Assembly: GCA_001180065.1 (NCBI GenBank)
Contig: CVSM01000022.1
Span: forward strand, 1 to 35,799
Reading direction: 5' to 3'
Source: Candidatus Pelagibacter communis
Lineage (GTDB): Bacteria; Pseudomonadota; Alphaproteobacteria; Pelagibacterales; Pelagibacteraceae
DNA length: 35,799 nucleotides
Part shown: positions 1 to 35,799 of the stretch, piece after piece
How positions within the stretch are numbered: position 1 is the stretch's first letter
Layout: each line of letters begins with the position of its first letter
Translations under genes and position numbers: made by a program
Notes under the pieces: generated by a model
Seen by the model: only the letters and a program-made list of their open reading frames with translations
Told to the model about the DNA's origin: nothing
Database searches by the model: none

Positions 1-129
1 ACAATTATTGGGTTTATTTTAGACAAGACCTTTGGTACTAAACCATGGTTAATTTTAATATTTTTTTTTGTAGGGGTAATTGCTGGTATTTCAAATGTGA
101 TTAAATCTGCAAAAAATATGCAAAAATAA
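1..129 (+). CDS. atpI: AtpI/AtpZ-type ATP synthase accessory protein (3' end only)
   Basis: Only the last 42 codons are inside the window; the frame is open from base 1 to the TAA at 127-129. The fragment reads GFILDKTFGTKPW, then a hydrophobic helix, then GVIAGISNVIKSAKN. This is the usual C-terminal half of the AtpI/AtpZ family (FxLDxxFGTxPW, second membrane helix, GxxAGxxN). Family members are small two-helix membrane proteins encoded first in F0 operons and linked to c-ring assembly or ion supply. It sits 10 bp upstream of atpB, as expected. The start lies outside the window. Confidence 0.85.
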   Translation, partial: TIIGFILDKTFGTKPWLILIFFFVGVIAGISNVIKSAKNMQK

Positions 130-139
130 ATAAGGTAAT

Positions 140-874
140 ATGGCAGCAAATCCAATGACGCAATTCGAGGTTTATAGAATTGGTCCAGAGATAAAGTTAG
201 GTTCTTTTGATATTTCATTTACAAATGCAAGTTTGTTTATGGTAATAAGTTCCTTGGCTATCTTAGTAATTTTTAACTTGGGTTCTAAAAGAAATTCAAT
301 CTTGCCTAATAAAATTCAGTTATTAGCAGAACTAAGTTACAGTTTTGTCTCAAAAATGATAAGTGATACAGCGGGTTCAAAAGCTAAACCTTATTTTTCT
401 TTTATATTTTCTCTATTTATGTTTGTACTTTTCTGTAATATGTTTGGAATGATCCCATATACCTTTACAGTAACTAGTCATATAATAGTAACTTTTATTC
501 TTGCAGCGTTTATTTTTATAAGTGTAACTATTATCGGTTTTATAAAACACGGTTTTGGTTATTTAAAGTTGTTTGTTCCAAGTGGAGTGCCAGTTGTGTT
601 GCTTCCTCTAATTGTAGTTATAGAGATTATATCATATTTAAGTCGTCCCATAAGTTTGTCAGTAAGACTTTTTGCTAACATGATGGCTGGACATACAATG
701 ATGAAAGTTTTCGGAGGCTTTGTAATCAGCCTTGGAATAATCGGTGGGTGGCTTCCACTGAGTTTTTCGGTTGCACTAACGGGTTTGGAGATCTTAGTTG
801 CTTTTCTTCAAGCATATGTTTTTGCAATCTTAACATGCATTTATTTAAATGATGCATTAAATTTACACCATTAA
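140..874 (+). CDS. atpB: ATP synthase F0 subunit a
   Basis: Subunit a of the membrane proton channel of F1F0-ATP synthase, 244 aa, a normal length for alphaproteobacteria. It has five to six hydrophobic segments. The segment SLSVRLFANMMAGH carries the essential stator arginine (Arg176), which faces the c-ring carboxylate. The C-terminal region includes the conserved FLQAYVFAILTCIYL helix. The ATG at 140 is preceded by a weak AAGG element. It lies between atpI and atpE in the standard alphaproteobacterial order I-a-c-b'-b. The F1 genes are absent here, which agrees with the known split of F0 and F1 operons in this class. Confidence 0.97.
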   Translation: MAANPMTQFEVYRIGPEIKLGSFDISFTNASLFMVISSLAILVIFNLGSKRNSILPNKIQLLAELSYSFVSKMISDTAGSKAKPYFSFIFSLFMFVLFCNMFGMIPYTFTVTSHIIVTFILAAFIFISVTIIGFIKHGFGYLKLFVPSGVPVVLLPLIVVIEIISYLSRPISLSVRLFANMMAGHTMMKVFGGFVISLGIIGGWLPLSFSVALTGLEILVAFLQAYVFAILTCIYLNDALNLHH

Positions 875-881
875 TTAACAT

Positions 882-887
882 AGGAGG
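882..887 (+). promoter_or_regulatory. Strong Shine-Dalgarno site of atpE
   Basis: AGGAGG lies 5 bases upstream of the atpE ATG at 893. It is the best ribosome-binding site in the F0 operon. It fits the need to make about ten c subunits per complex against one a subunit. Most genes in this window have no such site. Confidence 0.8.
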
Positions 888-892
888 AAATA

Positions 893-1120
893 ATGGAATT
901 AGAAGCAGCAAAAATGATTGGAGCAGGACTAGCGGCTATTGCTTTGGCTGGTGCTGGAGTTGGAATTGGAATAATTTTTGGAAACTATCTATCTGGAGCG
1001 ATGAGAAATCCATCAGCTGCACAAAAGCAGTTTCCTAATTTGCTTTTAGGATTTGCCCTAGCTGAAGCAACAGGATTATTCGGATTAGTAGTAGCGTTAA
1101 TCATTCTTTTTGCGTTTTAA
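893..1120 (+). CDS. atpE: ATP synthase F0 subunit c
   Basis: c-ring proteolipid, 75 aa, with two membrane helices. The N-terminal helix holds the glycine-rich packing motif GAGVGIGIIFG. The polar loop is RNPSAAQKQFP. The C-terminal helix has the ion-carrying Glu58 in LAEATGLFG. Glu58 is followed by Ala, and the first helix lacks the Gln seen in Na+-binding c-rings, so I infer a proton-coupled ring. A strong AGGAGG site precedes it, consistent with the high stoichiometry of this subunit. The downstream b' gene starts 4 bp after its stop. Confidence 0.97.
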   Translation: MELEAAKMIGAGLAAIALAGAGVGIGIIFGNYLSGAMRNPSAAQKQFPNLLLGFALAEATGLFGLVVALIILFAF

Positions 1121-1124
1121 ATTA

Positions 1125-1715
1125 ATGATTAAAAAAATATTTTTTCAGTTAATATTTTTTAATTTCTTTTTTCTTAAAGAAGTTTTTGCAGCTGAAAGTG
1201 GAGGCATGCCTCAATTAAATCCTGAATTTTGGATTTCACAAATATTCTGGCTCACTCTTACATTTGGGACACTGTATATTATTTTATCAAAGTTGATACT
1301 CCCAAAGATAAGTGCAAATTTAGAATTAAGAAAATCTCAAATACAAGAGAATATTGAGGCGGCAGAGAAACAAAGAGAGAGTAGTGAAGCTAAAATTAAA
1401 GAATATGATGAGATTATCCTTAAAAGTAAATTAGAAGCAAAAAATATTTTTAAAGAAGCTAGAGAAAAAGTTATTAAAGATATTAATTCTAAACAAAGTG
1501 TTTTGGATAAACAAATCGATGAAGAAATAAAAAAAGCTGAAAAAGAAATTCAAATACTAAAAGAAAATGCTCCATTAAAAATAAATAAAATTGCTATCGA
1601 AACATCGTCAGAATTGCTAAAAAAACTCATCGGAACAGAAGTTAACAATAGCAGCATCTCAGCTATAGTTGATGATTTATCAAAAAAAAAAGGAAACAAA
1701 TATTATGGTAATTGA
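1125..1715 (+). CDS. atpF': ATP synthase F0 subunit b' (peripheral stalk)
   Basis: Second b-type stator subunit, typical of alphaproteobacteria and photosynthetic bacteria; 196 aa from the ATG at 1125. A TTG five codons upstream (1110) would overlap atpE and is less likely. The N-terminus looks like a signal peptide (IKK, hydrophobic run, then VFAAES), as in other b' proteins. A membrane helix (WISQIFWLTLTFGTLYIIL) follows, then a long charged coiled coil with many Lys and Glu that reaches F1. The last 11 bases overlap the start of atpF. Confidence 0.92.
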   Translation: MIKKIFFQLIFFNFFFLKEVFAAESGGMPQLNPEFWISQIFWLTLTFGTLYIILSKLILPKISANLELRKSQIQENIEAAEKQRESSEAKIKEYDEIILKSKLEAKNIFKEAREKVIKDINSKQSVLDKQIDEEIKKAEKEIQILKENAPLKINKIAIETSSELLKKLIGTEVNNSSISAIVDDLSKKKGNKYYGN

Positions 1716-2202
1716 TTCAACTTTTTGGGTAGCAGTTTCTTTCTTTATTTTTGTTGGAATTTTAGCATATTTTAAGATTCCTCAAAAAGTAAATGAGATG
1801 CTTAATAAATTAATTTTAGATATTAAGAATGAAATTGATGAAAGTGAAAAACTTAGAACTGACGCAAAAATATTATTAGACAATGCACAAAAGAAATTAG
1901 ATACAGCCCAATCTGTAAGTAAAGAAATAATGGAACAAGCAAAAAAAGATAGTGATAATATAATAATTGAATTGAATGATAAGTTTCATAAATCATCTGA
2001 AATTAAAAAAAATCTTGCAGAAAATAAAATTAGTCAAATGAAGGAGTCGGCAATAAAAGAAATTAAAGACACATCAATTAAAATTGCTGTGAACTCAGTA
2101 AAAAAGATTATTGCGACATCTGTTGATAAATCTAAACTTGACGCTGTTTTCCAAAAAAATTTGGATGAGACCAAAGAAGAATTGAAAAAGATTAATTCAT
2201 AA
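1705..2202 (+). CDS. atpF: ATP synthase F0 subunit b
   Basis: Stator subunit b, 165 aa from the ATG at 1705. The frame is open upstream to 1669, but the protein start MVIDSTFWVAVSFF matches the family and is preceded by AAAGGAAAC. There is one N-terminal membrane helix (about residues 5-22), followed by a long helical coiled coil rich in Lys, Glu and Asp that dimerises with b' and binds subunit delta. It is the last gene of the F0 operon. Only 40 bp separate it from crtI, and I see no terminator there. Confidence 0.93.
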   Translation: MVIDSTFWVAVSFFIFVGILAYFKIPQKVNEMLNKLILDIKNEIDESEKLRTDAKILLDNAQKKLDTAQSVSKEIMEQAKKDSDNIIIELNDKFHKSSEIKKNLAENKISQMKESAIKEIKDTSIKIAVNSVKKIIATSVDKSKLDAVFQKNLDETKEELKKINS

Positions 2203-2242
2203 TATTCTTACAATTTTTTCGAAAAACCTATAAATTATTAAG

Positions 2243-3706
2243 ATGAATTCGATTATTATTGGCTCAGGTTTTGGAGGAATAGCGGCTGCCCTTCGTCTTA
2301 AAGCTAAGGGCCATGAAGTTACATTAATTGAAAAACACTTTGATCTTGGTGGAAGAGCAAGAGTATTTAAAAGAAATGGGTTTGTATACGATGGTGGTCC
2401 CACAGTAATCACTGCGCCATTTCTAATTAACGAATTATTTGAATTATTTAAAAAAGATCCAAAAGACTACATAAAGCTTTCTCCACTTAAAATTTGGTAT
2501 CAGTTTATTTTTGAAGATAAGACTAAATTTAATTATTCAGGTGATGAGATAGAGATGAAAAGACAAATTGAAAAAATAAGCAAAGATGATGTGAAAGGTT
2601 ATGAAAAATTAGTAAATTTTACAAAAAAGATTTTTGATAAAGGATTTACCGAACTAGCAGATATTCCATTTGATAGACCTTTTGTTATGATGCAGCAGCT
2701 ACCTGCATTATTAAAACTTAAGAGCTATAAATCAGTTTACTCTTTAGTCTCATCATATGTTAAAAACGAAAAATTAAGAAGAATGTTTAGTATGCATCCA
2801 TTACTAGTTGGTGGAAATCCATTTACAACAACCTCGATCTATGGATTAATTTTGTATTTAGAAAAAAAATGGGGGATACATTATTCAATGGGTGGGACTG
2901 GAAATATTATCAAAGGTCTTGAAAAATTAATGAATGAAGTTGGAATAAAATTAATTAAAGGAAAAGAGGTAACTAAGATTATTAAAAATAAAAATAAAAT
3001 TAATGGAATACAATTAGATAATAAAACTGTTATAAATGCCCAGAATGTAATTTGTAATGCTGATCCACCAGCAGTTTATGAAAAAATGTTAGATAATGAA
3101 TATAATAATTCTCTCTTTTTTAAATGGAAAAAAAATAGAATGGAATATTCTATGGGGTTATTTGTTTATTACTTTGGGACTAAGAAAACTTATGAAAATG
3201 TAGAACATCATACTATTAAATTTGGTAATAAATATAAAGAACACCTCGATGATATTTTTAACAATAAAAAATTAAATAATGATATAAGCTACTATCTCCA
3301 TAGACCTTCAGCTACTGATACATCCATGGCACCTAATGGGAATGATTGTTTTTATGTTTTAGTCCCTGTTCCAAATAACCAGTCAAAAATAGATTGGACA
3401 ATTGAAGGCGAAAGAATGAAAAATTTAGTAATTGAAAAAATGGAAAATGATTTAATGCCAAATTTAAAAGAAAATATTGTTGAAGATTTCTATTTAACAC
3501 CTGATTACTTTGAAAAAGATCTAAATACAAAATATGGATCTGGTTTCTCAATTCAACCAAAATTTTCACAATCAGCTTACTTTAGATTTCATAATAAGTC
3601 TGAAGTATATGACGGTTTATACTTTGTTGGAGCGGGAACACATCCTGGCGCTGGTGTTCCAGGAGTATTATCTTCTGCAAAAGTATTAGACAAAATAATT
3701 CAATGA
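2243..3706 (+). CDS. crtI: Phytoene desaturase (CrtI type)
   Basis: Flavin-dependent desaturase that introduces double bonds into phytoene to give lycopene; 487 aa, normal for CrtI. The N-terminus has the FAD dinucleotide fold GSGFGGIAAALRLKAKGH, then IEKHFDLGGRARVF and YDGGPTVIT. The C-terminus has the family signature GLYFVGAGTHPGAGVPGV. It opens a cassette in which crtB overlaps by ATGA and crtY and blh follow. There is no Shine-Dalgarno site before the ATG. A possible promoter, TTACAA (2208) with TATAAA (2229), would place transcription start very close to the ATG; that is weak evidence. Confidence 0.95.
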   Translation: MNSIIIGSGFGGIAAALRLKAKGHEVTLIEKHFDLGGRARVFKRNGFVYDGGPTVITAPFLINELFELFKKDPKDYIKLSPLKIWYQFIFEDKTKFNYSGDEIEMKRQIEKISKDDVKGYEKLVNFTKKIFDKGFTELADIPFDRPFVMMQQLPALLKLKSYKSVYSLVSSYVKNEKLRRMFSMHPLLVGGNPFTTTSIYGLILYLEKKWGIHYSMGGTGNIIKGLEKLMNEVGIKLIKGKEVTKIIKNKNKINGIQLDNKTVINAQNVICNADPPAVYEKMLDNEYNNSLFFKWKKNRMEYSMGLFVYYFGTKKTYENVEHHTIKFGNKYKEHLDDIFNNKKLNNDISYYLHRPSATDTSMAPNGNDCFYVLVPVPNNQSKIDWTIEGERMKNLVIEKMENDLMPNLKENIVEDFYLTPDYFEKDLNTKYGSGFSIQPKFSQSAYFRFHNKSEVYDGLYFVGAGTHPGAGVPGVLSSAKVLDKIIQ

Positions 3707-4593
3707 CCAATAAAAATTTCCTATCTCTTTTTGCCAAATCATTTAATTGGGCGGGTTTTTTTTTACCCAAAAAAGTGTATCAAGATTGTTCTAAACTTTA
3801 TGCATTCTGTAGAATTCTTGACGATATTGTCGATGAAAAAATAAATTTAGAAGTAAAAATTAAAAGATTTGAAAAAATTAAAAATTTTTTTGAAAAATCA
3901 TATGATTTAAATCAAAAAGAAATACTTGTATCTCATAAAAATGAGAATGAAATTGCAATAGAAAATCTCATCTCTATTGCAAAAAATTATAATATCAAAA
4001 AAATTATTTTAAAGGATTTAATTGACGGAGTTGCTTCAGATCTTAAACATAAAGTCTATATGAGATCTGTTAAAGATTTATTAATTTATTCTTACAAAGT
4101 AGCGGGAACAGTCGGATTAATGATGTCAAAAATATTGAGTGTAAATGATAGTAGAGCTCTTAAAGGTGCAATCGATTTAGGTATAGCAATGCAATTAACA
4201 AATATCTCTAGAGATGTAATTGAAGATAAGCGAATGAATAGAGAATATATAAAACCTGATTTTGAAAATATTCGAGCAACTTTAAAACTTGCTGATATGT
4301 TTTATGAAAGTTCATTTAGTTCTATAAAAAAAATTCCGTTTAAGTATAAATTTTCAATAATTGTTGCTAGAAGAATTTATAGGCAAATTGGTAGAAAAAT
4401 TATAAAAAAAAAAAATATGGAAAATTATGAAAAATCAGGGAAAATATACGTCAATAATTTTGAAAAAGTTTTCCAGACTTTTCTATCCTTATTTGATTTA
4501 ATATACATTTATTTAAGAGAAATAGAGCCTCACCAGAGAGCAAAAGAACATGAAATAATTTGTCAAGAAATTAAACTTAATGAGAGAATTTGA
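3703..4593 (+). CDS. crtB: Phytoene synthase
   Basis: Condenses two geranylgeranyl diphosphates into phytoene, the first committed carotenoid step. The protein is 296 aa of the squalene/phytoene synthase fold. Both Mg-diphosphate-binding motifs are visible: DDIVD (Asp40 and Asp44) and the distal NISRDVIEDKRMNREYI. The ATG overlaps the crtI stop as ATGA, which suggests translational coupling. A run of 12 adenines at 4404-4415 lies inside the gene and encodes part of IIKKKN. No gene for the GGPP substrate (crtE) is in the window. Confidence 0.95.
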   Translation: MTNKNFLSLFAKSFNWAGFFLPKKVYQDCSKLYAFCRILDDIVDEKINLEVKIKRFEKIKNFFEKSYDLNQKEILVSHKNENEIAIENLISIAKNYNIKKIILKDLIDGVASDLKHKVYMRSVKDLLIYSYKVAGTVGLMMSKILSVNDSRALKGAIDLGIAMQLTNISRDVIEDKRMNREYIKPDFENIRATLKLADMFYESSFSSIKKIPFKYKFSIIVARRIYRQIGRKIIKKKNMENYEKSGKIYVNNFEKVFQTFLSLFDLIYIYLREIEPHQRAKEHEIICQEIKLNERI

Positions 4594-5647
4594 TTATATA
4601 ATTTTAGGTGGTGGTTGTGCGGGCTTATCTCTTGCTTATGAATTAGAAATTCATGAAAAATTAAAAAACAAATCTTTAGCAATCATAGAGCCAAGAGTAG
4701 ATTATAAAAAAGATAAAACATGGTCTTTCTGGAAAATAATACCCCATAACTTTGACGATTGCGTAAAGAAAAGCTGGGAAAATTTTTCTGTTAATATACC
4801 AGGTAAAACTAATTATTTAGTATGTAAAGATTATCCATATCAAAGTATAGATAGTGGTTTGTTTTATAAAAAAATTAACAACAAATTAAAAGAAAATAAA
4901 AATATTTATTTTTTTAAAGATATAAATGAAATTGATAAAAAAAATTCTTTTGTATTTAATAGTATTCCGAATATAAAAAAAAATCATCTAAATATCTGGC
5001 AACACTTTTGTGGAGTAGAAATAGAGACTCAAAATAATTTTTTTGACTCAGAGATTTTTAATCTAATGGATTTTGACTGTGAGCAAAGAGAAAGTGTTCA
5101 TTTTTTTTATACGCTTCCTTACTCAAAGAATAAAGCTTTAGTAGAAACAACCTGGCTGTCAAAAATGAATGATAACACACAAAAAGATTATGATAATCAA
5201 ATCAAAAACTATATAGAAAATAACTTAAAGATAAAAAATTATAAGATTACTTACAAGGAAGAAGGAGCAATTCCTCTTTTCTATCCATTAATAAAAAAAG
5301 AAAAAAATATGATTAACATTGGTACGGCTGGAGGGATGACGAGATTAAGTACTGGTTATACTTTTTTAAATATTCAAGAACACAGCATGTATATAAGAAG
5401 AAATATTGAAAATATTGTTAATAGTAAAAATTATGAAATTAGTAAAAAATATCAATTTTTGGATGAAATTTTTCTTCGTGTTCTAGATAATCATCCAGAA
5501 AAAATGCCTAATATATTTTTTAAAATGTTTAAGACATCACCAAAGACTGTTATAAAATTTCTCTCCAACAAAAGTAGTCTTTTAGAAGATTTAAGTATAA
5601 TTTTTAAAATGCCAAAATGGTTATTTATAAAAGCTTTATTTTACTAA
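4580..5647 (+). CDS. crtY: Lycopene beta-cyclase (CrtY type)
   Basis: Cyclises both ends of lycopene to give beta-carotene; 355 aa, slightly short of the typical 380-390. The N-terminal FAD-binding motif is DYIILGGGCAGLSLAYEL. The CrtY-type signature GTAGGMTRLSTGYTFLNIQ is present, as is a C-terminal FLRVLDNHPEKMPNIF segment typical of the family. It overlaps crtB by 14 bp and is followed 6 bp later by blh, so the four genes form one coding block. The product is the substrate of the next enzyme. Confidence 0.93.
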   Translation: MREFDYIILGGGCAGLSLAYELEIHEKLKNKSLAIIEPRVDYKKDKTWSFWKIIPHNFDDCVKKSWENFSVNIPGKTNYLVCKDYPYQSIDSGLFYKKINNKLKENKNIYFFKDINEIDKKNSFVFNSIPNIKKNHLNIWQHFCGVEIETQNNFFDSEIFNLMDFDCEQRESVHFFYTLPYSKNKALVETTWLSKMNDNTQKDYDNQIKNYIENNLKIKNYKITYKEEGAIPLFYPLIKKEKNMINIGTAGGMTRLSTGYTFLNIQEHSMYIRRNIENIVNSKNYEISKKYQFLDEIFLRVLDNHPEKMPNIFFKMFKTSPKTVIKFLSNKSSLLEDLSIIFKMPKWLFIKALFY

Positions 5648-5653
5648 TTAACG

Positions 5654-6589
5654 ATGAATATATTAATTAAAAAAATTAATTTTAAACATTCTTTTATTTT
5701 CTTTTTATTATGCAATATCTTAACTTTTCTATTTATCAAAATTAATTACCTTTCGGTTTCTCCAATAATTTGTTTGTCTCTTATTCTAATTATTGGTGTG
5801 TCTCATGGCTCTTTAGATCACTTAAAAGGAAAAAAACTCCTGAAAATTCTTCGATTTGATAATATTTTTATTTTCTATATGGCATACATATCGTTAGCAA
5901 CATTTATAGTTATTTTTTGGATATCTTTTCCTACAATATCTCTTTTAATTTTTCTCGCTGTAGCTTCATATCATTTCGGAAAAGAAGACACTCAATTTTT
6001 AATTGAAGGAAAAACCTATTTAAACCAATCATTATTTTTTTTTAAAGGTTTTTTAGTAATACTTGCACCGTTGTTTTTTCATTTTGATGAGACTATATCA
6101 ATTTTTAAATTACTATTGATTGAAAATGAAATTTTTTATTCAAGTTTAAGTGCTATTGAGAATAATAAACTTTTAGTAATTGGAATTTTTTTGAGTACAT
6201 TATCGAGTATTTTTTTATTTATCAAAAAGTTTGAAATAAAAAAATTTATAATATTTTTTGATTATTTTTCGATTATTATTTTAAATTATATTTTAACACC
6301 ATTGATAGCTTTTACGATTTATTTTTGTTTTCTTCATTCAGTAAGACATATAATTTCACTATCATTTGAACTAGACCAAAAAAATTTAAAAAGAGGTTTT
6401 TCTATATTTATAAAAAAAGCTATCCCTTTAACCATGCTTACTGCTACTTTTTGTTTAATGGGTCTTTATTTTTTAAAAAATAATTATGATTTTGATAGCG
6501 CAATTTTAAAACTAATATTTATAGGTTTGGCGTCTTTAACTTTTCCGCATATATTGCTCGAATATTTAATTGAAAAAAATGAAAAATAA
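5654..6589 (+). CDS. blh: Beta-carotene 15,15'-dioxygenase (Brp/Blh family)
   Basis: Integral membrane dioxygenase that cleaves beta-carotene into two molecules of retinal. The protein is 311 aa and almost wholly hydrophobic. Histidines expected to bind iron lie in HGSLDHLKG, in SYHFGKED and in FLHSVRH, the family's conserved positions. It ends the crtI-crtB-crtY-blh series, so the cassette's end product is retinal, the chromophore of proteorhodopsin. No rhodopsin gene is present here. The 3' end overlaps the start of ispH by 11 bp. Confidence 0.93.
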   Translation: MNILIKKINFKHSFIFFLLCNILTFLFIKINYLSVSPIICLSLILIIGVSHGSLDHLKGKKLLKILRFDNIFIFYMAYISLATFIVIFWISFPTISLLIFLAVASYHFGKEDTQFLIEGKTYLNQSLFFFKGFLVILAPLFFHFDETISIFKLLLIENEIFYSSLSAIENNKLLVIGIFLSTLSSIFLFIKKFEIKKFIIFFDYFSIIILNYILTPLIAFTIYFCFLHSVRHIISLSFELDQKNLKRGFSIFIKKAIPLTMLTATFCLMGLYFLKNNYDFDSAILKLIFIGLASLTFPHILLEYLIEKNEK

Positions 6590-7526
6590 AGAAATCAAAA
6601 TTTTGCTATCTGCACCAAGGGGGTTTTGTGCTGGAGTAGAAAGAGCAATTGAAATTGTTGAAAAGGCCTTAAGTAAACACGGTGCTCCAGTATATGTTCG
6701 CCATGAAATAGTGCATAATAAATTTGTCGTAGATGATTTAAAAAAGAAAGGTGCAGTTTTTGTAGAAGAACTAGATGAAATAGATGATAAATCAAGACCA
6801 GTAATTTTTTCAGCTCACGGTGTTCCAAAAAAAATTCCAATTGAAGCTAGGAAATATAAAATGACTTACATTGATGCAACTTGCCCACTTGTTTCTAAGG
6901 TTCACAGGGAGGCTGAAAATCTAAACAAAATGGACTATCATTTAATTTTAATTGGACATCAAAACCATCCTGAAGTTATTGGAACAATGGGTCAGTTACC
7001 CAAAGGATCAATAGATCTCATTCAGAATGAAAATGAAGCTAAAAATTATAAATTTGAAAAAAAAAATAAAAATTTGGCATTTGTTACTCAGACAACTCTA
7101 TCTGTAGATGATACAAAAGAAATCATCCAAATTTTAAAAGAAAGATTCCCAAATATTCGAGAACCGCAAAAAGAAGATATATGCTATGCGACTACAAATA
7201 GACAAATGGCTGTAAAAAATATAGCCAAAGATTGTGATATGTTTTTTGTAATTGGAAGTAGAAATTCTTCTAACTCTGTGAGACTTGTAGAAGTTGCTAA
7301 AAAATCTGGATGTTTAAATTCTCAATTAATTCACTCACAAAGCAAAATTCCTTATGATCTTATAAAAAATTCTAAAACTATCGGAATTTCTTCTGGAGCC
7401 TCTGCACCAGAAATTCTTGTAGAAAATTTTATTAATGATTTGAAAAAAAAATTTACAGTTTCTATAGACGAGGTAGAAATAATAAAAGAAGATGTTGTTT
7501 TTAAAGTCCCCAAAAAATTAAATTAA
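6579..7526 (+). CDS. ispH: 4-hydroxy-3-methylbut-2-enyl diphosphate reductase
   Basis: Last enzyme of the MEP isoprenoid pathway, a [4Fe-4S] reductase giving IPP and DMAPP. The protein is 315 aa from the ATG at 6579; a TTG at 6570 is an alternative start three codons earlier. All three cluster cysteines are present: Cys17 in PRGFCAGVERA, Cys102 in DATCPLVSKVH, and Cys202 in DICYATTNRQ. The HQNHPEVIGTMGQ segment holds the catalytic Glu region. It overlaps blh and abuts thrB. It supplies precursors for the carotenoid genes next to it. In many alphaproteobacteria ispH sits with surf1, thrB and rnhA. Confidence 0.96.
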   Translation: MKNKEIKILLSAPRGFCAGVERAIEIVEKALSKHGAPVYVRHEIVHNKFVVDDLKKKGAVFVEELDEIDDKSRPVIFSAHGVPKKIPIEARKYKMTYIDATCPLVSKVHREAENLNKMDYHLILIGHQNHPEVIGTMGQLPKGSIDLIQNENEAKNYKFEKKNKNLAFVTQTTLSVDDTKEIIQILKERFPNIREPQKEDICYATTNRQMAVKNIAKDCDMFFVIGSRNSSNSVRLVEVAKKSGCLNSQLIHSQSKIPYDLIKNSKTIGISSGASAPEILVENFINDLKKKFTVSIDEVEIIKEDVVFKVPKKLN

Positions 7527-8492
7527 ATGGCTGTTTATACCAAGATAAGTAAAAGAGATATTTTCTTTATAAATAAAAAATTTAATATTGAAAATTTAAT
7601 AAATTTTAAAGGAATTAAAAAAGGCATTGAAAATACAAATTATTTATTAAAATCAAGAAATAATAAATTTATTCTTACAATTTTTGAAAAAAGAGTTTTA
7701 AAAAAAGATGTACCTTTTTTTATGGAACTAATGGATCAATTAAGTGATCTAAAAATAAATTGTCCTAAACCATTTAAAAACAAAGATGGGAAATTTTTAA
7801 TAAAATTGAAAAATAAAACAGCATGTGTCGTCTCTTTTATAAAAGGAAAAGATAAAAAAAATTTGAATTATAAAAATTGCTACGATGTCGGAAGAGCAGT
7901 TGCTTTAATGCACTCTTCTTCAAAAAAAATTAATCTTTATAGAAATAACTCAATGGGAATAAAAAAACTTACGCCCTTAATAAATAAAATAAACTTTAAA
8001 ACGGGAAAATATAAAAATTTAGAAAAATTTTTCAAAATCAATTATCAGGATATAAAAAAAAATTGGCCAAAAAAATTACCTAACGGAATTATCCATGGTG
8101 ACTTATTTATTGATAATATTTTTTTTAGAAATGATAAATTATCAGGAATAATTGATTTCTATTTCGCAGCAAATGACTATTTTATGTATGAGATTGCTAT
8201 TTGTATAAACGCTTTATGTTTTGATAAAGTTAAAGGAAAATTCAAAATTAACAAAAAAAAGGTTAAAAATTTTATAAAAGGTTATGAAAATATAAAAAAA
8301 ATTACAAAAATTGAAAAAAATGCACTTAACATTTTATGTCGGGGCGCAGCGATGAGATATTTTTTAACAAGACTTTATGATTATACAAATACACCAAAAA
8401 CTGCATTAATAAAAATTAAAGATCCTAGAGAGTATTACCAAAAATTAATAATTCATAACAATCTCAAAACTTATAAAGATTACTTAGATTAA
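7527..8492 (+). CDS. thrB: Homoserine kinase, ThrB2 type (aminoglycoside-phosphotransferase fold)
   Basis: Phosphorylates homoserine for threonine synthesis; 321 aa. It belongs to the APH/choline-kinase-like form common in alphaproteobacteria, not the GHMP form of E. coli. The catalytic loop is HGDLFIDN (His190, Asp192, Asn197) and the metal-binding Asp210 is in GIIDFYF. The N-terminal lobe has IENTNYLL and a lysine-rich strand. The start directly follows the ispH stop, and the stop shares one base with the rnhA start (TAATG). Threonine synthase, the next step, is encoded nearby on the other strand. Confidence 0.92.
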   Translation: MAVYTKISKRDIFFINKKFNIENLINFKGIKKGIENTNYLLKSRNNKFILTIFEKRVLKKDVPFFMELMDQLSDLKINCPKPFKNKDGKFLIKLKNKTACVVSFIKGKDKKNLNYKNCYDVGRAVALMHSSSKKINLYRNNSMGIKKLTPLINKINFKTGKYKNLEKFFKINYQDIKKNWPKKLPNGIIHGDLFIDNIFFRNDKLSGIIDFYFAANDYFMYEIAICINALCFDKVKGKFKINKKKVKNFIKGYENIKKITKIEKNALNILCRGAAMRYFLTRLYDYTNTPKTALIKIKDPREYYQKLIIHNNLKTYKDYLD

Positions 8493-8914
8493 TGATAAAA
8501 ATATATACTGATGGGTCATGTATTGGAAATCCAGGTAAAGGTGGTTGGGCAGCAATAATATTAAATGATGGAAAAAAAACTGAAATAAAAGGAAGTAAAA
8601 AAGATACTACAAACAATCAAATGGAATTATTAGCTCCTATAGAAGCTCTTAAAAAAATCCCAAAAGGAGGTAAGGTCCAAATTTTTACAGATTCTAAATA
8701 TGTGAAGTCTGGAATAACTGAGTGGATCCATAATTGGAAAAAAAATGGATGGAAAACTGTTAACAAAAAAGAAGTGAGTAATAAAGAACTTTGGACAGAA
8801 TTGGACCAACTAAATAGTGAATTTGAAATAAGTTGGAATTGGGTAAAAGCGCATTCAACAGATAAATTAAATAACGAAGTGGATTTACTTGCTAGAGATG
8901 CTGCAAATTTATAG
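8492..8914 (+). CDS. rnhA: Ribonuclease HI
   Basis: Degrades the RNA strand of RNA-DNA hybrids; 140 aa, close to E. coli's 155. The acidic catalytic set is complete: Asp7 in IYTDGSC, Glu45 in NNQMELLAP, Asp67 in FTDSKYV, and Asp131 in NNEVDLLARDAA, with the helper His121 in VKAHS. It starts in a TAATG junction with thrB. Its last sense codon TTA is, read on the other strand, the TAA stop of the convergent peroxiredoxin gene. Confidence 0.97.
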   Translation: MIKIYTDGSCIGNPGKGGWAAIILNDGKKTEIKGSKKDTTNNQMELLAPIEALKKIPKGGKVQIFTDSKYVKSGITEWIHNWKKNGWKTVNKKEVSNKELWTELDQLNSEFEISWNWVKAHSTDKLNNEVDLLARDAANL

Positions 8915-9397
8915 TAGATTGTTTAATAAGTTTTCTGCAGAAGTTAAGCCGCATTCTTTAGTCTCTTCTTCTTCATGAATTTTAACAATTGTAAAATTTT
9001 CAATAACCATCAAATAACGATTTGATCTAATTCCCATTCCTTTTGCATTCCGATCAACTTCTGCACCAATTAATTTTGTGAATGACAAATACGGATCAGA
9101 TAACATTTTTATTTTATCTCCAGTATTATTAATCTCTCCCCAACCGTTCATTACATAAGGATCATTTACCGATAAACAAAATATATGTTCTATTCCTTTT
9201 GCTTTGATTTTATCTGCATATGCCACAAAACCTGGTAGGTGAAGTTTGGAGCAAGTTGATGTAAACGCCCCAGGTAAACCAAACAAAACAATTTTTCCTT
9301 TACCTATGATTTCTCTTAAGTTACTTTTTTGAGGCTCTCCGTCAACCAGTTGAAAAATCTCGGTATCTGGTATTTGATCATTTATTTTAAGTTTCAT
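8909..9397 (-). CDS. Peroxiredoxin, Prx5/AhpE-like
   Basis: Thiol peroxidase of the Prx5 subfamily, 162 aa, likely reducing H2O2 and organic peroxides in the cytoplasm. The peroxidatic cysteine is Cys49 in GLPGAFTSTCSKLHLPGF, matching the family motif PGAFTPTCS with one Pro-to-Ser change. A later cysteine in KECGLTSAENLL near the C-terminus could resolve the disulphide, though this is uncertain. The ATG overlaps the thrC stop (ATGA), so it is the last gene of the oxidase-thrC run. It is convergent with rnhA and overlaps it by 6 bp. Confidence 0.93.
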   Translation of the reverse strand: MKLKINDQIPDTEIFQLVDGEPQKSNLREIIGKGKIVLFGLPGAFTSTCSKLHLPGFVAYADKIKAKGIEHIFCLSVNDPYVMNGWGEINNTGDKIKMLSDPYLSFTKLIGAEVDRNAKGMGIRSNRYLMVIENFTIVKIHEEEETKECGLTSAENLLNNLL

Positions 9398-10767
9398 ATG
9401 GAGTTCATTACGTATTTTTTAACTTTTTCAATATCATTTGAAAGAAGTTCAAATTTTTCTTTTCTATCATTAACATATTTAAGACTTTCTGGTAAATTTT
9501 CAGTTTTTGATATTGCATCTTCTATTGCTTTTGGAAACTTACATGGGTGTGCAGTTGATAATACAATACAATTTTTTTCCAACCCTAATTTTCTAACAGC
9601 GCCAATAGCTACTGCTGTATGTGGATCAACTACCATCTGATGCTCATCATTAATTGTCTTTATCATTTCAACAGTTTCATTTTCATCAAGCATCTCGGAT
9701 ACAAAATTTTTTTTTATTTTATCTAAATCGTTTTTATCAATTTTATAAGTATTATTTTTTATCTCAGCCATTACATCTTTTGTAACTTCTGAGTTACAAT
9801 CTTTTACATCATATAAAAGCCTTTCAAAATTACTTGCTATTTGTATATCCATACTTGGAGTATTTGTTTCCTCAACTTTCTTTTGACTATAATCACCACC
9901 AGATATAGCTCTGTGCAGTATGTCATTTTTATTTGTAGCTACGATTAGTTTATCAATTGGAAGACCTAGTTTTTTTGCTAAATAACCTGCGTAAATATCA
10001 CCAAAGTTTCCTGTCGGAACAGAAAAGGATAGATGTTGACCATTTCCAACTTTAAAGTAAGCGTAAAAATAATACACTGATTGAGCAACTATTCTTGCCC
10101 AATTAATTGAATTTACACCCGACATATTAATTGTTTTAGAAAATTTTTCGTCATTAAACATCGCTTTTACTAAATTTTGGCAATCATCAAAATTACCCTC
10201 CACCGCAATATTAAATACATTGCTCTCTTCATGTATTGTCATTAGCCTTCTTTGCACAGGTGAAATTTTATTATTGGGGTGTAAGACAAAAACATTTAAA
10301 TTATTTTTTCCCTTTAAAGCATCTATAGCAGCTGCACCTGTATCGCCTGAAGTTGCAACTATTATATTGATTTTTTTTTGATCACGGCCTAAATGGTATT
10401 GATAAAAATTACCTATCAGTTGCATTGCGATATCTTTAAAAGCAAGTGTAGGCCCGTGAAATAGTTCTAATACTTTAAGATCTCCTAGATTTGAGATTTT
10501 AACAACATCGTCAGATCTGAAATTTGAATATGATTTTGAAATTATAGAGATAAGGTCTTCTTTAGACATAAAATCTCCTATAAATGGATAAATTATTTCA
10601 GCTGCTAAATCATTATAGCTAAGGTTTTGTAATTTATCTAATTCATCTTTTTTAAATTGTTTAATTGATTTAGGAATAAATAGCCCTCCATCATCTGCCA
10701 AACCTTTGAGGAAAACATCCTTAAAAGTGAAATTTTTCTGGTTGTTTCTTGTGCTTATATATTTCAT
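9394..10767 (-). CDS. thrC: Threonine synthase
   Basis: PLP enzyme converting O-phosphohomoserine to threonine; 457 aa, the long form found in proteobacteria and yeast. The PLP lysine is Lys111 in HGPTLAFKDIAMQL. The phosphate-binding loop is in ATSGDTGAAAIDALKG, and SVPTGNFGDIYAGY is also conserved. Its start directly follows the surf1 stop on the minus strand. It works after ThrB, which is encoded less than 3 kb away in the opposite direction, so the two threonine genes are not in one transcript. Confidence 0.96.
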   Translation of the reverse strand: MKYISTRNNQKNFTFKDVFLKGLADDGGLFIPKSIKQFKKDELDKLQNLSYNDLAAEIIYPFIGDFMSKEDLISIISKSYSNFRSDDVVKISNLGDLKVLELFHGPTLAFKDIAMQLIGNFYQYHLGRDQKKINIIVATSGDTGAAAIDALKGKNNLNVFVLHPNNKISPVQRRLMTIHEESNVFNIAVEGNFDDCQNLVKAMFNDEKFSKTINMSGVNSINWARIVAQSVYYFYAYFKVGNGQHLSFSVPTGNFGDIYAGYLAKKLGLPIDKLIVATNKNDILHRAISGGDYSQKKVEETNTPSMDIQIASNFERLLYDVKDCNSEVTKDVMAEIKNNTYKIDKNDLDKIKKNFVSEMLDENETVEMIKTINDEHQMVVDPHTAVAIGAVRKLGLEKNCIVLSTAHPCKFPKAIEDAISKTENLPESLKYVNDRKEKFELLSNDIEKVKKYVMNSI

Positions 10768-11421
10768 TTAATAATTCTTTTTTCTAAAATATAGATATAG
10801 CAAAAGAATTGAAATCGCTAATGAAAACCATGTCATTGCGTATTTTTTATGATTATTAGAAATATTAGCTGTAATTTTTTTTGGTATAGGAAATTGATAA
10901 TTTCCATCTAAATAAATTATATATTTAGAAAATTCTTTACCTGTAAATTGCAAAATATCTTCTCTGTTTAAACTGAACCAGTAATTTTCTTCAATATCAT
11001 TTTCTGGTTTAAAAATATTTTTTCTTCCCTGGGTTTTGAGAGTTCCAGTTATATCATTTTGATCAAATATATTTATTTCTGAAGTATCTTTTTTTTCAAA
11101 TGGTATCCAACCTCGATTAATTAAATAATTTTCATTATCAATCAAAATTGGATTAATAACCTCAAATCCTGGAGTACCAGAATCATTTAAATTATACAAA
11201 TAAATTTGTTTTTCAAAATCAATAGTGCCTGATGTTTTAATTCTTAAAAAATTTTCTCTATTTGATTTAGAAAGTTCTACTGGAGGATTTCTTAATGAGT
11301 TTTCAATTTCCAAAATAAGGTTATTTTTCCAATTTAATCTGATTATTTGCCAGCTCCCCAATGCAATAAAAACAAATATAAAGAATATTATAAAAACAGA
11401 AAATAAGAACTTATGTTTCAA
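10768..11421 (-). CDS. SURF1-family cytochrome oxidase assembly protein
   Basis: Membrane protein that helps insert heme a during assembly of subunit I; 217 aa. It has the family layout of one N-terminal helix running into GSWQIIRLNWK, a periplasmic domain with NRGWIPFEKK, and a C-terminal helix (WFSLAISILLLYLYF). No in-frame ATG exists near the N-terminus: between the in-frame TAA of ctaE and the domain the only usual initiator is TTG at 11421. I therefore take a TTG start. It follows ctaE by 9 bp and abuts thrC. Confidence 0.9.
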   Translation of the reverse strand: MKHKFLFSVFIIFFIFVFIALGSWQIIRLNWKNNLILEIENSLRNPPVELSKSNRENFLRIKTSGTIDFEKQIYLYNLNDSGTPGFEVINPILIDNENYLINRGWIPFEKKDTSEINIFDQNDITGTLKTQGRKNIFKPENDIEENYWFSLNREDILQFTGKEFSKYIIYLDGNYQFPIPKKITANISNNHKKYAMTWFSLAISILLLYLYFRKKNY

Positions 11422-11430
11422 AGACTTAAA

Positions 11431-12219
11431 TTAACTTCCCCAGATATATATTGCTGCAAATAAGAATAGCCACACAACATCCACAAAGTGCCAATACCAA
11501 GCTGCAGCTTCAAAACCAAAATGATGATCTTTATTAAAGTGACCTAATTTTCCTCGCCATAAACATACCGCTAAAAAAATTGTACCTACTATTACATGAA
11601 AACCATGAAATCCTGTTGCCATGTAAAATACTGATCCATATATATGGTCAGAAAATGCAAATGTTGCATGATGATATTCGTAAGCTTGTAAAGCTGTAAA
11701 ACAAACTCCAAGAATTACAGTTAAGATTAAACCATTAATGAAACTCTTCCTATCATCCTCTAAAAGAGCATGATGAGACCAAGTAACAGTTGTTCCCGAC
11801 AATAACAGCACTAATGTATTAATTAACGGTATGTCCCAAGGGTCAAAAGTTACTATATCTTTTGGTGGCCATACGTTTCCCACAAATTCATTTGGAAAAA
11901 GACTTACATCAAAATAAGCCCAAAACCATGCAACAAAAAACATAACTTCTGATGCAATAAATAGTGTCATTCCATAACGATGATGTATTTGAACAACTGG
12001 GGTATGATGACCTTGATGCTCAGCTTCAATCACAACATCTCTAAACCACATGTAGGCTCCGTAAATTAATAGAGCCAAACCTAAATACATTCCCCATGAT
12101 ACATCTGAATGCATATAATAAACTGCTCCCAAAGCTAACACTAAGCATGAAAAAGAAGTATAAATTGGCCAAGGGCTTGGGTCTACAAGGTGATAATCGT
12201 GTTTTTTTTCAGCTGACAT
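11431..12219 (-). CDS. ctaE: Cytochrome c oxidase subunit III
   Basis: Third core subunit of the aa3-type oxidase, 262 aa with seven predicted membrane helices. Recognisable parts include the N-terminal HDYHLVDPSPWPIYTS, the segment TLFIASEVMFFVAWFWAYFD, and the last helix near WYWHFVDVVWLFLFAAIYIWG. The subunit binds no metal but stabilises the enzyme and its proton uptake. It lies between ctaG (8 bp upstream) and surf1 (9 bp downstream), as in other alphaproteobacteria. Confidence 0.96.
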   Translation of the reverse strand: MSAEKKHDYHLVDPSPWPIYTSFSCLVLALGAVYYMHSDVSWGMYLGLALLIYGAYMWFRDVVIEAEHQGHHTPVVQIHHRYGMTLFIASEVMFFVAWFWAYFDVSLFPNEFVGNVWPPKDIVTFDPWDIPLINTLVLLLSGTTVTWSHHALLEDDRKSFINGLILTVILGVCFTALQAYEYHHATFAFSDHIYGSVFYMATGFHGFHVIVGTIFLAVCLWRGKLGHFNKDHHFGFEAAAWYWHFVDVVWLFLFAAIYIWGS

Positions 12220-12227
12220 TTTCCGGA

Positions 12228-12761
12228 TTATGATTGTTTATAGTAATCTGTCGAGAAAAAAGTATACGACATAGTTACATCTTCTAAATTTTTTACAGCA
12301 GGGTCATTGACCATTTCGGGGTCTAGATAAAAAGTCATAACATAACTTGCTTTTTCACCAGCTTTTAACTCCTGTTTTTCAAAACAAAAACAACCTAATT
12401 TACTATAATATTTACCAAAGCTAGCAGGTGAAACATTAAAACTCGCTACTCCAGCTGTTGGCTCATTACTATAATTTGTTACTTCAAACTCTATTTTATT
12501 AACTTGACCAACTTTTACATCAATAACATTTGATTTAGCTTTAAAATCCCATGGTAAGTTATTTACATTAGTATCAAATCTTACGCTGACTACTTTATCT
12601 AAAACTATTTTTGGGGCATTGTTCGAGACTTGAGTGGTTCCTCCAAAGCCAGTAACTCTACAAAAAAGATCATACAAAGGCACTGCTGCATAAGACAAGC
12701 CTAGCATTAAAACAAAAATACCTGCCAAGACTATTGGTGTTAATTTTTTCCTTTCAATCAT
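12228..12761 (-). CDS. ctaG: Cytochrome c oxidase assembly protein CtaG/Cox11 (CuB insertion)
   Basis: Membrane-anchored copper chaperone that delivers CuB to subunit I; 177 aa. One N-terminal helix (about residues 8-28) is followed by PLYDLFCRVTGFGG, with a membrane-proximal cysteine at residue 34. The copper-binding pair lies in LGCFCFEKQ (Cys124 and Cys126). The rest is an Ig-like periplasmic domain ending in MSYTFFSTD. Its ATG overlaps the stop of the 41-aa upstream ORF in an ATGA junction. Confidence 0.96.
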   Translation of the reverse strand: MIERKKLTPIVLAGIFVLMLGLSYAAVPLYDLFCRVTGFGGTTQVSNNAPKIVLDKVVSVRFDTNVNNLPWDFKAKSNVIDVKVGQVNKIEFEVTNYSNEPTAGVASFNVSPASFGKYYSKLGCFCFEKQELKAGEKASYVMTFYLDPEMVNDPAVKNLEDVTMSYTFFSTDYYKQS

Positions 12762-12883
12762 ATAGCTCTATCAAATACTCCTGTATTATATAAAGTAAAA
12801 AAGAAAAGAAAAATCATAAAAGCAATGATTGCTAATGCCGTAATAATATTTTTTCTTTTTGTTTTTTTATTAGGTGTTATCAT
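12758..12883 (-). CDS. Small single-helix membrane protein between ctaB and ctaG (coxF position)
   Basis: A 41-aa ORF starting at the ATG complementary to 12881-12883. It has a basic N-terminus (MITPNKKTKRKN), one hydrophobic helix of about 20 residues (IITALAIIAFMIFLFFF), and a short tail ending GVFDRAI. Its ATG overlaps the ctaB stop and its stop overlaps the ctaG start, both as ATGA. This tight coupling in a streamlined genome argues that it is translated. Many alphaproteobacteria carry a small ORF here, sometimes called coxF. I infer a role in oxidase assembly; the sequence itself shows no motif. Confidence 0.75.
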   Translation of the reverse strand: MITPNKKTKRKNIITALAIIAFMIFLFFFTLYNTGVFDRAI

Positions 12884-13791
12884 AATATTTTATCTATCAG
12901 AAAAAGAACAAAAATTAAAAATAAATAAAGTATTGAATATCCAAATATAGATTTAGCCTTTTTTGAATCAAACTTATTTTTCTTATAATTATATAGTTCA
13001 TAGCATAAAAAGTTGTAATAAAACGTTAATAATAATGATGGGATTAAAAAAGTTAATCCAACAAAATTTATTAAATAAGGAAAAATAATGACTGGGAGCA
13101 TTAACAAAGAATAAATAAATATGTTTATTTTTGTACTCTCAACTCCATTTGTTAAAGGGAGCATTGGTATATTTGCTTTTTTATAATCATCAGATTTATA
13201 CAAACTCAATGCCCAAAAATGTGAAGGCGTCCAAAAAAAAATAATTAAAAAAAAAGCTAGTGGTTCAATTGAAATTGATCCAGTTGCAATTGTCCATCCA
13301 ATTACAGGAGGAAATGCGCCAGCAGCTCCACCAATTACAATGTTTTGTGGTGTTCGTCTTTTCAGCCAAATTGTATAAACAAAAACATAAAACAAAATTG
13401 TTAAAAGTAATATTGCAGCTGAAATTCTATTTGTAAAATAATCTAACGCTACCACTGAAACAATCGATAAAGTAAATCCAAAAATAAAGGCTTGATTTCT
13501 ATTAACTTTTCCTGTTGGTATAGGCCTCAAACAAGTTCTGGTCATTAAAGCATCAAGATCAGATTCATACCACATATTTAATGCTCCAGCTGCACCAGCC
13601 CCTAATGATACCAATAAAATTCCGATAATAGCTTCCTTTGTTGAAACAAGATTTGGCGCAGTTAACAAACCGACTGCACATGTAAAAATTACCAAAGACA
13701 TAACTCTTGGCTTCATTAATTTGAATAACTCAGATAAATTAAATAAATCTTCTTGTGACAGATTTCTTTTTTTTAACTTAAAATTATCCAT
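12880..13791 (-). CDS. ctaB: Protoheme IX farnesyltransferase (heme O synthase)
   Basis: UbiA-family membrane prenyltransferase that adds farnesyl to heme b, giving heme o, the precursor of heme a for this oxidase; 303 aa with about nine helices. The first Asp-rich motif is in ALNMWYESDLDALMTRT (Asp78, Asp80), followed by CLRPIPTGKV. A second conserved region is FFWTPSHFWALSLYKSDDY. It follows ctaD by 20 bp. The downstream small ORF overlaps its stop codon. Confidence 0.95.
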   Translation of the reverse strand: MDNFKLKKRNLSQEDLFNLSELFKLMKPRVMSLVIFTCAVGLLTAPNLVSTKEAIIGILLVSLGAGAAGALNMWYESDLDALMTRTCLRPIPTGKVNRNQAFIFGFTLSIVSVVALDYFTNRISAAILLLTILFYVFVYTIWLKRRTPQNIVIGGAAGAFPPVIGWTIATGSISIEPLAFFLIIFFWTPSHFWALSLYKSDDYKKANIPMLPLTNGVESTKINIFIYSLLMLPVIIFPYLINFVGLTFLIPSLLLTFYYNFLCYELYNYKKNKFDSKKAKSIFGYSILYLFLIFVLFLIDKIL

Positions 13792-13811
13792 TTATTTTTT
13801 TTGCTTTTATT

Positions 13812-15449
<1,638 letters not shown>

Positions 15450-16262
15450 TTATTTACTCGCTACTTTAAGTTTATCATTTTCAATTTCTTCTTTTGCAAA
15501 TTTCACTCGTGCTTCAGATAACCACTGTTGATAATCTTTCTCACTAACTACTTTTACAGCAATTGGCATAAAAGCATGTTTTATACCACAAAGCTCAGAG
15601 CATTGACCATAGTAAGTGCCAACTTTTTCTGCTTTAAACCAAGTTTCATTTATTCTTCCAGGCACTGCATCTCTTTTAACTCCAAAAGAGGGTAAAGCCC
15701 ATGCATGTAATACATCGTTAGCAGTAATTAAAACCTTTACGACTTTTCCAACCGGAACAACGACTTCGTTATCAACAGCGAGCAATCTTGGTTGATTAGC
15801 TTTTAAATCTTTTTCCTCAATCATATAAGACTCAAAAATTAAATTTTCATCAGGGTATTCATAGCCCCAATACCACTGATAACCGATTGCTTTTATTGTT
15901 AAATCCGCCTTTGGTATTGCATCTTGTTTATATAAAATTTTAAATGAAGGAACTGCAATTACGATTAAAATTAAACATGGTATTAGTGTCCATAAAACTT
16001 CAACTGCAACGTTGTGAGTTCTTTTAGATGGATTTGGGTTAGCTGAAGCTCTAAATCTTACACACGCGTATAACATTAAAAATAAAACAAACACACTTAT
16101 TGCTATTATTATTGGTAATAAAAGGTAATCATGAAAAGCAACTATCTCTCTCATTGACTCTGAGGCAGCTTTTTGAAAACCTAACTGCCAGTCAACGGGT
16201 TGATTAGCAAAAGCTTTTTGTGATACGAAAAGCGATATAAATATAAATAAAAATTTTTTCAT
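15450..16262 (-). CDS. ctaC: Cytochrome c oxidase subunit II (CuA)
   Basis: Electron-entry subunit, 270 aa. It has a signal peptide (MKKFLFIFISLFVSQKAFA), two membrane helices (about 48-70 and 90-108), and a periplasmic cupredoxin domain. The CuA ligands are His186, Cys221, Glu223, Cys225, His229 and Met232, most of them within YYGQCSELCGIKHAFM. The aromatic patch YQWYWGYEYP, where cytochrome c electrons enter, is intact. It is the first gene of the oxidase run. The 59 bp upstream of it presumably hold the promoter, but I cannot define it. Confidence 0.97.
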   Translation of the reverse strand: MKKFLFIFISLFVSQKAFANQPVDWQLGFQKAASESMREIVAFHDYLLLPIIIAISVFVLFLMLYACVRFRASANPNPSKRTHNVAVEVLWTLIPCLILIVIAVPSFKILYKQDAIPKADLTIKAIGYQWYWGYEYPDENLIFESYMIEEKDLKANQPRLLAVDNEVVVPVGKVVKVLITANDVLHAWALPSFGVKRDAVPGRINETWFKAEKVGTYYGQCSELCGIKHAFMPIAVKVVSEKDYQQWLSEARVKFAKEEIENDKLKVASK

Positions 16263-16321
16263 TTTAATAGCTATATAAAGCTCTTTTATAAAAATTACAC
16301 TTTAGTTTTCGCGACAATTTA

Positions 16322-17023
16322 TCAATTAATCACATAATTTACGATCGAAATTGCAGATATGACTGCAGTTTCTGACCTTAAAATATTCTCATTAATCTTA
16401 ACCGATTGAACGCCCTTAAAAGAGAGAATCTTCTCTCTTTCAGTCTCTGAAAAATCTCCCTCTGGACCTATAATTATACAAACAGGCTTATCTGTAAATT
16501 TTGATTTATCAACTTTTTTGATATTTGAATTTAAATCTGCAAAAATTAAATTCATGGAATTTTTTTTTAAAAAATCATTTAAATTTTGAGCAAATTCAAT
16601 TACTGGTATATTGATACGGTTAGATTGTTCACTAGCTTCAATTACAATTTTTTCTAAGCGATCTTTATTAATTTTTCTTACAACTGTTCTATCAAATATA
16701 ATTGGTAAAAATTTTGTAACTCCAAGCTCTGTTGCTTTTTGCAGCATGAAATTCTGATAATTTGATTTTATAGGAGAAAAAGCTAACCATAATTCTTTAG
16801 CGATCTCTTTTTGTCTTAGTTGTTTTATTATTTTAAATTCGATAGTGTTTTTAGATATTCCTAAAATTTTTGCTTCCCACTCTCCTTCTGAGTTAAATAA
16901 AGAAAAAACCTCATTTTCTTTAATTCTCATTACTGTGTTCAAATAATGTGATTGATCTTTATCAAGTTTATCAATCATGTTTGCTGATAAAGTATTTGAA
17001 AAAAATAATCTAATATTACTCAT
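16322..17023 (-). CDS. rsmE: 16S rRNA (uracil1498-N3)-methyltransferase
   Basis: SPOUT-class RNA methyltransferase, 233 aa. The trefoil-knot SAM-binding motifs are IIIGPEGDFSETE (about 183-195) and ILRSETAVISAIS (about 214-226). The N-terminal PUA-like domain has HYLNTVMR and the middle has LQKATELGVTKFLP. It lies 59 bp upstream of ctaC on the same strand and is divergent from the haloacid dehalogenase gene with 17 bp between start codons. Confidence 0.94.
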   Translation of the reverse strand: MSNIRLFFSNTLSANMIDKLDKDQSHYLNTVMRIKENEVFSLFNSEGEWEAKILGISKNTIEFKIIKQLRQKEIAKELWLAFSPIKSNYQNFMLQKATELGVTKFLPIIFDRTVVRKINKDRLEKIVIEASEQSNRINIPVIEFAQNLNDFLKKNSMNLIFADLNSNIKKVDKSKFTDKPVCIIIGPEGDFSETEREKILSFKGVQSVKINENILRSETAVISAISIVNYVIN

Positions 17024-17040
17024 TTGTGTTAAGTTAATTT

Positions 17041-17703
17041 ATGAAAAATATTAAAGCAATAATTTTTGATGCATATGGCACATTATTTGATGTCAATTCA
17101 GCTGCTGAAAAATGTAAAGATAAGATTGGAGCTAAGTGGGAAGGTTTCTCAAATTTTTGGAGAACAACTCAGCTAGAATACACTTGGCTTAGAAGCCTTA
17201 TGGGAAGGCACAAGGATTTTTGGCAAATTACTGAGGATAGTTTAGATAAATCAATGAAGACTTTTAATATCGATGCCTCAATGAAAAATGAATTATTGAA
17301 TTTATATAAAGTTCTTTCACCTTTTAAAGAAGTTCCAGAAACTCTTAAAAAATTAAAAGAAAAGAATTTTAAATTAGCTATACTTTCAAACGGTACCCCT
17401 TCACTTCTAGCTCAGTTAGTAAAAAGTAATAACATAGATAATTTATTTGATGATTTATTTTCAATTGAAGAAGTTGGGATTTATAAACCAGATACTAAAG
17501 TTTACGATCTACCAATAAAAAAATATAAGATTGAAAAAAATCAGGTTGCATTCTTAAGTGCAAATACCTGGGATGTTTCTGGTGGAGGAAATTATGGTTA
17601 TCAATCTATTTGGGTAAATCGAAATAATAATATTTTTGACATTCTTGACTATAAACCTATTAATCAAATTAAAAATTTGAGTGAAATTATAAACTTAATT
17701 TGA
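17041..17703 (+). CDS. L-2-haloacid dehalogenase (HAD type II)
   Basis: Hydrolytic dehalogenase that would convert L-2-haloacids to D-2-hydroxyacids; 220 aa. All nine residues I recall as essential in Pseudomonas L-DEX YL are present with small offsets: Asp10 (nucleophile), Thr14, Arg41, Ser116, Lys149, Tyr155, Ser173, Asn175 and Asp178. Pocket residues Tyr12, Leu45, Phe60 and Trp177 also match. Motifs are FDAYGTLFDVNS, QLEYTWLRSLMG, LSNGT and SANTWDVSGG. This supports a true dehalogenase over a general HAD phosphatase, though the substrate is not shown. It precedes a pirin gene by 51 bp. Confidence 0.88.
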   Translation: MKNIKAIIFDAYGTLFDVNSAAEKCKDKIGAKWEGFSNFWRTTQLEYTWLRSLMGRHKDFWQITEDSLDKSMKTFNIDASMKNELLNLYKVLSPFKEVPETLKKLKEKNFKLAILSNGTPSLLAQLVKSNNIDNLFDDLFSIEEVGIYKPDTKVYDLPIKKYKIEKNQVAFLSANTWDVSGGGNYGYQSIWVNRNNNIFDILDYKPINQIKNLSEIINLI

Positions 17704-17754
17704 AAAATAAAAAAATAATATTGAAAATCAAAATATAAAGATTATTAAAGATAA

Positions 17755-18591
17755 ATGAAAAATATTGAAGTAAGTAAAATTATTGACCCCATTCCAGCCT
17801 CTGATGGAGCAGGAGTAAAATTAAAAAGAAGTATTGGTGTTGAACCAAATTATTTTGATCCTTTTTTGATGTTAGATGAATTTGGTTCTGAAAATAGCGA
17901 TGATTATGTTGCTGGTTTTCCACCGCATCCTCACAGAGGAATTGAAACAGTTACTTATATGCTTGCAGGCGACTTTGAGCATGAGGACAGCACTGGCGGA
18001 AAAGGAAGGATGACTGCTGGTGATGTTCAGTGGATGAAAACAGGAAGTGGAATTATTCACTCTGAAATGCCAGCAATGAAAGAGGGTAAACTTCATGGAT
18101 TTCAATTATGGATTAACATGCCTGCAAAATTAAAGATGAGTAAACCAGAATATATTTATATTGATGCAGATAAAATGAGTCTTCATAAAGATAATGACAA
18201 AAAAATTAAAGTTATTGCAGGTAAGTTTAAAGAAGCAGAAGGACCAGTTAAAGGGCATAATGTTGAACCAATTTATTTTGATGTTGAATTAAAAAAGAAT
18301 AAAGAATTTAATTTTAATCTACCCTCAACACATAATACATTTGTCTACTTAATAAAGGGTGAAATAAAGATTGGTGAAAAGAAACATGAAAAAGTTAAAG
18401 ATAGCACTTTAATCTTACTCTCAAGAGGTGAGAGTTTAAATATTAAAGCACAATCTAATGCGAAGTTCTTAGTTATATCAGGGAAACCTTTAAATGAAGA
18501 GATAGCCAGAGGTGGACCATTTGTAATGAATACTAAAGCAGAGATCTTACAAGCTGTTCAAGATTATCATAATGGTACATTTGTAAAATAA
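17755..18591 (+). CDS. Pirin family protein
   Basis: Double cupin protein, 278 aa. The N-terminal cupin has the metal ligands His58 and His60 in PPHPHRGIETVTYML and His102 and Glu104 in GIIHSEMPA, matching those of human pirin. The C-terminal cupin starts near residue 160. It ends with RGGPFVMNTKAEI, also typical of pirins. Bacterial relatives include quercetin 2,3-dioxygenases and proteins of unknown role, so a precise reaction cannot be assigned. It is 3 bp upstream of a quinone oxidoreductase gene, so the two are probably co-transcribed. Confidence 0.93.
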   Translation: MKNIEVSKIIDPIPASDGAGVKLKRSIGVEPNYFDPFLMLDEFGSENSDDYVAGFPPHPHRGIETVTYMLAGDFEHEDSTGGKGRMTAGDVQWMKTGSGIIHSEMPAMKEGKLHGFQLWINMPAKLKMSKPEYIYIDADKMSLHKDNDKKIKVIAGKFKEAEGPVKGHNVEPIYFDVELKKNKEFNFNLPSTHNTFVYLIKGEIKIGEKKHEKVKDSTLILLSRGESLNIKAQSNAKFLVISGKPLNEEIARGGPFVMNTKAEILQAVQDYHNGTFVK

Positions 18592-18594
18592 ATT

Positions 18595-19566
18595 ATGAAA
18601 TCAATTCAAATAGATCGATTTGGTGGGCCAGAAGTTTTAGTTATTAAGGATGTTGAGATAGCTAAGCCTGGGCCAAAAGAAGTTTTAATTAAAAATCTAT
18701 CAATCGGTCTTAATTTTATAGACATCTATCATCGAACAGGCCTCTACCCTATTCCATTACCAAGTGGAATAGGACTTGAGGCATGTGGCGTAGTCGAAGA
18801 AATTGGATCTGAGGTCAAGTTGTTCAAAATTGGTGATAGAGTAACACACGCCTCGATGCCTATTGGAGCATATTCGGAAAAACAAATAATGCCTGAAGAA
18901 AAATTAGTTTCTGTCCCTGATGGAATTTCTGATGAAGTAGCATCTTGTATTACATTAAAAGGAATTACTGCAGAGTATCTATTACATAGAGCTTATAAAC
19001 TAAAAAAAGGTGATAAAGTTTTATATCATGCTGCTGCAGGTGGGCTTGGTCAAATTTTATGTCCATGGGCTAATTCTTTAGGTGCTGAAGTAATTGGAAC
19101 TGTTGGTTCAAAAGCTAAAGAGGAAATAGCTAAAAAGAATGGTTGTCATCACGTAATTAATTATTCTGAAAAAAACTTTGTTGAAGAAGTTGAAAAAATT
19201 GTAGGTAAAAATGGAATTGATGTAGTTTATGATGGTGTTGGAATTAAAACTTTTAAAGGGTCAATTGAAACATTAAAAATTAGAGGAATGATGGTAGCAT
19301 TTGGGAATGCTTCAGGCTATGTAGATACTATCGATGTTAAAAAAGATATAAATGCGAAAGGTCTTTTTTTTACAAGACCATCTATTGCCCATTACACCGT
19401 AGAAAGAGAAGAGCTAGAAGAATCGGCAAAAAAAGTTTTTGATGCAATTTTATCAAAAAAGTTTAGTGTTGAAATTTCAAAAAAATATTCACTTAAAGAT
19501 GCTGCTCAAGCTCATAGAGATTTAGAAACTAGATTATTAACAGGTCCAGCTGTAATACTTCCTTAA
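18595..19566 (+). CDS. qor: NADPH:quinone oxidoreductase (zeta-crystallin-like MDR)
   Basis: Medium-chain dehydrogenase/reductase without zinc ligands, 323 aa. The N-terminal domain has NFIDIYHRTGLYP, typical of the Qor group. The nucleotide-binding fold is at about 143-170, with HAAAGGLGQILCPWANSLGA, and VYDGVG follows. The family reduces quinones or alpha,beta-unsaturated carbonyls with NADPH; the true substrate is unknown. It follows the pirin gene by 3 bp and ends inside a TTAA shared with the stop of the convergent DUF2721 gene. Confidence 0.9.
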   Translation: MKSIQIDRFGGPEVLVIKDVEIAKPGPKEVLIKNLSIGLNFIDIYHRTGLYPIPLPSGIGLEACGVVEEIGSEVKLFKIGDRVTHASMPIGAYSEKQIMPEEKLVSVPDGISDEVASCITLKGITAEYLLHRAYKLKKGDKVLYHAAAGGLGQILCPWANSLGAEVIGTVGSKAKEEIAKKNGCHHVINYSEKNFVEEVEKIVGKNGIDVVYDGVGIKTFKGSIETLKIRGMMVAFGNASGYVDTIDVKKDINAKGLFFTRPSIAHYTVEREELEESAKKVFDAILSKKFSVEISKKYSLKDAAQAHRDLETRLLTGPAVILP

Positions 19567-19967
19567 TCTACTTTTACGTCCATATCAGACATATGCAGCT
19601 TAAGTGCATTTGTTGAGATATGAATTTCTCTTATAAAAAAAATAATTGAGATAATCATAGATAGGCAACAAGAGCCAAAAATTACTCTTGCAACAAAAAC
19701 TTCGGCCAAATACAGAGCAAATACTGTTAACATGTTAAATAAAAATCCAAAAGCTGCAAATAGAATTGTCCATCTCAAAAGGCTAATTCTTGAGCTAAGA
19801 TTCAAAAATTGTTTCTTCCATTCAGGAGGTATATGTTTTTCATAAACATGTTCATCGTGTAATTTTCTAATTAAATTACTCAATGTATGAAATCTATTAC
19901 TGTACACACCCATTAATAAGGGAATTGCTGGAAACATCAAAGCTGTTACCGTGTAATCTATATTCAT
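19563..19967 (-). CDS. DUF2721-like membrane protein
   Basis: Small membrane protein of unknown function, 134 aa from the ATG at 19967; a TTG at 19988 is an alternative start. An N-terminal hydrophobic segment with FPAIPLLMGVYSNRFHTLSNLIRKLHDE is followed by SRISLLRWTILFAA and two more helices. The pattern of a helix, an R/H-rich linker with TNR-like and R-x-LH motifs, then two helices resembles DUF2721. It is convergent with qor (4 bp overlap) and divergent from ubiA (51 bp gap). I infer nothing about its role. Confidence 0.7.
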   Translation of the reverse strand: MNIDYTVTALMFPAIPLLMGVYSNRFHTLSNLIRKLHDEHVYEKHIPPEWKKQFLNLSSRISLLRWTILFAAFGFLFNMLTVFALYLAEVFVARVIFGSCCLSMIISIIFFIREIHISTNALKLHMSDMDVKVD

Positions 19968-20018
19968 ACGAATCAGTTTGATTATCAATCTTGCCTTTGT
20001 TATTTACAAGTAAATTTT

Positions 20019-20885
20019 ATGCACCAAATAAATTTATTTATCGAATTAACAAGATTAAAAAGGCCAATAGGCTATATGCTTCTTTTTTGGCCCTGTGCTT
20101 GGGGGCTTACTATAGGTTTTGATTTTTCTAAACAAAAAGAAACTTATTTCTTTTATTTGTTGTTATTTTTTTTAGGTGCAGTTCTTATGAGATCAGCGGG
20201 ATGTATAGTTAATGATATTATAGACAGAAAATTTGATAGAAAAGTTTTTAGAACTAAAGATAGACCTATCGCGTCTAAAAAAATATCAGTTAAATTAGGA
20301 TTAATATATGCATCAATCTTATGTTTATTAGCATTTTGTGTATTAATTAATTTTAATTTTTTTTCTATTTTATTAGCTTTAGGTTCAATGCCTTTAGCAT
20401 TCACATATCCTTTAATGAAGAGATATACTTACTGGCCACAACTTTTTTTGGGTATAACATTTAATTATGGTTTAATCCTTGGTTGGACTTCAATTACAAA
20501 TGAAATAAGTTTAATTCCTTTGATCTTTTATTTTGGGGCCATATTTTGGACACTTGGATATGACACTATTTATGGATTTCAGGATATCAAAGACGATGAA
20601 ATTATTGGATTAAAATCAACTTCAATAAAATTTAAGAATAACCCATTTTATTTTTTATTTTTATGTTACATAATATTCTCTCTCTCATTAATCATTATTG
20701 GTATTCAAATGGGATTTAATAAATTTTATTATATATATTTAACTATAATTTTCTTTCAAATGTTTTATTTACAATTAAAAAATCTAGAAATAAAGAATGC
20801 CAACAGTTGCTTTAAAGTTTTTAAATCCAATAATATTTTAGGTGCTTTAGTTCTAATAGGATTAATCATCGGCAAGGTACACTAA
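20019..20885 (+). CDS. ubiA: 4-hydroxybenzoate polyprenyltransferase
   Basis: Integral membrane prenyltransferase that attaches the polyprenyl tail to 4-hydroxybenzoate in ubiquinone synthesis; 288 aa, about eight helices. The Mg-diphosphate motifs are NDIIDRKFDRK (Asp66, Asp69, Asp73) and DTIYGFQDIKDD (from Asp182). The sequence RTKDRPIAS after the first motif is characteristic. Ubiquinone made by this pathway feeds the respiratory chain upstream of the oxidase. The stop overlaps the next start as TAATG. Confidence 0.95.
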   Translation: MHQINLFIELTRLKRPIGYMLLFWPCAWGLTIGFDFSKQKETYFFYLLLFFLGAVLMRSAGCIVNDIIDRKFDRKVFRTKDRPIASKKISVKLGLIYASILCLLAFCVLINFNFFSILLALGSMPLAFTYPLMKRYTYWPQLFLGITFNYGLILGWTSITNEISLIPLIFYFGAIFWTLGYDTIYGFQDIKDDEIIGLKSTSIKFKNNPFYFLFLCYIIFSLSLIIIGIQMGFNKFYYIYLTIIFFQMFYLQLKNLEIKNANSCFKVFKSNNILGALVLIGLIIGKVH

Positions 20886-22624
20886 TGAATAACATAACAA
20901 TACTTAAAAGATTGTATAGAGATTATACGAAGAAATATCTAAGTAAAATTTTAATGTCTGTTTTTTTTTCTATTATATTAGCTGCAAGTACCTCCTCTGT
21001 TGCTTATTTACTTGATCCTGCGATTAAAGAATTGTTTATAAACAAGTCCCAAAATTTAATCATATTAATTCCAGCTCTTATTATTTTAGCTTTTATTATT
21101 AAAGGTGCTTCATTGTATTTAGCTAAAGTAATAATGATAAATGTGTCCGAAGAAGTAAGAAAAGATATACAAACAGATATGTTTGCATCTTTAATTAAAG
21201 CAGATACCCAATTAGTAGATAACAAACACTCGGGTAAATTTATTGGAAATTTGATGAATGATGTAAATATGATTGTTAATTTAATTAGTACAGCCATTTT
21301 AAATTTATTCAAAGATAGCCTTACTTTAATTGGATTATTATCGGTCATGTTTTATCAAAATTGGAAACTATCCTTAATTGCAATTATAATGATACCTTTA
21401 GCAAGTTTTGCAGCTAGAACACTTGGAAAAAGGATTGGAAAAGTTTCAACTCAACAAATGCAAAGAGCTGGATTGTTAACATCTTACCTTATTGAAATCT
21501 TCAAAAATCACAAATTAATTAAAATTTTTCAAAAAGAAAACTATGAGAAAAAAAGAGCTAATGATCTTATTCATACGCTTAAAGAGGCATCCAGAAAAAT
21601 TAATATCGTTTTTGTAAGAGCTTCTCCAATCATGGAGTCTCTCACGGGTATTATGATTGCCTTAATCATATTTATTTCAGCAAAATTAGTCATTAATGAT
21701 GAATTAGAAGTAAGTAATTTTTTTTCTTTTTTAGCTGCTATGATGCTTGCTTATCAGCCAGTAAGGTCTCTAGCTACATTGAATATTGCAGTTCAGCAAG
21801 GATTATCAGGAGCAAGAAGAATTATACCAATAATAGATGATGAGAATGAAATTAAAGATTCAACGGGTGCTAAAGATTTAATAATAAATAATGGACAAAT
21901 AGAGTTTGAAAAAGTTGAATTTAACTATCATTTAAATGAAAGACAGATACTTAATACTATAAATTTGAGTATACCTGGAAGAAAAATGACTGCGCTTGTA
22001 GGTCAAAGTGGTGCGGGTAAATCGACAATATTAAATCTTATTCCTAGATTTTATAATGTTATGGGCGGTGATATAAAGATTGATAACCAATCAATTTATA
22101 GCTCAACAATATTTTCTTTAAGAAAAAATATTTCTTTAGTAAGTCAAGATACTACATTATTTGACGATACGGTTCGCAATAATATCGCCTACGCAAATTT
22201 AGATGCTACTCAAGAACAAATAGAAGAGGCTGCAAAATTTTCTTTTGCTGACGAATTTATCGAAAAATTACCGAATAAATATGACACTTTAATTGGAGAA
22301 AATGGGGTGAGATTATCTGGCGGAGAAAAACAAAGACTTTCGATAGCAAGGGCAATACTGAAAAAAAGTTCAATAATTTTATTAGATGAAGCTACTTCAT
22401 CATTAGATGCAGAGACTGAAAATAAAATTCAAAAAGCAATTAGTTTTCTTACTCAAGGAAAAACAACAATTGTAATTGCTCACAGGCTTTCAACAATACT
22501 CAATTCTGATAAAATCTATGTTATTAATAAAGGAAGTGTAATCGGGGAAGGTCGTCATGATGATTTATTGCTGTCTTCAGATGAATACAAAAATTTTTAC
22601 GAAAAACAAGTTAAAAAATCGTAA
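20885..22624 (+). CDS. msbA: ABC exporter, MsbA-type lipid A flippase (permease-ATPase fusion)
   Basis: Half-transporter of 579 aa, with an N-terminal six-helix domain (about 1-310) fused to an ATPase domain. Walker A is GQSGAGKST (about 373-381), the signature is LSGGEKQR (about 477), Walker B is SIILLDEATSSLD (about 495-507), and the switch is VIAHRLST. ABC exporters of this shape are hard to tell apart by sequence alone. The call as lipid A flippase rests on the next genes waaA, lpxK and an lpxL-type gene. TAATG junctions lie at both ends. Confidence 0.88.
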   Translation: MNNITILKRLYRDYTKKYLSKILMSVFFSIILAASTSSVAYLLDPAIKELFINKSQNLIILIPALIILAFIIKGASLYLAKVIMINVSEEVRKDIQTDMFASLIKADTQLVDNKHSGKFIGNLMNDVNMIVNLISTAILNLFKDSLTLIGLLSVMFYQNWKLSLIAIIMIPLASFAARTLGKRIGKVSTQQMQRAGLLTSYLIEIFKNHKLIKIFQKENYEKKRANDLIHTLKEASRKINIVFVRASPIMESLTGIMIALIIFISAKLVINDELEVSNFFSFLAAMMLAYQPVRSLATLNIAVQQGLSGARRIIPIIDDENEIKDSTGAKDLIINNGQIEFEKVEFNYHLNERQILNTINLSIPGRKMTALVGQSGAGKSTILNLIPRFYNVMGGDIKIDNQSIYSSTIFSLRKNISLVSQDTTLFDDTVRNNIAYANLDATQEQIEEAAKFSFADEFIEKLPNKYDTLIGENGVRLSGGEKQRLSIARAILKKSSIILLDEATSSLDAETENKIQKAISFLTQGKTTIVIAHRLSTILNSDKIYVINKGSVIGEGRHDDLLLSSDEYKNFYEKQVKKS

Positions 22625-23865
22625 TGCTAATAGTTTATAGAATACTAATAAACTTTATATTTATATTATCACCAATAATTTTAGTTATTAGATTATTAAA
22701 AAAAAAAGAAGATATAAACAGGTTCAAAGAAAAATTTTGTTTTTTTTCTAAAAGAAGAAAAAATGGAAAAGTTGTTTGGTTTCATGGTGCAAGTGTAGGA
22801 GAATTACAAAGCGTTGTACCTATTTTTGAAATTTTAGAGAAAAATAATAAAATAAACCAAATATTAGTAACATCTAATACCCTAAGTTCTGCAAAAATTA
22901 TTGAAAAACTAAAATTAAAAAAAGTTACTCATCAATTCTATCCTATAGATACAAACTTTTTATCAAAAAAATTTATCAGTTATTGGAAGCCATCATCTGT
23001 ATTTTTTATAGACTCAGAAGTATGGCCTAATATGGTTAAAAATTTAAAAAATCAAAAAATACCCATAATGCTTTTAAACGCAAGAATAACAAAAAAAACA
23101 TTTAATAGATGGAAATTATTTCCTAAGTTATCACAAAAAATCTTTAGTAATTTTGACTCATGCTTGGCTTCAAGCAGAGAATCTAATTATTATTTAAAAA
23201 AACTAGGAGCTAAAAAAACAAAATTTATTGGAAATCTAAAATTTGCTCAATCAGAAAATGAAAAAATAATGATTAATAAAAAACTTAGGAATATTATCAC
23301 TTCTAGGAAATCTTGGTGCGCCTCAAGTACTCATGCCAGTGAGGAAATATTCTGTGCAAAAGTACACATTCGATTAAAAAAAAAATATCCGAATTTATTA
23401 ACTATTATTATTCCAAGACATATTGAGAGATCAGAGACAATATTTCATGGGTTAAAAAATATGAATTTAAAAACATATATTTTCGAGTCTAATAATAAAA
23501 TTGGATCTGATGCTGAAATTATTATTATTAATTCATATGGAAAAACAAAATCTGTATACACCGTCTGTAAAAATATTTTTTTAGGTGGTTCTCTTATTAA
23601 TCATGGTGGTCAAAATCCTCTCGAGGCAACAAGATACGGGTGTAATATTATGCATGGTCCTCATGTGTCAAATTTCAGAGAAATATATAAATTTTTAAAA
23701 TTGAAAAAAATATCTTATGAAACTAACAATGTGCTAAAAACAATTAATAAACTACATCAACTATTTGCAAGAAAAAACAACTCTCTTAAGAAACAAAGAC
23801 AATTAAGTTTAATTGGAAAAAAAATTCTAAATTTTACAAGTAAAGAAATTGATCTATTATTGTAG
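22624..23865 (+). CDS. waaA: 3-deoxy-D-manno-octulosonic acid transferase
   Basis: Adds Kdo residues to the lipid A precursor; 413 aa, family GT30. An N-terminal membrane anchor (about 1-20) is followed by the Rossmann-type GT-B domains. Conserved parts are WFHGASVGELQSV, FFIDSEVWPNMV, LLNARIT and FLGGSLINHGGQNPLEA near the C-terminus. It starts in a TAATG junction with msbA, and lpxK starts 1 bp after its stop. How many Kdo units it adds cannot be told from sequence. Confidence 0.95.
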   Translation: MLIVYRILINFIFILSPIILVIRLLKKKEDINRFKEKFCFFSKRRKNGKVVWFHGASVGELQSVVPIFEILEKNNKINQILVTSNTLSSAKIIEKLKLKKVTHQFYPIDTNFLSKKFISYWKPSSVFFIDSEVWPNMVKNLKNQKIPIMLLNARITKKTFNRWKLFPKLSQKIFSNFDSCLASSRESNYYLKKLGAKKTKFIGNLKFAQSENEKIMINKKLRNIITSRKSWCASSTHASEEIFCAKVHIRLKKKYPNLLTIIIPRHIERSETIFHGLKNMNLKTYIFESNNKIGSDAEIIIINSYGKTKSVYTVCKNIFLGGSLINHGGQNPLEATRYGCNIMHGPHVSNFREIYKFLKLKKISYETNNVLKTINKLHQLFARKNNSLKKQRQLSLIGKKILNFTSKEIDLLL

Positions 23866-23866
23866 G

Positions 23867-24811
23867 ATGCAAATTATTAAACCAAAATTTTGGGATTTAA
23901 AAAAACCAAATTTGCTATCTTATTTACTCTTACCTTTCACAATACCTATTAGAATAAATAATGTATTGCTTAACTTTAAATCTAAAAAAAAGGATGAAAG
24001 GATAAAGACAATTTGTATAGGAAATATATACCTTGGAGGGACAGGTAAAACACCAACAACTATAAAACTTTATCAAATTTTAAGTCAAAAAGGATATGAA
24101 GTTGTAACTGCAAATAAAAATTACAAAAAACATTTAGATGAAAAAATTATTTTAGAGAAAAAAACTGAAACTATATCCTCAAAAGATAGACAAGAGATAG
24201 TAGATAAGGCAATTTCAATGAAAAAAAAAATATTAATTTTTGATGATGGGCTTCAAGATAAGAAAATAAGTTATGATATTGAATTCGTTTGTTTTGATCA
24301 AAAAAATTGGCTAGGTAATGGTTTATTACTGCCTTCGGGACCTTTAAGAGAGAAAGTTGAAAGCCTTAAAAAATACAGTTGTGTTTTCTTGAAAAAAAAT
24401 GGAGAAGATATAAATAACAAAATTCAACTAATAAAAAATATTAACCCAAATATTAAAATTTTTTATACACATTTTGAACCACTAAATATTGACCAATTTG
24501 ATAAATCAGAAAAATACTTAATATTTTCTGGCATAGGTAATCCTAATGATTTTAAGAGTCTTTTGATAAAAAATAAATTAAATATTGTTGATGAAATAAT
24601 ATATCCAGATCATTACATGTATAATGAAAGTGACATAATCAGGATAAAAAAACACGCGAATAATTTAGGTGCTAAGATAATAACAACAGAAAAAGATTAT
24701 GTTAAAATTTCACATTTAGATAAAGAGGATATTGATCTTTTAGAGGTTGATTTAATCATTGAAAATGAAAAAGAATTGACTGATTTTATTAAAGAAAAAT
24801 TTCATGGATAA
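23867..24811 (+). CDS. lpxK: Tetraacyldisaccharide 4'-kinase
   Basis: Phosphorylates the 4' position of the lipid A disaccharide at the inner membrane; 314 aa from the ATG at 23867. The frame is open back to a TTG at 23849, but that would overlap waaA. The N-terminus (MQIIKPKFWDL) is typical. The P-loop is GGTGKTPT (57-64), and IFDDGLQDKKI has the Asp pair and Gln of the family. A late TTEKDYVKI segment is also conserved. Its last 8 bases overlap the following acyltransferase gene. Confidence 0.95.
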   Translation: MQIIKPKFWDLKKPNLLSYLLLPFTIPIRINNVLLNFKSKKKDERIKTICIGNIYLGGTGKTPTTIKLYQILSQKGYEVVTANKNYKKHLDEKIILEKKTETISSKDRQEIVDKAISMKKKILIFDDGLQDKKISYDIEFVCFDQKNWLGNGLLLPSGPLREKVESLKKYSCVFLKKNGEDINNKIQLIKNINPNIKIFYTHFEPLNIDQFDKSEKYLIFSGIGNPNDFKSLLIKNKLNIVDEIIYPDHYMYNESDIIRIKKHANNLGAKIITTEKDYVKISHLDKEDIDLLEVDLIIENEKELTDFIKEKFHG

Positions 24812-25655
24812 TTTAAAATATTTTATTCAATATATTGTGATAATCTTTTTATTATCTATCTTTAAATTGTTAGGAATAAAGTATGCAAGAATACTATCTG
24901 GAAAGATTTTTACTTTTATTGGACCATTATTTAGGTCTAATAAATTAAGTCATAAAAATTTATTAAAAGCATTTCCAAAATCAAACTTAGATGAGAGAAA
25001 AAAAATTTTAAAAAAAATGTGGGCTAATTATGGATATATATTTTCAGAATATATATTTATTAAAAATTTTAGAAATGATAAAAACTTAATAATAGAAAAC
25101 CAAAATTATTTAGAAAAAATAATAAAAGACTCACAACCTGTCATTTTTATCTCAGGTCATTTTAGTAATTTTGAATTAATGGCAATGCACTTAGAAAAAT
25201 CTGGAATAGATTTAGCAGCAATCTATAGGCCGTTAAATAATAAATATCTGAATAGTGTTATGGAAAAAATTAGAGAGAAATATATATGTAAAAAACAAAT
25301 CAAAAAAGGCATTTCAGGGACTAAAGATTTACTCAAAAGTTTCAAAGAAGGAACCTCAATAGCACTAATGATTGATCAAAGAGTTTCTGAGGGTATTAGA
25401 TGTAATTTTTTTAATGCCGAGGCATCTACAACAACTATTCCAGCTCAATTTGTTAAAAAGTTTGGTGCAAAAGTAGTTCCTATATACATAGAAAGAATTA
25501 AAAACGACAATTTTAGATTAGTTATTCATGAACCTTTATCTTTCTCAAATAATGATACGGTTGATTATATAACTTTAACATTGAATAAAATTCTTGAAAA
25601 AATGATAATTAAAAATCCTGAGCAATGGATATGGACCCATAATAGATGGAAATAG
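24804..25655 (+). CDS. lpxL: Lipid A biosynthesis acyltransferase (LpxL/HtrB family)
   Basis: Acyl-ACP-dependent late acyltransferase that adds a secondary acyl chain to Kdo-lipid A; 283 aa. There is an N-terminal membrane helix (about 8-25). The catalytic HX4E motif is in SGHFSNFELMA. IDQRVSEGIRCNFF (the region binding the acyl acceptor) and the C-terminal PEQWIWTHNRWK are typical. It is the last gene of the msbA-waaA-lpxK run and ends 1 bp from the stop of the convergent DUF2093 gene. Whether it acts as LpxL or LpxM is not certain. Confidence 0.92.
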   Translation: MDNLKYFIQYIVIIFLLSIFKLLGIKYARILSGKIFTFIGPLFRSNKLSHKNLLKAFPKSNLDERKKILKKMWANYGYIFSEYIFIKNFRNDKNLIIENQNYLEKIIKDSQPVIFISGHFSNFELMAMHLEKSGIDLAAIYRPLNNKYLNSVMEKIREKYICKKQIKKGISGTKDLLKSFKEGTSIALMIDQRVSEGIRCNFFNAEASTTTIPAQFVKKFGAKVVPIYIERIKNDNFRLVIHEPLSFSNNDTVDYITLTLNKILEKMIIKNPEQWIWTHNRWK

Positions 25656-25656
25656 C

Positions 25657-25845
25657 TTATTTATTTTCTCTCTTAATTGAAGCTTCTTTATAAGAGAAAT
25701 AAGGCTCCTGTAATTCTACATTCCAATAATTTAATTTTTCAATCGGAATTTTTTTTCCTGATATAGCACAAATTACATAATCACCGCTCTGAATAACTTC
25801 AAAATTATTTGGTAAATATTTTAATTTAGCTAATTTTTTTAACAT
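25657..25845 (-). CDS. DUF2093 family protein
   Basis: Conserved small alphaproteobacterial protein, 62 aa from the ATG at 25845. The frame extends to 25905, but that would run into purD on the other strand and lacks family similarity. Recognisable pattern: AKLKYLPNNFEVIQSGDYVICAISGKKIPIEKLNYWNVE, here split as LKYLPNNFEVIQSGDYV, CAISGKKIP and NYWNVELQEPY. It is a soluble protein with one cysteine in the CAISG motif and its function is unknown. It diverges from purD with only 21 bp between starts. Confidence 0.85.
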   Translation of the reverse strand: MLKKLAKLKYLPNNFEVIQSGDYVICAISGKKIPIEKLNYWNVELQEPYFSYKEASIKRENK

Positions 25846-25866
25846 TTTTAGTTTATATATTGTTAT

Positions 25867-27129
25867 ATGAAAGTTGGAATAGTTGGAAGTGGTGGAAGAG
25901 AACATGCTCTTTGTGCTATATTAAGAAAATCTAGTAAAATCAGTGAAATTTTTTGTTTTCCAGGCAATGCTGGAACTTCCACTATCGCACAAAACATAGA
26001 TTTAGATGCAAATAATTTTGAAGATCTTAAGAATTTTGTACTTAAACAAAAAATTGATTTAATGATAATCGGACCAGAAAAACCATTAGTTGACGGGATT
26101 GTTGATTATTTTGAAAAATATAAGATTAAAGTTTTTGGACCAAGTAAAATTGCTGCCCAATTAGAAGGGTCAAAAATATTTACTAAGAAAATCTGTCAAA
26201 AATATAAAATTCCAACTGCAAAATTTGGTATTTTTCAAAATAAAATCGACTCAAAAAAATATTTAGAAGGTTGTAACTATCCCGCTGTAATTAAAGCTGA
26301 TAATTTAGCTTCGGGAAAAGGTGTTTACATATGTAATAATCAAAAAGAGTCAGATACAGCAATAAATGAAATATTTGATGGAAAATTTGGTGAAGCTAAA
26401 AATATTCTAATTGAAGAATTTCTTGAAGGTGAGGAAATGAGTTTTTTTATAATAAGTGATGGTAAAACATTTAAATGTTTTAGTACTGCACAAGATCATA
26501 AAAGAGTTTTTGAGGGTGACAAAGGAAAAAATACTGGAGGCATGGGCGCTTATTCTCCATCAAGGCTAATTTCTGAAGAATTAGAGGAAAAAATTCTTAA
26601 AAAAATAATCAAACCCACAATATTAGGATTATCAGAACTTAACTCCAATTACAGGGGATTTTTATATGCTGGATTAATGATTGTAGATAACGACCCATAT
26701 TTAATCGAGTATAATGTAAGAATGGGAGACCCTGAGTGTCAAACTATTCTTCCAAGACTTAAGTCTGATTTAGTGAAAATTATTAATTCTTGTTGTGATG
26801 AAACTTTAGATAAAACATCAATTGAATGGGAAGATAAAAAAAGTTTATGTGTAGTTCTTTGTGCAAAAGGCTATCCTGACTCTTTTCAAAAAGGAACAGA
26901 AATTCCAAACCTTAGTAATATTTTACCAGATACTGGCGATTATTTATTTCACGCTGGAACAAAAAAAAAAGATAATAAGATAGTTGTTAATGGCGGAAGA
27001 GTATTAAATTTTGTATCAGTTTCAAATGATTTTAAAACTGCGAGAGAGAAAGTGCATAAAATTATCGAAAAAGTAAATTGGACCGATGGATTTTATCGAA
27101 AAGATATCGGTTATAAAGTAATCAATTAA
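25867..27129 (+). CDS. purD: Phosphoribosylamine-glycine ligase (GAR synthetase)
   Basis: Second step of purine synthesis, ATP-grasp ligase, 420 aa. The N-terminus is GIVGSGGREHALCAIL; the ATP-grasp core includes ADNLASGKGVY, EEFLEGEEMSFF, and QDHKRVFEGDKGKNTGGMGAYSP; metal-binding residues lie in YNVRMGDPECQ. No Shine-Dalgarno site precedes the ATG. A tract of ten adenines is at 26961-26970. Its stop shares a base with the rsmD start (TAATG). Confidence 0.97.
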   Translation: MKVGIVGSGGREHALCAILRKSSKISEIFCFPGNAGTSTIAQNIDLDANNFEDLKNFVLKQKIDLMIIGPEKPLVDGIVDYFEKYKIKVFGPSKIAAQLEGSKIFTKKICQKYKIPTAKFGIFQNKIDSKKYLEGCNYPAVIKADNLASGKGVYICNNQKESDTAINEIFDGKFGEAKNILIEEFLEGEEMSFFIISDGKTFKCFSTAQDHKRVFEGDKGKNTGGMGAYSPSRLISEELEEKILKKIIKPTILGLSELNSNYRGFLYAGLMIVDNDPYLIEYNVRMGDPECQTILPRLKSDLVKIINSCCDETLDKTSIEWEDKKSLCVVLCAKGYPDSFQKGTEIPNLSNILPDTGDYLFHAGTKKKDNKIVVNGGRVLNFVSVSNDFKTAREKVHKIIEKVNWTDGFYRKDIGYKVIN

Positions 27130-27698
27130 TGAGAATTATCGCTGGAATCTTCAAAGGACGAAAAATACTACGGCCAGTTGATAAATCAACTAGACCACTA
27201 AAAGATATGGTTAGAGAATCAATATTCAACATCTTAGAGCACTCAAAATTGACTGATAATAAATTAAAAAATTTAAATGTTTTAGATCTATACTCTGGAA
27301 TAGGATCTTTTGGTCTAGAATGTTTATCTAGAGGGGCAAGGAAAATTTTTTTTGTTGAAAAGCATAATCCAACTCTAGAAATATTGAAAAAAAATATTAA
27401 GACTTTAAATTGTGAGAACAAATGCGAAATAATAGAAAATGATGTTACTAAACTAAAAGAATTTTCTAAAATTTCAAATCATAAATTTAATTTAGTTTTT
27501 TTAGACCCACCTTTTAAAGATATGAATGTAAATTTAATTATAGATCTTATTTATGATATGAAGATATTATATAAAAAAGCTATAATTATTGTTCACAGAA
27601 ATAAAGATACAGAGGAAAAATATAATAAAAAAATAAAATTAATAAGACTAGAAAACTACGGAAAATCCAAAATAATTTTTAATCAATTTGTGGATTAG
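27129..27698 (+). CDS. rsmD: 16S rRNA (guanine966-N2)-methyltransferase
   Basis: SAM-dependent rRNA methyltransferase, 189 aa. N-terminal RIIAGIFKGRKI and RPLKDMVRESIFNIL are characteristic. The SAM motif is NVLDLYSGIGSFGLECLSRGA (about 49-69). The catalytic DPPF motif is at 126-129. It starts in a TAATG junction with purD and ends 1 bp from the stop of the convergent pgi gene. The linkage to purD may only reflect general packing. Confidence 0.94.
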   Translation: MRIIAGIFKGRKILRPVDKSTRPLKDMVRESIFNILEHSKLTDNKLKNLNVLDLYSGIGSFGLECLSRGARKIFFVEKHNPTLEILKKNIKTLNCENKCEIIENDVTKLKEFSKISNHKFNLVFLDPPFKDMNVNLIIDLIYDMKILYKKAIIIVHRNKDTEEKYNKKIKLIRLENYGKSKIIFNQFVD

Positions 27699-27699
27699 T

Positions 27700-28860
27700 T
27701 TATAAAAGTATTTTTTTTGTATCTGTTTTTATAAGTTCGACAGCGGGTTGTGTGTAGGGATTTATATTCAATAATTTTCCCAACAAAATAGTTTCTAGAA
27801 TAAAAAAAGTGAATAATTCCCCTAAACTTTTTTCATTTCTTTTATTTAAATGAAAACTTCTAAACGGAATATTTTTCTTTTTAAATACTTTCTGTGTAGC
27901 TAAAAGTTGTGCTTCACGTATTTTAAAAACGTTTTTATTCTTTAGATAATAATGAGAATTTAAAACATCTTTATTTACAATTTTGTCACTCGACTCATTT
28001 CTTACAAAAAAAAAAGTGAAAAAGCTGTTTCTGTTCCCATCCAAGTAATATTGCATTAAACTATGATTATCTCTGGGCATACTTGAAATAACTGGTAATA
28101 ATCCTTTGCCTTTTTTACCTAAACTTTCTGCAACTAATTGTTGATACCAACTAAATAAATCGTATGAGTTTTTATCATAATTTAAAATTATAGAATTATA
28201 TCTTTTTTTTTTTATTAATTCATGGATATTTGAGACGTTTAAAATCAAAGAATTCATAAAATTTTTGTTTTTGATTAAATTATTAAATTGTCTAAATTTT
28301 TTTTGTTTAAGACCCATCAAATCTGCAGGTAACATTCCAACTTCTGACAATACAGAATATCTGCCACCTATAAAATCATTATGATATATTACCTCAGCTT
28401 TTAATTTTTTTGCTAATGTCATTAAATAACTTTTCTGATTTTGTGTGATGAAAATATTCTTGTGATTTTTTTTTACTAGAATATTTGCATTAGTTATTGT
28501 TTCTAAAGTATTTCCTGATTTAGAAATAATCAAATTTAAAAAACTTTTCTTATTTTTAATTTTGTCATTTTTTGGCTTAAGAGAGTCTATAAAAATAAAG
28601 TTTTTTTTGATTTTGTCTTTTAAAAAACTATAAATTGCTCGAGCACCTAATGTTGAGCCTCCCATGCCAATTAATTTAATTTCTGAATACTTTTTTAACT
28701 TTAAAATTATACTATTTGAATATGAATTTTGATATGAGCTAGTTAACGATCGAATAATCTGATTTTCTTTTGAAATAAGATCTTTCAATAATTTAAATAG
28801 TCTTTTATTAACCTTTTTTTTTTTAAAATTTTTAAAATAAATGGCTTCAGTTATCTTCAT
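27700..28860 (-). CDS. pgi: Glucose-6-phosphate isomerase (compact form)
   Basis: Interconverts glucose-6-phosphate and fructose-6-phosphate; 386 aa, against about 440-550 for common bacterial forms. The SIS-type sugar-binding elements are IGMGGSTLGA, ISKSGNTLET and GGRYSVLSEVGMLP. The catalytic residues expected by comparison with Bacillus-type Pgi are present: Glu245 in QQLVAESLGKKGKG, His266 in PRDNHSLMQYY, and Lys378 in TQPAVELIK. The reduction is thus in non-catalytic parts. Homopolymer tracts of 10-11 bases lie inside the gene. Its ATG overlaps the upstream lipoprotein stop (ATGA). Confidence 0.9.
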   Translation of the reverse strand: MKITEAIYFKNFKKKKVNKRLFKLLKDLISKENQIIRSLTSSYQNSYSNSIILKLKKYSEIKLIGMGGSTLGARAIYSFLKDKIKKNFIFIDSLKPKNDKIKNKKSFLNLIISKSGNTLETITNANILVKKNHKNIFITQNQKSYLMTLAKKLKAEVIYHNDFIGGRYSVLSEVGMLPADLMGLKQKKFRQFNNLIKNKNFMNSLILNVSNIHELIKKKRYNSIILNYDKNSYDLFSWYQQLVAESLGKKGKGLLPVISSMPRDNHSLMQYYLDGNRNSFFTFFFVRNESSDKIVNKDVLNSHYYLKNKNVFKIREAQLLATQKVFKKKNIPFRSFHLNKRNEKSLGELFTFFILETILLGKLLNINPYTQPAVELIKTDTKKILL

Positions 28861-29174
28861 CTATTTTTAATTTTTTCTAAAACTGAGGACTCAATATTGG
28901 AAGTTCCTGTAGTTTTAGATGATTGACTCTTTGTTGAGTCATCTTTACTCAATAAATCTTTTATATCGCTTGTCTCATCTTCATTTTTTTGCTCAATTTT
29001 ACTACTGTCTGGTGAAGGCAGATCGCCAAAAGTTGGAGGAAGCACTAACGGATTTTTTTTTTCAACTAAAAACTCATCTGCGTTAGATCTTTTTTTTTGG
29101 GTAAGGCCATCTTTTGCTGCCTGACAAGCGCTTAAAAAAATAATTATTACACAAAATAAAAATAACTTATTCAT
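28857..29174 (-). CDS. DUF3035-like lipoprotein (BamF-like)
   Basis: Lipoprotein of 105 aa from the ATG at 29174; the frame extends to 29198 but the signal peptide starts cleanly at MNKLFLFCVII. The lipobox is LSAC with Cys17 as the lipid-modified residue. Then come NADEFLVEKKNPLVLPPTFGDLP (read as DEFLV..PLVLPP..) and a low-complexity Ser/Lys/Asp-rich tail. The D-E-F-x-V with P-L-x-x-P-P pattern fits DUF3035, named BamF-like in some alphaproteobacteria. It overlaps the lipoprotein signal peptidase gene by 8 bp. Function is inferred from family name only. Confidence 0.72.
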   Translation of the reverse strand: MNKLFLFCVIIIFLSACQAAKDGLTQKKRSNADEFLVEKKNPLVLPPTFGDLPSPDSSKIEQKNEDETSDIKDLLSKDDSTKSQSSKTTGTSNIESSVLEKIKNR

Positions 29175-29643
29175 TAGTTCTTTTTTTAAAAAATTCATAA
29201 TATATTAATAAAATTACGCCCACAGAGATGAATATATCAGCAACATTAAATATAAACCAATTAAAATTATTAAAATGTAAATCAATAAAATCTGGTACAG
29301 ACGCATAAACCAATCTATCGAAGATATTTCCTAAAGAACCTCCAAAAATCATCATAAAGGCAATTTTTTCTAAACCTTTTGTTTTAATTATCATCAAAAG
29401 TATAATAATGGTTACTAAAATAATAATAATTGTCAAAAAATTGTAATATAATTTTTGATCAAATGAAAGTAAGCCAAACGCTATTCCTTCATTCCAAATT
29501 AAATTAAAGTTCAAAAAAGATGTAACTTTGAAACCATACTCCCCGTAAGTATCTAAGAAATTAATTGCCAAAAGTTTGCTTATTCTATCAATAATAAATA
29601 TTAAAATTACTATAGAGAAATTAAATAAATGTTTTTTTAACAT
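29167..29643 (-). CDS. lspA: Lipoprotein signal peptidase (signal peptidase II)
   Basis: Aspartyl membrane protease that removes lipoprotein signal peptides; 158 aa, four helices. Conserved parts are IFIIDRISKLLA at the N-terminus, NLIWNEGIAFGLL, GGSLGNIFDRL with one catalytic Asp, and NVADIFISVGVILL with the other. It lies 6 bp after ileS, the widely conserved ileS-lspA order. The next gene encodes a lipoprotein, which should be one of its substrates. Confidence 0.95.
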   Translation of the reverse strand: MLKKHLFNFSIVILIFIIDRISKLLAINFLDTYGEYGFKVTSFLNFNLIWNEGIAFGLLSFDQKLYYNFLTIIIILVTIIILLMIIKTKGLEKIAFMMIFGGSLGNIFDRLVYASVPDFIDLHFNNFNWFIFNVADIFISVGVILLIYYEFFKKRTNE

Positions 29644-29649
29644 ATTTAT

Positions 29650-32370
29650 TTACTTGTTATGATGCCTCTCACATGGTGAGGTGCTTATCTTCCAACAAAC
29701 AGGGCATTTTTCTCCTTCTGCTTTTGTAGTTTCGACTATAATTTCATCATTATTATTTTTTTCAATTCTAACTGATGAAGTAATACAAAGTTCTGCTAAG
29801 TCTATTTCTTCTAAAAACTTTTGATTATTTTCACTTAATTTTATTACTAATGCTGCTTCTAAACTTGATCCAATAACCTTACTTGCTCTTTTTTCCTCAA
29901 TACTTAAGTTACAAACATCTCTAATTTTAAGTAATTTTTCCCACTTTAAACTTAACTTAGAGTTTTCAAATTTTTTTGGAATATTCAAAAATTTTTCTAA
30001 ATGAACACTTTTTTTATCTTTAGAAACAAGCTGATAAATTTCCTCAGTTGTGAATGACAAAATTGGAGCAAACCACCTAATTAGAGAATTTAAAATTACA
30101 TTCAACAACAGCAAAGTTGATTTTCTTTTTTTGGAGTCTTTTGGATCGCAATATAAAGTGTCTTTCCTTATATCAAAATAAAAAGCTGATAGATCTACTG
30201 TACAAAAATTTAATAACTCTTTATAAAGATTATGAAAATCATAATTCTTAAAATATTCAATAAAATTTGAATTTAATTTGTAAATCTTGTGAAGCATCAA
30301 CTGTTCTAATTCTGGTAATTCATCTACTTGTAGTTTTTCCAATTCTAAATTTTCATATTTGTCATTTAAATTTCCAAGAAGGTATCTAAATGTATTTCTA
30401 ATTTTTCTATACGACTCAGCGTGTTGATCTAATATTGAGTAATCTATTCTTAAATCCTCTGCATAATTTGATGATGCAACCCAAATTCTCAGTATATCCG
30501 CTCCATATTTTTTTAAAATATCCTCTGGTGCGATTACGTTACCTAAAGATTTAGACATCTTTAAACCTTTTCCGTCAACAACAAACCCATGTGAAAGAAT
30601 AGATTCGAATGGTGCTCTATCTCGCGTTCCGCAAGACTCTAATAAAGAAGAATGGAACCAGCCCCTATGTTGATCTGAGCCCTCTAAATACATTGATGCA
30701 GGCCACTTTAAATCTTTTCTTTTTTCTAAGACAAATGAGTGTGTTGATCCACTATCAAACCACACTTCAACAATATCACTAAGTTTTTCGTAATCATTAG
30801 ATTTATATTTTTTTCCCAAAAATTTTTGACTATCATCAGAAAACCAACAATCGGAACCCTCGTTCTCATAAATTTGAGCAATATTTTCAAAAACATTATC
30901 ATCAATCAAAATTTCATTAGTCTTTTTATTAATAAAAATAGGTAGAGGAACCCCCCATACTCTTTGTCTTGAAACACACCAATCAGGTCTTGTTTCAATC
31001 ATTGATTTTAATCTCTCTTTTCCTTTACTAGGATAAAAAGTTGTTTCATCAATTGCTTTTAAAGCTTTACTTCTGAGTTTATGACTATCCATTGATATAA
31101 ACCATTGAGGTGTTGCTCTGTGAACTAAAGGTGCTTTAGACCTCCAAGAGTGAGGGTAAGAATGAATAAGTTCACCATTAAATAAAAGTTTTTTTTGATC
31201 TTTTAATTTTTCAATTACAATAGGGTTAGATTTGAAAATATGAACTCCCTCAAATAGTGCTACATTATTTGTATACTTTCCATCTCCATCAACTGTCTCG
31301 ATTGCTTTAATTCCATTATTCAAACATAAATTAAAATCATCTGGACCGTGGCTTGGTGCACAATGAACAATCCCTGTTCCTTGTTCAGTTGTAACAAAAC
31401 GTGCCTCTAACATTGGTATTTCATAGTCATAACCTAGTTTAAAAAAAGGATGATTACAAATAGTGCCCTTAAAATCTTTACCTTTAAATTTTTTAATTTT
31501 TTTATAATTTTTAATTTTACAATCTTGAACTACAGACTCTATTAAAGCATCTGCAAAAACAATTCGTTTATTTTTAAAATCACCATCGTCATTTATTTCT
31601 ACTAATAAATAATCTAAACTTTCATTATAAGCTAAAGCTCTATTTGCCGGAATAGTCCACGGGGTTGTTGTCCAGATTATTATTTCAGTATTATTTAATT
31701 CTTTAATATTTGATGATTTGACAGGAAATGAAGCATAAATAGTATCTGACTTATGATCTTGGTACTCAACTTCTGCATCTGCTAAAGCTGTTTTTTCAAC
31801 TGTAGACCACAAAACTGGTTTAAAGCCTCTATATAAACTTCCTTCTTTTAAAAACTTTCCGAGCTCTCTGACAATTTGGGCTTCTGCATCGAAACTCATT
31901 GTAGAATAATAATTATCCCAATCTCCAACGACTCCTAATCTTTTAAATTGATCTTTATGAACATCTATCCATTTTTCTGCAAACGCTCTACACTCTTTTC
32001 TGAACTCAACTATTGGTACATCGTTTTTATTTTTTTTATTTTTTTTATATTGTTCTTCTATTTTCCATTCAATTGGTAATCCATGACAGTCCCATCCTGG
32101 AACATACACTGAGTCTTTTCCATCCATTTGATGAAATCTAACAATAATATCTTTTAAAATTTTGTTGTATGCTGTCCCCATATGTATATTTCCGTTTGCG
32201 TATGGTGGACCGTCATGCAGCACAAATTTTTCATTTTCCTTACTCGATTCTCTTAATTCATTATAAAGATTTATATTTTGCCAAAGTTTTAAAACTTCAG
32301 GTTCCCTTATTGGTAAATTCGCCTTCATGGAGAAGGCTGTTTTAGGTAGATTAATTTGAAATTTACTCAT
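29650..32370 (-). CDS. ileS: Isoleucyl-tRNA synthetase
   Basis: Class I aminoacyl-tRNA synthetase, 906 aa, close to the usual 930-940. The HIGH-type signature is HMGT (63-66) in GPPYANGNIHMGTAYNK, and KMSKS is at 604-608. The editing domain has WTTTPWTIPANRAL near residue 233. A zinc-ligand cluster CPVCWKISTSPCERHH ends the protein, with the last ligand apparently His. The gene lies 1 bp after ribF and 6 bp before lspA. Confidence 0.97.
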   Translation of the reverse strand: MSKFQINLPKTAFSMKANLPIREPEVLKLWQNINLYNELRESSKENEKFVLHDGPPYANGNIHMGTAYNKILKDIIVRFHQMDGKDSVYVPGWDCHGLPIEWKIEEQYKKNKKNKNDVPIVEFRKECRAFAEKWIDVHKDQFKRLGVVGDWDNYYSTMSFDAEAQIVRELGKFLKEGSLYRGFKPVLWSTVEKTALADAEVEYQDHKSDTIYASFPVKSSNIKELNNTEIIIWTTTPWTIPANRALAYNESLDYLLVEINDDGDFKNKRIVFADALIESVVQDCKIKNYKKIKKFKGKDFKGTICNHPFFKLGYDYEIPMLEARFVTTEQGTGIVHCAPSHGPDDFNLCLNNGIKAIETVDGDGKYTNNVALFEGVHIFKSNPIVIEKLKDQKKLLFNGELIHSYPHSWRSKAPLVHRATPQWFISMDSHKLRSKALKAIDETTFYPSKGKERLKSMIETRPDWCVSRQRVWGVPLPIFINKKTNEILIDDNVFENIAQIYENEGSDCWFSDDSQKFLGKKYKSNDYEKLSDIVEVWFDSGSTHSFVLEKRKDLKWPASMYLEGSDQHRGWFHSSLLESCGTRDRAPFESILSHGFVVDGKGLKMSKSLGNVIAPEDILKKYGADILRIWVASSNYAEDLRIDYSILDQHAESYRKIRNTFRYLLGNLNDKYENLELEKLQVDELPELEQLMLHKIYKLNSNFIEYFKNYDFHNLYKELLNFCTVDLSAFYFDIRKDTLYCDPKDSKKRKSTLLLLNVILNSLIRWFAPILSFTTEEIYQLVSKDKKSVHLEKFLNIPKKFENSKLSLKWEKLLKIRDVCNLSIEEKRASKVIGSSLEAALVIKLSENNQKFLEEIDLAELCITSSVRIEKNNNDEIIVETTKAEGEKCPVCWKISTSPCERHHNK

Positions 32371-32371
32371 T

Positions 32372-33298
32372 TTAATTTTTTGCTTTTAATAAATCAGTTT
32401 TAATTTGTTTTCTAAGTTGTTTAATATTTTTAAATTTTTTTTCTTTTCTAATAAATTTTTTAAATTCTACTGTTAAATACTTATTATAAAGATTTCCAGA
32501 AAAATTAAATAAATGAACTTCCAATAATATTTTTTTCCCATTAAATGTTGGTCGATAGCCTAAATTTGCAATCCCTTTTATGAAATTATTTTTGCCATAT
32601 CTTTTTGCTTTTACTGCGTATACACCTGGGCAGGCTAAAATATAATCTTTGATATCAATGTTTGCCGTTGGGAAACCGATTTTTTTTCCTAGCTGTCTTC
32701 CTTTTTGAACCTTTCCAATAATTGACCAATTTCTATTCAAAATTTTATTAGCTTTTTCTAATTTTCCTTTTTGTAAAAGTTTTCTTACCAAAGATGAAGA
32801 TGCTATTTTCTTATTGGTTAACAGTGGTTGTGGTTTAATTACCTTGTAACCACACATACTCTCAAATTTAATTAACTGTCTAACATTACCTTCTCTCTTA
32901 TTCCCAAATCTAAAATTGTTGCTTACAAAAATGAATTTTGGTTTTAACTTTTTACCTAATATTTCTTTAATGAAAGTTATTGATTTTATTTTTGAAAATT
33001 TTCGATCAAATTTTTTTATTATCAAAAAATCTACATTTAGATTTTTGAGATTATCAATTTTTTGCTGCAAATTAGAGATTCTAAAATTATCTAAATTCTT
33101 ATTAAAAAACATTTTTGGCATTGGCTCAAAAGTCAGCACACCAATTTTTGAGGAATATTTTTTTTTATATTTCTTAGCTAATGAGAATAATTTTTGATGT
33201 CCTTTATGAACTCCATCGAAGTTACCAATTAAGATAATAGAATTTTTGTATCTTTTATCAATATCAAAATTTTTATATATGTTTTTTGTATTTACCAT
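32372..33298 (-). CDS. ribF: Bifunctional riboflavin kinase/FAD synthetase
   Basis: Makes FMN from riboflavin and FAD from FMN; 308 aa. The N-terminal adenylyltransferase has GNFDGVHKGHQ (25-35), an HxGH-type nucleotidyltransferase motif. The C-terminal riboflavin kinase has GKKIGFPTANID and GVYAVKAK. FAD is needed by CrtI and CrtY here, but that link is only general. It overlaps the HAD gene by 7 bp and precedes ileS by 1 bp, the common ribF-ileS-lspA order. Confidence 0.96.
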   Translation of the reverse strand: MVNTKNIYKNFDIDKRYKNSIILIGNFDGVHKGHQKLFSLAKKYKKKYSSKIGVLTFEPMPKMFFNKNLDNFRISNLQQKIDNLKNLNVDFLIIKKFDRKFSKIKSITFIKEILGKKLKPKFIFVSNNFRFGNKREGNVRQLIKFESMCGYKVIKPQPLLTNKKIASSSLVRKLLQKGKLEKANKILNRNWSIIGKVQKGRQLGKKIGFPTANIDIKDYILACPGVYAVKAKRYGKNNFIKGIANLGYRPTFNGKKILLEVHLFNFSGNLYNKYLTVEFKKFIRKEKKFKNIKQLRKQIKTDLLKAKN

Positions 33299-34110
33299 TT
33301 CAACTCTGATTGAATATAATTACAAATTGCTTCGTAAGATTTTGCAACTTTTTCAATTCCTTTTTCTTTAATTTCGTCTTTATGAATTCCATTTGAAATT
33401 ATTAGAGAATCATAATTTAAAAGGTTTGCTCCTTTTATATCAGTATTTAAATTATCACCTATAGAGAGGATCTTTTTATTCTTATTATCCGTAGATTGAT
33501 TGTAAACCTCGGGATAAGGTTTTCCAAAGTAAACAACTTCTCCACCCATTTTTTCAAAAACCATTGCAACAGAACCAGCACAAAATTCTCTAGTGTTTCC
33601 TCTGTCAACGATCAGGTCAGGATTTGTACAAATCATTTTTTTTTTAATATTTTTTTCAAACAAATTTTTATAATAATTTAAATCTTCATCATGATCATCA
33701 AATAATCCTGTGCATAAAATATAATCAGATTTATCTATGTTATTTAATTTCATCTTTTCGAAATCTTTAAATAAATCAAAATCTCTTGGTGGCCCCACGT
33801 GAAAAAAAGTTTTATTAATTAAATTTTTCTTTAAATAAATGAGGGCTGCCTCACCAGAAGTAAAAACATGATCTCTAATTTCTTTTTCCATGCCTAGTCT
33901 CTCCAAAAAAGATTTAACTGCATGATTAGGCCTGGGTGCATTTGTGAGTAAAATGTAGTCCTTTCTTTTTTTATTGATTTCCTTGAGAGCTTTTATCGCT
34001 TCAAGGTGTAGGGTAACTCCATTATGAACTACTCCCCATAAGTCAACATAAAATAGCTGATAATTGTCTGCTATAGAACTTAGACCCTCTTTATCTAAAT
34101 TTTTAGTCAT
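33292..34110 (-). CDS. HAD superfamily class IIA protein (TIGR01459-like)
   Basis: 272 aa. The first HAD motif reads DLWGVVHNG: the nucleophile Asp23 is present, but the second Asp of the usual DxD is Trp25. Further motifs are LLTNAPRP, GKPYPEVY and SIGDNLNTDIKGA, so the rest of the phosphatase core is intact. The D-x-W pattern is, as I recall, common to this alphaproteobacterial family, found beside groESL and ribF. The substrate is unknown. It is divergent from groES across a 123-bp gap and overlaps ribF by 7 bp. Confidence 0.87.
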   Translation of the reverse strand: MTKNLDKEGLSSIADNYQLFYVDLWGVVHNGVTLHLEAIKALKEINKKRKDYILLTNAPRPNHAVKSFLERLGMEKEIRDHVFTSGEAALIYLKKNLINKTFFHVGPPRDFDLFKDFEKMKLNNIDKSDYILCTGLFDDHDEDLNYYKNLFEKNIKKKMICTNPDLIVDRGNTREFCAGSVAMVFEKMGGEVVYFGKPYPEVYNQSTDNKNKKILSIGDNLNTDIKGANLLNYDSLIISNGIHKDEIKEKGIEKVAKSYEAICNYIQSELKW

Positions 34111-34179
34111 TAAATTAATCTATAAACCATAAAACCCACAAATTCCTTTATTTTTTAACTAACTAATTTTTAAGTATAT

Positions 34180-34207
34180 CTTGAAATAGTAAAGCCAATC
34201 TCTATAT
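34180..34207 (+). promoter_or_regulatory. Heat-shock (sigma-32-like) promoter of groES-groEL
   Basis: CTTGAA at 34180-34185 and CTATAT at 34202-34207, spaced 16 bases, resemble the alphaproteobacterial RpoH pattern CTTGAA...CCANAT. It lies 27 bp upstream of the groES ATG, in the largest gap in the window (123 bp). I looked for the CIRCE inverted repeat (TTAGCACTC...GAGTGCTAA) and did not find it. The match is by eye only. Confidence 0.45.
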
Positions 34208-34222
34208 GAAGACCATATTAAT

Positions 34223-34228
34223 AAGGAG
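34223..34228 (+). promoter_or_regulatory. Shine-Dalgarno site of groES
   Basis: AAGGAG lies 5 bases before the groES ATG at 34234. It is one of only three strong ribosome-binding sites in the window. Confidence 0.8.
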
Positions 34229-34233
34229 AATTT

Positions 34234-34524
34234 ATGAAATTTAGACCGTTACACGATAGAGTTTTAATAGAAGTTTTAGATAGCAGTGAAAAAACTGCTG
34301 GTGGAATAATCATACCTGATACAGCACAGGAAAAACCTCAAGAAGGCAAAGTAGTTGCAGTTGGTGGTGGCGCAAAAACTGAGGACGGCAAAACGATACC
34401 AATGGATGTAAAAGTTGGAGATAAAGTTTTATTTGGCAAATGGTCAGGAACTGAAGTTAAAATTGATGGCAAAGAATACAGCATAATGAAAGAGTCAGAC
34501 ATTATGGGAATTTCAAGCAAATAA
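34234..34524 (+). CDS. groES: Co-chaperonin GroES
   Basis: Heptameric lid of the chaperonin, 96 aa, standard length. The N-terminal [13 protein letters not shown], the mobile loop around [17 protein letters not shown] (the GroEL-contact segment with GGI), and [15 protein letters not shown] near the end are all typical. It is the first gene of a two-gene operon with groEL 23 bp downstream. It has a strong AAGGAG site and a heat-shock-like promoter upstream. Confidence 0.98.
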
Positions 34525-34529
34525 TTTAA

Positions 34530-35799
<1,270 letters not shown>

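Follow-up and report, generated by a model that had tools for sequence, protein, structure and literature searches.

The 41-amino-acid open reading frame (ORF) between ctaB and ctaG in the cytochrome oxidase cluster of Candidatus Pelagibacter communis is the SAR11 member of a conserved, little-studied alphaproteobacterial family. We assign a probability of about 0.68 to the reading that its product is a bacterial equivalent of mitochondrial COA3, probably homologous to it, and would act early as a chaperone for CtaD (COX1) just after its insertion into the membrane. Aerobic respiration centres on COX1, and what is known of the small proteins holding it while metals are inserted comes mainly from mitochondria; COA3 has so far been described as a mitochondrial factor of COX1 assembly and translation control. 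An ORF of this type, SEP20 of Sinorhizobium meliloti, was already known and it is the link to COA3 that is new. The literature searched, with most subscription journals outside it, contained among the titles listed neither a bacterial COA3 nor a connection between this ORF and COA3, so that a prior report elsewhere is possible; it also contained no paper naming Coa3_cc, PF09813, NF038351 or the NCBIfam name.

The window, by which we mean the whole stretch of DNA analysed (35,799 nt; contig C22 of genome G000 in our genome set), carries the genes in the order coxB, coxA, ctaB, ORF, ctaG, coxC, SURF1 along transcription, named after their Pfam and NCBIfam matches (Table 1). Its ctaG is up to 98% identical to Pelagibacteraceae records.

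Table 1. Positions in the window of the small ORF, its features and the surrounding oxidase genes
Feature	Position	Strand	Evidence or remark
coxB/ctaC (COX2)	15450..16262	minus	PF00116, PF02790
coxA/ctaD (COX1), probable client	13812..15446	minus	PF00115
ctaB (COX10, heme O synthase), upstream neighbour	12880..13791	minus	PF01040, TIGR01473
ATGA overlap, ctaB stop / ORF start, four bases	12880..12883	minus	sequence
41-aa single-helix ORF, CoxF-like / putative bacterial COA3-like	12758..12883	minus	conservation, dN/dS, family profile, COA3 link
Asn12, near-invariant family N	12848..12850	minus	95/105 class members; 30/30 Pelagibacterales sequences
Transmembrane segment, residues 13-33 by eye	12785..12847	minus	sequence and AlphaFold2 helix 6-34
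Phe27 (N+15), aromatic in 102/105 class members	12803..12805	minus	aligns with human COA3 Tyr72
Thr30 (N+18), Thr/Ser in 94/105 class members	12794..12796	minus	Thr in human COA3 and yeast Coa3 (both sequences as entered by hand)
ATGA overlap, ORF stop / ctaG start, four bases	12758..12761	minus	sequence
ctaG (COX11, CuB metallation), downstream neighbour	12228..12761	minus	PF04442, NF003465
coxC/ctaE (COX3)	11431..12219	minus	PF00510
SURF1	10768..11421	minus	PF02104

The small ORF and its conservation in SAR11

A preliminary description of this DNA had pointed to an ORF at 12758-12883 with a basic N-terminus and a single hydrophobic helix, tied by ATGA overlaps to the ctaB stop and the ctaG start. 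The ORF does exist, on the minus strand, with an ATG start, a TGA stop and the translation MITPNKKTKRKNIITALAIIAFMIFLFFFTLYNTGVFDRAI; the plus strand read from 12758 has two stops. The basic N-terminus is apparent in the sequence, and an AlphaFold2 model of the 41-aa product consists of one helix (residues 6-34, mean pLDDT 83) with a 7-residue tail beyond it. The genome, at 71% completeness, contains one clear copy; the second-best match has an E value of 0.2.

Both overlaps are seen in the window and are kept among relatives. In 96 of 98 SAR11 loci the ORF begins 3 nt ahead of the final base of the ctaB stop, and in 97 of 99 its stop ends 3 nt beyond the first ctaG base, a four-base overlap in either case. 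As read from the sequence, they suggest translational coupling of the ORF to ctaB and ctaG. A clear Shine–Dalgarno sequence was not found ahead of the ORF. Inside its 3′ end (window 12762-12791, minus strand) there is an AGGAG stretch, 16 nt before the ctaG ATG, that could aid ctaG initiation in addition to coupling.

The ORF was present in all 100 SAR11 loci examined, made up of 80 named records and 20 further relatives with the window's own genome among the 20; one locus (L001) is a duplicate of the window, and the two groups of genomes may overlap. Its length is 41 aa in 97 of the 99 loci scored and 40 aa in the other two, with an ATG start in 98, a GTG start in one and a TGA stop in 97. 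A rearranged contig outside these 99, L054, carries the ORF as well; this single-cell contig (1-2090) has an inversion between ctaB and coxA that is probably an amplification artefact. Two same-genus ctaG matches, G023 and G010, both partial, lie outside the 100 loci. The best ctaG match in G023 (contig C1, 6509-6880), a genome of the SAR11 genus, is 37% identical and contains an in-frame TAA; it is possibly a decayed or foreign copy, the genome being incomplete.

Across 87 distinct SAR11 sequences the dN/dS of the ORF is 0.092 (pooled dS 1.0, dN 0.092), next to 0.107 in ctaG and 0.074 in the final 200 codons of ctaB, while the other two frames of the ORF strand give values of about 1.6. Pairwise differences at codon positions 1, 2 and 3 number 17207, 10429 and 56486, the third position dominating. 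It is near certain that the ORF is a real gene under protein-level selection. The preliminary description had held that a piece of DNA kept in phase at both ends was unlikely to be junk, and this judgement came through the comparison of conservation and dN/dS across SAR11 that had been named beforehand as its test, with frame and length kept. Its estimate of about 1.3% spacer could not be matched exactly: when ORFs of at least 60 aa serve as a rough cover, 986 of 35430 bases (2.8%) stay uncovered, 118 of which are this ORF.

The chance that the stretch is a non-coding spacer, in the form of a translational coupling device or a chance ORF, is negligible. The two overlaps could serve coupling alone, and the lack of a clear Shine–Dalgarno sequence would agree with this, but the low dN/dS with third-position changes prevailing already refutes it. 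Moreover, the reading frame is kept across the Alphaproteobacteria, and some evidence of translation has been published for the Sinorhizobium protein encoded at the same position (PMC10117765). An antisense ORF of 41 aa on the plus strand (12825-12950) has its frame open in 71 of the 87 SAR11 sequences; it was dropped because the substitution pattern fits the minus-strand frame.

Distribution of the family and its attachment to ctaB

A profile was trained on the 30 best-scoring class-wide ctaG loci, SAR11 being absent, each of which has a similar-looking short ORF upstream of ctaG that was chosen by eye. Of 80 held-out loci, ranking next among the 231, it matches 75, with E values no higher than 5.3e-8. 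Every held-out locus in which ctaB lies upstream of ctaG, 75 in number, carries the family ORF; the five loci without a match have no ctaB match in the stretch, and in each of these five genomes the gene stands directly behind ctaB elsewhere. On this SAR11-free profile the window ORF is the top segment of its locus (E 0.0011, 16.9 bits), and on a second SAR11-free profile it scores 18.3 bits, which 5 of 2000 block shuffles match. Members from the sister family within the Pelagibacterales reach E values down to 1.9e-8 on the SAR11-free profile, bridging the gap to SAR11. Besides the profile match, the window ORF shares with the family its place directly behind ctaB in an aa3-type cox operon and the residue signature described below.

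The class members (105) are 35 to 74 aa long, apart from two of 103 aa. In the latter (L191 and L199, from G282 and G177) the family helix forms the C-terminus of a protein with an extra hydrophobic N-terminal part, and these may represent a fusion or a wrong choice of start.

A profile built from alignment A1, which comprises 61 of 83 dereplicated sequences (of the 22 omitted many are long, odd-tailed or without the Asn), detects the family, with E 0.001 as the limit, in 226 of the 289 alphaproteobacterial genomes, and a ctaG match is found in 231. If the two counts are taken as coming from the same 289 genomes, 218 have both, 13 ctaG only, eight the family only and 50 neither; the Fisher p of 3e-35 is too good because the genomes are related, but the pattern is still plain. 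The 13 of 231 ctaG genomes that lack a family match count against a COA3-like chaperone. A second family-like ORF of 36 bits is found in G174 (L119; contig C59, minus strand, about midway along the locus), in a fetched stretch lacking any cox match, and G120, G179, G195, G242 and G296 likewise have two family matches each; the second copies are possible paralogues.

The family's own profile was used for these scans because the Pfam model of COA3 (PF09813, Coa3_cc) is too remote for genome scanning. A PF09813 search of the 289 genomes yielded 11 weak matches, none over the cut-off. Four of them (G000, G090, G200, G299) are family members in cox operons and one (G174) is the second copy L119; those in G122, G233, G235, G258, G264 and G331 were inspected and fall outside the family.

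The gene is tied to ctaB rather than to ctaG. It lies directly behind ctaB in all eight genomes that have the family gene and no Cox11-type ctaG match (with coxA upstream in six and coxC in five of the stretches fetched), and in three of the 75 loci above (L178, L185, L194) it is located at ctaB, 450 to 763 nt from ctaG. Counting the five genomes with ctaG elsewhere, the gene is behind ctaB in 16 inspected cases (3+5+8) in which ctaG is absent or separated from ctaB, against a single opposite case, L147, in which it stands before ctaG and the fetched stretch has no ctaB. A copper-specific role together with CtaG is spoken against by these cases, the gene staying at ctaB in 8/8 genomes without ctaG and in 5/5 with ctaG elsewhere. 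Four loci (L256, L259, L260, L261; G064, G200, G299, G379) come from one genus that has coxA-ctaB-ORF-coxC-SURF1 operons and no Cox11-type ctaG match in the genome; their COX1 is 79-81% identical to SAR11 COX1 in three stretches and 70% identical over a short end piece in the fourth.

The same 16 cases would also suit a protein that is a partner of CtaB, the heme O synthase, and tethers the heme route to CtaD instead of acting as a COX1 chaperone. We consider this improbable. Outside the class, five loci have a comparable short ORF between coxA and ctaG and lack a ctaB match in the stretch, and the L147 ORF stands before ctaG with no ctaB in its stretch. Seen beside the ctaB cases, these loci indicate that the constant partner is the COX1 operon and not CtaG.

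Similarity to mitochondrial COA3

When the conserved Asn is taken as position 0, the 105 class members have Arg or Lys at -1 (105), the Asn itself (95), an aromatic residue at +15 (102), Thr or Ser at +18 (94) and Lys or Arg at +21 (97). The pattern N-x14-[YFW]-x2-[TSA] is present in 92 of the 105, compared with 4.2 expected from block shuffles, as well as in 10/10 members of the sister family and 20/20 from SAR11. The SAR11 version departs from the class family in having Asn for Lys/Arg at N+21 (20/20) and mostly a GVF[DE]R tail. The part of the pattern common to the family and COA3 is [KR]-N-x14-aromatic-x2-T. Human COA3 has Asn57, Tyr72 and Thr75 on it; in yeast Coa3 an Asn and a Thr are likewise 18 residues apart, with Tyr at +15 (both sequences as entered by hand, here and in what follows). 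The window protein shows the corresponding basic stretch ahead of the helix and N-x14-aromatic-x2-T within its single helix. According to the review PMC11011759, a patient combined one truncating COA3 allele with Y72C, in a conserved part of the transmembrane domain, on the other, and COX1 and COX14 were lost. Human Y72C falls on the family's +15 aromatic, which is Phe27 in the window.

Compared with 24,736 Pfam families, 27 of the 61 A1 members match Coa3_cc at E 0.1 (best 1.9e-8), the next families being matched by three of 61; the counts are 12 against two for the next family at E 0.01 and 33 against 10 at E 1, and the 22 omissions from A1 may raise this match rate. Block shuffles in which the composition of N-terminus, helix and tail was kept (set A2, 61 of 122 shuffles made) gave 0/61 matches to Coa3_cc at E 0.1, all 21 families matched by the shuffles having been inspected. 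Viewed individually the Coa3_cc matches are mostly weak. The window protein scores 18.4 bits, under the 27-bit gathering cut-off, and among eight other members scanned singly three match at E 0.05 and five do not. On this scale human COA3 reaches 72.3 bits and yeast Coa3 21.3, itself below the cut-off. A 36-aa protein of the sister family in the Pelagibacterales (L102) attains 34.2 bits and passes the cut-off, and Pfam membership may therefore already include a few bacterial sequences. Two cyt_ox_assem_30-like proteins that were scanned had no match to Coa3_cc.

In the reverse direction, the family profile gives human COA3 29.3 bits and a profile free of Pelagibacterales gives it 20.0, scores that none of 5000 block shuffles reached (maxima 10.1 and 11.3). 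The best non-members among 21,626 six-frame segments obtain 19.1 and 16.9 bits with the family profile, and 18.9 and 18.0 with the Pelagibacterales-free profile, so that the 20.0 of human COA3 on the latter is little above the best non-member; the top non-member on either profile is a cyt_ox_assem_30 protein. Used as query against the same segments, human COA3 places family members at ranks 1-4 (full length) and 1-19 (core), with best E values of 0.03 and 0.006, ranks that do not amount to a genome-wide test as the segments come from fetched loci, are enriched in the family (236) and include some repeats of the same ORF. Yeast Coa3 was not recognized by the family profile (-3.0 bits; 3995 of 5000 shuffles equal or better). 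The direct alignment of the window protein with human COA3 gives 31% identity over 32 residues with one 2-residue gap.

At the level of sequence, these comparisons show a similarity of the family to COA3 beyond composition. It could still have arisen by convergence, the family being a separate bacterial oxidase assembly factor that resembles COA3 as another short single-helix protein with a basic N-terminus working on the same enzyme. Such an origin would be in keeping with a match that spans about 28 residues and is dominated by one helix, with a window protein below the Pfam cut-off, with the 34 of 61 members that have no Coa3_cc match at E 0.1, with the unmatched yeast Coa3 and with the absence of a long C-terminal part from the bacterial proteins. 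It is nevertheless unlikely, given that shuffles of the family (0/61 on Coa3_cc at E 0.1) and of human COA3 (0/5000) do not reproduce the match, that polar N and T occur at the exact 18-residue spacing with an aromatic at +15, and that other Pfam families are matched far less often. We therefore regard homology of the ORF product to COA3 (MITRAC12) as quite probable, and not as proven, because the window protein is under the cut-off and yeast Coa3 is unmatched.

Proposed role and comparison with known systems

If the product is a COA3-type chaperone, it would be synthesized alongside COX1, CtaB and CtaG, all encoded in a single gene cluster, presumably with translation coupled to ctaB and ctaG, and would reside in the inner membrane as a single-span protein with its basic end in the cytoplasm. 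Its helix may pack through the conserved Asn, aromatic residue and Thr against newly inserted CtaD, keeping CtaD stable and open until heme A and CuB have been inserted and COX2 and COX3 join. We propose that it holds CtaD because it is coded in the COX1 operon, is kept with ctaB when ctaG leaves and is reduced to the helix. Translational feedback of the yeast type is not implied. The preliminary description had imagined that the protein helps to insert heme or copper, much as small assembly factors do in mitochondria; the mitochondrial comparison has become more definite, with COA3 as the specific factor, while the evidence does not extend to heme or copper insertion as such. The literature searched held no functional data on a bacterial member of the family. 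According to the review PMC7582755, Coa3, like Cox14 and Coa1, is one of the first proteins to join new Cox1, which is prone to aggregation when Coa3 is absent.

It appears likely, though with a little less assurance than homology itself, that COA3 was inherited from the bacterial ancestor of mitochondria and that the ctaB-ctaG ORF, probably also the cyt_ox_assem_30 ORF of other proteobacteria, is the ancestral helix-only form. If this is true, an early step of COX1 assembly predates mitochondria, the small factor would join COX10, COX11 and SURF1, which have clear bacterial roots, and Tyr72, the residue changed in disease, would point to an interface that has been conserved all the way from bacteria to humans. 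A bacterial COA3 would also explain a conserved, little-studied ORF in most of the alphaproteobacterial genomes checked. Being tractable, it would allow the early COX1 step to be studied free of import and organelle translation, and it would offer a bacterial readout for the human disease residue.

Earlier surveys touch on this subject at several points. In PMC7050145, COA3 is not detected in Andalucia according to a table, and of seven complex IV factors not retrieved there only COA1 and COX14 are credited with homologues outside animals, fungi and plants. A 2022 review of bacterial oxidase assembly proteins lists CtaM under essential but unassigned function (PMC9145763), and a figure legend in Degli Esposti 2014 labels some short COX-operon proteins as EF-Ts-related.

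Several known systems invite comparison with the family. The preliminary description had placed the ORF in the position of coxF; a conserved small ORF between ctaB and ctaG is indeed found there, but the label is ambiguous. The one printed use consulted, CoxF of CO dehydrogenase (XdhC/CoxF family), shares only the name, being a maturation factor of xanthine/CO dehydrogenase that is unrelated in place and kind.

A closer parallel exists with SEP20. PMC10117765 describes it as a conserved ORF of 46 aa that lies between ctaB and ctaG; its read coverage was strong, a single peptide-spectrum match stayed under the threshold set by the authors, and it failed a strict ribosome-profiling filter. When a tagged copy was expressed from a plasmid, the Western signal came exclusively or mainly from the P100 pellet of membranes and ribosomes, and the authors suggest, from gene order, a role in oxidase assembly or function (PMC10117765). 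SEP20 and the window ORF occupy the same position in the cta cluster, are of similar length, have a single predicted helix and are conserved across the class (PMC10117765), a kinship that goes by position and by the class-wide family and not by SEP20's own sequence.

Small single-helix subunits are known in other oxidases, and a CydX-type protein, likewise tiny, with one helix and encoded inside an oxidase operon, would be the model for a permanent oxidase subunit. CydX is also named in comparison with the Sinorhizobium protein in PMC10117765. That the family protein is such a subunit, as CydX is of cytochrome bd, we regard as very doubtful. The PDB holds many aa3-type COX1 chains, among them those of 1ar1 and 1m56, which we take to be the Paracoccus and Rhodobacter aa3 oxidases, and yet a sequence search of PDB chains with the family profile found no oxidase chain and returned only two chance-level, unrelated ones. 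A family chain was thus not found there, as expected for a transient factor, which makes a permanent subunit less likely.

The proteins of NF038351 (cyt_ox_assem_30, cytochrome oxidase small assembly protein) resemble the family in having about 35-45 aa, one hydrophobic stretch, an N with Phe at +15 and a position between coxA and ctaG. Four of the five coxA-ORF-ctaG loci outside the class are over the NF038351 cut-off; in 200 genomes of the phylum four pass it, all outside the class. Eleven of the 61 A1 members match the model weakly (best E 0.00047), a member from G304 matches it below the cut-off, and for the window protein nothing is found up to E 1. The difference from the family lies in Thr at N+18, which is absent from the five NF038351-type proteins aligned.

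COA3 itself (MITRAC12/CCDC56, PF09813) shares with the family the basic stretch, the N-x14-aromatic-x2-T helix and a tie to COX1, which for COA3 is known from COX1 biogenesis and for the window protein from its gene neighbourhood in the same cluster. The two differ in that COA3 has a longer C-terminal part after the helix, whereas the bacterial proteins consist of the helix and short tails. They may differ in topology as well: the basic N-terminus of the window protein suggests, by the positive-inside expectation, an N-in orientation, opposite to yeast Coa3, for which a review places the N-terminus in the intermembrane space (PMC7582755).
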